Origin: Anaerolineae bacterium
GTDB lineage: Bacteria; Chloroflexota; Anaerolineae; Aggregatilineales; Phototrophicaceae
Assembly (NCBI GenBank): GCA_022843745.1
Contig: JALHNB010000007.1
Location: forward strand, 1-64,000
DNA length: 64,000 nucleotides
Direction of reading: 5' to 3'
Below the pieces are notes generated by a model. It was not told the DNA's origin, searched no databases, and was given only the letters and a program-made list of their open reading frames with translations. Below are positions 1 to 64,000 of this stretch, piece by piece. Position 1 is the first letter of the stretch. Each line of letters opens with the position of its first letter. A program made the position numbers and the translations under genes.

Positions 1-113
1 CTTTTTTACGCCGTCTCGCCCATCTCTTGCCCGCCACCTCCCGCATGTCCTGCCGTTCTCTCCATCCTTTGACCTTTCAGTCTCTCCGGCAGGTCTCTTA
101 AGTTGGTGCATAT

Positions 114-138
114 GGGGCGGTTCGCGAACCGCCCCTAC
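114..138. repeat. Perfect GGGGCGG palindrome ending in CTAC
   Basis: A 22-bp perfect inverted repeat (GGGGCGG, TTCGCGAA, CCGCCCC) followed by TAC lies just past the stop codon of the lipid kinase gene. Similar GGGGCG...CGCCCC hairpins recur in other intergenic spaces of this window (12132, 48211), so it looks like a dispersed short palindromic unit. It could also act as a transcription end signal for the minus-strand operon, although there is no clear T-run. Nothing else was recognised in positions 1-113. Confidence 0.6.
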
Positions 139-146
139 AAACCAGA

Positions 147-1064
147 TTATGGGGTTGGCGGTGTTGGCGTGATAACAGACAGCGCACCCGCTAGAAGCTT
201 CGCAGTGACGGGAGTGTTCCCGATTGATTCATCTTCGCCGTCCGCAAATAATTCTTCTTCACGCTGGGTGGTTACGGTAATCTCTTTCCCTTGCCAATGC
301 TGAAGCGATTTTGCTAACTCGGCTGTTTGCAGCGACGTTCCAATCGCTGGCAGAATCAACTGCTGCCAGTTTGCGTCGATCAGAAAAACATCCATTAAAC
401 CGTCATCAATCTTCACCTCGTTAGAGAGTGAAAGTCCTAAAATGCCGAGCGTATTGCTATTGGTCAGCAGACAGGCAACGCCTTCTTTTTCGATAGTTTC
501 GCCGTCAATCGTAATGGTGTAGGTATTAACTTCTGGTTGTGTCAGCGATCTCAAGCCGCCGACGATATAAGCCAGCCAGCCAAGTCGATCTTTGAGTTCC
601 CGATCTACTGCTGCACTCAGGCTGCCCGCGAGTCCCGTTCCGGCTCTCAGTAAGAAAAAATCATCCTCAGTTTGGCAGACATCAATTTTGCGTACCTGCG
701 ACTCCGGTTGGAAAACCAGTTGTGCGGCATTTGCCAGTTGAATCGGCAATCCCAGTTCAAGCGCAAGCGCATTCACCGTGCCGCCTGGGAGAATGCACAT
801 GGGTACGCCCGTTCCGGTGAGTCCTTTCGCCACTTCGCGCTGCGTCCCATCGCCACCATAAGCCATGACAAGATCAGCACCGCTTTCCGCGAACTCGCGT
901 GCCAGTCGTTCGCCATCGCCTTTTTTATGGGTGATGCGAGCATCCCACTGCGCACCGTGAGATTTGAAGACATCATTCAGAATGTTCAGCATTGGCTCGT
1001 TATTGCCTGCTGCCGGGTTGATAACGATCTGGATATTTTTGTAGGGTGATTCGTTTGTTGACAT
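147..1064 (-). CDS. Diacylglycerol kinase family lipid kinase (YegS/BmrU type)
   Basis: A 305-residue cytoplasmic enzyme of the DAGK catalytic family, which phosphorylates lipid hydroxyls such as diacylglycerol with a nucleoside triphosphate. The N-terminus carries the INPAAG strand-loop (residues 15-20). The nucleotide-binding GGDGT motif is at 70-74 and the LPGGTVNALA loop at 92-101, both diagnostic. The C-terminal half is the beta-sandwich typical of YegS-like proteins, and the length is normal for the family. It is the last gene of a minus-strand run of five, 21 bases after the tautomerase-like gene. The exact lipid substrate cannot be read from the sequence. Confidence 0.9.
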   Translation of the reverse strand: MSTNESPYKNIQIVINPAAGNNEPMLNILNDVFKSHGAQWDARITHKKGDGERLAREFAESGADLVMAYGGDGTQREVAKGLTGTGVPMCILPGGTVNALALELGLPIQLANAAQLVFQPESQVRKIDVCQTEDDFFLLRAGTGLAGSLSAAVDRELKDRLGWLAYIVGGLRSLTQPEVNTYTITIDGETIEKEGVACLLTNSNTLGILGLSLSNEVKIDDGLMDVFLIDANWQQLILPAIGTSLQTAELAKSLQHWQGKEITVTTQREEELFADGEDESIGNTPVTAKLLAGALSVITPTPPTP

Positions 1065-1085
1065 TAAATCGTGTTATCCAATACT

Positions 1086-1475
1086 CTAAATTTCCACTTT
1101 GTAATCGAGCTTAATCTCATCGCCAGTCATACCGCGAAACCCCCAGTTATGGCGCGGCGTTTCAGTAATCGTGATTTCGACATCATTCGGTAGGATATGG
1201 ACTTCAGACTCAAGGCGCTCGAACAACAGATGAATGAGCTTCTTTTTGGTTTCGACGGAGCGCCCTTCAAACATTGAAATTTCGATGATCGTATATTGCT
1301 CGGTTCGACCATCAGGGTAATAGAAATCGGAGGGATCGAGTGCTAAAAAACGGTGGGCGCGTTTGCCTTTAGGAAAATCAAGCGCGTCCATAACGCAGGA
1401 ATGGATGGTGTCGGAGATTTGCGCCTTATGCGCTTCTAGATGTGACCGCAAACCGTAAATTTTGATCTGCGCCAT
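1086..1475 (-). CDS. Tautomerase-family protein without the N-terminal proline
   Basis: A 129-residue protein resembling the Tautomerase_2 group of the 4-oxalocrotonate tautomerase superfamily. The best-matching part is the second beta-alpha-beta unit: a strand ending FEGRS near residue 75, the helix after it, and the conserved ITETPRHNWGF segment at about 101-111. Canonical superfamily enzymes use Pro-1, exposed after removal of Met, as catalytic base. Here the second residue is Ala (MAQIKIYGL), so ordinary proline chemistry is not expected. It sits 8 bases after the 142-residue gene in the same operon. The fold call is fairly sure; the activity is unknown. Confidence 0.7.
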   Translation of the reverse strand: MAQIKIYGLRSHLEAHKAQISDTIHSCVMDALDFPKGKRAHRFLALDPSDFYYPDGRTEQYTIIEISMFEGRSVETKKKLIHLLFERLESEVHILPNDVEITITETPRHNWGFRGMTGDEIKLDYKVEI

Positions 1476-1483
1476 AATATTCC

Positions 1484-1912
1484 TTATTTGACAGGTGGTT
1501 TTTCGCGTATCAGGCGATCATAACTGCCTTGCCAGGACGATTCTTTGCGGGTGAGTTTGGTAATCTTAATATCTTTGAACAGGGGAAGCAGCTTAACTAT
1601 GATGAGCGGGAGTTGTTGCCAGTTGTCGCTGAAAACCAAAGCCTGAATTTCGTCGGCGGATGCCCCGGCCCAACGCCAACGTTGGCGAAACTCTTCGGCT
1701 TTCATCCAGTAATCGCGCTTTTCCCAGACTTCTGCGGACTGCTCGATGCCCTCGTCAATTTCCCGGAAGCTGTAGACCAGCGTCGCCACCATATCTTTGG
1801 CTTCTTCGTCTATAGTGCCTTTTTGACTCAGACGGCGCAAAATTTCAGCGGCTGTGCGCATATTCTGGTTGCGTTTTTTACCCGTGCTGTCTGTATTAAT
1901 GACACGACCCAT
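1484..1912 (-). CDS. Conserved-looking hypothetical protein, 142 aa
   Basis: A soluble 142-residue protein with no signal peptide or membrane segment and no family that I recognise. It is charged and mostly helical by composition, with the central part (about residues 25-95) rich in Glu, Trp and Arg and a basic C-terminus. The ATG start follows the 31-bp tandem repeat that separates it from the 145-residue gene upstream. Context suggests co-transcription with the neighbouring unknown proteins and the lipid kinase. No function is proposed. Confidence 0.65.
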   Translation of the reverse strand: MGRVINTDSTGKKRNQNMRTAAEILRRLSQKGTIDEEAKDMVATLVYSFREIDEGIEQSAEVWEKRDYWMKAEEFRQRWRWAGASADEIQALVFSDNWQQLPLIIVKLLPLFKDIKITKLTRKESSWQGSYDRLIREKPPVK

Positions 1913-1935
1913 TGCGCTTCAAAATCCTTCTGCTG

Positions 1936-2056
1936 TTATTCGTCCAGATGTGGCTTAATGTTTTTTACTACTTATCCAGATGCGGCTTAATACCTTCGCT
2001 ACACATCCAGGTGTGGCTGAATGCCTTGATTACTCGTCCAGATGTGGCTTGATGCC
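1936..2056. repeat. Four-unit 31-bp tandem repeat copying the end of the 145-aa gene
   Basis: Read on the minus strand, the last coding bases and stop of the upstream gene (GIKPHLDE, stop at 2030-2032) are followed by three degenerate copies. They would encode GIQPHLDV-stop (stop 1999-2001), GIKPHLDK-stop (stop 1968-1970) and NIKPHLDE-stop (stop 1936-1938). The spacings are 31, 31 and 32 bp, so each copy lies in a different frame from the last and readthrough would not extend the protein regularly. It looks like slippage or tandem duplication of a gene terminus; a role in mRNA 3' processing is possible but unsupported. Confidence 0.85.
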
Positions 2057-2467
2057 TTTGTAAATGCGTATGCCACCAATGGTCTTCAGGATGGTCGTCG
2101 GATCTTTTTTAATGCGTTCGGCCAACTCGCGGGGAGAAAGCGGCTCGTTGTTGTTCGCCAGGAATACGCGAAAGATGCTGTCAACGAGCGATGTCTGCGG
2201 GTTGATAAAATTTGGGTCCTGAGCAGCCAGCTTGATCGCGAGTTGCAGCTCGTCCAGTTGGGAAACTTCGCCCGTAAGCGGGTCGATAAAATCGACGACG
2301 CGGTGTTCTTCGCTCTGGATGATACGTTCACGCTGTTCTGGAAGAACATGGCTCAGTAAATACGTTCGCAAATCTTCCGAATTGCGATCCCACCAACTGT
2401 AATCAACGTTGAATTTGGTATCGAGGGTGGGCTTAATCAGCGTGCTTGGTTTTCCTGGGATCGCCAT
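2030..2467 (-). CDS. Hypothetical protein with winged-helix-like C-terminus, 145 aa
   Basis: A 145-residue soluble protein, family not recognised. The segment around residues 107-132 (PLSPRELAERIKKDPTTILK) has the periodicity of a helix-turn-helix, and Trp/Tyr-rich residues lie near the N-terminus (YSWWDRN at about 23-29). The end of the coding sequence is the first unit of the 31-bp tandem repeat. It lies 8 bases after the 524-residue gene and is probably translated from the same mRNA. A DNA-binding or adaptor role is only a guess. Confidence 0.65.
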   Translation of the reverse strand: MAIPGKPSTLIKPTLDTKFNVDYSWWDRNSEDLRTYLLSHVLPEQRERIIQSEEHRVVDFIDPLTGEVSQLDELQLAIKLAAQDPNFINPQTSLVDSIFRVFLANNNEPLSPRELAERIKKDPTTILKTIGGIRIYKGIKPHLDE

Positions 2468-2475
2468 AAATGTTC

Positions 2476-4050
2476 CTAACTTTCGCTCAATTTCCAGTAA
2501 TGCCCACCGACGTTCTGGAAATCGGGATTAGCCGCGAGCATGGCGAGTATCGGGCCGGGCGGACAGCGCTTGATGACGTTGACGGCGCTGTAAATGGTCT
2601 TGGCGTGTGCCGTTCCCTGGGGAGTCAAACGCCCCAAACCCGGTATGATCGTGCGCAAAATGGTCGCCAATGGCCGTTTTTGCTGTTGGGTGAGTTCGAA
2701 CAGGGCATCGACGGCTGCCAGATCATCCGCGCCCAGGATCATCAGATCATCATATTCCGCGCCAATATTGCGCTTGTGGTTATCAAAGCCAATCTGGTTA
2801 TTCTTGGGGACGATCAGGCGAATCCATTCGCTGCGGGCTTTGTAGGCGTTAAAATTGATGACGACTTTGCCGGGGGTATCGCTTTTAGAAATTGTTACGA
2901 GCGCCCCAATCGGCAAACGATGCTTGCGGAAAAATTTGTCCGCGCCAAAAACATAACGTTCTTTGCGCACTACCCAGGCAGGGTATTCCTCGCCGTCCTG
3001 ACCATCGACCAGAATGACGCTGACGCGCGATGTTTGCTGCGCGGTGGGGAAGACCAGCCGCATTTTGGCGTTCAGCGGCAGCGTACCCATTCGCCGATGT
3101 GGATAGTTCAGCGTGATGGTGGCTTCCTGAATAGAGTCCTGAATGTTCGGCGGTGGGGATAATTCGTCGTCGATCTCTGCTTCGAGTTCCAGCATTTCTG
3201 GCGTGAGCAGTGTGCGGTCATGGTCAACGGGTGTGTAGCGCAGCATGGTTGGTGTTTGCTGAACTTCCGGCGGTTCATGACTGAGCAGGAACCACAACAC
3301 CATTCCGGCGGGGCCAACTTCATCAAAGCGGCTGTCTTCGCGAAGGGCATGATTCATCGAGAACATCTGTAATTCGATGGATCCACTTCCCAGGCCGCCG
3401 ATTTCATTGACAATGCTTTCGGTATCCATCGGCTGATTGTTGATGTCGATCACCGCTTCAGCCAGATTGAGATGCCCTTCGTTGACCTCTAAAATGAGGT
3501 CGCGCGGGAACCAATGGCCGGAAACCTGAATCAATGCGTCTGTTTCACCCAGGCTGTTTTCCAGCGTATAGATGATGTCATCGCCGAACTGAACGATAAT
3601 CTCATCGGCTGTCAGTTCACCATCGGTGAGATAGGTCGCATAAGATTCGTTATCTTGCTGGCTCAACACATGAGGCACAGACAGATCAATCGCGAATTCA
3701 CGCACTTTTCTGCTGGCGTCTTCCTCAAATTCAACGCCCATGACATTGAAGGTGTTGTATTCCGGGTTGCTGCCTTCGCGGGTGTGAACGATGGTTGCGG
3801 TGGCGTAATCGAACGACGGAAAGATGACTTTCTGACCGACTTCGTAAGATTGTGACGGGTTATAAAAACGCGCGTCTTTATAGTGCGCTTGCAGGGCGGC
3901 TGTTTCCTGGGCGAGTCTTTCCTCAACCAACGCACGCGCCAATGCATCGGTTTTCATGGGCTTTTCGTGTTCCAGCAATAAGCTGGTCAGATAGTCCAGG
4001 TCTTCTTTTTCAACGGTGAAATTTCGCGCCCAATGTTGAACGGGTATCAA
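2476..4050 (-). CDS. Large hypothetical protein, 524 aa, first gene of the minus-strand operon
   Basis: A 524-residue acidic cytoplasmic protein with no transmembrane segment and no motif that I can assign. Residues 65-95 look like a small beta barrel (GQKVIFPSFDYATATIVHTR). The C-terminal third (about 440-520) includes a helical segment and ends NVGGHYWKLSES. The start used is TTG at 4050, with GGAGG 11 bases upstream, a rather long spacing, so an internal start cannot be excluded. A good promoter lies at 4122-4151. The compact arrangement with the 145- and 142-residue genes suggests the three act together. Confidence 0.65.
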   Translation of the reverse strand: MIPVQHWARNFTVEKEDLDYLTSLLLEHEKPMKTDALARALVEERLAQETAALQAHYKDARFYNPSQSYEVGQKVIFPSFDYATATIVHTREGSNPEYNTFNVMGVEFEEDASRKVREFAIDLSVPHVLSQQDNESYATYLTDGELTADEIIVQFGDDIIYTLENSLGETDALIQVSGHWFPRDLILEVNEGHLNLAEAVIDINNQPMDTESIVNEIGGLGSGSIELQMFSMNHALREDSRFDEVGPAGMVLWFLLSHEPPEVQQTPTMLRYTPVDHDRTLLTPEMLELEAEIDDELSPPPNIQDSIQEATITLNYPHRRMGTLPLNAKMRLVFPTAQQTSRVSVILVDGQDGEEYPAWVVRKERYVFGADKFFRKHRLPIGALVTISKSDTPGKVVINFNAYKARSEWIRLIVPKNNQIGFDNHKRNIGAEYDDLMILGADDLAAVDALFELTQQQKRPLATILRTIIPGLGRLTPQGTAHAKTIYSAVNVIKRCPPGPILAMLAANPDFQNVGGHYWKLSES

Positions 4051-4121
4051 AAATTACGAGCCTCCACTGCGGGGAAATCGAGCAAAATTGAGATTTGCAT
4101 TAAATTGTAATTGGAAACGAG

Positions 4122-4151
4122 ATTATAGCTTAACTCTAGGGGTTATTGCAA
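4122..4151 (-). promoter_or_regulatory. Sigma-70-type promoter of the minus-strand operon
   Basis: On the minus strand there is TTGCAA (4146-4151), an 18-bp spacer and TATAAT (4122-4127), about 70 bp upstream of the 524-residue gene. It lies back to back with the rpmH promoter, nine bases apart, so the two transcription units diverge from one short region. Confidence 0.65.
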
Positions 4152-4159
4152 GCGTTGGG

Positions 4160-4188
4160 TTGACCCGTTATCCCCTGTCAGTTATACT
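4160..4188 (+). promoter_or_regulatory. Sigma-70-type promoter of the rpmH operon
   Basis: TTGACC (4160-4165), a 17-bp spacer and TATACT (4183-4188) form a near-consensus promoter. Transcription should begin near 4195, about 40 bases before the rpmH start codon. No DnaA box cluster was seen in this intergenic space. Confidence 0.75.
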
Positions 4189-4233
4189 AATCCTTCGTCA
4201 ATTCGATGTCATTCCGTCAGAGGTAAAACTGTC

Positions 4234-4410
4234 ATGTCAACCAAACGTACTTATCAGCCGAAAATTCGCCGCCGCGCTCGCGTGCATGGTTTCCGCCAGC
4301 GTATGGCGACCAAAAATGGCCGCACTGTCATTAACCGTCGTCGTCGTCATGGGCGGCATGAGTTGGCTGTGCAGCGTGTTCATGTCAAGAAAGTTAACTG
4401 GAACGCTTAA
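4234..4410 (+). CDS. rpmH: 50S ribosomal protein L34
   Basis: A 58-residue very basic protein. It begins [20 protein letters not shown] and continues with the family's characteristic [21 protein letters not shown] segment split across residues 26-46, which identifies L34 of the large ribosomal subunit. The C-terminus (VKKVNWNA) is slightly longer than in short L34 proteins of about 44-46 residues. The ATG at 4234 is preceded by GAGG with suitable spacing. The stop is eight bases before rnpA, the classical rpmH-rnpA pairing. Confidence 0.95.
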
Positions 4411-4418
4411 GCTGAAGA

Positions 4419-4766
4419 ATGCAGCGGCGCTTCAGGCTTTGCCGTAGGGAAGATTTTGCGCGTTTGCGTCAGTCTGGGCGTGCCTATCATCATCGCTCGA
4501 TGATTTTGAGTGTACTGCCCAGCGGATTGAATGATAATCGTTATGGATTTATCATTACCAAGCAAATGGGCAATGCCGTCACCCGCAACCGAGTGCGCCG
4601 CTTGCTGCGTGAAGCGATCCGCCATCTTCATCCACGACTTCTGCCTGGATTTGATGTTGTCATCGTCGCCCGGCGCGATATTGTCGGGCAACCTTTTGCG
4701 ACTATACAACGTACAATAGAAGAGTTGATGGATAAAGCCAAGCTGGTGCGAGTGGAAAGTGATTAA
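4419..4766 (+). CDS. rnpA: Ribonuclease P protein component
   Basis: The 115-residue protein subunit of RNase P, which assists the catalytic RNA in removing 5' leaders of precursor tRNAs. It starts with the typical [18 protein letters not shown] helix. The hallmark RNR motif helix ([13 protein letters not shown], about residues 56-68) and the downstream strand FDVVIVAR are present. Length is normal. It lies between rpmH and yidD with almost no spacing, as in most bacteria. Confidence 0.95.
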
Positions 4767-4768
4767 TC

Positions 4769-4990
4769 GTGAAGGTTCTGGCATTAGCGCTCATCCGGTT
4801 CTATAAGCGATTTATTTCGCCTGCACTGCCGTCGAGCTGTCGTTTTCACCCTACGTGCTCGGTCTACACCTACGAGGCGATTGAACGTTACGGTGTCATT
4901 CGGGGGGGCTGGTTGGGGGCGAAACGTATTGCCCGCTGCCACCCACTGAATCCTGGTGGCTATGATCCCGTCCCTGATCTAGAGGAGTAA
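4769..4990 (+). CDS. yidD: Membrane protein insertion efficiency factor YidD
   Basis: A small 73-residue protein that helps YidC-dependent insertion at the inner face of the membrane. It has the conserved [12 protein letters not shown] amphipathic N-terminus, the [15 protein letters not shown] cysteine motif around residues 22-36 and the closing [13 protein letters not shown]. It starts with GTG at 4769, two bases after the rnpA stop. The gene order rnpA-yidD-(lipoprotein)-yidC supports the call. Confidence 0.93.
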
Positions 4991-4994
4991 CTGC

Positions 4995-6191
4995 TTGAAT
5001 ATCGTGAAGTTTTTCGCGCGATACCCCCTACTGGGCCTCGCGATTTTTGCAAGCCTGCTGGTTGGTGCCTGCTACCCGGTGCGCCTGGAGGCTGATTGGC
5101 CTGGATTAGCCACCGTTGGCGATCAAAAAGATATTCTCCTGGCCTACAATGACCGGATCGTGATGATCGACCCGGAAGATGGCAGACCCGTTGAACTGCG
5201 CAACGATGATGGTGAAGTGCGCCTGGATGATGATGGCAATGCCCGTATCTGGGAGTTTAAAGGTGTTGATGGTCAGGCCAGTCAGTTTTATTCTGCGCCT
5301 GTTCTGTTAGATGAAAACACGCTGCTTGCCCCGACCTATAAACCCACAGACAACTTTATTTTCGAAGTTGATTTGCCGACGGCGCGTATCGACGGCGCTG
5401 GCGTTGCGGTTCCAGGTCATGTGGTCGCTGATGTTGTGAAAAACGACGACCTGATTTTCGTGGGCTTGAGCGAACGCAATCTGGTCGCCTACGAAACTGC
5501 CGATTTAACAGAGCGCTGGACAATAAATACCCAGCACGGCATCTGGTCACACCCGTTGATCGTCGATGATGTGATGTATTTCACCTCGCTCGATCACTTT
5601 TTGTACGCGGTTAACCCGAATACGGGTGAAGAAATCTGGAAACTGGACTTGCAGGGTGCTGCCCCCGGTGCGCCAATATTCTATGAAGATCATCTGTATG
5701 TAGGGACTTTCGCCCGCAAAATCTTCGAGATTTCAACTGCTGGCGCGATCACGTCAGAATACACGACTGACGATTGGGTTTGGGGTTCGCCGATCATTAT
5801 CAGCGATATTTTGTACGTTGGCGATATGGGTGGGCATCTGTATGCGCTGAATATTGGCGCAGATGGCTTATCGGAGCGTTGGAAAGCAAAAGTCGCCGAA
5901 CGCGCTATTCGTGCAACACCGCTTATTTCCGATGATTACATCGTCGTGGGTTCGCGCGACCATAAGGTCTATTGGCTGAATCGCGCAGACGGTACACCTG
6001 TAACCGATGTGGAGGGCCCGCGTGTACGCACCCTGAACGGTGAAATTTTGTCAGATTTGCTGTTAATTGAACCCAGCGATCAGGTCGATATTCCTGAGCC
6101 ATACGTCATTGTCAGCTCAGTCGCCAATGACAATTTGTTAGCAGCGTTTGCCCTGTCTAGCGGGGAGCGCGTCTGGACTTATGGACGATAG
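4995..6191 (+). CDS. PQQ-like beta-propeller lipoprotein between yidD and yidC
   Basis: A 398-residue predicted lipoprotein. A hydrophobic signal (residues 10-25) ends in a lipobox LLVGAC, so Cys26 would be lipidated. The body is built of repeated blades resembling BamB/PQQ propellers, for example LVAYETADLTERWTINT, LYAVNPNTGEEIWKLD, and the final FALSSGERVWTY. The start is TTG at 4995, just after a GAGGAG site that overlaps the end of yidD. Its place inside the protein-insertion operon suggests an extracytoplasmic assembly or quality-control role. That role is inferred, since BamB itself acts in a different (outer-membrane) setting. Confidence 0.8.
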   Translation: MNIVKFFARYPLLGLAIFASLLVGACYPVRLEADWPGLATVGDQKDILLAYNDRIVMIDPEDGRPVELRNDDGEVRLDDDGNARIWEFKGVDGQASQFYSAPVLLDENTLLAPTYKPTDNFIFEVDLPTARIDGAGVAVPGHVVADVVKNDDLIFVGLSERNLVAYETADLTERWTINTQHGIWSHPLIVDDVMYFTSLDHFLYAVNPNTGEEIWKLDLQGAAPGAPIFYEDHLYVGTFARKIFEISTAGAITSEYTTDDWVWGSPIIISDILYVGDMGGHLYALNIGADGLSERWKAKVAERAIRATPLISDDYIVVGSRDHKVYWLNRADGTPVTDVEGPRVRTLNGEILSDLLLIEPSDQVDIPEPYVIVSSVANDNLLAAFALSSGERVWTYGR

Positions 6192-6203
6192 GAGCGCATA
6201 TCG

Positions 6204-7082
6204 ATGTTCTGGGATTTAATCCTTAACCCGTTTGTCACGTTACTGACGTTTCTCTACTCGATCCTGGGACAAAATGTTGTTCTGGCGATTGTTGTTTTCA
6301 CGATCCTGGTACGTGTAGCGATTTTGCCGCTGACTGCCCAGCAGCAGCGCTCTGCGAAAGAGATGCAGAAATTGCAGCCGGAGTTGAAAAAACTCCAGGA
6401 AAAACACAAAAATGACCGCGAAAAGCTGGCGCAGGAACAGATGGCGCTCTATAAAGAGCATGGTGTCAATCCATTTGGTGGCTGTTTGCCACTGCTCATT
6501 CAGTTCCCGATTCTGATCGGCTTGTATCAGGCGATTATTTTCGCGCTGGCCGCAACACCATTCCAGTTACTTGATCTGTCGAGCCGCTTCCTGATCCCCG
6601 GCCTCGATCATCTCGTCCCGCTGAATAACATGTGGCTGGGCATGGATTTGACCAAACCCCCGACGGCTAACCCGACCTGGGCGTTGGCGCTGCCGGCATT
6701 GGTGTTGGTGACAACCTGGTTGCAATCCAAGTTGACTATTCCGCCCGCGCCACCCAGTGACGATGGCAAGCCGAACCAGGCACAAGCCATGACTCAGTCG
6801 ATGACGACGATCATGCCGCTGATGTTTGGGTTTTTCTCGCTTTCGTTTTCAGTGGGTTTGTCAATTTACTTTATCACCGGCAATATTATCGGTATCATTC
6901 AATACAGTTTGATGAATGACCAGAGTGGCCTGCGCAAATTTATAGATCGCCGTAAAGAAAGCGTTGAAGCCCCTGCGACCAAACCGCGATACGTCGAAGG
7001 AAAAGTTGACGAGAGCGTACCAAAAGCGATTGAATCGCAGCCGAAGACAAAGGTCAAGACGAAGGTCAGCAAAACCAAGTAG
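6204..7082 (+). CDS. yidC: Membrane protein insertase YidC/Oxa1
   Basis: A 292-residue insertase of the short Gram-positive/Chloroflexi style, without the large periplasmic domain. The first helix is followed by a cytoplasmic coiled hairpin rich in Gln, Lys and Glu (QQQRSAKEMQKLQPELKKLQ, about 46-65). Next come PFGGCLPLLIQFPILIGLYQ at about 91-110 and three further membrane segments. The C-terminus is a Lys-rich tail that can contact the ribosome. It is 12 bases after the propeller lipoprotein and before jag. Confidence 0.95.
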   Translation: MFWDLILNPFVTLLTFLYSILGQNVVLAIVVFTILVRVAILPLTAQQQRSAKEMQKLQPELKKLQEKHKNDREKLAQEQMALYKEHGVNPFGGCLPLLIQFPILIGLYQAIIFALAATPFQLLDLSSRFLIPGLDHLVPLNNMWLGMDLTKPPTANPTWALALPALVLVTTWLQSKLTIPPAPPSDDGKPNQAQAMTQSMTTIMPLMFGFFSLSFSVGLSIYFITGNIIGIIQYSLMNDQSGLRKFIDRRKESVEAPATKPRYVEGKVDESVPKAIESQPKTKVKTKVSKTK

Positions 7083-7106
7083 CGTGCTGCCTGCGTGAAA
7101 TAGAAC

Positions 7107-7135
7107 ACGGACGGAAGCCCGTCCGTATTATTTTT
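7107..7135 (+). terminator. Hairpin with T-run between yidC and jag
   Basis: ACGGACGG, loop AAGC, CCGTCCGT (7107-7126), followed by ATTATTTTT. The 8-bp stem and T-rich tail look like an intrinsic terminator inside the operon, likely partial, because the ribosome site of jag (GAGG) follows at once. It may reduce jag expression relative to yidC or protect the upstream mRNA. Confidence 0.65.
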
Positions 7136-7147
7136 GAGGAAAAGCCG

Positions 7148-7897
7148 ATGAGTGCAGAACGTTTTATCGAATCGACGGGCGAAAACGTCGAAGATGCCAT
7201 TGCGAAGGGCCTGGTCGAACTGGGTGTTGGGCCAAATGATGTGATCGTCGAGGTTCTTGAGGAGCCATCGCGTGGTGTATTTGGCCTGGGAGCGCGTCCC
7301 GCGAAGGTACGTTTACAGGTTCTTGTGCGTCGCCCTCCTGCTGCGCCAGTCGTGGCCTATGAAGAAAACGCTGATGAAGAACATGCGGTGCTAATCAACA
7401 GTGCGGAAGTTGCCGATGGAGCAGCCGACGAAGATGCCGAAGTGGGCAAAGTGGTGCTTCTGGAACTGCTGGATAAAATGTCCTTCCGCGCTAAAGTAAC
7501 CGTAAAACGCGCCGGGGGAAGCCAGGATGAGGATGAAACACCCTGGTTGCTTGATGTCAGCGGAACGGGCGATCTGAACGCCTTGATCGGGCGCAAGGGA
7601 GAGACGCTGCAAGCGCTGCAATATGTTACGCGCCTCATCACCAGCCGAGAACTCCAGCGCCGCGCCAATATTATTGTCGATGTCGATGGTTACAAGTCGC
7701 GCCGGACGAGCAAACTGCATGAACTGGCACTTCGTATGGCTGACCAGGCCATCACACAAGGGCGCACGGTTTCTCTGGAGCCGATGCCACCCTATGAACG
7801 CCGTATTATTCACATGGCACTGCGCAATCACCCGGATGTAATCACCAAGAGCATCGGTGAGGGCGAAGGGCGCAAAATCACTATCGTACCCAAATAA
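7148..7897 (+). CDS. jag: Jag/KhpB-type RNA-binding protein
   Basis: A 249-residue protein with the three Jag parts in order. The Jag-N domain is at 1-60 (GENVEDAIAKGL, SRGVFGLGARPAKV). After an acidic linker comes a KH-like domain at about 135-175 with the loop IGRKGETLQALQ. A C-terminal R3H domain follows (about 190-249; RRIIHMALRNHPDVITKSIG). Jag/KhpB binds RNA and is linked to cell-envelope control in other bacteria. The linker (about 75-100) is unusually Glu/Asp-rich. Its stop overlaps the next start codon by one base. Confidence 0.92.
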   Translation: MSAERFIESTGENVEDAIAKGLVELGVGPNDVIVEVLEEPSRGVFGLGARPAKVRLQVLVRRPPAAPVVAYEENADEEHAVLINSAEVADGAADEDAEVGKVVLLELLDKMSFRAKVTVKRAGGSQDEDETPWLLDVSGTGDLNALIGRKGETLQALQYVTRLITSRELQRRANIIVDVDGYKSRRTSKLHELALRMADQAITQGRTVSLEPMPPYERRIIHMALRNHPDVITKSIGEGEGRKITIVPK

Positions 7898-8748
7898 TGC
7901 CGATATCACTCGACTACCTGCTCGTAGGCCACGTCACGGCTGATCTAACGCCCAATGGTCGTCTCCTGGGCGGGACGGTCTCTTTTTGCGCGGCAGTGGC
8001 AAAAGCTTTCGGTTTGAATGTTCGTGTCGTGACCAGTGCTGCACGGGGTGAGCCACTTCTGGAACAGCTTGAGCCTTACGTTTCCGAAATGATCGTTCTG
8101 CCTGCCGACTCGACCAGTACATTCGAAAATATTTATGGCCCCAACGGACGCACCCAGTACATCCGGGGCGTTGCCGCGCCGATCACCATTAAAGAAATCC
8201 CTCCCGAATGGCTCACAACGCCGCTGGTGCATCTCGCACCGCTGACAGGCGAAGTTGACCCGCAAATCGCTCATCATTTTAAAAACTCGACAGTGCTTTT
8301 AACACTGCAAGGCTGGCTGCGCGAATGGGGTGCGGACGGACGTGTACGCTTCAAGCGCTGGCTCAATCCGGCGGTGCTGCAAGATATTGATATTGTGATC
8401 TTCAGCGAAGAAGACATTCTCGAAGCGCCTGATCTGGAAGCCGCTTTCGCCCAGGTCACGCGCCATCTGTTTGTGACCCGCGCTGAAAAAGGCGGCACCT
8501 ATTATCACAATGGGCAGCCGTTCCATTATGATACACCCCAGGTTGAGGTTATCAATCCTACCGGGGCAGGGGATGTTTTCGCGGCTTCACTGCTTGCCAG
8601 CCTGCCAGTTTTTGATGATGATTTCTATCGTGCGGTAAGGGTTGCGGCGGCTCTGGCAGCATCATCGACGACGCGCATCGGCCTCGCCAGCGCACCGACA
8701 CCGGAAGAAGTTCAACGTGTACTCGATGAGGTTCGTATTAAAACATGA
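7897..8748 (+). CDS. PfkB-family carbohydrate kinase
   Basis: A 283-residue kinase of the ribokinase/PfkB superfamily, which phosphorylates sugar-like or nucleoside-like alcohols with ATP. The C-terminal signature NPTGAGDVFAASLL (about 220-233) holds the anion hole and the catalytic Asp. The N-terminal sugar-binding GG element is short (LLGGTVSFCAA, about 23-33). The ATG overlaps the jag stop, and its own stop overlaps the amidohydrolase start (ATGA). The substrate cannot be inferred. Confidence 0.85.
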   Translation: MPISLDYLLVGHVTADLTPNGRLLGGTVSFCAAVAKAFGLNVRVVTSAARGEPLLEQLEPYVSEMIVLPADSTSTFENIYGPNGRTQYIRGVAAPITIKEIPPEWLTTPLVHLAPLTGEVDPQIAHHFKNSTVLLTLQGWLREWGADGRVRFKRWLNPAVLQDIDIVIFSEEDILEAPDLEAAFAQVTRHLFVTRAEKGGTYYHNGQPFHYDTPQVEVINPTGAGDVFAASLLASLPVFDDDFYRAVRVAAALAASSTTRIGLASAPTPEEVQRVLDEVRIKT

Positions 8749-10355
8749 CAGTTGTTGATCGCGTTCTCCACAACGGAAATATTGTCACATTGGATTCCCG
8801 CCAACCGCGCGTTTCTGCGCTGGCGATAACGAGCGGGCGTATCGTCGCTTATGGCACAGATGATGAAATTCTACCACTGGCCGGGGCAGGCACGATTCGT
8901 GAAAACCTCGGCGGCAGATTCGTGATTCCGGGCTTGATTGACGCACATATCCACTGGAAATTGACAGCGCACGCGCTTCATCAGGTGGATGTCTTTGAAG
9001 TCCCCAATAAATCAATCGCGCTTCAGCGGGTTGCCGAACGAGCCGCCGTCACTGCGCCGGATGAATGGATTACGGGGTGGGGCTGGACTCAGGATTTTTG
9101 GCCGGATCGCGCATTCCCGACAGCCGCCGATTTAGATACCGTCGCACCGCATAACCCCGTTTTGCTGACCGCCAAAAGTGGTCACGCAGCCTGGGCGAAC
9201 AGCGCAGCTTTACGACGCGCTGGTATTTCCGCCGACACAGCCGACCCGGACGGTGGTCAACTGATGCGTGATGCGGCTGGAGAGCCTACCGGGATTTTGC
9301 TCGAAAATGCGAGTGGGCTGGTGTATAGTACGATACCCATTTTGACACCTGAAGAAATTGCCGATCAAATGGCTGTCGCGCAGAAGTTGGCGTTAGCATC
9401 TGGCATGACCGGATTTCACGATTTTGATGGCCCGGACTGCCTGATCGCGCTGCAAATTCTACGTGAACGTGGCGAATTGGCGCTGCGGGCGGTCAAAAAT
9501 ATCAATAAAGACTGGCTGCCTGCCGCGCTGACAACGGGCTTGCGAGGTGGCTTTGGCGACGATTGGATTCGCATCGGTGGCCTGAAAATTTTCGCAGATG
9601 GCGCACTTGGCCCACGCACCGCTTATATGATTGACCCCTATGAAGGTGAGCCGGAAAATTACGGCATCTGTGTGGTCGATAAAGAAGAAATGATGGAGTT
9701 GGTCAGTCAGGGGAGCGCCGCCGGGCTGCCAGCGACGATTCACGCCATCGGTGATCGCGCCGTTCATGATGTGCTGGATGTTTATGAGGCTGTGCGCAAG
9801 GAAGAAGCCGCGCGTGGCGAGCCGACTTCTGCCCGTCGTCACCGCATCGAGCATGTGCAGATTATCCATCCCGACGACGCGCACCGCCTCGCCGAACTTG
9901 ATATTATCGCCTCGATGCAGCCGATCCATGCCACCTCGGATTATCAAATGGCGGATCGCTATTGGGGCAAGCGCAGCAATTTAAGCTACAACATTCGTGT
10001 GCAGCTTGACCAGGGCGTGAAAATCGCGCTTGGCTCGGATTCTCCAGTCGAGCCGTTTGAGCCGCTGAAAGGCATTTTCGCTGCTGTCACCCGCCGCCGT
10101 CCCGATGGTTCGCCAGGGGTAGACGGTTGGTATCCTGAGTCACGTCTGACGATGGACGAGGCATTGCGTGGCTTCACAATTGGGCCTGCCTATGCCGCTG
10201 GCATGGAAAATCGTCAGGGCAAACTTGCGCCCGGCTTCCTGGCTGACCTCGTGATTCTGGATCGCGATCTATATAAAGCGCCCAGTGATGAAATTCTGGA
10301 TACAGAAGTGTTGGGAACGATGGTTGATGGCCTGTGGCGTTTCGGCGGTGTGTAA
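8745..10355 (+). CDS. Amidohydrolase family protein (YtcJ-like)
   Basis: A 536-residue metal-dependent hydrolase of the amidohydrolase-3 group. The metal-binding HIH motif sits in LIDAHIHWK (about 65-73). The GG-LKIFADGALG segment (about 278-290) carries the metal-bridging lysine region, with later His residues in HAIGD and RHRIEHVQ. The final acid lies in ALGSDSPVEP. The N- and C-terminal strands form the usual composite beta-sandwich. It is translationally coupled to the PfkB gene. Substrates of this group are mostly unknown, so no specific reaction is claimed. Confidence 0.88.
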   Translation: MTVVDRVLHNGNIVTLDSRQPRVSALAITSGRIVAYGTDDEILPLAGAGTIRENLGGRFVIPGLIDAHIHWKLTAHALHQVDVFEVPNKSIALQRVAERAAVTAPDEWITGWGWTQDFWPDRAFPTAADLDTVAPHNPVLLTAKSGHAAWANSAALRRAGISADTADPDGGQLMRDAAGEPTGILLENASGLVYSTIPILTPEEIADQMAVAQKLALASGMTGFHDFDGPDCLIALQILRERGELALRAVKNINKDWLPAALTTGLRGGFGDDWIRIGGLKIFADGALGPRTAYMIDPYEGEPENYGICVVDKEEMMELVSQGSAAGLPATIHAIGDRAVHDVLDVYEAVRKEEAARGEPTSARRHRIEHVQIIHPDDAHRLAELDIIASMQPIHATSDYQMADRYWGKRSNLSYNIRVQLDQGVKIALGSDSPVEPFEPLKGIFAAVTRRRPDGSPGVDGWYPESRLTMDEALRGFTIGPAYAAGMENRQGKLAPGFLADLVILDRDLYKAPSDEILDTEVLGTMVDGLWRFGGV

Positions 10356-10389
10356 ACCAGTTTAAAGCGATGAATATTGCGTTAAAATT

Positions 10390-10415
10390 TGCCTCATGTT
10401 GAGGCATTTTGTTTT
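10390..10415 (+). terminator. Intrinsic terminator after the amidohydrolase gene
   Basis: TGCCTCA, TGT, TGAGGCA (10390-10406) followed by TTTTGTTTT forms a compact hairpin plus T-run. It ends the transcript that runs from rpmH or from an internal promoter, and separates it from tpx. Confidence 0.85.
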
Positions 10416-10468
10416 ATATTTTGGGTTGATTGCTGAATGTATGATTTTATATAAAGGAGCGTATCGTT

Positions 10469-10981
10469 ATGAGTGTTCGTCCCGGAATGATCGTAGCAGG
10501 ACATGAACATCGCGTCCAGGGGCCGATGCTGCAAGTCGGCACACCTGCCCCTGATTTTGTGCTGACAGCCAATAACTGGTCAAAAAAGTCATTAGCCGAC
10601 TATGCAGGTAAAGTGAAAGTTTTGAGTGTCGTCCCATCGTTGGATACGAGTGTCTGTTCAGCGCAAACACATCGCTTCAATGATGAGGCCACATCATTGG
10701 GCGAAAATGTCGTGATTCTGACGATCAGCGCGGATCTGCCCTATGCTCAGGCGCGCTGGTGTGGCCTCGAAGGTGTTGAACGGATAGAAACGCTCTCTGA
10801 TCATTACGACATGAACTTCTCAAATGCTTATGGTGTCTACGATACGGATGCCCGAATATGTCAACGTGCGGTTTTCGTCGTAGACAAAAATGACCTCATT
10901 CAACTCGCTGAATATGTTCACAATATCGACTTTGAAGTCGATTTTGTTGCTGCGCTCTCTAAAGTACGCGAACTCGTTTAA
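10469..10981 (+). CDS. tpx: Thiol peroxidase (atypical 2-Cys peroxiredoxin)
   Basis: A 170-residue peroxiredoxin of the Tpx type that reduces peroxides using thioredoxin. The peroxidatic Cys63 is in PSLDTSVCSAQT and the resolving Cys98 in ARWCGLEGVERI, placed exactly as in E. coli Tpx (C61/C95). The start ATG has AAGGAG ten bases upstream. It stands alone after a terminator and 21 bases before the aminopeptidase gene, so the two may form a small transcription unit. Confidence 0.95.
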   Translation: MSVRPGMIVAGHEHRVQGPMLQVGTPAPDFVLTANNWSKKSLADYAGKVKVLSVVPSLDTSVCSAQTHRFNDEATSLGENVVILTISADLPYAQARWCGLEGVERIETLSDHYDMNFSNAYGVYDTDARICQRAVFVVDKNDLIQLAEYVHNIDFEVDFVAALSKVRELV

Positions 10982-11002
10982 TTTGCAAAAGGGTAAATAA
11001 AA

Positions 11003-12106
11003 ATGGGCGATATACGAATCGAACGTCTGGCAAAAGTGCTTGTCGATTATGCTTGTGATGTGAAGCCAGGGATGTGGGTGGGTATCTTGGGCGACGTGGT
11101 GACTCTGCCCGCGCTGCGTGAAGTCTATAAAGAAGTCATTCGCGCCGGAGGCAACCCAACACTTTTCATCAGCGATGAACAAATGTCGCGCCAATTTGTC
11201 CGTGAGGCGAACGACGATCAGATCGCGTGGCTTGACCCCAGCCAGACACTTTATTACGAAAAGGCCGATGTGTATATCCGCATCGGCAGCAGTACCAACA
11301 CCCGCGCTATGTCGAATATCCCCGCCTCGCGCGTGCAGAAAATCAACGCTGCTCGCCGCCCCTGGCTGGATACCCGTCTGAACCGCGCCGCCGAAGGATC
11401 GTTCGAATGGGTCGGCACGTGGTATCCCAACGAGGCCAGCGCCCAGGAAGCCAATATGAGCCTGGAAGAATACGAGGATTTTGTTTTCGGCTCGTGCTTC
11501 TGCGACAAGGAAGACCCGGCGGGCGAATGGCGCAAGCTTTCAGCGCACCAGCAGAAAAAAGTCGATTGGCTGAAGGGCAAAAAGCACGTCCGTTTACAAG
11601 GCCCGAATGCCGACATCCAACTCTCGATTGACGGGCGCACCTTCATCAACAGCGACGGCCACAAAAACATGCCCAGCGGCGAAATTTTCACTGGCCCGGT
11701 GGAGGAATCAGTCAATGGCTGGATTCGCTTCAGCTATCCGTCGATTGTCGGCGGCAGGGCGGTCAGCGGCATCGAGCTAAAATTTGAAGATGGCAAAGTT
11801 GTTGAGGGCAAGGCTGAGACCAACGATGATTTGCTGCAAGCGCAGTTGAATACCGATGCCGGATCACGCTACCTGGGTGAATTCGCCATCGGCACAAACT
11901 TCGGTATCAACAAATTCACGGGCAATATCCTGTTTGACGAGAAAATCGGCGGCACGGTTCACTGCGCGATTGGTATGGGCTACCCGGAGACAGGCAGCAA
12001 AAATCGCAGCGCCGTCCATTGGGACATGATCTGCGACATGCGCAACGACAGCACGATTCACGTCGATGGTGAGTTGTTCTATCGCAATGGTGAGTTTGTA
12101 GTCTAG
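11003..12106 (+). CDS. Aminopeptidase, M29 family
   Basis: A 367-residue metallo-aminopeptidase of the thermophilic M29 type (AmpS/AmpT), which removes N-terminal residues from peptides. Motifs supporting this include NMPSGEIFTGPVEESVNG (around 220-237), LGEFAIGTNFGINK (about 292-305), GGTVHCAIGMGYPETG (about 314-329) and the C-terminal HWDMICDMRNDS, which together supply the Glu, His and Asp metal ligands. Length is typical for the family (about 365-415). GTAAAT precedes the ATG; the Shine-Dalgarno is AAGGG. Confidence 0.93.
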   Translation: MGDIRIERLAKVLVDYACDVKPGMWVGILGDVVTLPALREVYKEVIRAGGNPTLFISDEQMSRQFVREANDDQIAWLDPSQTLYYEKADVYIRIGSSTNTRAMSNIPASRVQKINAARRPWLDTRLNRAAEGSFEWVGTWYPNEASAQEANMSLEEYEDFVFGSCFCDKEDPAGEWRKLSAHQQKKVDWLKGKKHVRLQGPNADIQLSIDGRTFINSDGHKNMPSGEIFTGPVEESVNGWIRFSYPSIVGGRAVSGIELKFEDGKVVEGKAETNDDLLQAQLNTDAGSRYLGEFAIGTNFGINKFTGNILFDEKIGGTVHCAIGMGYPETGSKNRSAVHWDMICDMRNDSTIHVDGELFYRNGEFVV

Positions 12107-12131
12107 GGACGCAGGCGAATCATGGTAATTT

Positions 12132-12153
12132 GGGGCGATGAACGCATCGCCCC
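12132..12153. repeat. GGGGCGATG hairpin, dispersed palindrome family
   Basis: GGGGCGATG, loop AACG, CATCGCCCC: a perfect 9-bp stem in the space between two convergent genes. It shares the outer GGGGCG/CGCCCC arms with the palindromes at 114 and 48211. It may help end transcription from both sides. Confidence 0.6.
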
Positions 12154-12218
12154 CGTATTTCCCCTGCGACATAAGGGGTGACATTTCCTTGCCGGAGATA
12201 GCCTTGCTGTCAGCAGCT

Positions 12219-13958
12219 TTACGCCGTCACTACCGGAATATTGGCGCATTCGGATGGCGTACCTACGACATCGCTGCGCACCCACGTCCCATCGGTGAGT
12301 CGATACCAGACCATACCATCTGCGCCTTGCGCTTGTCCATCTGCCTCAACCGTCTGCCCGGCAGACAAAGCGCCCGCCCGATCAAATTCTGTCCCCGGCC
12401 CGCTGCGCAGGTTGGCGTTGCTCGGCGCGGTGATCGTGCAACCAGATGTGGATGCTGTGGTTTCTTCAGTGGTTTCCGGTTCGGTTGTTTCTTGTGATGT
12501 TTCACCGCCACCCTTCGTACCCCACAACACAACGCCTCCAGACTGACCACTTGAGGCCAGAATTGTCCCATCGGGGCTGAATGCCACACTGTTTACATCC
12601 TGTCCGTCAGGACTCTCCAGGGCAGCCAGATTTTCTCCCGTTGCGGCATCCCAAAAACGCACCGTGCCGGAATCCCCGGATGCAATCACCTGTCCGTCGG
12701 GGCTGAAGGCTAGAGTAAATACCTGATTTGCATGGCCTTCAAGCAAAACGCGATTATCATTTTGGAAATCCCATACCCAGGCCGCCGGGTCAGAACCGCC
12801 ATAGACCAGCAGTGCGCCATCTGGACGGAAGCTCACGCTGGAGATGTCGCCGATTTCAGTTTCAAGAACAGCTTGAACAGTCTTGGTAGCGATGTCCCAA
12901 ATCCGTATGGTGTTGCCGCCACCTGCCGCCAACGTTGCTCCGTCTGGGCTGAACGCCACACTCTCCACAGGTGTCAGGTTATCGTTATCCACAAGGACTG
13001 CTTGTTCCGCGCGGGATGCCACATCCCATAGGCGCACACTGCCATCGAGCGCGCCGGATGCTACCAGGAAGCCGTCTGTGAGAAACGCGACACTCTCGAC
13101 TGGGGTATCATGCTCCTGCATAATTCCACTGCCCTCGCCAGTCGTTGCATCCCACAATCTCACTTGACCGCTGCCTGTGCCAACCGCCAGCAAATAACCA
13201 CCGCCGCCGAAAGCAACACTGGTTGCCCCATCCGTATGCCCTTCCAATACCAAACGACTTTCGCCAGTCGCTATGTCCCACAAATGCACACTGCCATCGG
13301 ATGCGGCAGCGGCTAACAAGTTGCTATCGGGATTAAAGGATAGGCTCTCGATTGAAACCGTTTCATCACCCAGAGTCATGAGCTGAGTTACCCCGGCTGC
13401 ATTCACCGAGGTGATGGGTTGTACATCATCGAGTGGCGATTCAACAATAGGCGCTGGCCCATCCCCATACTGAATAGACTCCATCATCGCCATAACTGTT
13501 GGCTTTAACGCCGCCACATCTCCGAAACCAATCAAAGTACCGAACATTCCCCCGCCAAAATCAATGACCGTATTCAGTTGCCCCATAAAACTGCTGCCAG
13601 ATTGCAACGCAGGAAAACCAGCGATAATCAACTCTTCCGGTTCGTTGAATTCGAGCGCAGCACGGGTTTCCGGGTCTTCTCCAACACCTATTTCGAGTAG
13701 CTCAAGTGCTGTGACGGGGGCGTAACCGCTGTTCGCGCTATCGTAAAAGCTGACCTGGAAAAGCGCTCCATCACCATTAAACGCAATCGGGCCGTCTTCA
13801 CTATCGGTGACATCCCAGCTCGCTGGGTAGCTGATCGTGAACTTCCCATCGGCTGAAGTATAAGTTTCTGTCAATTCCTGTTGAGCGATGAGCGCAGCCG
13901 GAAAAGTAAAAACGAAGGCGAAAAAAATGAACAGGAACAATACATTCTTGACTCGCAT
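12219..13958 (-). CDS. Secreted WD40-repeat protein with C-terminal SH3b domain
   Basis: A 579-residue extracytoplasmic protein. A signal peptide (residues 1-25, ending ALIAQQ) precedes a PsbP/lipoprotein-like domain (about 30-155; KFTISYPASWDVTD). Then come about seven WD40 blades (about 190-495; units such as VHLWDIATGES, VRLWDVASRAE, VRFWDAATGEN). A Thr/Glu-rich linker (about 500-518) leads to a bacterial SH3 domain (about 519-575; ANLRSGPGTEFDRAG, WYRLTDGTWVRSDVV). Such cell-surface propellers are common in Chloroflexota and usually bind partners; the ligand is unknown. It is convergent with the aminopeptidase gene. Confidence 0.88.
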   Translation of the reverse strand: MRVKNVLFLFIFFAFVFTFPAALIAQQELTETYTSADGKFTISYPASWDVTDSEDGPIAFNGDGALFQVSFYDSANSGYAPVTALELLEIGVGEDPETRAALEFNEPEELIIAGFPALQSGSSFMGQLNTVIDFGGGMFGTLIGFGDVAALKPTVMAMMESIQYGDGPAPIVESPLDDVQPITSVNAAGVTQLMTLGDETVSIESLSFNPDSNLLAAAASDGSVHLWDIATGESRLVLEGHTDGATSVAFGGGGYLLAVGTGSGQVRLWDATTGEGSGIMQEHDTPVESVAFLTDGFLVASGALDGSVRLWDVASRAEQAVLVDNDNLTPVESVAFSPDGATLAAGGGNTIRIWDIATKTVQAVLETEIGDISSVSFRPDGALLVYGGSDPAAWVWDFQNDNRVLLEGHANQVFTLAFSPDGQVIASGDSGTVRFWDAATGENLAALESPDGQDVNSVAFSPDGTILASSGQSGGVVLWGTKGGGETSQETTEPETTEETTASTSGCTITAPSNANLRSGPGTEFDRAGALSAGQTVEADGQAQGADGMVWYRLTDGTWVRSDVVGTPSECANIPVVTA

Positions 13959-14072
13959 ACTCTCTTCCCTCTGAAATTACCAAACAGGAGATTGGCGTGC
14001 GGTGATAATCGGTAGGAATCCGTTTGGTTGCCAATAAATGAAGTCGTTACAGAAAAGGGCTAATCTGTAGGT

Positions 14073-14100
14073 TAGGGACACGAGTAGCTCCGTGTCCCTA
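14073..14100. repeat. TAGGGACACG inverted repeat
   Basis: TAGGGACACG, loop AGTAGCTC, CGTGTCCCTA: a 10-bp inverted repeat directly downstream of the LysM gene. It resembles the other GC-rich intergenic hairpins of the window and may serve as the end of the LysM mRNA. Confidence 0.6.
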
Positions 14101-14112
14101 TCATTTGATATG

Positions 14113-14862
14113 CTATTTGGGGTCTACCGTGTTCGTCCAGTCGCGCCGGACACGCTGGGTCTGCGACTGGCAAATCTGATTGTCAGCGGTCACACCCACC
14201 ACATAGTACGAGAAATTGACTCCCGGCCCAATCGCGCCGAGGCTGGTGTCAATGTTCATGGATGTGTAGGGGCTGAGTATTTCGGATGCTGAAACCTGCT
14301 GACCAATGGCATTGAAGATACGCACCTGATAACGGGCGATATAAGCTCCCGAACGCGGCGGATCCCAATAGAACGTGATCGAGCCGTTGGGGAAGTCCGG
14401 CGGTGAACTGGCGCGGAATCCCGTGCAGTCCATGCCACCGTGACTTGGATAAACGGGCGGCGTGTATGGGGGCGCATAGGTTGGATATGAATAACCGTTA
14501 TACGGTTGCTGTGGGTAATAAGAGTTGTAGTAAGCGGCAGTGTTCGCCGTCGCTGGTGTGTAGGAATAACTTTGTGCAGGCGTGTAGACAGGTGTGGGTT
14601 GTTGATAGGTTGGGGGCGCTGTCGTGCCGCCACATGGGATGACCAGAACTTGCCCGGCATAAATACGGTTTACATCATAAATCCCGTTCGCCGCCGCGAG
14701 TGAGGAGAGACTCACGCCGTAGTTCAGCGAAATACGAAATAGATTTTGCCCTGCCTGCACAGTATGTGTGCCGCATGTGCCGTCCGCAAGTGCGACCTGG
14801 GGGACAAACATCGCGATAAGTGTTGCCAGAATTACGCTTAAAAAGATTTGTTTACGCATCAT
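14113..14862 (-). CDS. Secreted LysM-domain protein
   Basis: A 249-residue secreted protein. A signal peptide (1-26, ending VALADG) is followed by one LysM module (about 31-77; THTVQAGQNLFRISLNYGVS ... AGQVLVIPC) that should bind peptidoglycan or chitin-like glycans. A low-complexity Pro/Tyr/Thr linker (about 80-145) comes next. The C-terminal domain (about 148-245) has the strand pattern of a fibronectin-III-like fold (ITFYWDPPRSGAYIARYQVR). No catalytic motif was seen, so an adhesin or wall-attached scaffold is plausible. Confidence 0.88.
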   Translation of the reverse strand: MMRKQIFLSVILATLIAMFVPQVALADGTCGTHTVQAGQNLFRISLNYGVSLSSLAAANGIYDVNRIYAGQVLVIPCGGTTAPPTYQQPTPVYTPAQSYSYTPATANTAAYYNSYYPQQPYNGYSYPTYAPPYTPPVYPSHGGMDCTGFRASSPPDFPNGSITFYWDPPRSGAYIARYQVRIFNAIGQQVSASEILSPYTSMNIDTSLGAIGPGVNFSYYVVGVTADNQICQSQTQRVRRDWTNTVDPK

Positions 14863-15048
14863 TTTGCCTCTCAGTCAATCATAAAATGAGGTCTGATTCT
14901 ATGATATGACAACTCGGTTTGTCATTTGGTTCGATATTACTAATCTAAAAGCGGCTGCGTTAGAAAATCCGAATTTAACAGACTGAGGCGTTAGAAAATA
15001 GCAACTTAAGTATGAGAATCGTTTGAAAATATTCGGCAGGGTAGGGAA

Positions 15049-15072
15049 TAAAAAACCGCCTTGGTAGGCGGT
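15049..15072 (-). terminator. Intrinsic terminator of the AAA ATPase gene
   Basis: On the minus strand ACCGCC, loop TACCAA, GGCGGT is followed by TTTTTATT, just after the ATPase stop codon. It isolates this gene from the LysM gene. Confidence 0.85.
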
Positions 15073-15079
15073 CAGGAAA

Positions 15080-16519
15080 TTATCGGCGAGGTGGGAAAGG
15101 GTAGCGCGATGGCTGCGAAGGCTTTTTGTTGTTGTTGCCACTCGTTAGCCCAATGGCTGGTCGTCGTGCCAGGAAATCGCTGCTGGCACGGAGTTGGCGC
15201 AGCAGGCTGTCCACCGATTGCTGTAACAATTCCAGCGTAACTTCGGTACTGTGCATATGTGCCGCCAGCATTCGCGCGTGGAGCGCCGATTCGCGGACGA
15301 ACGCACCCGGTTGACCGATCAACTGGGCGACAACAGCGGCGTGCTCATCTTTCCACTGGTCGGCCATGTAGTGTCGCAGCATTTGTTCAGCATGGGAGTC
15401 GTCCTGAATGGTCGGGATGACAAAAATGCGATCCAGGCGACCAGGGCGCTTGGAAATGCGCTCGTCAATCACTTCTGGATAATTGGTCGTTGCCAGTAGT
15501 AGCGCACCCTGCGGATTATTGGGCGATTCCACCCCGTCCAGCACATTCAAGACCCGCGCTTTATCATCTTCGTGCAGATAAGCGTCAATTTCCTCGACAA
15601 TCAGCAGCACCGGATAACGTGCGGCGGTTACGGCCTGAAGTGCACGTTGAATTTTCTCGAACGACGCGCCATCACGGTCTGAACCGGACACATAAACAAC
15701 GATGCGTCCTTGCTCGATAGCGAGTTTCGCCATCGCCGCGCACAGCATCGTCTTGCCCGTTCCCGGTACACCCGCCAGCAATAATTTGCGGAATGGCGCG
15801 AGTTTTAGCTGGCGATAAATATCGACACCCTTCGAGAAAAACGCTTCCATATCTTCGAGAAGCTCATTTTTCAGGTCATCTGGCAGAATCACATCTTCCC
15901 AATCAACGGTTGGGTCAAAAAAAGCGTCGGTTCCGCCGATAATATAGACATCACGGCGGCGACGAATGCGTGGACGTACCGCCCGTGCGCAGGCGAATTC
16001 AAATGCCGCCCAGGTTTCCAGTTTATCGGCTGGCAATACGGCAACGGCGGTCAAATCCTGAACATCGTCATCAAAATAGGAACTGGCGTAAATGACCTCA
16101 AAAGGGCCTTCATCGGGGACGGAAAATTTAAAAGCGTATGCGCCCGCCGTAGCCATCAACACCGTTGATTTTCCACGCGAGCCGTAATCGCTGATCGGAA
16201 CAACGGCTGGGCAGTCCAGCGCCTCACGCCCATCAAAACGCGCCTTGCCACGCAGCCTGCGTCCCGCCCTGACCTGATTTTGTGCAATCATGTTGCTGCA
16301 TTCAGCGGATGCCCAGATGGTCACGTACTCGCGATCCGGCCAACGTTCCTGCCAGACCTCGGTTGCCCATTGAACCAGGCGTTCATATTGCATATCGTAG
16401 CCTTTACTCTTCTTTTTTAAACCCAAGCTGGTGTACACCGACTTTGCTATAGATCGAGGGATAAATTGAGGTCGTCTTTTCCCCCGGCGATGTGGATTTA
16501 TTACCGAGTCAGTGTCCAT
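15080..16519 (-). CDS. AAA-family ATPase (FtsH/Cdc48-like core)
   Basis: A 479-residue protein with an unassigned N-terminal half and one AAA module. Walker A is GVPGTGKT (about 250-257). Walker B is LLIVEEID, followed by sensor-1 LLATTNYPE and the arginine-finger segment SKRPGRLDRIF. No protease or membrane domain is attached. The start chosen is ATG at 16519, with AAAAGG eight bases before it; a TTG start six codons upstream is possible. The C-terminus is basic and Ser/Pro-rich. The substrate is unknown; remodelling of a protein partner is the likely role. Confidence 0.85.
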   Translation of the reverse strand: MDTDSVINPHRRGKRRPQFIPRSIAKSVYTSLGLKKKSKGYDMQYERLVQWATEVWQERWPDREYVTIWASAECSNMIAQNQVRAGRRLRGKARFDGREALDCPAVVPISDYGSRGKSTVLMATAGAYAFKFSVPDEGPFEVIYASSYFDDDVQDLTAVAVLPADKLETWAAFEFACARAVRPRIRRRRDVYIIGGTDAFFDPTVDWEDVILPDDLKNELLEDMEAFFSKGVDIYRQLKLAPFRKLLLAGVPGTGKTMLCAAMAKLAIEQGRIVVYVSGSDRDGASFEKIQRALQAVTAARYPVLLIVEEIDAYLHEDDKARVLNVLDGVESPNNPQGALLLATTNYPEVIDERISKRPGRLDRIFVIPTIQDDSHAEQMLRHYMADQWKDEHAAVVAQLIGQPGAFVRESALHARMLAAHMHSTEVTLELLQQSVDSLLRQLRASSDFLARRPAIGLTSGNNNKKPSQPSRYPFPPRR

Positions 16520-16588
16520 TATAAAGCCTTTTCCCAAAATATGTAGGGTACTTGCGGTTTTATACGTTTACGTACAGAATTCACAAAA

Positions 16589-17644
16589 ATGCACAGAAAT
16601 GACAAACTTGTGACCACGATTTACGCTACTCATCCCCGTTACCCTGAACATACGCTGACCGGACACCCTGAACACGCCGGGCGGATTCGCGCGGTCTGGC
16701 AGCAGATGGACGACCTGAAGACACGCTTGAAATCGGTTGTGCCGGAAGCGGTAACAACGGAAATGATTCGAGCCGTTCACACACAAGACTATTTTGACAT
16801 TCTACAATGGGTTTCAGCCTCCAATCAAAGCAATATCCGTCTCGATGGAGATACCTACGCTGATTCAGGTTCTTACGAGATCGCGCGTTTGTCCGCTGGT
16901 GGGGTGGTTCGCGCTGTCGATGAAGTTCTCAGCGGAAAGGCTGATAATGGCCTGGCGTCGGTGCGTCCGCCGGGACATCATGCCATGCCGAGTCATGCGA
17001 TGGGCTTTTGCATATTAAGCAATGTCGCCATCGCCGCGCGTTATGCCCAGAGTGTCTATGGAATCGAGCGCGTGATGATCGTCGATTATGACGTGCATCA
17101 CGGTAATGGGACGGAGGCCGCGTTTTACAATGACAGCAGTGTGCTTTTCATTTCGACTCATCAATATCCGTTTTATCCCGGCACAGGCTCAATCGAAGAT
17201 ACTGGCGAGGGTAAGGGAGTTGGCTATACGCTCAATATCCCACTCCCTGCCGGACACGGCGATCATAATTACGCGGCAATTTTTCGCGATGTGATCTGGC
17301 CTGCCGCCGAGCGATACCAACCCCAATTCATCATCGTTTCTGCCGGGTTCGATGCCCATTGGAATGACCCGCTGGCAATGATGATGTTGAGCTTAAAAGG
17401 CTATGACCATCTAACCCGCGAACTGATCCAAATGGCGCAAAAGCTGTGTGGCGGCAAAATCGTATTCGCGCTTGAAGGTGGCTACAATTTGGAAGCGCTC
17501 GGTCATGGTGTCCGCAATGTCGCCTATGCGCTGCTAGGGGATTCAACGATCAGCGACCCACTGGGGATGGCTCCCAACCCTCGTGAGCCGGAAATCAAAC
17601 CCTTAATCGACAGGCTGCGGAAAATTCACAAGCTTTCTTCATGA
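16589..17644 (+). CDS. Histone deacetylase-family protein (AcuC/acetylpolyamine hydrolase-like)
   Basis: A 351-residue zinc hydrolase that removes acetyl groups from lysine or polyamine substrates. The PPGHHAMPSHAMGF catalytic His pair is near 129-142. Zinc ligands lie in DYDVHHGNGTEAAFY (about 167-181) and SAGFDAHWNDP (about 251-261), and the family's glycine-tyrosine loop is in LEGGYNLEALG. Length fits the family. It diverges from the AAA ATPase and its end overlaps the convergent mgtC-like gene by 19 bases. Confidence 0.92.
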   Translation: MHRNDKLVTTIYATHPRYPEHTLTGHPEHAGRIRAVWQQMDDLKTRLKSVVPEAVTTEMIRAVHTQDYFDILQWVSASNQSNIRLDGDTYADSGSYEIARLSAGGVVRAVDEVLSGKADNGLASVRPPGHHAMPSHAMGFCILSNVAIAARYAQSVYGIERVMIVDYDVHHGNGTEAAFYNDSSVLFISTHQYPFYPGTGSIEDTGEGKGVGYTLNIPLPAGHGDHNYAAIFRDVIWPAAERYQPQFIIVSAGFDAHWNDPLAMMMLSLKGYDHLTRELIQMAQKLCGGKIVFALEGGYNLEALGHGVRNVAYALLGDSTISDPLGMAPNPREPEIKPLIDRLRKIHKLSS

Positions 17645-18093
17645 CTATTGGGCAGTCCTTCTTCGTCGTGATGACGCAGTGTTGCTTCATCCTTTGAAAA
17701 CCGCCGGATGAACGCCAGCACAATCCAGATGATAACCGTTGCGGACAGCGCCAGAAACCACGCACCTGTGCCGACAGCCATACCCATCGCTGCCGTGACC
17801 CAGATACTCGCTGCTGTGGTCAGGTCACGAACATTTTTCTTGTGCTGAATAATGGTTCCTGCGCCGAGAAAGCCTATACCGACGACAATCTGTGCCGCAA
17901 CACGGCCTGAATCAGAGCCGGGGAAGGCATGGATCGAGAGCAGCGTGAACAGACACGCGCCGATCCCGACCAGCATATGGGTTCGCAGCCCCGCAGGGCG
18001 ATTGCGGCGCTCCCGATCCATGCCGATAATCATGCTCAATAAAGCCGCCAGAATCAGGAAAAAGACGGCTTCCGCTTGTAGAGACAGCGACAT
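17626..18093 (-). CDS. MgtC/SapB-family membrane protein
   Basis: A 155-residue membrane protein with four predicted helices. The conserved core RVAAQIVVGIGFLGAGTIIQ (about 64-83) and LTTAASIWVTAAMGMAVG (about 91-108) are diagnostic of MgtC/SapB, which is linked to magnesium limitation and ATP synthase control in pathogens. The C-terminus is a short charged tail. It lies 44 bases after the end of the split dynamin-like gene on the same strand and may share its transcript. Confidence 0.9.
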   Translation of the reverse strand: MSLSLQAEAVFFLILAALLSMIIGMDRERRNRPAGLRTHMLVGIGACLFTLLSIHAFPGSDSGRVAAQIVVGIGFLGAGTIIQHKKNVRDLTTAASIWVTAAMGMAVGTGAWFLALSATVIIWIVLAFIRRFSKDEATLRHHDEEGLPNSHEESL

Positions 18094-18136
18094 GTTGACC
18101 TCAACTTTTGGTGGTCAGATCGTCACTATTGACGGG

Positions 18137-18691
18137 TCACTGACTTTCTTCAATTCCCTTTCGCAGCGTCGTGATCTGCTCCTGATGCTGGCGGAAGGTG
18201 TTTTGCTGGGCGGTATAACGCTGCGCGAGAACATCCAGACGGCTAAAAATTGGTGTCAGCACTTGTTTGCCATATTGCGTCAGGCGGTTGCGTTCTTTTT
18301 GCGTCAGGTCATTGAGCGCGGTGTGATAGCTTTTTTCCACCTGGTCGATGCGCTCGTTAAAGTCGCGCTTGGTATCCGATACGATGCGATTGTAGTAACG
18401 TAGGGCAGCAATACCTCCACCAATTGCCAGCGGTGCGCCGATCACAAATGCCAGCGTTGCCGTTGCATAGATCACGCCCGCGCCAATGACACCGCCAGGT
18501 GCGGCAATCGCCAGAATCGTCAGGACAAGGCCGCCGAAAGCTGCCGCTGCCCAGGTCGTGAAATTGTTCATGTTGCCCTGGAAATTTTCCTGAATCTCGT
18601 TCACGACTTTGCCAGTCGAATAAGATTTGAGTTCCGATTCGGCAATACGAATCGCCTCTTGCAGGCTTTCGCGCTGTTCGGCATAAACGCC
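18137..18691 (-). pseudogene. Membrane/C-terminal part of a dynamin-like protein, separated by an in-frame amber codon
   Basis: Directly after the TAG at 18692-18694 the same frame stays open for 184 codons. It begins GVYAEQRESLQEAIRIAESE and continues through two membrane segments (AAFGGLVLTILAIAAPGG and ATLAFVIGAPLAIGGG) and a coiled C-terminal helix ending GIEESQ. This is the membrane-insertion and stalk region expected downstream of a bacterial dynamin GTPase domain; the 625-residue neighbour has the same layout uninterrupted. The first usable internal start in frame is GTG at 18604, without a good ribosome site. It could be a lost C-terminus, a separately translated subunit, or the tail made by readthrough. 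Confidence 0.75.
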
Positions 18692-19915
18692 CTAATCCAG
18701 TCCGCTTAACTCCTGTTCCAGCAAATCGCGCAGTTGGTTCAGACGCTCAATAATGCCGCGCCAATACAAACGACTCTGGTCGATCACGGCGTTGATATAG
18801 CCGCCCGTCGCCTCGTTAATATCGCGCATGGCTCGCCCGATCACGACCTCCTGAAACTGGCTTTGCAGGGCTTCGCGCGAAGGCATCCGCCCGATTTTGC
18901 GCGGCGAAAGATTCGAGTCGATGAAGGTGATTCCGCGCTGGCGCATCCCCTCGAAAACCGCGTCGATTTCCGCACGCGCACCTGCAAGCTGTGAATCGAG
19001 GCCGCCTGCTTGCTTTTCGAGTTCCTGCTGTACCTCGCGCACTTTCGCTGTGTCCGCGCTTACCAGATCGGCCTTGCCCTGGATACCATCCTGGTAGCGC
19101 TTGACAACGTTTTCAGCCATATCTAGCTGCGCCAGTAATTTTTGTTTAGCGGGTGGCGCTTCGCTAAAGACTCCGCGCAGGTGCGCCCGTATCGCTTCGA
19201 TATTGCCGGAGTCAGGCTGACCGTTGCGTGCTGCGGTGAGCGCTTCCCGCGCAGATACCATAAAAATCAGTGGGCGTAGATCGAGCATTTCTTCCGCTTG
19301 TCGCTCGATAAAACGCCGGACTTCCTGCTGTTCCTTTGGCTGCAACAGATCAATCTGATTCACCACCAGGATGATCTTTTTGCCGTAATTTTTCGCCAGT
19401 TCCAGATAAAGCCGTTCGGTTTCCCCAAAGGCGCGTTTGGCCGAAATGAGGAAAATGACGAGATCGCTGCGGTGCAAAAATGCCTTTGCGACGGACTCAT
19501 GTTTCTGGAAGACCGAGCCTGTACCTGGGGTATCGACCATCGCCACACCGGGTGCGCCTGTATTCGGATGCGTCCATTCGCGGATTCCGTCTTCGCGCAT
19601 GGTCGGCTTGCGGCTGATCGTATCGCCGTAACGGATCAATTCAATCGCCTCAGTCGTCGGTGTCACGCCCACTGGCAGCAGTTCGTCACCCAATATCGCG
19701 TTGACGAACGAGGATTTCCCAGCATTAAATTCGCCGATGACCGCCACCAGGAAAAAAAGATCGCGTAAGTCATAGGTGACATCCTGCAAGCGCTTGCGAT
19801 CTTCCTGGGTAGTATCGCCCATTTCCGCCAGCGTGGCGGCGATGTCCCCCAGAAGTCGAATTTCGGATTCACGTAAGGCCGCTAACGGCCCGTCCAATGT
19901 CAATGTTGTGTTCAA
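18692..19915 (-). CDS. Dynamin-family GTPase, truncated by in-frame TAG before its membrane domain
   Basis: A 407-residue GTPase. The P-loop GEFNAGKSS is at 61-69, switch/G3 is VDTPGTGSV and G4 is NQIDLL, followed by a long helical region (about 230-400) as in bacterial dynamin-like proteins. The stop is TAG at 18692-18694, immediately after SGLD, and the frame continues open to 18137. Without the amber codon the protein would be 592 residues, close to its 625-residue neighbour. The start is TTG at 19915, nine bases after that neighbour's stop, so both are likely translated from one mRNA. As encoded it lacks the membrane-binding segment. Confidence 0.85.
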   Translation of the reverse strand: MNTTLTLDGPLAALRESEIRLLGDIAATLAEMGDTTQEDRKRLQDVTYDLRDLFFLVAVIGEFNAGKSSFVNAILGDELLPVGVTPTTEAIELIRYGDTISRKPTMREDGIREWTHPNTGAPGVAMVDTPGTGSVFQKHESVAKAFLHRSDLVIFLISAKRAFGETERLYLELAKNYGKKIILVVNQIDLLQPKEQQEVRRFIERQAEEMLDLRPLIFMVSAREALTAARNGQPDSGNIEAIRAHLRGVFSEAPPAKQKLLAQLDMAENVVKRYQDGIQGKADLVSADTAKVREVQQELEKQAGGLDSQLAGARAEIDAVFEGMRQRGITFIDSNLSPRKIGRMPSREALQSQFQEVVIGRAMRDINEATGGYINAVIDQSRLYWRGIIERLNQLRDLLEQELSGLD

Positions 19916-19924
19916 TTTAGCCTC

Positions 19925-21802
19925 TTAGCCTCTCAATCCAGACAACAGCCCTTTTTTACCCAAAGCTGCCAGCGCCGCTTCGATACCGACCATTTCCTGC
20001 TCGGCGGCCTGTAGTTGGTTCATTTGATCCGTTTGTGTTTGCGTTTGCGCTTCGATCAGGCGGGTGAGGGGGGCAATCGAGTCGCGCCGCAGTTCTGTTC
20101 CATAGGTCACTTGTTTGTCCGCTGCTTTGGTCAGCGCTTCAATATAGCGGGCTTGCAGCGCCAGCATTCGGTTGGTATAGGTCGTTTCCATTATGCGCCC
20201 GCGTATGGGTATCATGACCAGTCCCAGCAGACCTAAACCGATCAGCAAAATCAGAAGAATAAATGGAAGCTGTGGCTGACTTTGAGCGACTTGCCCCCAG
20301 ATATTGAGTAAAGCAATCCCAAAAACGATCAGCAAAATCTCGTAAACCGCCAGATAGAGCATCGTGTTTTTGACGGCCTGATCGAGTTTTTCGACCTCAA
20401 CGACCTGCGCCTCATTTTCAATCACTTCCAGATCAGCACTCACTTTTTGCAGCGGTGTCCGGTCATATTGCAGCGGCGCTTGAATATTGCCGATGACTTT
20501 CTGGCGAATAGAAGATGGGAGCGCACCGACTTCTTTGTGGGCATATTTTACAAGATCGTCAATATCCTGAATATCCTTGCCTTCCAGTCGTGGCGCGAGC
20601 TTATTGACGATTGTCGGCAGTTCATGGATAGGCTCGAAAGCTTTGCGTTTATCAAACGCGGTGTGAATGTAGGACACGTTACCCTGTGTCCGCCGCAGCA
20701 AGCCCGACAGCCCGATAAGCTCGACTACGCCGCGCGTAAACAAGCCGATTCCCTGCGAGAAGCGAAACACATCGCGAATCGCCTCGCTGCCGTTCATCGC
20801 CGCCGCGCCGAATTTCGCGCTCACCTCGGCGCTGGTATCGCGGATGATTTTTTCCTGTTCGCGTTTTTGCGCGGCAAGCTGCTGCTCGATATTGCTGGAA
20901 ATATTCTGATAATGATCGAGCGCGGATTGGTTCGTGCGGACTGCTACCAGCGCCGCCTGACTCACGTTTTGCGTGATTTGCAGCGGTGTCCGCAGCTTTT
21001 GTCGCAGGCGGTCAACATCGCCAAGCTGCTCGTCAATATATGCTTCAATTTTATTCAGGCCGCTGGCTTGCCATAGTTCCTGGTTGAGCGTACCGCCTTC
21101 AGATGCCGCTAAAGCCTGTCTCGCTGAAATCATCCAGATTTCCGGCTCGAATCCCAGTTTCGCTTTGCTCTGGTCGAGGACATATTCGCGCACGGAGTTA
21201 GCTTCTTCCGGCGTGAGCAAATCGACCTGATTGATGACCAGGATCACTTTTTTGCCGTACTCTTTCAATGTTTGCAGATATTCCATATTACGTGCAGTCA
21301 TGGCCTGTGTTGCCAGCATCACCAGCAGCACGACATCGCTGCGATGCAAAAATTTGCGTGTTGTGTCTTCATGTTTCTGGAAGACTGATTCCAGACCGGG
21401 CGTATCGACAAAGCTGACTTTTTTAAGCAGTGGCGAGGGGTAAAAAACCGCATCCACGTCACCGCCGGACGATAAACGCTGCGATTCTTCGCCCCAGCGC
21501 AGAATGCTGATTCGATCTGTCGTCGGCACAACGCCCACGTGCAGCAAATCCTGCTTGCCGAGCAGTGCGTTGATAATGCTCGATTTGCCGGAGCTAAACG
21601 GCCCCACGAACACCATCAGATAGGGGTGATCGGCGTGGAAGAGGGCATCGCGCACCTGCGCCACGCGATCTTCGGGCAGGTTATCGACCTTTGGCAGCAC
21701 TTCCAGTAAATTGGTAATTAATTCGTACTCGCGACGGCGAATTGCTTCATAATCCGTCGCCAGTTTTGTTTCCAGGTTCTCAGCGACCAATACGTTACCC
21801 AT
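19925..21802 (-). CDS. Dynamin-family GTPase with membrane segments
   Basis: A 625-residue bacterial dynamin-like protein. The P-loop GPFSSGKSS is at 67-75, with VDTPGLESV (G3) and NQVDLL (G4). A helical neck follows, then two adjacent transmembrane segments near 480-535 (YLAVYEILLIVFGIALLNIW and LPFILLILLIGLGLLGLVMI), and a C-terminal coiled segment rich in Gln (TQTQTDQMNQLQAAEQEM). Such proteins tubulate or fuse membranes, and tandem pairs are common. Here it is the first gene of a pair whose partner is split by a stop codon. Roles in membrane stress or phage tolerance are known for some homologues; none is proven here. Confidence 0.9.
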   Translation of the reverse strand: MGNVLVAENLETKLATDYEAIRRREYELITNLLEVLPKVDNLPEDRVAQVRDALFHADHPYLMVFVGPFSSGKSSIINALLGKQDLLHVGVVPTTDRISILRWGEESQRLSSGGDVDAVFYPSPLLKKVSFVDTPGLESVFQKHEDTTRKFLHRSDVVLLVMLATQAMTARNMEYLQTLKEYGKKVILVINQVDLLTPEEANSVREYVLDQSKAKLGFEPEIWMISARQALAASEGGTLNQELWQASGLNKIEAYIDEQLGDVDRLRQKLRTPLQITQNVSQAALVAVRTNQSALDHYQNISSNIEQQLAAQKREQEKIIRDTSAEVSAKFGAAAMNGSEAIRDVFRFSQGIGLFTRGVVELIGLSGLLRRTQGNVSYIHTAFDKRKAFEPIHELPTIVNKLAPRLEGKDIQDIDDLVKYAHKEVGALPSSIRQKVIGNIQAPLQYDRTPLQKVSADLEVIENEAQVVEVEKLDQAVKNTMLYLAVYEILLIVFGIALLNIWGQVAQSQPQLPFILLILLIGLGLLGLVMIPIRGRIMETTYTNRMLALQARYIEALTKAADKQVTYGTELRRDSIAPLTRLIEAQTQTQTDQMNQLQAAEQEMVGIEAALAALGKKGLLSGLRG

Positions 21803-21961
21803 CCTTCATGCTTATGAGTTTGGAGCTACAAACTCGCAGATTACAACGACAATCTATGAGCTTGGAGTTACTATTATAGTGTATTCCCTCCTGGCTTTTT
21901 GCTAAAGTCCCAAACCGAACTAAAATTGCTGCCAAATAGTGAGTACAAATGGGGAAACTGA

Positions 21962-23986
21962 ATGACTGATCCTATTCAGTTCGCTTTGAATCAGAAACAG
22001 CGTGAACTTCAATTGGTGCTGGCTTTGGACGGTGTGCGCGATTCGTTTGATGACGATGAAGACCCGATGAACATGTTTACCGCCATCGCCGAATTATTGA
22101 AAACGTGGTTTCAGGCGCAGGCTTGCGGCATCATGATCCTGACCGAAGATGGCGACGATATAGAGGCTGTCGGTGGCGCAGGTATGTTCTATGAGACGAC
22201 AGTGGAGCTTTGCCGCCGTGCGACCCAATTTGATGAGTGGAGTGTTTTAACCGATTGGCGCTGGACAAACGTCATCGGGATACAGATTAATCTCAAAAAT
22301 CGACTGCTTGGTGGTGTGGTGTTAGCGCGTAACGCCCCTTCGTTTGACCAGGCCGAACTCTCGCTGCTGAAGGCGGCGGAAAGCCAGATTGACTCGTCTG
22401 TGCTTCAGGCACGCACGGTCTGGAAATTTATGCAGCGCAATCGTCAACTCGAAGCGATCTATGAAATTGACCGTTTGCGGGATTTCACTGCCAGCGAAAA
22501 TGACCTCATCAGCGGCTTTACGGCGATTCTATTAGAGCGCTTCAGTGCCGAACTGTGCATGATTATTTTGAGCCATGTGGACAGCGGTGAGATGATCCTG
22601 CGTGGCGTTGTCGATAAACGTGATTTTCCGGCTGTGATGTTAGAGACGATTCAAAAGTCGTCCAATATTCTCGAAAGCGCTCAGATTATCCCGACTCCAG
22701 CGGGCATGGCAGATTTTAATCTGCTAGGCGCACCGTTGATTGTGTCGGGGGCGCGGTTGGGTGCGGTGGTGGTGGGGCGCAAAAATCGCTTTCTACCGAG
22801 TGAACGCCAACTTCTAGCTGCGATGACGACACAGATGGATTCGGCGATTGCTTTCAGCCGCGTAAGCCAGCAGTTGCAAAGTCGCAACCGGGAATTGGAG
22901 ACGATTTATCGCCTCGACCGCATCCGTGACGAGGAGCAGGATTTTGATAAGATGCTCCAGCAAGCCCTGCTGGAATTGTGCAAGATCGTCATCAGCGAAG
23001 CGGGCTATATCATGCTCTATGATGACCAGGGACGGCAGCTTGAACTCCGATCCGCAACGGTTGAGGGATTGCTGACAACGCCGGACTATTACGAGGTGAT
23101 TCAACGGTTTTCGCGCATGGCATTAGAAAACAGCAAGCTGGTTTATGAGAATAAGCTCGATGGGCCAGTACGCTCGATTATCGCTGTTCCGTTGATTTTG
23201 AATGATCGCATCATCGGTGTTTTCGGCGCGGTGAACAGCGGCAGTTCGCGCGGCTTTAGTGCCGATGATCGCCAAATTTTGAGCGCGATTACCAGTCAGG
23301 TCGATACCGCCATTTTCGAGCGTCTGGAACACCGCCGGATGCGCAATGTTTTGAGTCGCTCGGTTGATCCTAAAGTGTTGGAGCAATTGCTCACCCGTGC
23401 CGATTCCAGCTTGCTTTCGGGTGAAAGGGTCGTGTTGACCGTGCTTTTTGCCGACCTGCGCGGCTCAACCGAGTGGGCAGAGCGAACTGTTCCTGAACAA
23501 TTGGTCGAAGTGTTAAACAATTTTCTGGGGCGGATGACCGATATTATCTTCAAACATGGCGGCACACTCGACAAATTTGTTGGCGATGAGGTCATTGGTT
23601 TATTCGGCTCACCTCTGTTTATGGAAGATCATGCGGCCCGTGCTGCCCACGCCGCGCTGGAAATGCAGGTTGCCCAGGAAGCGCTGCGCCAGGAATTGGC
23701 TGCGAAAGGCCGCGAACTTCCGCCGATGGGAGTTGGGCTAAGTTCGGGTGAGGTCATCGCTGGGGAATTTGGCCCACCGATTCGCACCGCCTTTACCGCG
23801 ATGGGGCGCATCGTTAACCTCGGTTCGCGCCTGTGTGGTGCAGCCGAAGCTGGGCAAATTGTCATCAGTCAGGCAACCTATGACCTGATTCAATCGAACT
23901 GCGCCGCCAATCTGCTCGATACTCCCATTCTTAAAGGTATACGCAATCCACAACCAGTCTATGAACTGGTTTCAATGAAAGATTAA
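21962..23986 (+). CDS. Adenylate/guanylate cyclase with N-terminal GAF domains
   Basis: A 674-residue cytoplasmic class III nucleotide cyclase. Three GAF-like sensor regions (about 25-150, 165-300, 320-455) are separated by repeated helices of similar wording (RQLEAIYEIDRLRDF, RELETIYRLDRIRDE). The catalytic domain covers about 480-670. The metal-binding Asp residues are Asp498 in FADLRGST and Asp542 in VGDEVIGLFG. No membrane segment is present. The product nucleotide, cAMP or cGMP, is not certain from the motifs alone. It diverges from the dynamin pair and precedes lysA by eight bases. Confidence 0.9.
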   Translation: MTDPIQFALNQKQRELQLVLALDGVRDSFDDDEDPMNMFTAIAELLKTWFQAQACGIMILTEDGDDIEAVGGAGMFYETTVELCRRATQFDEWSVLTDWRWTNVIGIQINLKNRLLGGVVLARNAPSFDQAELSLLKAAESQIDSSVLQARTVWKFMQRNRQLEAIYEIDRLRDFTASENDLISGFTAILLERFSAELCMIILSHVDSGEMILRGVVDKRDFPAVMLETIQKSSNILESAQIIPTPAGMADFNLLGAPLIVSGARLGAVVVGRKNRFLPSERQLLAAMTTQMDSAIAFSRVSQQLQSRNRELETIYRLDRIRDEEQDFDKMLQQALLELCKIVISEAGYIMLYDDQGRQLELRSATVEGLLTTPDYYEVIQRFSRMALENSKLVYENKLDGPVRSIIAVPLILNDRIIGVFGAVNSGSSRGFSADDRQILSAITSQVDTAIFERLEHRRMRNVLSRSVDPKVLEQLLTRADSSLLSGERVVLTVLFADLRGSTEWAERTVPEQLVEVLNNFLGRMTDIIFKHGGTLDKFVGDEVIGLFGSPLFMEDHAARAAHAALEMQVAQEALRQELAAKGRELPPMGVGLSSGEVIAGEFGPPIRTAFTAMGRIVNLGSRLCGAAEAGQIVISQATYDLIQSNCAANLLDTPILKGIRNPQPVYELVSMKD

Positions 23987-23994
23987 ATCAAAAC

Positions 23995-25260
23995 ATGCTG
24001 AATGACTCGATACAATATCATAATGGTGCGCTGTTTTGTGACTCTGTTGCCGTCACCGAGATTATCGCGCAGGTCGGCACGCCCGTTTACATCTACAGCC
24101 TGAAACGCGCGCTGCATAATCTGGAGCAAATCCGAGCCGCTTTTCACGAACTTAACCCCCATATTCATTACAGTTCTAAAGCGAACTCCAACCTTGCCAT
24201 TCTCAAATCACTGATTCAGTCAGGCGCGGGCATTGATGCCGTGAGCGCGGGTGAGATTCATCGGGCGCTTCTGGCGGGTGTCAGCGCTGAAAATATCGTT
24301 TTCGCGGGCGTTGGTAAGACCCCGAATGAGATTGCTTATGCGCTGGAGCAAAAAGTTGGCTGGTTTAACGTCGAAAATATCGCCGAATGCCAGTACATCA
24401 ACGATGCGATCACGGCAGGGAAACATGCTCCGGCACAAATCGCGCTCCGCTTTAACCCGGAAGTTACCGCCAATACGCATCCTTACATCTCTACTGGACA
24501 TGGCGGCGCGAAATTTGGCCTCACAGCCGAGGCGATTCGCTATTTGCTGGCACAGCAGGCCGATTATCCGAACCTGAAATTTACGGGAATCCATCTGCAC
24601 ATCGGCAGTCAGCTTCATGACACCGATGCGACCCGTCAGGCCGTTCAAGCCGCACTCGAACTTATCGCGCCATATCCCGAAATTCGCACGGTCAATATTG
24701 GCGGTGGCCTACCCGTCGCTTATAAACCGGATGAACAAATTCCGTCATTCGAATCGTTTGCAGAAACATTAACGCCGCTTCTCAAGGGATATACCGTGCT
24801 GCTGGAGCCGGGGCGTTCGATTATTGCCGACGCGGGCATGTTGGTTGGTACGGTGTTATATGTTAAGCGTCAGGCCGGGCAAATCTTTTATATTGCTGAT
24901 GTCAGTATGGCAGAACTCATTCGCACACCGCTGTACAACGCGCATCATGAAATTGTGCCAGTCGTGCTGCCAGAGTCACTGCCCACCATTCCGCAAGGGG
25001 AGGGCAATTTCCTCGTAAATGTGGTTGGGCCAGTATGCGAGTCTTCCGATGTCTTGGGGCGTTCTGTGCCGCTGCCGGAGATGTCACCCGGTGCGCCGTT
25101 AGCGATTCTCACCGCCGGGGCGTATGGCATGGTGATGGCAAGTAATTATAACCAGCGTCCGCGTCCGCCGGAGGTTGTCGTCAGCGAAGATGGTCAAAGC
25201 TGGGACATCGCTCGCCGCCGCGAAACCTGGGACGATATGCTGTCCGCTGAAAACCTGTAA
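23995..25260 (+). CDS. lysA: Diaminopimelate decarboxylase
   Basis: A 421-residue PLP enzyme converting meso-diaminopimelate to lysine. The cofactor lysine is Lys62 in HYSSKANSN. HLHIGSQ, the phosphate-binding NIGGGLPV loop, EPGRSIIADAG, and the second-subunit motif GPVCESSDVLG with the late GAYGMVMASNYN are all present. Length is standard. It follows the cyclase gene after eight bases, though no functional link is evident. It meets the HTH gene tail-to-tail. Confidence 0.95.
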   Translation: MLNDSIQYHNGALFCDSVAVTEIIAQVGTPVYIYSLKRALHNLEQIRAAFHELNPHIHYSSKANSNLAILKSLIQSGAGIDAVSAGEIHRALLAGVSAENIVFAGVGKTPNEIAYALEQKVGWFNVENIAECQYINDAITAGKHAPAQIALRFNPEVTANTHPYISTGHGGAKFGLTAEAIRYLLAQQADYPNLKFTGIHLHIGSQLHDTDATRQAVQAALELIAPYPEIRTVNIGGGLPVAYKPDEQIPSFESFAETLTPLLKGYTVLLEPGRSIIADAGMLVGTVLYVKRQAGQIFYIADVSMAELIRTPLYNAHHEIVPVVLPESLPTIPQGEGNFLVNVVGPVCESSDVLGRSVPLPEMSPGAPLAILTAGAYGMVMASNYNQRPRPPEVVVSEDGQSWDIARRRETWDDMLSAENL

Positions 25261-25262
25261 GC

Positions 25263-25934
25263 CTAAAACAGCCATTCAGGGTTATCGAGGCCTGTATATT
25301 CCTGAATGGCCCCGTAAACATGCTGGGTAAGTTCAGTTCTATAAACACCGATACCGCAGACACCATTTTCGAGCTTGTTGATACGTATTTCGCTGCCTTT
25401 TTTCACTTGGGTCTTTTTGAGGCAGGATTGTGGCAACCCCAAGAGATTAAGCCAATACTGCTCGATGCGCTGCATTTTGACTGGATCGCTGCTATGACAG
25501 TGGATATGAACTGCCATTGTAGCGTCATCGACTCTTAGCTCTTCTCGCAAAAAGCGCATAAAAAATAACATCATATTGGGATCAGAATTCACAAAATAAA
25601 GTTTATTGCGGTGTTTCGCGCCTTCTGCCCAGTACAACATACACCCTGCTAAATGCAATGGACGATTTTCGCGAGCTACTACCCGACCTTCTTCCTGAAA
25701 AGAAAGTCGCATTTTTCTTGCATTGTCTCGGTTTGAATTTGCACCGGAATTCTGCGCACCATAAAGTCTTTGATTTGCTTTTAAAGTTTTAACTTGCTCG
25801 TCAGTGAGCAAAATATCACGTACCCAAATACTAACTGTACTTGTAGAGATATTTAACATTTTGGCAATATCCCTAACGGATGTACCATTATGTCGCAAAG
25901 TACGTGCTTGATCTCTCATTACCTTCTTACTCAT
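25263..25934 (-). CDS. HTH protein with LAGLIDADG-like core
   Basis: A 223-residue protein. The N-terminus is a helix-turn-helix (about 18-40; SVRDIAKMLNISTSTVSIWV) of the resolvase/transposase kind. The remainder resembles the homing-endonuclease-like fold seen in WhiA-type proteins: AGCMLYWAEGAKHRNKLYF (about 96-114), NSDPNMMLFFMRFLREEL and HIHCHSSD. The acidic residue in YWAEG fits the first LAGLIDADG-like helix. Its codon use looks more AT-rich than its neighbours, which may mean horizontal arrival. It sits beside two tRNA genes and could be a mobile or regulatory element. Confidence 0.65.
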   Translation of the reverse strand: MSKKVMRDQARTLRHNGTSVRDIAKMLNISTSTVSIWVRDILLTDEQVKTLKANQRLYGAQNSGANSNRDNARKMRLSFQEEGRVVARENRPLHLAGCMLYWAEGAKHRNKLYFVNSDPNMMLFFMRFLREELRVDDATMAVHIHCHSSDPVKMQRIEQYWLNLLGLPQSCLKKTQVKKGSEIRINKLENGVCGIGVYRTELTQHVYGAIQEYTGLDNPEWLF

Positions 25935-26000
25935 ATAGAACCTCCGTTTATTTCATACATAATATAATAACGCAGGTTCGTTTTCAAGATATCAAGAATC

Positions 26001-26020
26001 AAAAAACCCCTATACGGGGT
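26001..26020 (-). terminator. Intrinsic terminator of the tRNA operon
   Basis: On the minus strand ACCCC, loop GTATA, GGGGT followed by TTTTT, nine bases past the end of the second tRNA. Confidence 0.85.
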
Positions 26021-26028
26021 AATTGACT

Positions 26029-26102
26029 TGGTGATAGCTGGGCTCGAACCAGCGACCTTACGATTATGAGTCGTACGCTCTAACCAGCTGAGCTATATCA
26101 CC
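26029..26102 (-). tRNA. tRNA with CAT anticodon (Ile2 or elongator Met)
   Basis: A 74-base cloverleaf. The acceptor stem GGTGATA pairs with TATCACC and the discriminator is A. The anticodon stem TACGA/TCGTA encloses loop CTCATAA with anticodon CAT, and the T arm is GCTGG/CCAGC. No CCA is encoded. The anticodon and T arms resemble the tRNA-Ile whose C34 is changed to lysidine (compare the bacterial Ile2 consensus), but elongator tRNA-Met cannot be excluded by eye. It is transcribed together with the upstream initiator tRNA. Confidence 0.9.
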
Positions 26103-26124
26103 CTACACTGGTATTGATTTGTGA

Positions 26125-26196
<72 letters not shown>

Positions 26197-26207
26197 ATAT
26201 GTTGAGT

Positions 26208-26236
26208 ATCGTATCATCCGTCATATCACGTGTCAA
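26208..26236 (-). promoter_or_regulatory. Promoter of the two-tRNA operon
   Basis: On the minus strand there is consensus TTGACA (26231-26236), a 17-bp spacer and TACGAT (26208-26213). This places initiation about five bases before the mature 5' end of tRNA-fMet. The remaining space to 26393 shows no further recognised element. Confidence 0.8.
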
Positions 26237-26393
26237 TGGTTAGATCATGAAACTGATATAAGATTCAAAAAACCGATTGCCGAAATTTGAAAGTGCGCAA
26301 AATCAAAACCTGCCTAAAATGTCATTATTTACGTAATTTTTACATGTTTGGAGTATCATGCTCAAATGATTAGGCACGAGAAGGATATGTAAC

Positions 26394-26924
26394 TTGGGTG
26401 ATTTTCTGCTGAATGTCGTTTTGAGCAATGTGGTGATCTTCATTATTATGGGCATTGTGCTGGTGATGCTCACCAACTGGGCGCTCAGGCTGCGAGAGAT
26501 TCCAGGCTATATCCTTGGCTGGTTGATCGGTATTTTCGTTATTATTCTGTTGAGTGTCATGTCACCGAGCGCTGAGGCGGTAATTACTGATCCGATGGTG
26601 AGCGCACCGGTGGAACTGACTTTTCTTGGACTCATTATCCCGTCATTTATTGGCCTGGTATTAGGCGTAAGTGTGCTGTCGCTGGTTCGATTTGGCAATA
26701 ATACGCCGTCACGTGTTGGACGTGCTATGACTATCGCTGTGCTGCTGACGATCACCCTGGTCTCAGCTTATCTGTTGCTGCAATCAGCGCTGGCAGGTCG
26801 GCTTTCAATTGCGATTTTCCTGCTAACCTTTGGCATTGGCGCATTGATACACTACATTGTCCGGCGCGGAACTGTCGATGCGTCCAGTTTGAGAACGCGA
26901 CTGCCGTTTCGGAACGATCTGTAA
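26394..26924 (+). CDS. Small integral membrane protein with five helices, unknown function
   Basis: A 176-residue protein that is almost entirely membrane-spanning, with five hydrophobic helices (about 5-30, 36-60, 68-98, 106-130, 137-160) and a short basic end. No family was recognised. The start is TTG at 26394 with GAAGGA ten bases upstream. It lies 64 bases before the TIR-pYEATS gene on the same strand. That position suggests, but does not prove, a membrane partner for the TIR protein. Confidence 0.65.
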   Translation: MGDFLLNVVLSNVVIFIIMGIVLVMLTNWALRLREIPGYILGWLIGIFVIILLSVMSPSAEAVITDPMVSAPVELTFLGLIIPSFIGLVLGVSVLSLVRFGNNTPSRVGRAMTIAVLLTITLVSAYLLLQSALAGRLSIAIFLLTFGIGALIHYIVRRGTVDASSLRTRLPFRNDL

Positions 26925-26988
26925 TTGATAAAAATTCCCCAACAGGTGTATGCTTATCCCACACACCTTCATTCTTTTGAATCGAATC

Positions 26989-27861
26989 ATGAGCCATATT
27001 TTTGTTAGCTATTCTAGCACCAATCGCCCTCTCGCACTGCGCCTCGTTGAAAACCTGGAGCATTTTTTTAAAGTCTGGATTGACCGCGAAGGCTTGGACG
27101 GCGGGGCAGCCTGGGAGCAAGCCATCGACGAAGCGCTCAAAGACTGCGCGGTATTTGTAGTTCTCGTCTCGCCCCAATCGAATGACTCGCAGTGGGTGAG
27201 GCGTGAAACCATCCGCGCCGAACAGCTTAAAAAAGTTCGCATCCCGATTTTGCTTGAGGGCGAACTCCCGCTTCGCTTGCTGGACATCCAATTTGTTGAT
27301 TTTCGAGGTGATTATGATGGAGGCCTGCGCGATCTGATGGAAGTGCTGCAAGATCACATGAGTCCTGAGCAGAAGAATCAAAGCGAAATTGACCGCTTAA
27401 TCGGCTCAGGCATTCGCGCCTATCTGAACGGCGATATTTCCTCCGCGAACAGCCTGATTGGGCAGGCCGCGACGATGGGAAATGACATTGCCGATAAGCT
27501 GAATGAACTCTGGCAGCATTTGATAGGGGATCGCGAAGAGGATTTAGCCACCGACTTGATGGGCAGTATTAGCATTCTGGAGAAGGCAAAGGCCGCCGGG
27601 AAATTCGCCAATGGAAACACACGATACGAGTGGAGTGTTGAAGTTGAAGCGCCGGATGCCGTCCTCGATCAAATCGACCACGTGAAATATGAGCTTCACG
27701 AATCGTTTGCAGTTCCGGTGCAAATCCTGCGTGATCGCCTGACACACTTCCGCCTGAGTGCGAGTGGGTGGGGAACATTTGACATCCAGATCGAAGTCCA
27801 TTTTAAAGATGGAACTGTTGGCTCAACCGACCACGAATTAACGTTCGAATCGGCATTTTGA
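26989..27861 (+). CDS. TIR-domain protein with C-terminal pYEATS-like domain
   Basis: A 290-residue protein. The N-terminal TIR domain (1-130) begins MSHIFVSYSSTNR and has the WxxxE feature SPQSNDSQWVRRE, in which Glu73 is in the position of the catalytic acid of NAD-cleaving TIR domains. A helical linker (about 135-205) follows. The last 85 residues match the prokaryotic YEATS pattern: RYEWSVEVEAP, IDHVKYELHESF, FRLSASGWGTFDIQIEVHF, DHELTF. The start at 26989 is chosen because TIR domains begin there; an upstream ATG at 26950 would add 13 residues. pYEATS modules are known from predicted conflict systems, so an immune or stress-effector role is likely. Confidence 0.82.
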   Translation: MSHIFVSYSSTNRPLALRLVENLEHFFKVWIDREGLDGGAAWEQAIDEALKDCAVFVVLVSPQSNDSQWVRRETIRAEQLKKVRIPILLEGELPLRLLDIQFVDFRGDYDGGLRDLMEVLQDHMSPEQKNQSEIDRLIGSGIRAYLNGDISSANSLIGQAATMGNDIADKLNELWQHLIGDREEDLATDLMGSISILEKAKAAGKFANGNTRYEWSVEVEAPDAVLDQIDHVKYELHESFAVPVQILRDRLTHFRLSASGWGTFDIQIEVHFKDGTVGSTDHELTFESAF

Positions 27862-27875
27862 AACGTGATTCGACC

Positions 27876-27904
27876 TTACTCCTTGCCCCTTTTTGCGCTA
27901 TAAT
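27876..27904 (+). promoter_or_regulatory. Probable uvrB promoter
   Basis: TATAAT at 27899-27904 with a weak TTACTC element 17 bp upstream (27876-27881), about 45 bases before the uvrB start. No obvious LexA-type operator was recognised beside it. Confidence 0.5.
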
Positions 27905-27949
27905 GATCTGTCCACTCCGAACTGACGTTCTGTATCAATAGGAGATAAA

Positions 27950-29968
27950 ATGCCTCCATTTCAGCTTGTCTCCGAGTTCCAACCTACAGGCGACCAGCCC
28001 AAAGCAATCGGCGGCCTGGTCGAAGGCCTTAGCAAAAACCTCCGCCACCAGACACTATTGGGCGCGACGGGCACTGGGAAAACCTTTTCAATGGCGCAAG
28101 TCATCAATCAGGTGCAGCGCCCGGCTCTCGTGATGGCACATAACAAGACGCTTGCTGCGCAGTTGTACGCGGAATTCAAAGAACTTTTCCCGCGCAACGC
28201 CGTCGAATATTTCGTCAGCTACTATGATTACTATCAGCCAGAAGCCTACGTCCCGCGCAAAGATTTGTACATCGAAAAAGAAACCGAGATCAACGAGACG
28301 ATTGATCGTCTGCGGCTCTCGGCGACGGCTTCGCTGCACTACCGTCGTGATGTGATCGTCGTCGCTTCGGTGTCCTGCATTTACGGCGTGGGCGATCCGG
28401 CAGCATGGGGTAAAGCGGTGGTGGAGGTCAGGGTCGGCGATAGCATCCGCCGGGATGTCCTCCTGCGCAAACTGGTGCAGATTCAATACAGTCGCAACGA
28501 TATGGATTTGCGGCGTGGTACGTTTCGGGTGCGCGGCGATACGCTCGAAATTGTCCCGGCATATGCGGAAATGGCTTATCGCGTGACCATGTTCGGTGAC
28601 GATATCGAGCGCGTGGTCGAATTTGATCCTCTGACAGGCGAAATCCTCACCGAGCATGACCAGATGATTATCTATCCTGCGCGTCAGTTTGTCACCGATG
28701 ACGAAAAACTGAAACAGGCGCTCACGGACATTGAAAAGGAACTGGATGAGCAAATCCGTTTCTTCAAAGCGGAGGGCAAACTGCTCGAAGCACAGCGCAT
28801 CGAACAGCGCACACGCTACGACCTGGAAATGATTCGCGAAGTTGGGTTTACGTCCGGCATCGAAAATTATTCGCGCCATATGGATCAACGTCCGGCGGGC
28901 AGCTCACCATTCACCTTGATGGATTACTTCCCGAAAGATTATTTGCTCATCATTGACGAAAGCCACATGACCATCCCGCAGGTTCGTGGCATGTATAAAG
29001 GTGATCGCCAGCGTAAGGCAACATTGATTGATTATGGTTTCCGGCTGCCGAGCGCTTTTGATAATCGTCCACTCAAATTTGAGGAGTTTGAGGGTCGGAT
29101 GGGGCAGGTCATCTACACTTCGGCGACACCCGGCCCCTACGAGCGCGAAATCAGCCAGGCTGTTGTTCAACAGATTATCCGGCCTACGGGTATTCTCGAT
29201 CCGGTTATCAGTGTTCGTCCCATCGAAGGACAGATTGATGACCTGCTGCAAGAGATCGCATTGCGGGTTACAAAAGGCCAACGCGCTATTGTCACGACCC
29301 TTACACAGCGCATGGCTGAGGATTTGTCCGAATATTTCATCGAGTCGGGCATTCGCGCTCACTACCTCCATGCGGAGATCGAAACGCTTGAACGTGTCGA
29401 GATTCTTCGTGATCTGCGATTAGGTGTTTATGACGTACTGGTCGGTATCAACCTTCTGCGCGAAGGTATCGACCTGCCGGAAGTCTCGCTCGTCGCGATT
29501 CTGGATGCCGATAAAGAAGGTTTCCTGCGTTCAGAGCAAGCACTGATTCAGAATATTGGACGTGCGGCGCGGCATGTTGAAGGTGCGGTGATTTTGTATG
29601 CCAACCACATGACCGATTCGATGAAACGCGCGATTGGGGAGACGGATCGCCGCCGTAAAATCCAGGAAGCCTACAACACGGAACATGGCATCGTCCCGAC
29701 AACGATTGTCAAGCAGGTGCGCGACCTGACAGACCGTGTTCGCAAGATGGTCGAGGAAGATCAAAAAGCTGAAGTGGGCGATCAGATCACGCTCGCGGAC
29801 ATGCCCAGAGAAGATATGCTGCGCATGGTCAAGGAACTTGAGAAAGAAATGAAGGCCGCCGCACAGGGGCTTGAATTTGAGAAGGCCGCTGTTCTCCGTG
29901 ACCAGATCATGGAACTGCGTGGCGCATTGGCTGATCGTGAAGGCGAAGGTAGTCTGCTGCTGGGGTAG
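27950..29968 (+). CDS. uvrB: Excinuclease ABC subunit UvrB
   Basis: The 672-residue helicase-like damage-verification subunit of nucleotide excision repair. Walker A GATGTGKT is at 38-45, the DNA-clamping beta hairpin is in [12 protein letters not shown] (about 94-105), and helicase motifs include [10 protein letters not shown] and [11 protein letters not shown]-terminal UVR motif (about 630-660; [20 protein letters not shown]) binds UvrC. Length is normal. A clear ribosome site (AGGAG) precedes the ATG. It is transcribed alone and ended by the terminator at 29978. Confidence 0.97.
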
Positions 29969-29977
29969 GTGTAAATG

Positions 29978-30016
29978 AAAAGGAGGAGCAAAGCAACGCC
30001 TTGTTCCTCCTTTTTA
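29978..30016. terminator. Bidirectional terminator between uvrB and the anti-sigma gene
   Basis: AAAAGGAGGA (29978-29987) pairs with TCCTCCTTTT (30005-30014), leaving a loop of 17 bases, with T-runs on both strands. It can end both the uvrB transcript and the convergent anti-sigma transcript. Confidence 0.75.
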
Positions 30017-30024
30017 TTGTTTTA

Positions 30025-31755
30025 CTACTGCGTTACTTCGAGGATGAACAACCGACCATCCTCTGTACCTACCGCAAGTTGATTCCCCGTTGGACTGAAT
30101 ACCGGGTTCACCAGCGGTAAATCATAGACGAAAATCGCTGTATAAAAAGTGTCGTCAGGGATCATATTCATCAGCCATAAGCTCTGAATTTTGTCGGATC
30201 GCATCGACGCTGCCAGCATCGTGCCATCATAATTGAAACTTAACCCCGTCACCATCCCTAGCGTACTCATCGAATTCTGATAACCGCCCCCAGTCGCATT
30301 AACGACGATCACTTCTTTGTCGCCACCTAATGCTAGTTGCTGACCATCTTTGCTGTACGCTGCCTGCCGAATGAAATTTGAAGGCCAATCAAAATTTCCA
30401 GTGGCCTCCGCTGTTTCAGAATTCAGCAGCAGAACCGATCCGTCATTGTTATAGGCTGCCAGTGTTTCACCATCGGGACTGAGAAGCGCGTAGTAGCCGT
30501 TCAAATCGGCGGAAGTCAGCGGTTCTGCGTTCAAAATACCTTCTCGCATATCCGTCAGGTTGATTTTCTGGTCGGAATTTTTCGAGATGAGATATTGACC
30601 GTCCGCGCTGAATTGCAGGTCATCCCACAGCGGCGATTGCCACATTTCTGCAAGTTGAATCCCCGCCTGAACATCCCATATCCGCAGGGTTTGCTCGGCA
30701 TTGAGAGTCGCCAATAATGCGCTATCGTCACTGAAGGCGATTTCCAGAACGCCAGGGCCGTTATCAGCGAATAGTCGTGCTGCGCCGGAAATATGGCCAG
30801 CATTCAACATCCATGTCCCTTGATACCCGGCGACTGCGATGGATTCTCCATCCGGCGACCAGGCAATTGCACGGCTGGCATCACCAGTGGGCAGTTGCAT
30901 CTCCTGTACCACCCGCGCGGGAAAAGAGATTATTGGCGTGATTTGCGAAGGCGTAATTGACATAATTGGAGGGACGATTGTCGGTGGGAGCATGGTTGCA
31001 TCAGCGCTCCAGGGAATGGGCGTTGCTGTGGAAGATTGCATATCAAATGGAACAATCGTTGGTACCGCTACAGGATCGGAGATGAGAGGTGCTTCGACGG
31101 TAGATGGCAGCGACGTTTGCGAGAAGGGAACAGGCGTTGGCGTGAAGGTTAGCGTAAAAGTGGGTAATGGGGTCGCGCTTTCTGCTGCAAACTGAGTTGC
31201 GTCCCCGACCATCGCTGTCGCCGTTAAATAGATTGGGTCTAACGCTGCCCGCGTTTCTGCTTCACTCACACTGGTTGGCGTAAAGGTCAAGGTCGCCGTC
31301 CCTGACTGGATTTGAACGCCAGAGAGGAATGAATCGCCATCAGGCCGCTGTCCATTTGCGAATAAAAGTGCGCTGGCGAAACCGATGACAGCCAGAAGCG
31401 CGGCAGCTAATGTGATTGAACGCGATGATTTGGGCTTTTCGTGAGGCTCAAAAGCCTGGATTTGTGCGATATTCATGATTTTTCTCTCCTGTGGATGAGT
31501 CGAATGAGAGCCGTTGAGAGAAGGTTTGGACTGAGCTTGCAGCCGTTGATAAAACGCGGGTGTCAACGCTGGCAGTTGATCGACGCGCGAGTTAGCCTCT
31601 GTTCGTACCACTTCAGCGAGTTCGCGCCATTCATCTAGTTCTGCGCGATGAATAGGATTCTCTGCCAGAAACCTCTCAAAATCCGCGCGATCTTCGGGAG
31701 ACAGTGTTCCAGTCAGATACAGGAGCAGCAGTTCTTCCCAGGCTTTACGATTCAT
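30025..31755 (-). CDS. Membrane anti-sigma factor with extracytoplasmic WD40 propeller
   Basis: A 576-residue single-pass protein. The cytoplasmic N-terminus (1-75; LLLLYLTGTLSPEDRADFERFLAENP) resembles the zinc-less anti-sigma helical domain. One membrane helix follows (about 116-135; ITLAAALLAVIGFASALLFA), then a Thr/Pro-rich stalk (about 150-275; TFTPTPVPF). The C-terminus is a WD40-like propeller (about 285-570; LRIWDVQAGIQLAEMW). The start overlaps the sigma gene stop by 11 bases, implying translational coupling. It should hold the sigma factor at the membrane; the propeller is a candidate sensor. Confidence 0.82.
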   Translation of the reverse strand: MNRKAWEELLLLYLTGTLSPEDRADFERFLAENPIHRAELDEWRELAEVVRTEANSRVDQLPALTPAFYQRLQAQSKPSLNGSHSTHPQERKIMNIAQIQAFEPHEKPKSSRSITLAAALLAVIGFASALLFANGQRPDGDSFLSGVQIQSGTATLTFTPTSVSEAETRAALDPIYLTATAMVGDATQFAAESATPLPTFTLTFTPTPVPFSQTSLPSTVEAPLISDPVAVPTIVPFDMQSSTATPIPWSADATMLPPTIVPPIMSITPSQITPIISFPARVVQEMQLPTGDASRAIAWSPDGESIAVAGYQGTWMLNAGHISGAARLFADNGPGVLEIAFSDDSALLATLNAEQTLRIWDVQAGIQLAEMWQSPLWDDLQFSADGQYLISKNSDQKINLTDMREGILNAEPLTSADLNGYYALLSPDGETLAAYNNDGSVLLLNSETAEATGNFDWPSNFIRQAAYSKDGQQLALGGDKEVIVVNATGGGYQNSMSTLGMVTGLSFNYDGTMLAASMRSDKIQSLWLMNMIPDDTFYTAIFVYDLPLVNPVFSPTGNQLAVGTEDGRLFILEVTQ

Positions 31756-32293
31756 GGTCGATCTCCTTTCGCTGCAAAAGTCGGCGCAGCGTTGTTTTCG
31801 CGCGGTTCAAACGGCTTTTGACTGTTCCCGGCGCGACACCTAAAATCTCGGCTGCTTCGATGCCCGATAGCTCATGGTAAAAGATAAGCTCCAGCGTTTC
31901 CTTCTGGTCGTTTGGTAATTGGCGCAGGGCGGCCTGCATCATTTCTTGTTCGGTATAACCTTCGACAATTTTGAATTGCCCCGTGTCGTCCACCGCTACG
32001 TCATCGGCTATTGGAATGGGTGTGAATTTGCGCTGCCTTAGCGCACTCAATGCTTGCAGTCGCGCAATCGCCAACAGCCAGGTGCGCACCTGACTGTCAC
32101 CACGAAATTGCTCTGCGCCGCGCCACGCTGCCAGCATTACGTCCTGCAATACCTCTTCAGCTAACGGACGATCATTCAAAAGACCGATGAGATATGACAG
32201 GATGCTGCGCCCATGCCGCGCATAAAGTTCATCAAGGGCGTGAACATCGCGATTTGCCATCGCTTTCACCAATTGCAGATCAGGATCAGTCAT
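31745..32293 (-). CDS. ECF-family RNA polymerase sigma factor
   Basis: A 182-residue sigma-70 family factor. Region 2 covers about 10-75 (LYARHGRSILSYLIGLLNDR; EEVLQDVMLAAWRGAEQF) and region 4 about 120-175 (LPNDQKETLELIFYHELSG; IAAGTVKSR-like helix as VAPGTVKSRLNRAKTTLRR). The start at 32293 is chosen because it has AAGGAG eight bases upstream and matches the family's N-terminus; a longer upstream reading would run into alkB on the other strand. It is cotranscribed with its anti-sigma partner. A GGAACC element at 32342-32347 might be an autoregulatory -35 site, but no matching -10 is evident. Confidence 0.9.
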   Translation of the reverse strand: MTDPDLQLVKAMANRDVHALDELYARHGRSILSYLIGLLNDRPLAEEVLQDVMLAAWRGAEQFRGDSQVRTWLLAIARLQALSALRQRKFTPIPIADDVAVDDTGQFKIVEGYTEQEMMQAALRQLPNDQKETLELIFYHELSGIEAAEILGVAPGTVKSRLNRAKTTLRRLLQRKEIDHES

Positions 32294-32419
32294 TGTTTCT
32301 CCTTGCCTCTCTATGTATTTAGTTGCAGGTAAGGTGAAAACGGTTCCATATTCATTTAACTTCCCAGTTGAATAAATTCCGTGATATAATAGGACTAATG
32401 TTCTATTTGTGAGATCAAC

Positions 32420-33004
32420 ATGATAGCGAATGATACAATACCCGGCCTGCAATATCAGCCTGATTATCTCGATGCGTTCCAACAAGAAGGGTTGCTGCAA
32501 AAAATTGACGCGCAAATCTGGTCTACGGAACTCAAGCGCCGCGTGCAGCATTATGGCTATAAATATGACTATCGAAAACGTAAAATTGATGACACGATGG
32601 CATTAGGCAGTTTACCGGACTGGTTGCTGAAACTCGCGGAAAAATTGCAAGTCGGAAATTTCATGTCCGCTGTCGCCGATCAGGTTATCATTAATGAGTA
32701 TCTGCCGGGTCAGGGGATCAGCCCGCATGTGGATTGTGAGCCATGTTTTGGGGATACGATTGCGTCGATCACCCTCGGCTCGTGCTGTGTGATTGATTTC
32801 CGAAGTAAGCGCGATGACCGCCACCTGCCCATTTTATTAGAACCTGGTGGTTTGCTTGTTTTTAAAGACGAAGCGCGTTATCACTGGACACATGGCATCG
32901 TTGCACGCCTCGAAGATACTTTTGAGGGGCGCAGTTTCAAGCGTGGTCGGCGCGTCTCCATAACTTTTCGTATAACCAGCAATCTCATAGGAGCAAGCCT
33001 ATGA
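32420..33004 (+). CDS. AlkB-like 2-oxoglutarate/iron dioxygenase
   Basis: A 194-residue dioxygenase related to AlkB, which oxidatively removes alkyl groups from DNA or RNA bases. The iron ligands are in the HxD motif of GISPHVDCEP (about 98-107) and the distal His in RYHWTHGI (about 153-160). The 2-oxoglutarate-binding arginines are in GRRVSITFR near the C-terminus. It resembles the eukaryotic ALKBH8/ALKBH4-like branch more than E. coli AlkB in its N-terminus. Neighbouring uvrB, polX and ligA fit a repair role, although RNA or protein substrates cannot be excluded. Confidence 0.88.
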   Translation: MIANDTIPGLQYQPDYLDAFQQEGLLQKIDAQIWSTELKRRVQHYGYKYDYRKRKIDDTMALGSLPDWLLKLAEKLQVGNFMSAVADQVIINEYLPGQGISPHVDCEPCFGDTIASITLGSCCVIDFRSKRDDRHLPILLEPGGLLVFKDEARYHWTHGIVARLEDTFEGRSFKRGRRVSITFRITSNLIGASL

Positions 33005-33051
33005 ATTACTGATAAAAATGTAGCTTGCGAAATTTCATGAAAGGTAGCGTA

Positions 33052-33756
33052 ATGGAACTTCCTGCGGGCCTATTGATTTTGGTGATTTCAGCGGTTGTCG
33101 TTTTTTTGATATATTCTCAACTTAAACGGTCTGAAGAAAGAAAAATGAACAACTCATCACCAAATAATTTAGCATTTTCTTCTAATAGTCGCCTTCGCCA
33201 ATCTACAGAGACACCGCAGCAGTATTATGAGCGCCTTGTTGGGAAATTCACGGATCGTATCAAACAAGAACCGAAAAATGTTACCGCTTATACAGATCGT
33301 GGTGGTGTATTCCTGCTCCTGGAGAAATACCCGGATGCGATTTCTGACTTCAACCGCGCGATTGAACTGAAGCCCGGTCACGCAGATGCCTATAACAACA
33401 GAGGGCTGGCGTACTTTGCTCAGGGAATGTATAGAGAAGCTTTAGCCGACTCTAACCGAGCTATCGAACTGAAAGAGAATGATGCTGGCTATCATCTCAA
33501 TCGCGGTCAGGCTCACCGGAAGCTTGAGAATTACGAGAACGCATTAGAGGATTTGAATCGTGCTTTAGAGCTTCAGGGTGATCTCTATAATGCGCTCAAG
33601 GAACGCGGCGTGACCTACTATAAGATGGGGGATAAATACAAAGCGCTATCCGACCTGCAACATTACCAGGATTTGACAGGCCCAATTCTTAAAGATAAAG
33701 AAGCATTTAGGATTTTGTTGGATTTAGAACGTGAACAACGTAACGGTCAAATGTGA
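33052..33756 (+). CDS. Membrane-anchored TPR protein
   Basis: A 234-residue protein with one N-terminal membrane helix (about 5-25; GLLILVISAVVVFLIYSQL). At least four tetratricopeptide repeats follow (about 70-205), shown by units such as VTAYTDRGGVFLLLEKYPDA, ADAYNNRGLAYFAQGMYREA and YNALKERGVTYYKMGDKYKA. The start ATG at 33052 has AAAGG upstream; a TTG nine codons earlier is less likely. TPR units provide protein-protein contacts, but the partner is unknown. It lies between alkB and polX on the same strand. Confidence 0.8.
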   Translation: MELPAGLLILVISAVVVFLIYSQLKRSEERKMNNSSPNNLAFSSNSRLRQSTETPQQYYERLVGKFTDRIKQEPKNVTAYTDRGGVFLLLEKYPDAISDFNRAIELKPGHADAYNNRGLAYFAQGMYREALADSNRAIELKENDAGYHLNRGQAHRKLENYENALEDLNRALELQGDLYNALKERGVTYYKMGDKYKALSDLQHYQDLTGPILKDKEAFRILLDLEREQRNGQM

Positions 33757-33787
33757 TTTGTTCCGTTTCACACTGGAGGAATGACGA

Positions 33788-35536
33788 GTGACGCTTACCA
33801 ACCGCGAAATTGCCGATACATTTGAAACTGTCGCCGATATGCTGCAAATCAAGGGCGAAATTATCCATCGTGTCTTGTCTTACCGCCGTGCTGGTGAGAG
33901 CATTCGCGAACTCCCGCGTGATCTGCACGTCATCGCCTCAGAAGGGAAATTGACCGAAATCCCCGGTATTGGTGATACGCTGGCAGCCAAAATCAAAGAA
34001 ATGCTGGAAACGGGCAAGCTGGAATTTTACGAACGTCTGACTCATGAAGTCCCGCCGGGGCTGGTCGCCATCATGCGTATCAATGGCGTAGGCCCCAAGA
34101 AAGCCAAACTTTTCTGGGAACAGTTGAATATCACGACGCTACAGGAATTGGAGGCGGCTGCGCGTGGTGGGAAGCTACGCGATCTGGCAGGGATGGGCGC
34201 GAAAAGCGAACTCAAAGTTATCGAAGGGATTGAGGCGCTTGCCCGCCAGACTGGACGTTTTTCGTTGGGAATCGCGCTCCCGGCGGCACAGGGCATCCTC
34301 GACCAACTGCTGACCGTCCCTGGCGCGATTGAAGGCGCAATCGCGGGCAGCATCCGGCGTGGTAAACCGACGATTGGCGATGTCGATTTGCTGGTCGCCA
34401 GCGATGACGCTACGCCCATCATGGATAAATTCGTCCACATGGAAAATGTCGCTCGTATCCTGGGACACGGCCCGACCAAAAGCTCGGTTGAATTGCTCAA
34501 CGGCTTGCAGGTCGATGTGCGTGTGCTGGAAAAAGCCCGTTGGGGGACGGCGCTCAATTATTTTACGGGTAGCCAGGCGCACAATATCCATATGCGCGAA
34601 TTGGCGCTGGAAAAGGGCTACAGCCTCAACGAACACGCTTTCAGCCCCGTTGACAAAGACAAGAATATTATTGAAGACGCACCGAAAATTTTGTGCGCCA
34701 CCGAAGAAGAAGTTTACGCGATGGTTGATCTGGCTTTTGTGCCGCCGGAATTGCGCGAGGATACAGGCGAAATCGAAGCGGCGAAAGCTGGAAAACTGCC
34801 GAACCTGATTACCATCGCTGATATGCAGGCTGATTTGCATATGCACACGACCTGGAGCGATGGCGTTCTGAGTGTGCGCGAGATGGCCGAAGCCGCTAAG
34901 CGTCGTGGTCGCAAATACATTGTCATCACCGATCATTCCCATAGCCTGGGGATCGCCAATGGCCTGTCGGTAGAGCGTCTGTTGGAGCAGCAAAAAGAAG
35001 TGCGCCTTGTCGATTCGATGATGAAGCCGGATTTCCGCGTCTTTCACGGCACCGAGATGGACATCAACGCCGATGGCGGTCTGGATTTTCCCGACGAAAT
35101 TCTCGCCCAGTTGGACTTTGTGATTGCGTCACTGCACGTTAGTTTGCGACAGGAACGCCCCCAGATTATGCAGCGGCTTCTCAGCGCGATCAGCAACCCG
35201 CATGTCGATATGATCGGTCATCCCCGCGCCCAATATATCCCGGATCGCGAACCTGTTGATGCTGATATGGACGCGGTTTTCGAGGCCGCCAAAAAACACG
35301 GCAAAGTGCTGGAAATCAATGCTAACCCGCGACGCCTCGACCTCGAAGCTCAGTATGTCCGTCGCGCGGTTGAACTCGATATTCCGCTGTCGATTAACAC
35401 CGATGCCCACGCTGAAGACCATATGGACTTGATGCCCTACGGCATCTTGACGGCGCGGCGCGGCTGGGCAGAAGCCAAAAATATCATCAACACCTGGCCT
35501 GTTGAGCGCTTTATCGAGTGGACAACCGGAAAGTAA
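33788..35536 (+). CDS. polX: DNA polymerase X family protein (PolX) with PHP domain
   Basis: A 582-residue repair polymerase. Helix-hairpin-helix regions (about 50-130; EIPGIGDTLAAKIKEM, INGVGPKKAKLFWEQL) are followed by the nucleotidyltransferase site GSIRRGKPTIGDVDLLVAS (near 186-204), which has the DxD metal motif, and VDVRVL. A C-terminal PHP phosphoesterase domain (about 345-575) begins ADLHMHTTWSDG. This is the usual bacterial PolX layout, combining gap-filling with 3' end processing. It starts with GTG at 33788 after a GGAGG site eight bases upstream. Confidence 0.95.
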   Translation: MTLTNREIADTFETVADMLQIKGEIIHRVLSYRRAGESIRELPRDLHVIASEGKLTEIPGIGDTLAAKIKEMLETGKLEFYERLTHEVPPGLVAIMRINGVGPKKAKLFWEQLNITTLQELEAAARGGKLRDLAGMGAKSELKVIEGIEALARQTGRFSLGIALPAAQGILDQLLTVPGAIEGAIAGSIRRGKPTIGDVDLLVASDDATPIMDKFVHMENVARILGHGPTKSSVELLNGLQVDVRVLEKARWGTALNYFTGSQAHNIHMRELALEKGYSLNEHAFSPVDKDKNIIEDAPKILCATEEEVYAMVDLAFVPPELREDTGEIEAAKAGKLPNLITIADMQADLHMHTTWSDGVLSVREMAEAAKRRGRKYIVITDHSHSLGIANGLSVERLLEQQKEVRLVDSMMKPDFRVFHGTEMDINADGGLDFPDEILAQLDFVIASLHVSLRQERPQIMQRLLSAISNPHVDMIGHPRAQYIPDREPVDADMDAVFEAAKKHGKVLEINANPRRLDLEAQYVRRAVELDIPLSINTDAHAEDHMDLMPYGILTARRGWAEAKNIINTWPVERFIEWTTGK

Positions 35537-35538
35537 AA

Positions 35539-36219
35539 ATGCCCAATCCGCCACCCAGACTGCCCGAACAGGATAACACGCAGCCTATCACACGCGAATC
35601 GGATACCCAAATTATTGAGCCGCCGGATTTTTATGTAACGCCGGGAAAGCGTAAGCCCAAACCGGATCGGCGGCAGAGCGTATTCTATTTGCCGTTGTGG
35701 TCGCTGGCGCTGATGCTGCTGGTCGTTTTCGGGATAGCAGGCGGTTTAATCATCCTGGTCATCGCGCTCGGTGGGCCGAAAAATGTGAGTGGGGGCGAGC
35801 CGGTGATTATTGTCCTCACCGCTGCGCCATTCGAGACACCTTCAGTCCCGCAGATGACTCAGATCGCACCGACGCTTTCGCCCATAACGAATGCCGCTAA
35901 CCCTGCCGCGACGGTTGCTTTGTCCGGGCCGACTCTCGCGCCGACGATGACCTACACACCGACCCAGGCCACAATCGCTGTCGGCAGTCAGGTGATTGTT
36001 GTCGGTGCAGGCGGTGTTAATGTGCGTGCTGCTCCCGGCAGAGAAAATGCTGTCAATTTTTCGGCTAATCGCAACGAGCGCTTTATGGTGATTGATGGCC
36101 CGCGCGAAGTAGGCGATTTGATGTGGTGGGAAATTCGTGATCCCCTGAATACCAGCCGCACTGGTTGGGCAGCCGAGGGGGATAATTCGCAAGACCTGTT
36201 AGAAGTCTATGTTCCATAG
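35539..36219 (+). CDS. Membrane-anchored SH3-like protein
   Basis: A 226-residue single-pass membrane protein. The cytoplasmic N-terminus is Pro/Lys-rich (1-55). One helix follows (about 62-83; SLALMLLVVFGIAGGLIILV). A Thr/Pro-rich extracellular linker (about 95-150) leads to an SH3b-like domain (about 155-220; GGVNVRAAPGRENAVNFSAN, WWEIRDPLNTSRTGWAAEG). The start at 35539 is the ATG just after polX; a GTG at 35518 inside polX is less likely. It likely binds cell-wall material or a protein ligand outside the cell. Confidence 0.78.
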   Translation: MPNPPPRLPEQDNTQPITRESDTQIIEPPDFYVTPGKRKPKPDRRQSVFYLPLWSLALMLLVVFGIAGGLIILVIALGGPKNVSGGEPVIIVLTAAPFETPSVPQMTQIAPTLSPITNAANPAATVALSGPTLAPTMTYTPTQATIAVGSQVIVVGAGGVNVRAAPGRENAVNFSANRNERFMVIDGPREVGDLMWWEIRDPLNTSRTGWAAEGDNSQDLLEVYVP

Positions 36220-38253
<2,034 letters not shown>

Positions 38254-38258
38254 GCTTC

Positions 38259-38337
38259 GACGCAAAGGCGCGAATAACCTGCATATATCTTAACCTTTTC
38301 TCTTTGCGTTCCTTTGCGTCCTTTGCGCCTTTGCGTC
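38259..38337. repeat. Inverted repeat of the ACGCAAAGGCGC type
   Basis: GACGCAAAGGCGC (38259-38271) faces its exact complement GCGCCTTTGCGTC (38325-38337), with further CTTTGCG/CCTTTGCG repeats between them. Partial copies of the same word occur between trpD and trpC (58316-58355). This is a dispersed, hairpin-forming element seen in intergenic spaces; here it fills the gap after ligA. Confidence 0.7.
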
Positions 38338-38419
38338 TAATCTTACTTGGGGATTGCGTCAAATCTTTCACTATCTTTCGGGTTGAATTTATGCTCCCCT
38401 GATGCTATCGTTCTGCCCC

Positions 38420-39214
38420 ATGAACGACACTCTCAATAACCTTATCATTTTCATTCTGGTCGGTTTTTTCGCACAGTTGATTGACGGCAGCCTGGGCATG
38501 GGCTACAAGGTCAGTTCAACCACGTTTCTATTGAGTTTTGGCATTCCGCCAGTGCTTGCCAGCGCCAGCGTTCACACAGCGGGCGTTTTCACCAGCGCGA
38601 CATCCGGGCTTGCGCACTTTAAGTTTGGCAACATCCGGCGCGATCTGGTCATTCGATTAGCCATACCTGGCGTCATCGGCGGCATCATTGGGGCGCTGAC
38701 CCTGACATCCATGCCAACAGAGATTATTAAGCCATTGGTGGCGATTTATCTGATGGTGATGGGGGTCATCATCCTGCGCAAAGCGCTGATGCAGTCATCG
38801 GGTGCAATTGTGACACGGCGGGTTGTGCCTCTAGGCTTCATTGGTGGCTTCTGTGATGCGATTGGTGGCGGGGGATGGGGGCCAATTGTTACCGGGACGC
38901 TGGTCGCCGATGGTCTTCAGCCGCGTTTCGTGATTGGTTCGGTAAACACCGCCGAATTTTTCGTGACATTGGTACAGGCAGCGACATTCCTCACGGTTTT
39001 GGGGACGGCGCGTTGGGAGGCAGTCATTGGCTTGATTGTCGGTGGAGTCCCGGCGGCGGCGGTTTCGGCTTACATCAGCAAGCGTTTACCGGCACAACGG
39101 TTGATGTTATTCATCGGCGTTTTGATTTCGTTCTCAGTTTGCGCACATTCTATCTCGCGATCACTACATAAACAGGTAAAAAATTATCATGGCCGACGGT
39201 ATTGTCACCATTAA
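38420..39214 (+). CDS. TSUP-family membrane transporter (TauE/SafE type)
   Basis: A 264-residue membrane protein with about seven to eight helices. It shows two similar halves typical of the TSUP family, which exports or imports sulfite, sulfonates or related anions. N-terminal FFAQLIDGSLGMGYKVSSTT (about 13-32) and the second-half counterpart GGFCDAIGGGGWGPIVTGTL (about 143-162) are the paired signature segments. The end overlaps the methyltransferase start by 26 bases. Neither possible start has a strong ribosome site; the ATG at 38420 gives the usual N-terminus. Confidence 0.85.
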   Translation: MNDTLNNLIIFILVGFFAQLIDGSLGMGYKVSSTTFLLSFGIPPVLASASVHTAGVFTSATSGLAHFKFGNIRRDLVIRLAIPGVIGGIIGALTLTSMPTEIIKPLVAIYLMVMGVIILRKALMQSSGAIVTRRVVPLGFIGGFCDAIGGGGWGPIVTGTLVADGLQPRFVIGSVNTAEFFVTLVQAATFLTVLGTARWEAVIGLIVGGVPAAAVSAYISKRLPAQRLMLFIGVLISFSVCAHSISRSLHKQVKNYHGRRYCHH

Positions 39215-40418
39215 AAAAGGCCGTGAAAAGCCAATCATTCAACAGCACCCCTGGATTTTCTCCGGCGCGATTGAAAACGCAAAAGATGCATCCCCAGGCG
39301 ACATCGTGACCGTTGTCAAACATGACGGCACATTTCTGGCGCGTGGCTACTGGAACGCCAAATCGCAGATTCAGGTGCGGATTCTGACGTGGCACGATGA
39401 GCCAATTGACGAGGATTGGTGGCGACGGATGCTGCGCCGGGCCATAGAAGGGCGTGGCATTAAAAATATTGCTTATGAGCGTGGAGATGCACCTCAGTCA
39501 GCCTATCGAATGGTCAATGCTGAAAACGACTTCTTATCCGGCCTTGTCGTAGACCGCTATGGCGAATGGCTGGTATTGCAAGCGCTGACACTTGGCATTG
39601 ATAATCGTAAGGGGATGATTGCCCGGATTCTATCGGAAATTGCACCCTCAAGAGGTATTTATGAGCGCAGTGATGTTGATGTACGCGGCAAAGAGGGGTT
39701 GAAGCCTGAAAAGGGTGTGTTGTTTGGAGAAGAACCGCCTGAGCATATTATTATCCAGGAACATGGAATCAAATTTCATGTTGATGTGCGCGATGGACAT
39801 AAAACCGGATTTTATCTCGATCAGACCGACAATAGAGGCCTCTTAAACAACCTGCTCTCATCGGATTTTGATGGGCCTTGTCGCCTACTCAACCTGTTTA
39901 GCTACACGGGCGGTTTCGGATTGCAGGCGCTTGCGACAGGTGGTGCTCATGGCGTTGATATCGATTCATCGCACGCGGCACTGGAATTAGCCGAAAAAAA
40001 TGCTCAACTCAATGGATTTCATCTCAATGAGCATGGACAATCCGCCGATTACATCCAGGCTGATGTCTTCGAATATCTCCATGATGCGGTCACACGCGGC
40101 GAAGAATATGACATCATCGTCTGCGACCCGCCGAAATTTGCTTTCAACGCCCAACAGGTCGATAAAGCCGCGCGTGGTTATAAAGATTTGAATCTCAACG
40201 CTTTCAAATTGATAAAATCAGGTGGCTATCTGATGACGTTTTCGTGTTCAGGAGCAATCAGCGCGGATTTATTTCAGAAAATTGTCTTTGGTGCGTTGGC
40301 GGACAGTGGACGGCAGGCGCAAATCCTCAAACATCTTGGCCCCGGCGACGATCACCCCGTCGCGCTCACATTTCCTGAAGGCGCATATCTCAAAGGTCTG
40401 CTGCTGCGCGTGTATTGA
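39189..40418 (+). CDS. Class I SAM-dependent 23S rRNA (cytosine) methyltransferase, RlmI-like
   Basis: A 409-residue protein. A PUA domain (1-80; VTIKKGREKPIIQQHPWIFS) is followed by the EEHGIKFHVDVRDGHKTGFYLDQ-type hinge (residues about 195-218). The Rossmann-fold methyltransferase has motif I NLFSYTGGFGLQALA (about 236-250) and the catalytic-loop motif IVCDPPKFAF (about 313-322). The layout matches RlmI (YccW), which makes m5C1962 in 23S rRNA. The specific position modified is inferred by family only. Confidence 0.88.
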   Translation: MADGIVTIKKGREKPIIQQHPWIFSGAIENAKDASPGDIVTVVKHDGTFLARGYWNAKSQIQVRILTWHDEPIDEDWWRRMLRRAIEGRGIKNIAYERGDAPQSAYRMVNAENDFLSGLVVDRYGEWLVLQALTLGIDNRKGMIARILSEIAPSRGIYERSDVDVRGKEGLKPEKGVLFGEEPPEHIIIQEHGIKFHVDVRDGHKTGFYLDQTDNRGLLNNLLSSDFDGPCRLLNLFSYTGGFGLQALATGGAHGVDIDSSHAALELAEKNAQLNGFHLNEHGQSADYIQADVFEYLHDAVTRGEEYDIIVCDPPKFAFNAQQVDKAARGYKDLNLNAFKLIKSGGYLMTFSCSGAISADLFQKIVFGALADSGRQAQILKHLGPGDDHPVALTFPEGAYLKGLLLRVY

Positions 40419-40499
40419 GGGTCTGATTCCAGGTTGTTATCTTTGGATGATCTCAGTTTTCAGCCAAAAGCTAATCGCTAATGACTAAAAGCTAGACGA

Positions 40500-40883
40500 T
40501 TAATTCGCCTTGCCGAAATTCTCCAGTGTGGATTTGATTTCGCTGAAATTGAAGGGTTTTGCGAGGAATGCAGTTGCGCCATTCGCCATCACTTCGCGGC
40601 GGATGTCTGGTGACTGCTGTGCGGTCATCATCACCATCGGGATATTTAACCAGGTATCATTCAGGCGAACCTGTTTGATAAATGTCAGGCCATCCATATT
40701 GGGCATTCGTAGATTTGTGAAAATTAAGTCAGGCATTTTCTCACTGGCGTTGAGGATGTCGAGCGCTTCCTGACCATCGCGCCCAAAAACAATTTCATGT
40801 TGACTCGCGCCTGGTATACGCTTAATCATGGCACTGATAAGCTGGATAATGTCGGGATTGTCGTCTACCAGGAGAATGACCAT
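40500..40883 (-). CDS. Stand-alone receiver domain with Asn at the phospho-acceptor position
   Basis: A 127-residue CheY-like receiver with no output domain. The acidic pair (VDDN, residues 6-9), the Thr of MMTAQ and the Lys of LAKPF are intact, but the acceptor position is Asn57: the sequence reads FTNLRMPNMDG where receivers have Asp before the LxMP turn. The DNA codon is AAT, confirmed on the minus strand. Such pseudo-receivers cannot be phosphorylated in the normal way and may signal by protein binding. No partner histidine kinase is adjacent. Confidence 0.85.
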   Translation of the reverse strand: MVILLVDDNPDIIQLISAMIKRIPGASQHEIVFGRDGQEALDILNASEKMPDLIFTNLRMPNMDGLTFIKQVRLNDTWLNIPMVMMTAQQSPDIRREVMANGATAFLAKPFNFSEIKSTLENFGKAN

Positions 40884-40989
40884 GACGTATTATTTTACCC
40901 TTTAGTTGATGCGTCATAATCTATTGTAATGTTATAGGCCCCGATACAGCGTTGAGGCGGCTCTCCTTGTGGCGGATTTCACGAAAAAT

Positions 40990-41928
40990 TTACGCCGAGT
41001 TTTTAACCTGGAGTTCAGCCAGTTTCTTAATTTTGCCAAATGTCTCCTGCCAACTGGCATCGCTCAGGCCAAGTTTGTCGCGAATCCACTCTGGATCCAT
41101 TCCGGCCTGATAATCGCGCACACCGCACGTCCAGCGTAGCATCTCGAATGAGATTTTGACCGGGATAGCCGCGCCATCGGAAATATCTTCCAGAACATAT
41201 TCGAGATTACGTGCTGTGCAGTTAAAAATTGTGGTTTGCGGCGCGTATTGCAGGAGATACGCATCCAGAATGTTGAGCCATTCAGGATCGAGCGTGATAT
41301 TGCGTTCTTTATAGATGTTATGGACTTTGTGCTTGACTTTCAGAATCGGCTCGTCGGGATTGCTGCGGTCAATATGTTCACGGGTTAAGGCGGTTGCTTC
41401 ACTCTTCTTGATCCCAGTGTCCAGAATCAGGCGGAACAACATTTCAGGGCGAACATCAGGCTTCTCCCCACGTCCTATACTTTGGGCAAAGGCAAGCGCA
41501 TCGCCAACTTCAGCAGGCGATAAAATGGTCGCCAGTGGGGCAGGGCCGGAACGCTGCAAAATCGCTTTGGCAGGATTATGCGGGATAGCCTTGCTCTCAT
41601 GCAGCCATTTGAAATAGACTTTGATCGTCGTCACACGGCGGGCATAGGACTTGCGGCTGCACGGCACTCCGCGACCATGTTCCAGCCATTCGAGAAATGT
41701 ATTGAGGCCGTTGGTGGTAAACTCGCCAATCGGCGTTCGGTCTCCACTTTGCTCGGCCAGAAGTTGCAAATCCGCCGTGAATGCCTTGACGGTATGCTCG
41801 GATTTGCCCTCTTTAATCAAATAATCCTGAAACAGCGCGATGGTGTGGCGCATTTCAGTCCGCTTGTTCAAATCCTCTACCGAAGCAGGTTGGTTCGGAA
41901 AGAGTGGCATTTGCCGGATGTCAGCCAT
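40990..41928 (-). CDS. Tyrosine-recombinase-fold protein with replaced catalytic residues
   Basis: A 312-residue protein. The SAM-like core-binding domain (about 25-125; FQDYLIKEGKSEHTVKAFTA) and the integrase catalytic fold (about 135-300) are both recognisable. Catalysis-specific positions have changed: the first Arg of TGxR is Lys174, the His of HxxR is Glu262 (Arg265 remains), the His of the LGH turn is Leu288, and the nucleophilic Tyr is Phe297 (codon TTT). It is therefore unlikely to cut DNA, though it may still bind it. It stands alone; no attachment repeats were found beside it. Confidence 0.78.
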   Translation of the reverse strand: MADIRQMPLFPNQPASVEDLNKRTEMRHTIALFQDYLIKEGKSEHTVKAFTADLQLLAEQSGDRTPIGEFTTNGLNTFLEWLEHGRGVPCSRKSYARRVTTIKVYFKWLHESKAIPHNPAKAILQRSGPAPLATILSPAEVGDALAFAQSIGRGEKPDVRPEMLFRLILDTGIKKSEATALTREHIDRSNPDEPILKVKHKVHNIYKERNITLDPEWLNILDAYLLQYAPQTTIFNCTARNLEYVLEDISDGAAIPVKISFEMLRWTCGVRDYQAGMDPEWIRDKLGLSDASWQETFGKIKKLAELQVKNSA

Positions 41929-42107
41929 GTTTCATTCCTCGTTACAAGCGCCTGACTTTAGCCAGGAGACATTGACTTCAAACCTGATAATAACGAAATT
42001 TACACCTAAATTTAGAATAGCTGTTCTTAAACAGACTGTCAAGCGAACAGCCGTATCTAGCCAGAAAAGCGTTTTATTTGTTACAATCTATCTTATTATA
42101 CCTGCGC

Positions 42108-42161
42108 GGAATTCGTCCGAGGAATTCGTCACACGCAATAGTTACCTACGAGGAATTCATC
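42108..42161 (+). repeat. Three GGAATTCRTC repeats leading into the usp start
   Basis: GGAATTCGTC occurs at 42108-42117 and 42121-42130, and GGAATTCATC at 42152-42161, ending at the ATG. The last copy provides the AGGAA ribosome-binding sequence, so the repeats may be duplicated translation-initiation segments. Confidence 0.6.
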
Positions 42162-42674
42162 ATGCTCAATCACGTGTTAATCCCGCTTGACGGCTCGCAG
42201 CTCGCCGAAAAAGCAATAGATGTTGCCAAAACTGTCCTGAAGCAACAGGGCAAAATGACGTTGTTGACGGTGGTTCCACAGGGCAGTTTGCCTATCTTTG
42301 CCGACCCAGCGCCCGATGGTCTGCATGTTGTCGAGGCCGAAGCCAGCTATCTGGAAAGCGTAGACAGCGATGTTCAGGCTTATATAGATCGGGTTGCCAA
42401 AAACCTGCAATTAAACGGTTATGAAGTTGCAGTTGAGGTTGCCGGGGGCGATCCCGCCGATGTGATTCTTATCCTGGCTGAAAAAACCCACGTCGATATG
42501 ATTGTCATGTCCACGCACGGGCGTTCCGGCCTGGATCGGCTGTTATTTGGCAGTGTCACCAACAAGGTTGTCAACAATTCTCACTGCCCGGTGATTGTTG
42601 TTCCGAATCGCGAACATGCAAAAGTGGACGATATGGAAGCAATCCCGGTAACGGATCCACGCCCTGCGGTTTAA
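42162..42674 (+). CDS. Universal stress protein (UspA family)
   Basis: A 170-residue single-domain UspA protein. It begins MLNHVLIPLDGSQLAEKA and ends with the ATP-binding signature STHGRSGLDRLLFGSVTNKV (about 110-129) followed by SHCPVIVV. The G-2x-G-9x-G(S) pattern is intact, so nucleotide binding is expected. The start at 42162 is chosen from the family N-terminus and the AGGAA site; earlier ATG/ATA readings would add 28 unrelated residues. Its stop overlaps the stop of the convergent lipoate-ligase-like gene. Confidence 0.92.
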   Translation: MLNHVLIPLDGSQLAEKAIDVAKTVLKQQGKMTLLTVVPQGSLPIFADPAPDGLHVVEAEASYLESVDSDVQAYIDRVAKNLQLNGYEVAVEVAGGDPADVILILAEKTHVDMIVMSTHGRSGLDRLLFGSVTNKVVNNSHCPVIVVPNREHAKVDDMEAIPVTDPRPAV

Positions 42675-43468
42675 CGCCGAGCCGTCCAATCAGGATTTGC
42701 GTATTTTTCGCCAGCCAGCCGCGCCGCGAGATCGCGTTCAATTTCGCTGAGTTCGTCGCGCACAAAATCGACATCAAAAATTTCGCGAAATCCATTGAGC
42801 AACGCTTCGGCAGCCATTTCCCAGGGGACTGCTTCGCCATTGAGGGCATCAGAGAGCGTTGTAGCGTGAGTTTGCACTTGCGCTCGTGCCTGTTCGCGGC
42901 TGGTGTCGTCGGGGTAGGCCAGACCGTCGCAAATGCGCCCGATGTCGCCATAGAGAGGCAGCGAACCATGTTGCAAAATGCCTTCTTTGCGCCTCATCTG
43001 AGCGCTGCCGATTAATTTGCGCCCGTTAACGGTCATTTCGTAGTGCGACGGCGTTTCGAAACACGCCGGGCTGTGGGCTGAATCGCGTTCTGTGCGGCGG
43101 TCAGCAGCAGGATGTGCGCCCAGATGTTGCAAGCCTGCCATCAGCGCTTCGCTAATCTGACGATAGCTTTCGATGATGCCGCCCGCTGCGATGGGGTCAT
43201 CCGCAGGCAGCGCGAGGCTGTAGGTCAATTCGTCAATATGTAAAATCGCCCGCCCGCCTGTTGGACGGCGTACAATATCCCAACCCATCGCCGCTGTTCG
43301 CTCAAAATCGACATCGGCTATTTTCTGCCCATAACCCAGTGATAGACAGCCGGGAGACCACTCATAAAAGCGAAGTGTCGGAATGCCCATGCTGAGAATG
43401 GCCTCGTCTACCGCCATATTCTGCGCACCGGATGTTGGGTAATCGTAGATCAAGCGCCATTGACGCAT
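42671..43468 (-). CDS. Lipoate/octanoyl transferase family protein, LipM-like
   Basis: A 265-residue enzyme of the biotin/lipoate A/B ligase family. The acyl-binding RRPTGGRAILH loop (about 67-77) and the LipM-type cysteine motif SPACFETPSHYEMTVNG with KLIGSAQMRR (about 132-160) are present. This makes an amidotransferase/octanoyltransferase using an acyl-enzyme Cys the best reading, rather than an ATP-dependent LplA. It would load octanoate on the E2 or GcvH domains for lipoate synthesis. Confidence 0.88.
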   Translation of the reverse strand: MRQWRLIYDYPTSGAQNMAVDEAILSMGIPTLRFYEWSPGCLSLGYGQKIADVDFERTAAMGWDIVRRPTGGRAILHIDELTYSLALPADDPIAAGGIIESYRQISEALMAGLQHLGAHPAADRRTERDSAHSPACFETPSHYEMTVNGRKLIGSAQMRRKEGILQHGSLPLYGDIGRICDGLAYPDDTSREQARAQVQTHATTLSDALNGEAVPWEMAAEALLNGFREIFDVDFVRDELSEIERDLAARLAGEKYANPDWTARR

Positions 43469-43532
43469 ACCCCAGACCTTTCTATACTGGAAATGAGTTG
43501 ATAATTTCTATGGGCAATAATTGCTGTATTCT

Positions 43533-44759
43533 ATGATGAATGACAATCTGGTCAACGACAGTGAAGCAAATCCTCCCAAAAATCAGCCGGGGAGGTCAAG
43601 TTACCCAAACCGCGCTACCTATTATAACGATCAGGCCGCGCCACCGCCGCCACCCCTTGAGCGTGAATCGGCAGCCAGGGAACGTTCTCGCCGCCGCCGC
43701 GTTCAACCCGGCAGAAGGGGTGGAGAGTGGGCATGGGTGATTGTAGCGTTTGCCATGTTAGGGGTTGTGATTACCATCAGCATGAGTGTTTCGCTGCTGC
43801 TGCGGGTTTCGCAGGACGGCGAGCAATCCTTTGCGACAGCGGCGGCGGTACTGCCGACCCCTGTTGACGCGCGTACCGATCTTGCGGCTCAGCAGATTAT
43901 CCTTAATGATGGCCGCAGCATCGCGCTCACGCCCTGGAACGGCACGTCGCGTTTTACCGTATTGGTGATGGGTTTAGATCGTCGTCCGGGCGAAACGGGA
44001 TTGGCCTACCGTACCGACACCATGATGCTTGTCAGCCTCGACCCAGCGACCAACAGCATCGGTATCCTCAGCATCCCGCGCGATCTTTACATCGAAGTTC
44101 CAGGCTATAGCCAGCTTCAACGTGTGAACTCGCCAATGGTGCTGGGTGAACTGCGTCAGCCGGGTACTGGGCCAGAGCTGGCGATGCAAACGGTTCAATA
44201 TAACCTGGGTATCCGCATTCACGATTATGTAGCCATTGATTTTAATGCGTTCATCAAAATCATTGACTTGATTGGCGGACTTGATGTGGATGTGCCTTAT
44301 GCCATCAGTGATACGCTGTACCCGGATATGAACTATGGCTACGACCCGTTTTATATCCAGGCCGGGCTACAGCATCTTGACGGTACAACCGCGCTGAAAT
44401 ATGCGCGTACCCGTCATGGCGATAACGATTTTGTTCGCGCCCAGCGCCAGCAGCTTGTCTTGAATGCGCTGCGGGATCGCGTCCTGAGTCCCGATTTACT
44501 GCCGCAGTTGATTATCCAATCGCCGAGTCTGTTGGCGGCTGTCAACGATGGCCTCTACACAGGACTCACGCTTGACCAACTCATTCAACTCGCGCTCTAT
44601 CTGAAAGATATTCCGGCGGAAAACCTCCGCACGGGTGTGATTAACGAGCAATATACGATTGGCTATTCGACACCTCAGGGCGCGTCAGTTCTTGTTCCAG
44701 ACCGTGAGCGCATCGGCCCGTTGATGGTCGAGGTTTTTGGGACGAATTATTCCGAATAG
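43533..44759 (+). CDS. LCP (LytR-CpsA-Psr) family cell-wall polymer transferase
   Basis: A 408-residue membrane-anchored protein. The N-terminus is cytoplasmic, Pro-rich and basic; one helix (about 68-92; AWVIVAFAMLGVVITISMSV) leads to the LCP domain (about 140-330). Pyrophosphate-binding positions are seen in RTDTMMLVSLDP, SIPRDLYIEVPGYS and the YARTRHGDNDFVRAQRQQ segment. LCP enzymes attach glycopolymers to peptidoglycan, which suits a monoderm-like envelope. The ATG at 43533 is preferred over the upstream TTG at 43521. Confidence 0.9.
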   Translation: MMNDNLVNDSEANPPKNQPGRSSYPNRATYYNDQAAPPPPPLERESAARERSRRRRVQPGRRGGEWAWVIVAFAMLGVVITISMSVSLLLRVSQDGEQSFATAAAVLPTPVDARTDLAAQQIILNDGRSIALTPWNGTSRFTVLVMGLDRRPGETGLAYRTDTMMLVSLDPATNSIGILSIPRDLYIEVPGYSQLQRVNSPMVLGELRQPGTGPELAMQTVQYNLGIRIHDYVAIDFNAFIKIIDLIGGLDVDVPYAISDTLYPDMNYGYDPFYIQAGLQHLDGTTALKYARTRHGDNDFVRAQRQQLVLNALRDRVLSPDLLPQLIIQSPSLLAAVNDGLYTGLTLDQLIQLALYLKDIPAENLRTGVINEQYTIGYSTPQGASVLVPDRERIGPLMVEVFGTNYSE

Positions 44760-44806
44760 GGATAGCCACGTCCGAAAACAGACCGAAGAGAATAGAGAGA
44801 ATGAAA

Positions 44807-44845
44807 AACAGCACATTCCATGCAAATGGGTGTGCTGTTGATTTT
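44807..44845. terminator. Bidirectional terminator between the LCP gene and 6S RNA
   Basis: AACAGCACA (44807-44815) pairs with TGTGCTGTT (44831-44839), and the loop contains a second CCAT/ATGG stem. T-runs follow on the plus strand (GATTTT) and on the minus strand (TTTTTC). It can stop readthrough from the LCP gene. Confidence 0.7.
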
Positions 44846-44851
44846 CTGGCT

Positions 44852-45022
44852 AAAAAAGCCCGCCATGCCGTGTGTCGCGTGTTTTGAACCTGCTTTCGCA
44901 GGGGCGGGTATCTTGCCGGCGATTGGGCCTTGGCCGAAGCCTATCGCCTGAACACCGGAATCGATACCCTTCATTAGGGTGTTGGCTCAAAACGGGATGC
45001 GCCATCACGCGCACGGCAGGTC
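44852..45022 (-). ncRNA. ssrS: 6S RNA
   Basis: About 171 bases that fold into a long rod. On the minus strand the outer stem TGCCGTGCGCGTG pairs with CACGCGACACACGGCA, and GTTTTGA pairs with TCAAAAC. A central bubble follows with GCCAACACCCTAA on one side and, on the other, a small hairpin CCTGC-GAAA-GCAGG. The inner stem is GGGTATC/GATACCC and GGCGAT/ATCGCC, capped by GGCTTCGGCC. A large bubble with a minor hairpin on its 3' side is the known 6S RNA layout that mimics an open promoter and holds RNA polymerase. A T-run ends the RNA and a near-perfect promoter precedes it. Confidence 0.82.
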
Positions 45023-45028
45023 TTCTCT

Positions 45029-45057
45029 GTTATACCAAACGCGCAAAGGGGTGTAAA
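45029..45057 (-). promoter_or_regulatory. Promoter of the 6S RNA gene
   Basis: On the minus strand TTTACA (45052-45057), a 17-bp spacer and TATAAC (45029-45034) place initiation near 45022, matching the start of the folded RNA. Positions 45060-45195, between this and the next promoter, show nothing else that I can name. Confidence 0.8.
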
Positions 45058-45199
45058 GGCTTACTTTTGGCTCGATAGCCTGATGATAGAAGGTCATCAT
45101 TATTCTTAACCTCGCTTAATATTGTCCCTCTGTTCAAAGTAAATTTTGGGGAACGTCCTTTGTTTTCTCTCCAATGAGACAATGGTACTCAAGCTAAAG

Positions 45200-45227
45200 T
45201 TGTGAATTGCCTGATAATCGGTAGAAT
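45200..45227 (+). promoter_or_regulatory. Probable promoter of the fdhA-like gene
   Basis: TTGTGA (45200-45205), a 16-bp spacer and TAGAAT (45222-45227), about 50 bases upstream of the start codon. The ribosome site GAGGAG is at 45265-45270. Confidence 0.55.
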
Positions 45228-45278
45228 AGCTGCAAAGTGAAAACATTTCGTCTACTTAAATCATGAGGAGATCAAAAA

Positions 45279-46466
45279 ATGCCCGGTAATAGAGGTGTTG
45301 CTTATATTAAGCCCGGCGTCGTGGAAGTCCAGACGATTGACTTTCCAAAACTTGCCATTGGAAACCGTCAATGCCATCACGGTGTCATTCTAAAAATTAT
45401 TTCCACCAATATCTGCGGAAGCGACCAGCACATGGTTCGCGGACGCACGACTGCTCCCGAAGGTCTGGTGCTGGGGCATGAGATTACAGGTGAAGTCATT
45501 GAAGCGGGTCGCGATGTCGAGTTTATTAAGGTCGGCGACATTGTATCGGTGCCATTCAATATCGCCTGCGGACGCTGTCGCAACTGTAAAGCAGGAGCAA
45601 CAGGCATTTGCCTGAATGTGAATCCCGCACGCCCCGGCGCAGCCTATGGTTACGTCGATATGGGTGGCTGGGTTGGCGGACAGGCCGAATATGTCATGGT
45701 TCCCTATGCCGATTTCAACCTGCTCAAATTCCCGGATAAAGATCAGGCGATGGCGAAGATCAGAGACTTGACGCTGCTGTCGGATATTTTCCCGACAGGC
45801 TATCATGGCGCGGTGACGGCGGGTGTAGGCCCTGGCAGCATCGTATATGTTGCAGGCGCTGGCCCGGTGGGTCTGGCATGTGCGGCATCGTGTCATCTGC
45901 TCGGCGCGGCAGTCGTAATCGTCGGCGATCTGATTCCAGAACGTCTGGCGCAGGCGCGGAGCTTCGGTTGCGAAACCGTTGACCTCACCAAGGACGCGAC
46001 ACTGGCCGAACAAATTGAAGCAATTGTTGGCGTACCTGAAGTTGATGCGTCCATTGACTGCGTCGGTTTTGAAGCACGTGGTCATGGACATAATCATAGC
46101 GTCGAAAGACCCGCAACGGTTTTGAACTCGATCATGGAAGTGACCCGTGCAGGTGGTGCGCTCGGCATCCCCGGTCTGTATGTCACGGGCGATCCCGGTG
46201 GCGTGGACGATAATGCCAAGATCGGTATGCTAGGGATTCGCATCGGCCTCGGCTGGGCGAAATCGCATGTCTTTACAACCGGACAATGCCCGGTGATGCG
46301 CTATCACCGTCAGTTGATGAACTGCATTCTGCACGACAAGATTCAGATTGCCAAAGCTGTGAATGTGATGACGATCACGCTGGATCAGGCTCCGACAGGT
46401 TACAGTGACTTTGATAAAGGTGCGGCCACGAAATTCGTGATTGACCCGCATGGTATGATCGCCTAA
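45279..46466 (+). CDS. Zinc-dependent dehydrogenase, glutathione-independent formaldehyde dehydrogenase-like
   Basis: A 395-residue medium-chain dehydrogenase. The catalytic zinc ligands are in NICGSDQHM and LGHEITGEV. The structural-zinc cysteines are in CGRCRNCKAGATGIC (about 95-109), and the NAD-binding loop is AGAGPVGLACAASC (about 193-206). The long central insertion and the sequence after it (HNHSVERPATVLN) match the Pseudomonas putida FdhA type, which oxidises formaldehyde without glutathione. Substrate assignment is by family. Confidence 0.88.
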   Translation: MPGNRGVAYIKPGVVEVQTIDFPKLAIGNRQCHHGVILKIISTNICGSDQHMVRGRTTAPEGLVLGHEITGEVIEAGRDVEFIKVGDIVSVPFNIACGRCRNCKAGATGICLNVNPARPGAAYGYVDMGGWVGGQAEYVMVPYADFNLLKFPDKDQAMAKIRDLTLLSDIFPTGYHGAVTAGVGPGSIVYVAGAGPVGLACAASCHLLGAAVVIVGDLIPERLAQARSFGCETVDLTKDATLAEQIEAIVGVPEVDASIDCVGFEARGHGHNHSVERPATVLNSIMEVTRAGGALGIPGLYVTGDPGGVDDNAKIGMLGIRIGLGWAKSHVFTTGQCPVMRYHRQLMNCILHDKIQIAKAVNVMTITLDQAPTGYSDFDKGAATKFVIDPHGMIA

Positions 46467-46475
46467 AGCTATTCG

Positions 46476-46507
46476 ATTGGGGGCGTGATTTCGGTCATGC
46501 CCCCAAT
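46476..46507 (+). repeat. ATTGGGGGCGTGA inverted repeat
   Basis: ATTGGGGGCGTGA (46476-46488) pairs with TCATGCCCCCAAT (46495-46507), with one bulged base, around the end of the dehydrogenase gene and the start of the next one. It may end the fdhA-like transcript, but there is no T-run, and it would hide the first possible start codons of the SGNH gene. Confidence 0.6.
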
Positions 46508-48065
46508 GAGTAAAGCAACCCGCATGACCCCACGCAATCCCATAACTCGCGGTTTTCTGGTCGCTGCCGGACTTGGCATCTGTGGCCTCGTTTTGATTCT
46601 GTCGGTGATCCGCCCCGCATCATCCTACGTCAATATTCAGGAGCGTGAAGCTTCGATTTTTTTTGAGGCCGACCCGCCGTATGTGACGCTGCCGGGGGAC
46701 TGCGTAACAGTGCGCTGGCGTGTTGAAAATATCCGCGAAATTTATGTCAATGAGCAGGCGCAGATCGGTGAGGGGCAGCGTCAGACCTGCCTCGAAACGT
46801 CGCCCATACTGCGCGTCAAATTTCAGGATGAGACCGAAGGCAGTTACACGCTGTCAGTCCCGACTTTGGTTATCAGCCCGCTATTCTGGCTGGGGTTGAT
46901 CTTGCTGATAGGGACGCTGCCCACAATTTTACGTCCTATTCTCAGTCCACTTGCGCCCGTTCTTAAGCGCGTGATCCAGTCGCCGACAGTCCGCGCCCTG
47001 CCGCAGAAGCTGGCATTAATAGCGTTTGGGATTTTGCTGGCGTGTGTCATGCTGGAAGTGGGGCTGCGTTTCTATTTTTTGCGCTACGGCTCGCAGGATG
47101 ATCGCATCAAATATCTGTATTCGCTGGAAGAAGTGCGTCAGCAAACGAACATCCTCGTGCCGATGCCCTATGTCAATTACATCCCATCGCCGGGATTCCC
47201 CGAACACAACAGCCTCGGCTATCGCGGGCCGGAAATCGAGATTCCCAGGCCGGAAAACATTTATCGGATTGTGGCGCTCGGCGGCTCAACGACTTACGGC
47301 TCGGCGACTAAGCCAGAGGATTCTTACCCGGCACAGCTTCAGAATATTTTGCGTGACCAATATGATTATGCCAATGTCGAGGTCATTAACGGCGGGATGG
47401 TCGGGTATTCGTCATGGGAGACGCTGGTCAGCTTCGAATTTCGTATCCTCGAACTCGAACCGGACATGATTATCCTCTACGACAGCGTAAACGACATTAT
47501 CCCGCGCGAGCAGATTTCGGTGGATTGCTATCGGGGGCATAACACGCTGCGTGGTCTGAACGGCACGAAAGGTTTTTGGGTCGAGCGTGACGATCCGTTT
47601 ATCCCCAGCGCGCTTTATCGCCTCGTCGCGGTCAATCTTGGCTGGATGCAAAATCCGCTGGTGCTGAATTCGTGGTTCGACCCACCGCAAGTTTCCTGCC
47701 AACTGGACGATTTGCCGCTGGACGAGCGGGTCGCCCAAAACCCGCCCATTTATTTCGAGCGAAATCTGCGTAATACGATTGCTCTGGCGCAGACGAATGA
47801 TGTCCAGCCCGTACTTTCGACGTGGGCGTATTATTTAGATCAGGATCGCCCCGAATATTGGCGTGAAGCCGTTGACGAGAATAACGAGATTATCCGGCAG
47901 TTAGCGGAGGAACGCGATGTGCCGATCTATGATCTGGCGCATAATTTGCCGCTGAATCGCGAGTTCTGGAGCGATGACGGTATCCATATGTACGCGCCGG
48001 GGACACTAGAGCAGGCGCAGGAGTATGCGGCATTTCTGGATGGTGCGGGTTTGCTGCCGAAATAG
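46506..48065 (+). CDS. Membrane-anchored SGNH/GDSL-type hydrolase
   Basis: A 519-residue protein with an N-terminal membrane helix (about 14-35), an Ig-like segment (about 45-115), two more hydrophobic helices (about 117-175), and a large SGNH hydrolase domain (about 235-515). The nucleophile region is IVALGGSTTYGSA, block II NGGMVGYSSWETL, block III YDSVNDI, and the catalytic Asp/His pair DDGIHMYAP near the end. The family includes acetyl-esterases acting on wall or exported polysaccharides. The start is uncertain: GTG 46485, ATG 46506 and ATG 46524 are all possible. Confidence 0.82.
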   Translation: MSKATRMTPRNPITRGFLVAAGLGICGLVLILSVIRPASSYVNIQEREASIFFEADPPYVTLPGDCVTVRWRVENIREIYVNEQAQIGEGQRQTCLETSPILRVKFQDETEGSYTLSVPTLVISPLFWLGLILLIGTLPTILRPILSPLAPVLKRVIQSPTVRALPQKLALIAFGILLACVMLEVGLRFYFLRYGSQDDRIKYLYSLEEVRQQTNILVPMPYVNYIPSPGFPEHNSLGYRGPEIEIPRPENIYRIVALGGSTTYGSATKPEDSYPAQLQNILRDQYDYANVEVINGGMVGYSSWETLVSFEFRILELEPDMIILYDSVNDIIPREQISVDCYRGHNTLRGLNGTKGFWVERDDPFIPSALYRLVAVNLGWMQNPLVLNSWFDPPQVSCQLDDLPLDERVAQNPPIYFERNLRNTIALAQTNDVQPVLSTWAYYLDQDRPEYWREAVDENNEIIRQLAEERDVPIYDLAHNLPLNREFWSDDGIHMYAPGTLEQAQEYAAFLDGAGLLPK

Positions 48066-48168
48066 ATTGGCAGGTCGAGTCGTTCCTCGTGTTTATGATC
48101 CCGTTGGCTATCTTCAGCCATGTTTATTGCCGTGTCCCATCATTACGCCGAAAACAGGTTCATGTGGT

Positions 48169-48187
48169 CGCAAGGCCTTGCGCCCCT
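48169..48187. repeat. CGCAAGGCCTTGCG palindrome followed by CCCCTAC
   Basis: A perfect 14-bp palindrome (48169-48182) then CCCCTAC, in the space between the SGNH gene and aspS. It has the same CGCCCCTAC-like end as the palindrome at 114 and lies 24 bases from another hairpin. Confidence 0.6.
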
Positions 48188-48210
48188 ACGAAAACGCCTA
48201 ATTTATTTGC

Positions 48211-48245
48211 GGGGCGCTGCGTGACCGAAGAGATCGCAGCGCCCC
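48211..48245. repeat. GGGGCGCTGCG hairpin
   Basis: GGGGCGCTGCG (48211-48221) pairs perfectly with CGCAGCGCCCC (48235-48245) around a 13-base loop. It belongs to the same dispersed palindrome family as those at 114 and 12132. It may also serve as a bidirectional terminator between convergent genes. Confidence 0.65.
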
Positions 48246-48317
48246 TATATTCCCACTTGGATATGGAACAATTGTTCTGTTCCAGAACAATGTTGGGATA
48301 AATTTGGGATATATGCC

Positions 48318-50123
48318 TTATTTTTTCTTTTCTTCCGGCGGGAGCTGGACGCGAATGTGCAGTTCTTCAAGCTGGTGAAGTTCGACTTCGGACGGCGCGT
48401 TGACCATCGCGTCGGTGGCCTGCTGAGTCTTGGGGAAGGCGATTACTTCGCGGATATTCGGTTCGCCCGCCAAAATCATCACGAGGCGATCAATGCCGGG
48501 GGCGATGCCGCCGTGTGGTGGAACGCCATATTCGAACGCTTCCAGCATATGCCCGAAACGCTCCTGGGCAAGCTCCATATCCTGACCGATAAGCCTCAGA
48601 ATTTTCTCTTGCAGTGCGCGGTCATGGATACGGATGCTGCCACCCGCCGCTTCATAGCCGTTGCAAACCAGATCGTACTGGTTGCTGCGTACCTTGCCGG
48701 GGTCGGTTTCCATCAGGTGAATATCTTCGCTCTTGGGCGAGGTAAACAGATGATGTGATGGATCCCAGCGCTTTTCGTCGGTATTCCACTCGACCAGCGG
48801 AAAGTCGATAATCCACGCGAAAGCGACGACATCGGGGTCAGCCAGCTTCAATTGGACAGCCAGATGACGGCGCAGGGCATCAACCACCGCGTAGACGACG
48901 GGGCGGGTGTCGGAAATGAACATCAGCAGGTCGCCCGGTTGGGCATTGACCTTCTCAAAAAGCTCAAGCTTCTGCTCGACGGTGAAAAATTTACCGATTG
49001 GCCCTTTGACTTCGCCGCCTTCGTCTTCCGGCATCGCGATCCACGCCAGACCTTTTGCGCCAGCAGACCGCGCGATGGTTTCGAGTTCTTCACCCTGTTT
49101 GCGCAGAGCTGTTCCGCTGAGAGCGCCCGCACCCGGTGCGCGAATCACTTTGACGGGCTTGCCGTCGGCGACATTGCTGACGAACACCGAGAAGCCACTT
49201 TTACCCGCCAGTTCGCTGACATCAATGGCTTCCAGATCGTAGCGCAGGTCGGGTTTGTCCGAGCCGTATTTTTCCATCGCCTCGTGAAAGGTCAGGCGTT
49301 TAAAGGGCTTAAAAAGCAGCTTTTTATCGGTGGCGATGGTTTCGACCAGTTCGGTCATCATGCCTTCGATAAGCTGCAAAATGTCCTCGCGCTCGACAAA
49401 GCTCATTTCGAGATCAAGCTGCGTGAATTCCGGCTGGCGATCTCCACGTTGATCCTCGTCGCGGAAACAGCGGGCAATCTGGAAATAGCGCTCATAGCCC
49501 GCCACCATCAGAAGCTGCTTGAACTGCTGCGGACTCTGTGTGAGGGCGAAAAATTTGCCGGGGTGAACGCGGCTGGGTACGAGATATTCACGCGCACCTT
49601 CAGGCGTTGATTTGAACAAAATAGGCGTTTCAATTTCGACAAAATTGCGCTTGTCGAGGTAATCGCGAATAAATTTGATGACACGGTGGCGCGTGATGAT
49701 ATTGTGCTGCATACGTGGTCGGCGCAGATCGAGGTAGCGGTACTTCATCCGCACACCTTCTTCGATGGTGTCTTCTTTGTTGATGTAAAACGGCGGTGTT
49801 TTGGATTCGTTGAGGACGACAATTTCGTCCGCGACGACCTCAATATCGCCCGTATCCAGGTCAGTATTCGATGTGCCTTCGGGGCGAACGCGAACGTGGC
49901 CCTTCACTTGTAAGACGTATTCATTGCGGGACTCGTTGGCGTTTCGATGCGCGTCCGGGGCGCTTTCTTTGTCAACGACTACCTGGGTGATGCCCCAGCG
50001 GTCACGCAAGTCGATGAAGATCAGCCCACCCTGATCGCGGCGGCGGTTGACCCATCCCGCCAAAACCGCTGGCTGCCCATCGTGGGCGGCTCGTAATTCG
50101 CCGCAGTTGTACGTCTTCAACAT
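48318..50123 (-). CDS. aspS: Aspartate-tRNA ligase
   Basis: A 601-residue class IIb synthetase charging tRNA-Asp. An OB-fold anticodon-binding domain (1-105; [20 protein letters not shown]) precedes the catalytic core, with class II motif 2 [20 protein letters not shown] (about 219-238) and motif 3 [20 protein letters not shown] (about 556-575). The bacterial-type GAD insertion fills about 280-420. Length is normal for the bacterial form. Whether it also charges tRNA-Asn (non-discriminating) cannot be told without gatCAB context. Confidence 0.96.
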
Positions 50124-50242
50124 GCTCTTTTGCTCCTAATGAGGTCTAAGTTCTCGGAGCAAAGGATAGCATGGTCAGGCATAGAAATAAATGGCGGGCT
50201 GTACGCAGAAACAAACGTGACTACATGGCGTTGGGAAACCTG

Positions 50243-50893
50243 CTACATGGCGTTCAGAAATCCGCCTGCTAGTTGACGATCCACCCAACGCGCCACAAAT
50301 GGATAGCGATAATCGCGCCTATTATAGGTTTCGATGGTGGCGATTGTGCCAAACAACAGCATCGCGAAAGGCAGGCCGACGGCGACCAGCAGCAGGGCGA
50401 TCCCGACCAGACCCCATACGGGAACCAGCACGAAGCCGATCAAGACAGCGATGGCGATAAGCGCCACAATCAGACCGACTACCCAGGCCGCACCACCGAT
50501 GACCAGCAGCGCCAACGCGCCCAATGTTCCGATTAACTGCAATACGAAGGCTTGCAGCGCGTGAAAGGCCACATAATCCGAGCGCTTGCGGAACATAAAA
50601 TAGACGACCAGCGGGATAAATACACTCACTGGAACGCTGAATCCGGCGGTCAAAAAGCCTGTGATAAACGTGATCCACACGCTGCCATGCGCGACGGCAG
50701 CCCACAGGCGTTCTTCGTCTGTGACGCGGAAGGTGCTGTAGCTGCGGGGCTTATCGCGCATTTTGGACTTGGTAATGGGCGGCCCGTAGTAACGTTCTTC
50801 ATACTCTTTAACGACGTTATCGTCGGTTTCGATTTCCGCCGTCGATAGGCGCGAAACGCGCTTGCTGTCGTCGTTGTTAAATTCATCTGACAT
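50243..50893 (-). CDS. DUF4870-like membrane protein
   Basis: A 216-residue membrane protein. A hydrophilic, charged N-terminus (1-60) is followed by ERLWAAVAHGSVWITFITGF, then YFMFRKRSDYVAFHALQAFV (about 96-115), the pattern of the DUF4870 family. About four helices follow. No catalytic motif is seen. It lies 120 bases upstream of aspS on the same strand. Confidence 0.8.
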   Translation of the reverse strand: MSDEFNNDDSKRVSRLSTAEIETDDNVVKEYEERYYGPPITKSKMRDKPRSYSTFRVTDEERLWAAVAHGSVWITFITGFLTAGFSVPVSVFIPLVVYFMFRKRSDYVAFHALQAFVLQLIGTLGALALLVIGGAAWVVGLIVALIAIAVLIGFVLVPVWGLVGIALLLVAVGLPFAMLLFGTIATIETYNRRDYRYPFVARWVDRQLAGGFLNAM

Positions 50894-51030
50894 GGGTCAA
50901 ATCCTTAACCGTGTTCGTGATTATCTTTGTTTTGTTAGTATACGCAATTCGGCGCAAGAGGTTTCAGAATTGGTGTCCGACTGTTATACTCTTGCCCCAT
51001 AACGGCTTACGATTGCTATAATTCTGCCTC

Positions 51031-51240
51031 ATGCTGAAGAAATCACTCACAAAACGACAGCTCGGACTCCTGCTTTTCATCGGCGGCGTGATTGGATTTA
51101 TCGGGATCATCGGCATTGACGTGCTGGATGTCGGACGCGAAGGCGGAATTGGCCCGGCGCAGCGGATCGCACTCGGCCTGATGGTCGCGCTGGCGCTCAT
51201 CGGCCTGACACTCATCCCCATGAAAGACACGCCTGCATGA
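51031..51240 (+). CDS. Small two-helix membrane protein, unknown
   Basis: A 69-residue protein with two hydrophobic helices (about 10-28 and 44-62) joined by a polar loop (DVGREGGIGPAQR). No family was recognised. It is 28 bases upstream of the glycosyltransferase-like gene in the same direction, so coexpression is likely. Confidence 0.55.
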   Translation: MLKKSLTKRQLGLLLFIGGVIGFIGIIGIDVLDVGREGGIGPAQRIALGLMVALALIGLTLIPMKDTPA

Positions 51241-51268
51241 GATATAACCCCATGAAGGATACCCCGGC

Positions 51269-52900
51269 ATGATCCAGGCAGCAGCCAAGACCGAAAATAC
51301 ACAGTCGGCACTCATCTCCGTGAACCGTATTTTGATGGCCGCCGCGCTCGTTATTTTATTTTTCTATTTTGTGGTCTATGTCGTCTATGCCGCCAATCTG
51401 ATTCAGTTCCCGTTTGATTATGACCAGGGCGAAGGCTTTGAACTGGTGGACACGATTTTGTTCAGCCAGGGAAAATGGCCGTATCTTGATACTAATGTTT
51501 ACCCGTTCTATTCGAGCAATTATCCGCCGTTGTTCCACGTCATTGCTGCGCCGTTCGTCTGGTTTTTCGGCCCGGCCTATTGGTATGGGCGGTTGCTCGG
51601 TTTTCTCGGAACCCTGGTTACGGCATGGGCGATTGGTTACGCCGTTTATCGCGATGGTCAGCATAAACTGGTCGCGATTTTGTCCGGGCTGGCGTTTTTG
51701 GCCTCGAACACGGTGTATCACATTGGGCCGCTGTTTCGCCAGCATATGTCGATGGTGATGTTCGAGATGTTAGCCGTGCTGATGCTGGCACATGCCAATG
51801 AAATTGTCGATAAACAAAAACGGCGGCGAGCGTTCATCGCGGGAATCGTGTTTATCATCGCGGCGGGCTATACCAAACAGCTTGCTTATGCGACGGCGAT
51901 TGCTGCGTTGGCGTTTCTGTTCATTCGCAACCCACGCCGGGGCATTATTTCCGCGCTGATTTTGGCGTTAGTGGGTGGCGCGATTTTCGTGGGCATCAAT
52001 GTGGCGACCAACGGGCAGTGGTGGTTGCAAACGGTTGCCGCTAACGTCAATGATTTTTACCCTGACCAGACGATGGGGTTATTTCGCTTATGGTTTGGTC
52101 TGCACGGATTTTTGTTGATTCCGGCGGTTCTATACGTCATCTACGAATTCTATTTTGACCGACTTTCGATCTACAGCTTATGGTTTGTCGCGGCGACGGC
52201 TAACAGCATTTTGTCCGGCAAGTGGGGCGCGGGTGACAGCTATTTCGCGACGGCGATTGCCGCGATGTGCGTTCTCAGCGGGCTTTTTGCCGCGCGGACG
52301 TTGACCGGACAATGGCATTTCGCACCGAATTATCTGACGCGATTTCTGATTAACCCATTTCGGCGGTTCGCGCCGCTGTTGATGAGCGCCGGATTCGTCA
52401 TCATTCCGCTGTTGTATATTGGTTATGGGCGGGCAGTGCTGCATATGCCGACAACAGGTGCAGTTTTCGAGCCACTCTCGCAAATTTTAGGCATCGAGGC
52501 CAACGCGCGGAATGGATTTTACGATTCCGCTGGACGCATCGCGGGTGGATATGCCGACATCGGGCATCTGACGACACAAGCCGATATTGACGGCGGAAAC
52601 GCGATTGTTGATCTGGTCAAATCGACGGATAAGCCCGTTTTGAGCGAAGAGGCGGCGTTTAATCTGCTGGCGGGCAAAGAAGTGATTACGAACCCGACTC
52701 AGCTTTTGAATCTCGCCAATAACGAGAGCTACGATGGCAGCGCTTTGATCGCGATGATCGAAAATCAGGAATTTGGCCTCATCGTTCTCCGCGCCCAGTT
52801 CTATCCGCCTGCGATTTTACGCGCGATTGGGGACGCTTACTCGCACGAAGAAGAAGTGGCGATGAACGGGTTTAACTATATCATTTTGCGTCCGAAGTGA
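51269..52900 (+). CDS. GT-C type membrane glycosyltransferase-like protein
   Basis: A 543-residue polytopic membrane protein. After the first helix (about 22-45) an extracytoplasmic loop carries the acidic motif FDYDQGEGFE (about 49-58), in the place where GT-C enzymes (ArnT/PMT/GT39-like) hold their catalytic Asp. The following YPPLFHVIAAPF segment and about ten more helices support this family, which uses polyprenyl-phosphate sugars. A soluble C-terminal part (about 400-543) follows. The sugar and acceptor are unknown. Confidence 0.75.
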   Translation: MIQAAAKTENTQSALISVNRILMAAALVILFFYFVVYVVYAANLIQFPFDYDQGEGFELVDTILFSQGKWPYLDTNVYPFYSSNYPPLFHVIAAPFVWFFGPAYWYGRLLGFLGTLVTAWAIGYAVYRDGQHKLVAILSGLAFLASNTVYHIGPLFRQHMSMVMFEMLAVLMLAHANEIVDKQKRRRAFIAGIVFIIAAGYTKQLAYATAIAALAFLFIRNPRRGIISALILALVGGAIFVGINVATNGQWWLQTVAANVNDFYPDQTMGLFRLWFGLHGFLLIPAVLYVIYEFYFDRLSIYSLWFVAATANSILSGKWGAGDSYFATAIAAMCVLSGLFAARTLTGQWHFAPNYLTRFLINPFRRFAPLLMSAGFVIIPLLYIGYGRAVLHMPTTGAVFEPLSQILGIEANARNGFYDSAGRIAGGYADIGHLTTQADIDGGNAIVDLVKSTDKPVLSEEAAFNLLAGKEVITNPTQLLNLANNESYDGSALIAMIENQEFGLIVLRAQFYPPAILRAIGDAYSHEEEVAMNGFNYIILRPK

Positions 52901-52907
52901 AATTCAT

Positions 52908-52983
52908 TTTGAACCACAGAGACATAGAGGACACAGAGAAAATTTACATTCCTCTGTGAACTTTGTGCCTCTGTGGTTCAAAC
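52908..52983. repeat. Long inverted repeat with ACCACAGAG/CTCTGTGGT arms
   Basis: TTTGAACCACAGAG... on the left faces ...CTCTGTGGTTCAAA on the right, with internal GACATAGAGGACACAGAG and CTCTGTGAACTTTGTGCC also complementary apart from small mismatches. It fills the whole gap between two convergent genes. The sequence type is a known dispersed bacterial intergenic repeat. Confidence 0.75.
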
Positions 52984-52985
52984 TC

Positions 52986-54080
52986 TTAATTGAGCAAATT
53001 CCTATCGAAGAATGACACCATGCGCTCGGTGTATTCCTGGGGATCTGCCAGGAAGCCGCTGATGTGACTATCATCCGGCAGTTCCCATAGCTCGGCACTT
53101 TCCCCCGCAACGTTGTAATATTCGCGGCCTAAACATTGCTCGATCTCGCGGCCAGCGGTGATGAAAAAAATCGGGCGCGGCGCGATTTGCGGGAGCAGTG
53201 TTTTGAAGGGCGGGGCAGCCGGAATGCCACTGAACATTTCCATGCCCCGATCAAGCATCCAGTAAAGTGGTGACATCAGTCCCCAGATGGGTCGATACTG
53301 CGGCGGAACGGGGTCAACAATATCTTCGCGGCTGTTCGCGCCCAGACCATCGGCGATAATCGCTTTGACTGCTTCGGTTGTCACCGCGCCATTGATAATG
53401 GTGTTCGCGCCTGCCGAAAAGCCGATTGCGCCGATACGCACCGGGTCAACATCGTCGCGATTTTGGAGAAAATCGACGGCAGCGGGAATGTCGAGTCTGC
53501 CTTCCCATCCACCAGTTGATTTATCGCCGCTGCTTTCACCCTGGGCGCGTAAATCCAGCGCCAGAACGCCGTAACCATGTTGTATCAATGCCTGCGCGTG
53601 ATAGATAACCTGAGTGCGGTTGCCGTTGTAACCGTGAAGCGCGATGATCGACGCGCCGTTTTGCGAGGGGAAATACCAGCCTGCCAGAGTCACGCCATCA
53701 GCCGTCGGGATGCTCACGTTTTCGTAAGTTAAGCCCAGATCGGCGGGGTCAATCGTGACCGGAAAACGCACCGGAAATACGCTGAAACGGGCTGCATAAA
53801 GTGGCACAAAGATAAATACGGTGATGATGGCTTCGAACAGCACGAGCATTATCAGACGGCGGTTGTAGATGCGCTGACGATGCTGGACACGGCTGAAGAT
53901 TGCATCTGTTGCCCTTCCCATCACCAATCCGAACAGAACACCGCCCACGAGCCACGCGGGAATGCTGCGCGACGGGATGCCGAATGCCGCGCCAATAATT
54001 CCACAAACAATGAGATTGGCGATGGTCGGTTTGCTGATCGAAATACGCTTTGTTGGCTGAAGTTTGATTGCACTTTCCAC
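52986..54080 (-). CDS. Alpha/beta hydrolase with N-terminal membrane helices
   Basis: A 364-residue protein. Two hydrophobic N-terminal helices (about 22-60 and 75-100) anchor an alpha/beta hydrolase domain (about 130-364). The oxyanion strand ends IIALHGYNGN, the nucleophile elbow is GAIGFSAGANT (about 218-228), and the C-terminal catalytic His is likely in LPDDSHISGF (about 338-347). The domain is exported if the helices insert in the usual way. Esterase or peptidase activity is likely; substrate unknown. Confidence 0.85.
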   Translation of the reverse strand: MESAIKLQPTKRISISKPTIANLIVCGIIGAAFGIPSRSIPAWLVGGVLFGLVMGRATDAIFSRVQHRQRIYNRRLIMLVLFEAIITVFIFVPLYAARFSVFPVRFPVTIDPADLGLTYENVSIPTADGVTLAGWYFPSQNGASIIALHGYNGNRTQVIYHAQALIQHGYGVLALDLRAQGESSGDKSTGGWEGRLDIPAAVDFLQNRDDVDPVRIGAIGFSAGANTIINGAVTTEAVKAIIADGLGANSREDIVDPVPPQYRPIWGLMSPLYWMLDRGMEMFSGIPAAPPFKTLLPQIAPRPIFFITAGREIEQCLGREYYNVAGESAELWELPDDSHISGFLADPQEYTERMVSFFDRNLLN

Positions 54081-54157
54081 AATTCACCTTTCAAAATGGT
54101 TTACGAAGCCCAATACGAGATTGGGTGTGGAACGTTCAAAATTGATAAACGAACTTC

Positions 54158-54186
54158 TTGACAAGCCGCGCGTTTCTCGTTAGTAT
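54158..54186 (+). promoter_or_regulatory. Promoter of the trp operon
   Basis: Consensus TTGACA (54158-54163), a 17-bp spacer and TAGTAT (54181-54186); transcription should begin near 54193 and read straight into the T-box leader. Confidence 0.8.
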
Positions 54187-54192
54187 CGTTTT

Positions 54193-54485
54193 CAATGTAA
54201 TAACTTTTCAAAAACGTTGATCTGGAAAAGTACACATCAAAGCGATGTTCAGAGAGCCACCGGTTGCTGTGAAGGTGGCACAAGCGCAGATGGGGAATGG
54301 GCCAGGGAGTTGCGCGGGCGAAGTCATAGTAGCCCAAGCCGGAGGGCGCACCGTTACCAAAGCGCAGGATATCGGCTTATTGCCCGTATCTGATTGAGCG
54401 CTTGTGGCCTATGGGCCGCGAGAACCAAGGTGGCACCGCGGGAATCCCTTCTCGTCCTTGTATGGACGTAGGGATTCTTTTTATT
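54193..54485 (+). promoter_or_regulatory. T-box riboswitch (tRNA-Trp) controlling the trp operon
   Basis: The leader carries the T-box core AAGGTGGCACCGCGG (54427-54441). A terminator overlaps it: GAATCCC 54442-54448, GGGATTC 54471-54477, then TTTTT. Stem I shows the conserved AGAGAG...GGTTGCTGTGAA distal elements (54251-54272) and a specifier loop GAATGGG whose triplet TGG at 54298-54300 codes for Trp. Uncharged tRNA-Trp pairing with TGG and with the T-box bulge would favour the antiterminator and allow transcription of trpE and the following genes. Confidence 0.92.
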
Positions 54486-54508
54486 TGTGGTGTTGAGGAG
54501 AGCAAATA

Positions 54509-56029
54509 ATGGCTTTTTCACCTGCCGCTCCGCGTACCCGCACGAGCGCCAAGCCAAGCCGAGCCGAAGTTCGCAAGCTGTTTGAGCAGGGCGATCTGGT
54601 TCCGGTCTACCGCACAATGCTGGCTGATCTCGAAACGCCAGTGTCCGTTTATCTCAAATTATCCCAACTCGGCGATCATTCTTTTTTGCTCGAAAGCGTT
54701 GAAGGCGGCGAACAGGTCGGACGCTATTCGTTTTTGGGCGTTAATCCTAAAGGCGTGGTGACGGTCAAGGATAATGTCGTCACGCGCGTCATTCATGGCG
54801 AGAAGACCACACGCACACTTGAAGGACGCGAAAATCCGCTGCTGGCGGTCAAGGATGAGTTCAGCCGGGTCAACCCGGTCAAAATCGAAGGTCTGCCGCG
54901 TTTTGTCGGCGGTGCAGTCGGTTTTATGAGCTATGATGTGGTGCGCTATTTCGAACGCCTGCCCGATACGGCCTCCAAAGACCTCGATGTGCCGGACGCG
55001 GCGTTTTTGCTGCCGGATACGCTGGTGATTTTCGACCACGCCAAGCATCAGCTTATTCTGCTGGCGAACGCGCATAATACAGGCGACCCGGACGCGGCCT
55101 ATGATGACGCGCTCTACCGTATCGACCAGATGATGGATGTGCTGCGCAGGCCGCTGCCCTATATCCCCGAAAGCGGTCATCCACTCAACGAAGAAATTAA
55201 ATCGAATGTTTCCCGTGAACAGTATGAGGAAAATGTCCGTGCGGCGAAGGAATACATCGCCGCTGGCGATGCCTTCCAGATCGTCCTTTCGCAACGACTC
55301 AGCCGCCGGACGAGCGCACAGCCCTTGACGATTTACCGCGCGTTACGGGCGTTAAACCCCTCACCGTATATGTTTTATCTGCGATTTGGTGATGACCTGA
55401 CGCTGATGGGCGCATCGCCGGAAATGATGGTGCGGCTTGAGGACGGCGTGGCAACCGTGCGGCCTATCGCCGGGACACGTCCGCGCGGTGTGACCGATGA
55501 AGAAGATGCAAAACTGGCTGAAGAACTCATGTCTGATCCTAAAGAACGCGCTGAACACGTCATGCTCGTTGATCTGGGACGCAACGATCTGGGCCGAGTC
55601 TGCAAATATGGCACAGTCAAAGTACCGAAGATGATGTATGTCGAGCGTTATTCGCATGTGATGCACATCGTCAGCCAGGTTGAGGGGCAGCTTAACCCGA
55701 ACATGGATGCGTTTGATCTGTTGGCGGCGACCTTTCCGGCTGGCACACTCAGCGGTGCGCCGAAATTTCGGGCGATGGAAATTATCGAAGAACTTGAAGG
55801 TACACGCCGGGGATTATATGGCGGCGCCGTTGGTTACTTCAGCTTCGATGGCTCGATGGATACCTGTATCACCATTCGTGCGCTGCTGATGCAGGACGAC
55901 ACCGTTTATATCCAGGCGGGCGCGGGCATCGTCGCCGACAGCGACCCCGGCAAGGAATACGAAGAATCATTGAATAAAGCACGTGCGGTATCGACTGCGA
56001 TTCGCCAGGCCGAAGAAGGCTTGAGCTAG
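54509..56029 (+). CDS. trpE: Anthranilate synthase component I
   Basis: A 506-residue chorismate-using enzyme that makes anthranilate with TrpG as glutaminase. The N-terminus keeps the tryptophan feedback region (FLLESVEGGEQVGRYSFLG, about 57-75). The catalytic half has AFQIVLSQRLSRR, the GTRPRGVTDEEDAKLAEEL segment and AGTLSGAPKFRAMEIIEELE, all typical of TrpE. GAGGAG precedes the ATG. It is the first gene after the T-box leader. Confidence 0.96.
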   Translation: MAFSPAAPRTRTSAKPSRAEVRKLFEQGDLVPVYRTMLADLETPVSVYLKLSQLGDHSFLLESVEGGEQVGRYSFLGVNPKGVVTVKDNVVTRVIHGEKTTRTLEGRENPLLAVKDEFSRVNPVKIEGLPRFVGGAVGFMSYDVVRYFERLPDTASKDLDVPDAAFLLPDTLVIFDHAKHQLILLANAHNTGDPDAAYDDALYRIDQMMDVLRRPLPYIPESGHPLNEEIKSNVSREQYEENVRAAKEYIAAGDAFQIVLSQRLSRRTSAQPLTIYRALRALNPSPYMFYLRFGDDLTLMGASPEMMVRLEDGVATVRPIAGTRPRGVTDEEDAKLAEELMSDPKERAEHVMLVDLGRNDLGRVCKYGTVKVPKMMYVERYSHVMHIVSQVEGQLNPNMDAFDLLAATFPAGTLSGAPKFRAMEIIEELEGTRRGLYGGAVGYFSFDGSMDTCITIRALLMQDDTVYIQAGAGIVADSDPGKEYEESLNKARAVSTAIRQAEEGLS

Positions 56030-56041
56030 AAAGGGGATTTT

Positions 56042-56692
56042 ATGACAGTTAAACGGGTAATTTTTATTCGGCCTGGTGAGACGGATTGGAATAGCTTGGG
56101 GCGATGGCAGGGCTGGGTGGCCTCCCCGTTGAATGAACATGGCAAAGCGCAGGCGTTGGCGCTGGCAAAATATATCCGCAATATCGGCCTGAGCGCACTG
56201 TATTCGAGCGACCTTCAACGCGCAGTCGAAACGGCTCAACTTCTGGCGGAACGGCTGGAATATGCGCCGATCTTGGATGGGCGTTGGCGTGAACGCGACA
56301 TTGGCAAATGGCAGGGCATGACGATCAGCGAGATTCGCGCATGGTATCCCGGCGAATATGAGCAGTTGCAGGCGGACATTGAAGGCTATCGTGTGCCGCA
56401 GGGTGAATCACGCGCGGACGTGAAAAAGCGCGTTCTGGAAGCGTTTAATGACGTGCTGAAGGATGCTAAGGGCAATACAGTTGGTATCCTGACGCACACG
56501 ACAGCGACGCATATGCTTTTGGAAGCGCTGATCCCCGGCTACGATGTCTACGGTGTGGTGCTGGGAAACACCTCGGTGACGACGATTGCGCGTGCTGATT
56601 CGGGTCAATGGGAAGTTGTGACCGCAGACGATTTATCGCATCTGGAAGGGCTGCCAAGCGGCTCGGTAGGCGAATTGGAGCAGAAAAAATGA
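56042..56692 (+). CDS. Histidine-phosphatase-fold protein with RPG instead of RHG
   Basis: A 216-residue member of the phosphoglycerate-mutase-like superfamily. The first motif reads IFIRPGETDWN: the nucleophilic His of RHG is Pro11 (codon CCT). Later conserved features remain: SDLQRAVETAQLLAERL, WRERDIGKWQG and LTHTTATHM with the second His. Loss of the phospho-accepting His makes normal catalysis unlikely. It lies between trpE (12 bases) and trpG (ATGA overlap), so it is an integral member of the operon. Confidence 0.88.
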   Translation: MTVKRVIFIRPGETDWNSLGRWQGWVASPLNEHGKAQALALAKYIRNIGLSALYSSDLQRAVETAQLLAERLEYAPILDGRWRERDIGKWQGMTISEIRAWYPGEYEQLQADIEGYRVPQGESRADVKKRVLEAFNDVLKDAKGNTVGILTHTTATHMLLEALIPGYDVYGVVLGNTSVTTIARADSGQWEVVTADDLSHLEGLPSGSVGELEQKK

Positions 56693-57273
56693 TTTTGGTG
56701 ATTGATAATTACGACAGCTTTACCTACAACCTCGTCCAGGAAATGGGCGAGATGGGCGCGGAATTGTGCGTGATCCGCAATGATGAAATTACGCTTGACC
56801 AGATTCGCGATATGAATCCGGCCAAAATTGTCATCTCGCCGGGACCGGGTACTCCAGATGACGGGGGTGTCTCGCTGGATGTGATCCGCTATCTGGGTGA
56901 GACGATCCCGATTCTGGGTGTGTGTCTGGGGCATCAATCTATTGGGCAGGCCTATGGCGGCGTGGTCAAACGCGCACCCCGGCTGATGCACGGTAAAACC
57001 AGCATGATTTATCACAAAGGTGATGCGCTTTTCGAGGGCGTATCAAATCCATTTGAAGCGACACGCTACCACAGTTTGATTGTGGAGGAAGCGACTCTGC
57101 CAGACGTATTGATGGTTACGGCCTATACTGACGAGGGCGAAATCATGGGGCTGCGGCACAAAACGCTGCCAGTCATGGGTGTGCAGTTCCACCCGGAGAG
57201 CATCTTAACAAGCGCCGGTCCACAAATTCTGCGCAATTTTCTTGAGATGAAAGAAACTGTGGCGGTGTCGTGA
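56689..57273 (+). CDS. trpG: Anthranilate synthase component II (glutamine amidotransferase)
   Basis: A 194-residue class I glutaminase that feeds ammonia to TrpE. It starts MILVIDNYDSFTYNLVQ, keeps the nucleophile in GVCLGHQSIGQ (about 77-87) and ends with HPESIL carrying the His and Glu of the triad. The start at 56689 is the family N-terminus and overlaps the upstream stop as ATGA; a longer upstream reading is a frame accident. Confidence 0.96.
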   Translation: MILVIDNYDSFTYNLVQEMGEMGAELCVIRNDEITLDQIRDMNPAKIVISPGPGTPDDGGVSLDVIRYLGETIPILGVCLGHQSIGQAYGGVVKRAPRLMHGKTSMIYHKGDALFEGVSNPFEATRYHSLIVEEATLPDVLMVTAYTDEGEIMGLRHKTLPVMGVQFHPESILTSAGPQILRNFLEMKETVAVS

Positions 57274-58313
57274 TGGATATTCAACGCGCGATTGATGTAA
57301 CCAGCCGCTTTGGGCATCTTCAGCAGGAAGAAGCCGAGGCGGTGATGAATCAGATTATGAAGGGCGAGGCTACCGATGCGCAGATCGGCGCGTATCTGAT
57401 GGCTTTGCGCATGAAGGGCGAGACTCAGGACGAAATTGTCGGCAGCGCCCGCGCCATGCGTGCTAACGCGCATCATGTGCCAACGCGAGCAGAGGGCGAC
57501 TTGCTCGATACCTGCGGCACGGGTGGGGATCGTTCCGGCACGTTCAATATCAGCACGACGGTGGCGTTCGTAGCCGCCGGGGCGGGGATGCGAGTCGCCA
57601 AACACGGCAACCGTGCCGCCAGCAGCAAATGTGGCAGCGCCGATGTACTGGCGGAATTGGGCGTGAATCTTGACCTGACACCAGAGCAGGTTGGGCAATG
57701 TGTCGATGAAGTCGGCATCGGCTTTATGTTCGCTGTGAAGATGCACCCGGCGATGAAATTTGCGATTGGGCCGCGCCGTCAGATGGGGATTCGCACGATT
57801 TTCAATATTTTGGGGCCGCTGACCAATCCCGCAGGCGCACAACGGCAGTTGATGGGCGTGTTTACAGGCGATCTGACCGATATGCTGGCGCACGTGTTGG
57901 GCGCGTTGGGGTCAAAATCGGCGTTCGTCGTCAGTGGATATGGCGGGCTGGATGAATTGACGACGACAGGCCCGAATCATGTCAGCCATTTTCATGATGG
58001 CAAAGTGGAGTCGTATGACCTGAAGCCGGAAGATTATGGCTTCGCTGGTGCGCATATTTCTGACCTGCTGGGCGACGATCCGCCGACTAATGCGGCGATT
58101 CTGCGCGGGATTCTGGACGGCACGGTGGACAGCGCGAAACGTGATGTTGTCGTGCTGAACGCGGGCGCGGCGATGGTGGCGGGCGGGCTGGTCGATAATC
58201 TGGCGGATGGCATCACGCTGGCACAGAAGACGATTGACAGCGGCGCGGCACTGGCGAAACTGGACGCGCTGATCGCTTGCAGTCAGAAATTGGCGAGCGC
58301 GAGCGTCAATTAA
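57273..58313 (+). CDS. trpD: Anthranilate phosphoribosyltransferase
   Basis: A 346-residue enzyme transferring phosphoribose to anthranilate. The PRPP-binding loop is DTCGTGGDRSGTFNISTTVA (about 79-98), with KHGNRAASSKCGSADVLAEL following and GPLTNPAGAQRQLMGVF (about 171-187). Length is typical. A GTG one codon earlier is an alternative start; ATG 57273 overlaps the trpG stop (TGATG). Confidence 0.96.
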   Translation: MDIQRAIDVTSRFGHLQQEEAEAVMNQIMKGEATDAQIGAYLMALRMKGETQDEIVGSARAMRANAHHVPTRAEGDLLDTCGTGGDRSGTFNISTTVAFVAAGAGMRVAKHGNRAASSKCGSADVLAELGVNLDLTPEQVGQCVDEVGIGFMFAVKMHPAMKFAIGPRRQMGIRTIFNILGPLTNPAGAQRQLMGVFTGDLTDMLAHVLGALGSKSAFVVSGYGGLDELTTTGPNHVSHFHDGKVESYDLKPEDYGFAGAHISDLLGDDPPTNAAILRGILDGTVDSAKRDVVVLNAGAAMVAGGLVDNLADGITLAQKTIDSGAALAKLDALIACSQKLASASVN

Positions 58314-58315
58314 AA

Positions 58316-58358
58316 AGCGCAACGCAGAGGCGCAAAGAAGTAGAGGCGCAGAGAAGAA
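58316..58358. repeat. AGGCGCAAAG/AGAGGCGCAGAG repeat between trpD and trpC
   Basis: A short stretch of GCGCAACGCAGAGGCGCAAAG and AGAGGCGCAGAG, related in wording to the inverted repeat after ligA. It is the only sizeable gap inside the central trp genes and may be a remnant of a dispersed repeat. Confidence 0.5.
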
Positions 58359-58360
58359 TT

Positions 58361-59167
58361 ATGTTTATAAAAACAGATACGATACTTGATAAGATTCTGG
58401 CACATAAAGTTGAGGAAAATGCCGAAAACCTGCGGCATAAATCGCTTGATTCGGTGATAGAGGCGGCAAAGTTGGCAGTACCGCCGCGCGATTTTGCCGC
58501 TGCGCTGCGCCGAGATACTGTCGCGCTGATCGCTGAGGTCAAAAAAGCATCTCCGAGCAAAGGTGTGCTGATCGAAAATTTTGACCCGGTTATCATCGGT
58601 ACGACTTATGCGCAAAATGGCGCATCGGCGATTTCGGTGCTGATCGACGAGCAATTTTTTCAGGGGCATATTCGCTATCTGACGGCGATCCGGCAGGCAG
58701 TGGATGTGCCGCTGCTGTTCAAAGAGTTTGTCGTCGATCCCTATCAGATTTATGCAGGGCGGGCGGCTGGCGCGGACGCGGTGTTGTTGATCGTCGCCGC
58801 GCTGGAAGACTCGCAGCTTGCGGATATGCACGCGCTGATTCGCGAGTTAGACATGGTAGCGCTGATCGAGGTACATAATGAAGCGGAAATGGAACGCGCC
58901 TTAAAACTCGGTGCGACATTAATCGGTGTGAATAACCGTGATCTGAAAACATTTCAGGAGGATTTAGGCACGACGGCGCGGCTGGCGGCGCTTGTCCCGG
59001 CTGACGTGACACTGGTCGCGGAGAGCGCGATTCGCAGTGTGGATGATGTGCGGCGCATGGGTCAGTCCGGCGCTCACGCGATTCTGGTGGGCGAATCGTT
59101 GGTGAAATCGGGTGATATGGCGCAGCAGGTTCGCGAATACAGCAGCCAACCGCGAGGAAAAGCATGA
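58361..59167 (+). CDS. trpC: Indole-3-glycerol phosphate synthase
   Basis: A 268-residue TIM-barrel enzyme that closes the indole ring. Key pieces are LIAEVKKASPSKGVL (about 49-63), FKEFVVDPYQIYAGRAAGAD, LIEVHNEAEMERAL, IGVNNRDLKTF and the phosphate-binding VAESAIRSVDDV. The start at 58361 matches the family N-terminus. TrpF is a separate gene, so this is not a TrpCF fusion. Confidence 0.96.
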   Translation: MFIKTDTILDKILAHKVEENAENLRHKSLDSVIEAAKLAVPPRDFAAALRRDTVALIAEVKKASPSKGVLIENFDPVIIGTTYAQNGASAISVLIDEQFFQGHIRYLTAIRQAVDVPLLFKEFVVDPYQIYAGRAAGADAVLLIVAALEDSQLADMHALIRELDMVALIEVHNEAEMERALKLGATLIGVNNRDLKTFQEDLGTTARLAALVPADVTLVAESAIRSVDDVRRMGQSGAHAILVGESLVKSGDMAQQVREYSSQPRGKA

Positions 59168-59862
59168 CCATTTTTCAGTATCACCCGGAAATCGCGGAAC
59201 GTTTTCCGACTTTGATCGGCGGGATTATCGTCGCCGAGGGGATGAAAAACACGCTAACGCCGGAGGCACTTCTGAAACAATATCAGGCGCAGCAGCAGAT
59301 CATCGCGCAGCGCGGCGATGGCTCGTTGAGCGAAATTCCCGCGTTGGCGGCGTGGCGGCAGGCTTTTCGAAAATTTGGCGTTGATCCGACGAAATATCGC
59401 AGCGCGAGTGAATCGCTCACACGGCGCGTGATCAAAAAGGGCGATATTCCGAGCATCAACACGTTGGTGGACATCGGTAATCTGGTGAGTATCCGCTATG
59501 CGCTGCCCATTGCGGTTGTGGATCGACGTGCGATACAAGGCGCGATCACGGTACATTTCGCCGACGGCAGTGAACGTTATACGCAGTTGGGGCAGGACGA
59601 GGCGGATCGTCCGCAGGTGGGTGAAGTTGTTTTTACGGACGAGACGAACACCGTGTTCGCGCGGCGCTGGTGCTGGCGGCAAAGTGCGGAAAGCGCGGCG
59701 ACTCTCGAAACGACTGAGGCTGTGATTACGATTGAGGCGCACCATGCCGAAGGTCGCCAGGATGTCGAAAAGGCGGTGGCGGATTTGGTGAGTTTATTCA
59801 CAGAATATGCGGGTGGAAGCTATAAACATGCTATATTGGATGCGAAGAATCTATCCATTTGA
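59164..59862 (+). CDS. B3/B4 (PheT tRNA-binding-like) domain protein
   Basis: A 232-residue protein made of the B3/B4 domain found in phenylalanyl-tRNA synthetase beta chain and in free-standing proteins. The supporting parts are AAWRQAFRKFGVDPTKYRSA (about 59-78), SLTRRVIKKGDIPSINTLVD and IGNLVSIRYALPIAVVD. The B3/B4 fold in PheT edits mischarged tRNA; whether this free form edits, and which amino acid it sees, is unknown. ATGA overlap with trpC makes it operon-encoded. Confidence 0.85.
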   Translation: MTIFQYHPEIAERFPTLIGGIIVAEGMKNTLTPEALLKQYQAQQQIIAQRGDGSLSEIPALAAWRQAFRKFGVDPTKYRSASESLTRRVIKKGDIPSINTLVDIGNLVSIRYALPIAVVDRRAIQGAITVHFADGSERYTQLGQDEADRPQVGEVVFTDETNTVFARRWCWRQSAESAATLETTEAVITIEAHHAEGRQDVEKAVADLVSLFTEYAGGSYKHAILDAKNLSI

Positions 59863-59871
59863 GCGTGAATA

Positions 59872-60543
59872 ATGATGAATACTCGTGTAAAAATCTGTGG
59901 TTTGACAACATTTGGGGATGCGCTGGCGTGTGCTGAGGCTGGCGCGGATTTACTCGGCTTTAATTTTTTCAAGCGCAGCCCGCGCTATATCGAGCCAGTA
60001 AAAGCGTTGGCGATCTGTGATGGTTTGCGTCAGCAGTTGGGTACGGGTTGCCCGGTATTGGTGGGCGTATTTGCCAACGAGATTGTCGGGACGATTTCGG
60101 CAGTGACGATCAAGGTCGGATTGGCATTCGCCCAATTAAGCGGCGACGAATCCGATGAAATGTTGAAGGAGCTGCGTGGCATCGGCTTCAAGGGGATTCG
60201 TCCGATGAACAAGGCGATGGCGATGGAGGACGTGAATTATTATCGTCCCTATTTTCCGGTTAACGAGCGTGTGCCGTCGCTGCTGCTCGATGCTTATCAC
60301 CCCAAGCTCTATGGCGGAACAGGCGAACAGGCCAGCACTGAAGTTGCGGAGGCCGTCAAAGCAGAAGTGCCGCGTTTGATGCTGGCGGGTGGGCTGACAC
60401 CGGAAAATATTGCGGGACGAGTGCAGGCGATCCAGCCCTGGGGCGTGGATGTCGCCAGCGGGGTCGAGCCAACAGACCAGCCGGGTGTAAAAGATCATGG
60501 CAAAGTGAAAGCGTTTATTCAGGCAGCGAAAACCGCATCCTGA
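59872..60543 (+). CDS. trpF: Phosphoribosylanthranilate isomerase
   Basis: A 223-residue TIM-barrel isomerase that converts phosphoribosylanthranilate to the substrate of TrpC. The conserved KICGLTTFGDALACAEAGAD (about 7-26), FNFFKRSPRYIEP and the final GLTPENIAGRV with GVDVASGVEP fit TrpF. ATG at 59872 or 59875 are both plausible. It follows the B3/B4 gene by nine bases. Confidence 0.93.
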   Translation: MMNTRVKICGLTTFGDALACAEAGADLLGFNFFKRSPRYIEPVKALAICDGLRQQLGTGCPVLVGVFANEIVGTISAVTIKVGLAFAQLSGDESDEMLKELRGIGFKGIRPMNKAMAMEDVNYYRPYFPVNERVPSLLLDAYHPKLYGGTGEQASTEVAEAVKAEVPRLMLAGGLTPENIAGRVQAIQPWGVDVASGVEPTDQPGVKDHGKVKAFIQAAKTAS

Positions 60544-60570
60544 ATGATGAAGGACATAAGGCATAGCTAA

Positions 60571-61197
60571 TTGACCGAAATGCTGGATATTTACGACGAA
60601 AATCTGACGCATCTGGGGGTGAAAGACCGGGATGCGGTACATCGAGATGGGGATTGGCATCGGACGTTTCACTGCTGGGTGATCTATCGTGGGGCGGATG
60701 GTCTCGATTATATCGTGATGCAGAAGCGCGGGCCGGATAAGCAAATTTACCCGAATCTACTGGACATCACCGCCGCCGGACATTATGAAGCGGGGGAAGT
60801 TCCAGCCGATGGTGTCCGCGAAATTCGTGAGGAGCTTGGGCTGGAAGTCGATTTCGATGACTTAATTCCTGCGGGAATACGGCTCGGTGTGGCACGTTTT
60901 AATGGCCTGCTCGACCATGAATTTAATGATGTGTTTTTCCTGATTTATGATGCGCCCCTAAGCACATACAAGATTCAGGAGGAAGAGGTCAGTGGGCTGG
61001 TGGCGTTTGCGATTGAGGACGGGCTGGCGTTGTTCGCGGGGGAGCGCGAGGTCATCACCGGAGAGGCGGTGGGGCTGGGTGCGGCGGTCATTGAAATGCG
61101 GCTGGAAGATTTTATCGTGTCGCAGGATCGCTATACCTATCGGGTGCTGACGTTGGTGAAACGCTGCCTGAACGGTGAGAAGCATCTGGTGATTTAG
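60571..61197 (+). CDS. NUDIX hydrolase (isopentenyl-isomerase-like group)
   Basis: A 208-residue Nudix protein. The box reads GHYEAGEVPADGVREIREEL near residues 71-90, in the shorter-loop variant found in YfcD-like and isoprenoid-related members. The N-terminus (YDENLTHLGVKDRDAVHRDG) is typical of this group. The start is TTG 60571, with AAGG nine bases upstream; ATG 60580 is an alternative. The substrate is unknown; it is one of two Nudix proteins in the operon. Confidence 0.85.
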   Translation: MTEMLDIYDENLTHLGVKDRDAVHRDGDWHRTFHCWVIYRGADGLDYIVMQKRGPDKQIYPNLLDITAAGHYEAGEVPADGVREIREELGLEVDFDDLIPAGIRLGVARFNGLLDHEFNDVFFLIYDAPLSTYKIQEEEVSGLVAFAIEDGLALFAGEREVITGEAVGLGAAVIEMRLEDFIVSQDRYTYRVLTLVKRCLNGEKHLVI

Positions 61198-61200
61198 GAC

Positions 61201-61276
61201 CTATCCAAAACCCTCACCCCAACCCCTCCGCATTCGCGTCATGGCGAGGGGCTTTAAGAAGCTGGTCTGTGGATAG
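61201..61276. repeat. Inverted repeat CTATCCA/TGGATAG with inner CCCCTC/GAGGGG
   Basis: CTATCCA (61201-61207) faces TGGATAG (61270-61276), and CCCCTC (61223-61228) faces GAGGGG (61246-61251) inside. Sequences of the CCCTCACCCCAACCCCTC wording are common dispersed intergenic repeats. It interrupts the operon between the Nudix and GNAT genes without a T-run. Confidence 0.6.
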
Positions 61277-61299
61277 ATACTTAGTCGGAGAATTGAACG

Positions 61300-61800
61300 G
61301 TGAATAAAGCGTGGGTGATTGAGGCGATGCAGGCAGAGGATTGGGATGCCGTTCGCCGGATTTACGAGGAAGGGATCGCGACGGGCAACGCGACTTTTGA
61401 GACTCAAGCGCCGGAGTGGTCGGTTTGGGATGAAAAGCACCTGCAAATCTGCCGTTTGGTCGCCCGTAAAGATGGTGAAGTTGTCGGTTGGGCAGCGGTA
61501 TCGCCCTATTCCAGCCGCCATGTATATCGAGGCGTTGCCGAAGAAAGTATCTACATTGCTGAATCCGTGCGTGGGCAAGGCATCGGAAAAGCGCTCCTGC
61601 AAGCACTGGTGGATGAGTCTGAACGCGCTGGCCTGTGGACGCTGCAAGCCGGGATTTTTGCCGAAAATGTGGGCAGCATCGTCGTTCATAAGGCTTGCGG
61701 CTTCCGCGAAGTGGGCTATCGAGAACGAATCGGTTATCGCGATGGCGTGTGGCGAGATGTTGTATTGATGGAACGCCGGAGCAAAGTCACTGGCGTTTAA
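61300..61800 (+). CDS. GNAT-family N-acetyltransferase (phosphinothricin-type)
   Basis: A 166-residue acetyl-CoA-dependent acetyltransferase. The acetyl-CoA loop is [14 protein letters not shown] (about 90-103), the family's [12 protein letters not shown] precedes it, and [20 protein letters not shown] (about 118-137) follows. The closest named relatives modify phosphinothricin or methionine sulfone/sulfoximine; the real substrate here is unknown. It lies between the Nudix gene and trpB. Confidence 0.88.
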
Positions 61801-61810
61801 CAAGCGATTA

Positions 61811-63061
61811 ATGGAATGGAAAATAATCTTGGATGAAAATGTTTATATCAAAACGGGCGTGACGAACGTTCCCGATGAAGGTGGCTATTTTGGCGAGTAC
61901 GGCGGGCGCTTTGTGCCGGAGACGCTTGTCCCCGCGTTGGACGAATTGATCGTCGCTTACAAAGAGGCGATGGCTGACCCGGAATTTCAGCATGAGCTGG
62001 CACATTTGCAGACGACCTATACGGGTCGTCCGACTCCGGTCACCTATGCCAAGCGTTTATCGGAACATCTTGGCGGCGCACAGATTTATCTCAAGCGCGA
62101 GGATTTGGCGCACACGGGCGCACACAAAATCAATAACGCCATCGGGCAGGCTTTGCTGGCGAAACGTATGGGCAAGCATCGCATCGTGGCGGAAACCGGC
62201 GCGGGGCAGCACGGGGTCGCCAGCGCGACGGTTTCGGCGCTGCTGGGGCTGGATTGTCACGTTTATATGGGCAGCGTCGATATGGCGCGACAAAAACCGA
62301 ATGTGTTTCGCATGAAGCTGCTCGGCGCGGAAGTGATCCCGGTGGAAAGCGGCAGCAAAACGCTGAAGGATGCCATCAACGAGGCGATCCGCGATTGGGT
62401 CACGAATGTGCGCACGACATTTTATCTGCTTGGCTCGGCGCTGGGGCCGCATCCCTACCCGATGATGGTACGCGATTTCCAGAGCGTAATCGGCACGGAA
62501 GCCCGCGAGCAAATCGTAAAGGAGGCAGGACGGTTGCCAGATGTGTGTATCGCCTGTGTGGGCGGCGGCAGCAACGCGATTGGCCTGTTTCATGCTTTCC
62601 GTGACGACAAAAATATTGAACTCATTGGAGTCGAAGCGGGCGGGCATGGCATCGCAAGTGGTGAACACGCGGCACGATTTGCCGATCCGAATATGGGGCG
62701 ACCCGGCGTGCTGCAAGGGACACGCTCGTTCGTCCTGCAAAATGCGGATGGGCAGATTATGAACACACACAGCGTCTCGGCGGGGCTGGATTACGCCTCG
62801 GTTGGGCCGGAACATGCTTATTTTCGCGAAAACGAGATCGCACACTATACCGTCGCCACCGATGATGAAGCCTTAGCCGCGTTCCAAACCCTATGCAAGC
62901 TGGAAGGCATTATTCCCGCACTGGAAAGCTCACATGGCGTCGCCGAGGTCATCAAACGTGCGCCGACACTGCCGAAAGATGCCGTGATTCTGGTGAATCT
63001 CTCCGGGCGCGGCGACAAGGATTTGGATACAGTCATCAAGGAATTGGGCATGAATGTCTGA
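61811..63061 (+). CDS. trpB: Tryptophan synthase beta chain
   Basis: A 416-residue PLP enzyme joining indole and serine. The cofactor lysine is Lys106 in the [19 protein letters not shown] segment, and the phosphate-binding motif is [24 protein letters not shown] near residues 28-39 is the usual N-terminus, so the first 16 residues from ATG 61811 look extra; a GTG at 61859 could be the true start. The alpha chain gene trpA was not found within the window. Confidence 0.95.
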
Positions 63062-63488
63062 TGAAATTTTCTATCATGGCGTGAGCGCGATTCCGGTCAA
63101 TCCGCAGGGCAAGATTTTGCTGCAACAGCGCGATGATCGCCCGGATTTGATGTTTCCCGGCTACTGGACGACATTTGGCGGCGCGATGGAAGCGGGCGAA
63201 ACGCCGGATGAAGCCATACGGCGCGAACTGCTGGAAGAGATTGAACTCGAACTGCCGCTGAAACTCTGGAAAGTTTACGATGAAATTCTCGATTTAGGCG
63301 GTAATCGTGTTACGGTGAGAAGGTACATTTTCGTTGGGCCGATTGACCAGCCAGCGGAGACGATTGCACTGAACGAGGGGCAAGCGCTCGGCTATTTTGG
63401 GGTTGAAGACCTGGAAAATTTGAAAATCGGCTTCGGCTTTGAGCCGCTGTTTCGGGAGTTTTTCGCCGTCTACAAGGACTTGTTATGA
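63054..63488 (+). CDS. NUDIX hydrolase, 144 aa
   Basis: A 144-residue Nudix protein with a full box: [18 protein letters not shown] and LEEIELEL (about 42-67). The N-terminus [20 protein letters not shown] is MutT-like. The ATG overlaps the end of trpB and its own stop overlaps the next start (ATGA), so all three are translationally linked. The substrate is unknown; a housecleaning role is usual for such small members. Confidence 0.87.
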
Positions 63489-64000
63489 GCGTCGTGCTGG
63501 CTACGACTTATCACCCACGCGGCGAAATCAATCGTTTGCGGCGTTTATATCCGCTGTTGCAGGCGATTTATACGGATATTGCGATCTCGATGCCGCCTCA
63601 CGCTCACTCTGAAGATGTTGAAGCGGTAAAAGCGCTGCCGAATGTACGAGCGTTTGTGAATACAGAATGGCCGCAGGGTCGCTATATGGCGCTCAAAAAG
63701 TCGCTCGAAACCGATGCCAGCCATGTGCATTACGCCGATATGGATCGGCTGCTGCGCTGGGTCGAGATTGCGCCGGATGAACTGCGGCAAACGGCGGAAC
63801 GGATCGAACAATCGGACTGTCTGGTGATCGGGCGCACGGAACAGGCGTGGGACACCCATCCACAGGCGCTGCGCCAAACGGAAAAAATATCAAACAGTGT
63901 TTTTTCAGCACTGCTGGGGCAAGAGTTGGACTTGAGTGCGGGATCAAAAGCTTTCAGCCGCCGTGCTGTCGAATTTTTGATGGTCAATAGCTTGCCAGCG
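63485..64000 (+). CDS. Partial gene: glycosyltransferase-like protein, runs off the window
   Basis: An open reading frame from ATG 63485 stays open for 172 codons to the window edge. It begins [20 protein letters not shown] and contains HVHYADMDRLLRW (about 81-93), an acidic DxD-like motif after a beta strand, as in nucleotide-sugar binding glycosyltransferases. Later VIGRTEQAWDTHPQAL and SAGSKAFSRRAVEFL follow. The reading frame is coupled to the Nudix gene (ATGA). The family call is tentative without the C-terminus. Confidence 0.6.
   Translation, partial: MSVVLATTYHPRGEINRLRRLYPLLQAIYTDIAISMPPHAHSEDVEAVKALPNVRAFVNTEWPQGRYMALKKSLETDASHVHYADMDRLLRWVEIAPDELRQTAERIEQSDCLVIGRTEQAWDTHPQALRQTEKISNSVFSALLGQELDLSAGSKAFSRRAVEFLMVNSLPA

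Follow-up and report, generated by a model that had tools for sequence, protein, structure and literature searches.

A private in-frame TAG in the second of two tandem bacterial dynamin-like genes, probably a recent nonsense mutation

In Campylobacter jejuni, the genes of two dynamin-like proteins (DLPs), Cj-DLP1 and Cj-DLP2, lie side by side, and their products are built of a GTPase domain, a helical neck and trunk, and a lipid-binding tip; deletion of the Cj-DLP1 trunk abolishes liposome binding while assembly is kept (PMC6104087). A second arrangement is that of LeoA, which lies beside LeoC/LeoB, a DLP split within its GTPase domain into two genes, as conserved across species (PMC4159319). 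Here we describe a tandem DLP pair, named DLP-A and DLP-B, found on the minus strand of a 64,000-nucleotide stretch of a Chloroflexota (Anaerolineae) genome (contig JALHNB010000007.1, positions 1–64,000), hereafter the window. DLP-A (19925–21802), upstream, is intact at 625 residues, in keeping with the complete neighbor described by the initial annotation of this DNA, and 9 bases separate its end from DLP-B. The DLP-B frame (19915–18137), of which 592 residues align with orthologs, is interrupted by a single in-frame TAG at codon 408 (18692–18694). Its 5′ part (18692–19915) opens with a TTG codon preceded by a Shine-Dalgarno-like AGAGGC and encodes 407 residues, comprising the GTPase domain and the first stalk helices, whereas its 3′ part (18137–18691) consists of 184 sense codons for a stalk helix, a hydrophobic tip, and a long C-terminal helix, closed by a TGA at 18139–18137. 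Translation thus reproduced both the position of the stop and the stop-free extension that had drawn attention to the locus.

The pair is embedded in a neighborhood common to many relatives (decarboxylase, GAF-cyclase, DLP-A, DLP-B, MgtC, deacetylase, and AAA genes), in which the MgtC family gene directly downstream (17626–18093, minus strand) is kept in many of them. No obvious break was seen in the other scanned genes of the window. A search of the genome found no further full copy of DLP-B that might serve as a redundant intact one. The window also carries a TIR domain joined to a prokaryotic YEATS domain (26950–27861, plus strand), two open reading frames of 524 and 543 residues (2476–4050, minus strand, and 51269–52900, plus strand) devoid of Pfam matches, a 6S RNA match over the Rfam gathering score (44853–45025, minus strand), and a tryptophan biosynthesis gene cluster (54509–60543) with a T-box leader directly upstream (54208–54462, plus strand, 117 bits).

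Both genes match the Pfam dynamin family. DLP-B carries a dynamin-type GTPase domain (PF00350, E-value 2.8e-23) with the G1, G3, and G4 motifs GEFNAGKS (residues 61–68), DTPG (128–131), and NQID (186–189), nearly all invariant, and it is paired in tandem with a second DLP gene, as in bacterial DLP pairs. Past the stop, a hydrophobic stretch at about residues 452–506, with room for two membrane segments, is flanked on either side by long helices, in agreement with the two membrane segments and coiled end that had been assigned to these codons. A structural model of the frame read through the TAG, for which 29 orthologs were used (mean pLDDT 79, pTM 0.63), shows a G domain and long stalk helices, together with a hydrophobic tip near residues 471–500 that is poorly modeled and a long C-terminal helix (495–590). 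The structures nearest to this model are those of mitofusin/Fzo1 and of bacterial DLPs, the mitofusin matches extending to the C-terminal helix; the best Z-scores of the full-length model, 25.5–25.6, were obtained with mitofusin/Fzo1 (299–319 residues aligned, r.m.s. deviation of 3.5–4.1). Neck, trunk, and membrane tip occur in one chain only in this read-through model, since the chain translated with table 11 ends before the tip. Codon 408 falls in a modeled loop between helices 362–401 and 407–434, so a TAG-ended product would be devoid of both the tip and the returning helix.

None of the relatives compared shares the stop, which is thus private. Orthologs align with DLP-B over all 592 residues, the nearest being 77% identical, which identifies the open extension past the TAG as real coding sequence rather than a chance frame. 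From 65 extracted sequences, 53 distinct ones were left once copies from two collections had been removed, and 52 of them have a residue at codon 408: all 52 carry a sense codon there, chiefly Ala or Ser, and none a stop, which answers the initial annotation's question of whether the stop is conserved. Among the 35 relatives placed in the tree, the residue is Ala in 27, Ser in six, and Lys and Thr in one each, and three of these close relatives use the Ser codon TCG, one base away from TAG. No stop inside DLP-B other than the window's own was present among the matches listed in searches of 61 and 98 genomes.

The codons past the stop show no sign of relaxation on the window lineage at codon positions 1 and 2. 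The 3′ part of DLP-B is less conserved in amino-acid identity than the 5′ part, and this drop is about as large in the window as in its relatives. In a tree of 36 sequences based on these positions, the window branch has a length of 0.093 for the part before the stop and of 0.136 for the part beyond it, in line with the tree totals of 4.67 and 6.35, respectively, and the normalized post-stop ratio on the window branch is 0.76 (bootstrap 0.40–1.19, 12 taxa). The selection test that had been proposed for the extension, run here on codon-position rates, thus reveals no decay, but it does not separate a recent stop from an error or from a 3′ part still in use; a tolerated stop is the least likely of the three. 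Codon-position rates are too noisy to date the stop, the interval on the implied neutral fraction being very wide, and the near saturation of third positions softens any bound on its date. With the nearest ortholog at 77% identity and no congeneric genome, the only bound on the age of the stop is a long branch.

We consider that the TAG probably arose by a recent nonsense mutation in the second gene of the pair. The stop is private, the orthologs are intact, and DLP-B bears no other damage, as in a recent nonsense pseudogene. The change would be of a single base, most simply from the Ser codon TCG to TAG at codon 408, and translation would yield a GTPase of 407 residues that retains the first stalk helices but is devoid of the membrane tip and of the C-terminal helix that folds back on the neck. 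The Cj-DLP1 trunk deletion supports, by analogy only, a loss of membrane binding in DLP-B. This protein has probably lost its function or kept little of it, which would leave DLP-A deprived of its partner; the 3′ part would still look intact owing to the short time since the mutation. Such a loss seems tolerable and the gene dispensable: DLP-B is frameshifted in four relatives (near residues 264, 480, 492, and 546, and in no case at 408), and most genomes of one genus (g18) are devoid of the DLP-A/DLP-B pair. Whether biological or technical in origin, DLP-B loss or damage is thus nothing out of the ordinary among these assemblies. Counting the window, five DLP-B genes have frame breaks versus no obvious one in DLP-A, which appears intact in nearly all listings of relatives; the excess stands only as an observation from those listings.

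The initial annotation had put forward four explanations, of which a recent nonsense mutation and a sequencing error both fit a stop that is private, sense in relatives, and one base from a Ser codon. In favoring the former, we infer that the TAG base is real; the assembled sequence by itself does not tell a base-calling or assembly error from a real change. That the TAG is a one-base consensus error, the true DLP-B being intact, is a distinctly less probable explanation, though one to be taken seriously. It would account for the change of one base, private to this genome and flanked by sequence that shows no decay on either side, and the frame breaks scattered over the four relatives point to a possible general background of assembly errors in such genomes; those breaks are frameshifts, however, while the TAG is a substitution, and the unbroken state of the other scanned window genes also speaks against it.

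The remaining explanations assume that selection keeps the 3′ part, with DLP-B acting either as a soluble GTPase accompanied by a low-level read-through membrane form or as two pieces reassembling at the stalk loop. Taken together they are very unlikely. A translated 3′ part would, like a recent mutation, show no decay, but neither readthrough nor a two-piece DLP has any positive evidence of its own. TAG works here as an ordinary stop of the standard code. RF1 was found (513 bits versus a cut-off of 423), none of the 46 tRNA genes of the genome has a CUA anticodon as assigned by ARAGORN, and TAG terminates 17 of 52 selected open reading frames of the window, the 5′ frame of DLP-B included; on these observations we reject TAG reassignment as unsupported. 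Pyrrolysine is likewise rejected, as the PylS profile scores 25 bits, below its cut-off of 178, and also gives weak matches in the ordinary genomes of a control list. Where other window frames stay open very far past their stop, they run into an in-frame neighbor having its own start. Bacterial tRNA-Tyr usually has a long variable arm; the genome carries a second tRNA-Tyr (GTA), on another contig (C35), of only 73 bases and 42.5 bits and devoid of such an arm. Two adjacent tRNA-Met (CAT) genes lie in the window at 26029–26197 (minus strand).

Programmed readthrough, producing the soluble GTPase and, at a lower level, the full-length membrane form, would agree with the unchanged frame and the intact, apparently constrained 3′ part, but no relative conserves the stop, no suppressor tRNA accompanies the intact RF1, and PylS stays under its cut-off, so that we regard it as highly improbable; the published literature, when searched, yielded no case of readthrough in a bacterial dynamin. 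For separate translation of the 3′ part, no ATG, GTG, or TTG with a clear Shine-Dalgarno motif was found near the stop: the first of these codons in frame past the TAG is the GTG at 18604, 30 codons on, with no clear motif, and the ATG at 18571 has a weak one only. ATT is a rare start codon, and the ATT at 18646 lies a short distance from an AGAGGC that is itself within conserved coding sequence. A two-subunit DLP, in which a separately made 3′ chain would associate with the GTPase chain in the manner put forward for LeoC/LeoB, has a precedent (PMC4159319), and the predicted inter-helix loop might tolerate a cut, but with these poor starts, no relative split at codon 408, and a precedent that is split in the GTPase domain and conserved across species, it is the least credible explanation of all.

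The best reading of the locus is a pair of ordinary, well-conserved bacterial dynamin-like membrane-remodeling GTPases, with no new way of making protein. Its significance is then mainly a matter of annotation, namely the interruption, in a single genome, of one member of a conserved dynamin pair. Should the stop prove real and fixed, the lineage would offer a natural example of such a pair cut to one partner, and the family overall suggests that losing the pair is possible; were readthrough or reassembly true, the regulation of this dynamin would be unusual.

Among known systems, the Cj-DLP1/Cj-DLP2 pair resembles the locus in its side-by-side genes and in sequence: the PDB chain 5owv_A, from this pair, is the best sequence match of both window genes, and further bacterial DLPs are also among their best solved relatives. 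Identity is low, however, and DLP-B has a stop before its tip. The mitofusins and Fzo1, by contrast, are eukaryotic, are known from truncated constructs, and share about 16% identity with DLP-B. With LeoA and LeoC/LeoB the locus has in common a DLP in two reading pieces next to an intact DLP, whereas the DLP-B stop interrupts the stalk and is private. The recent nonsense pseudogenes of bacteria share with DLP-B a single private stop and an intact rest of the frame, and we found no difference from them.
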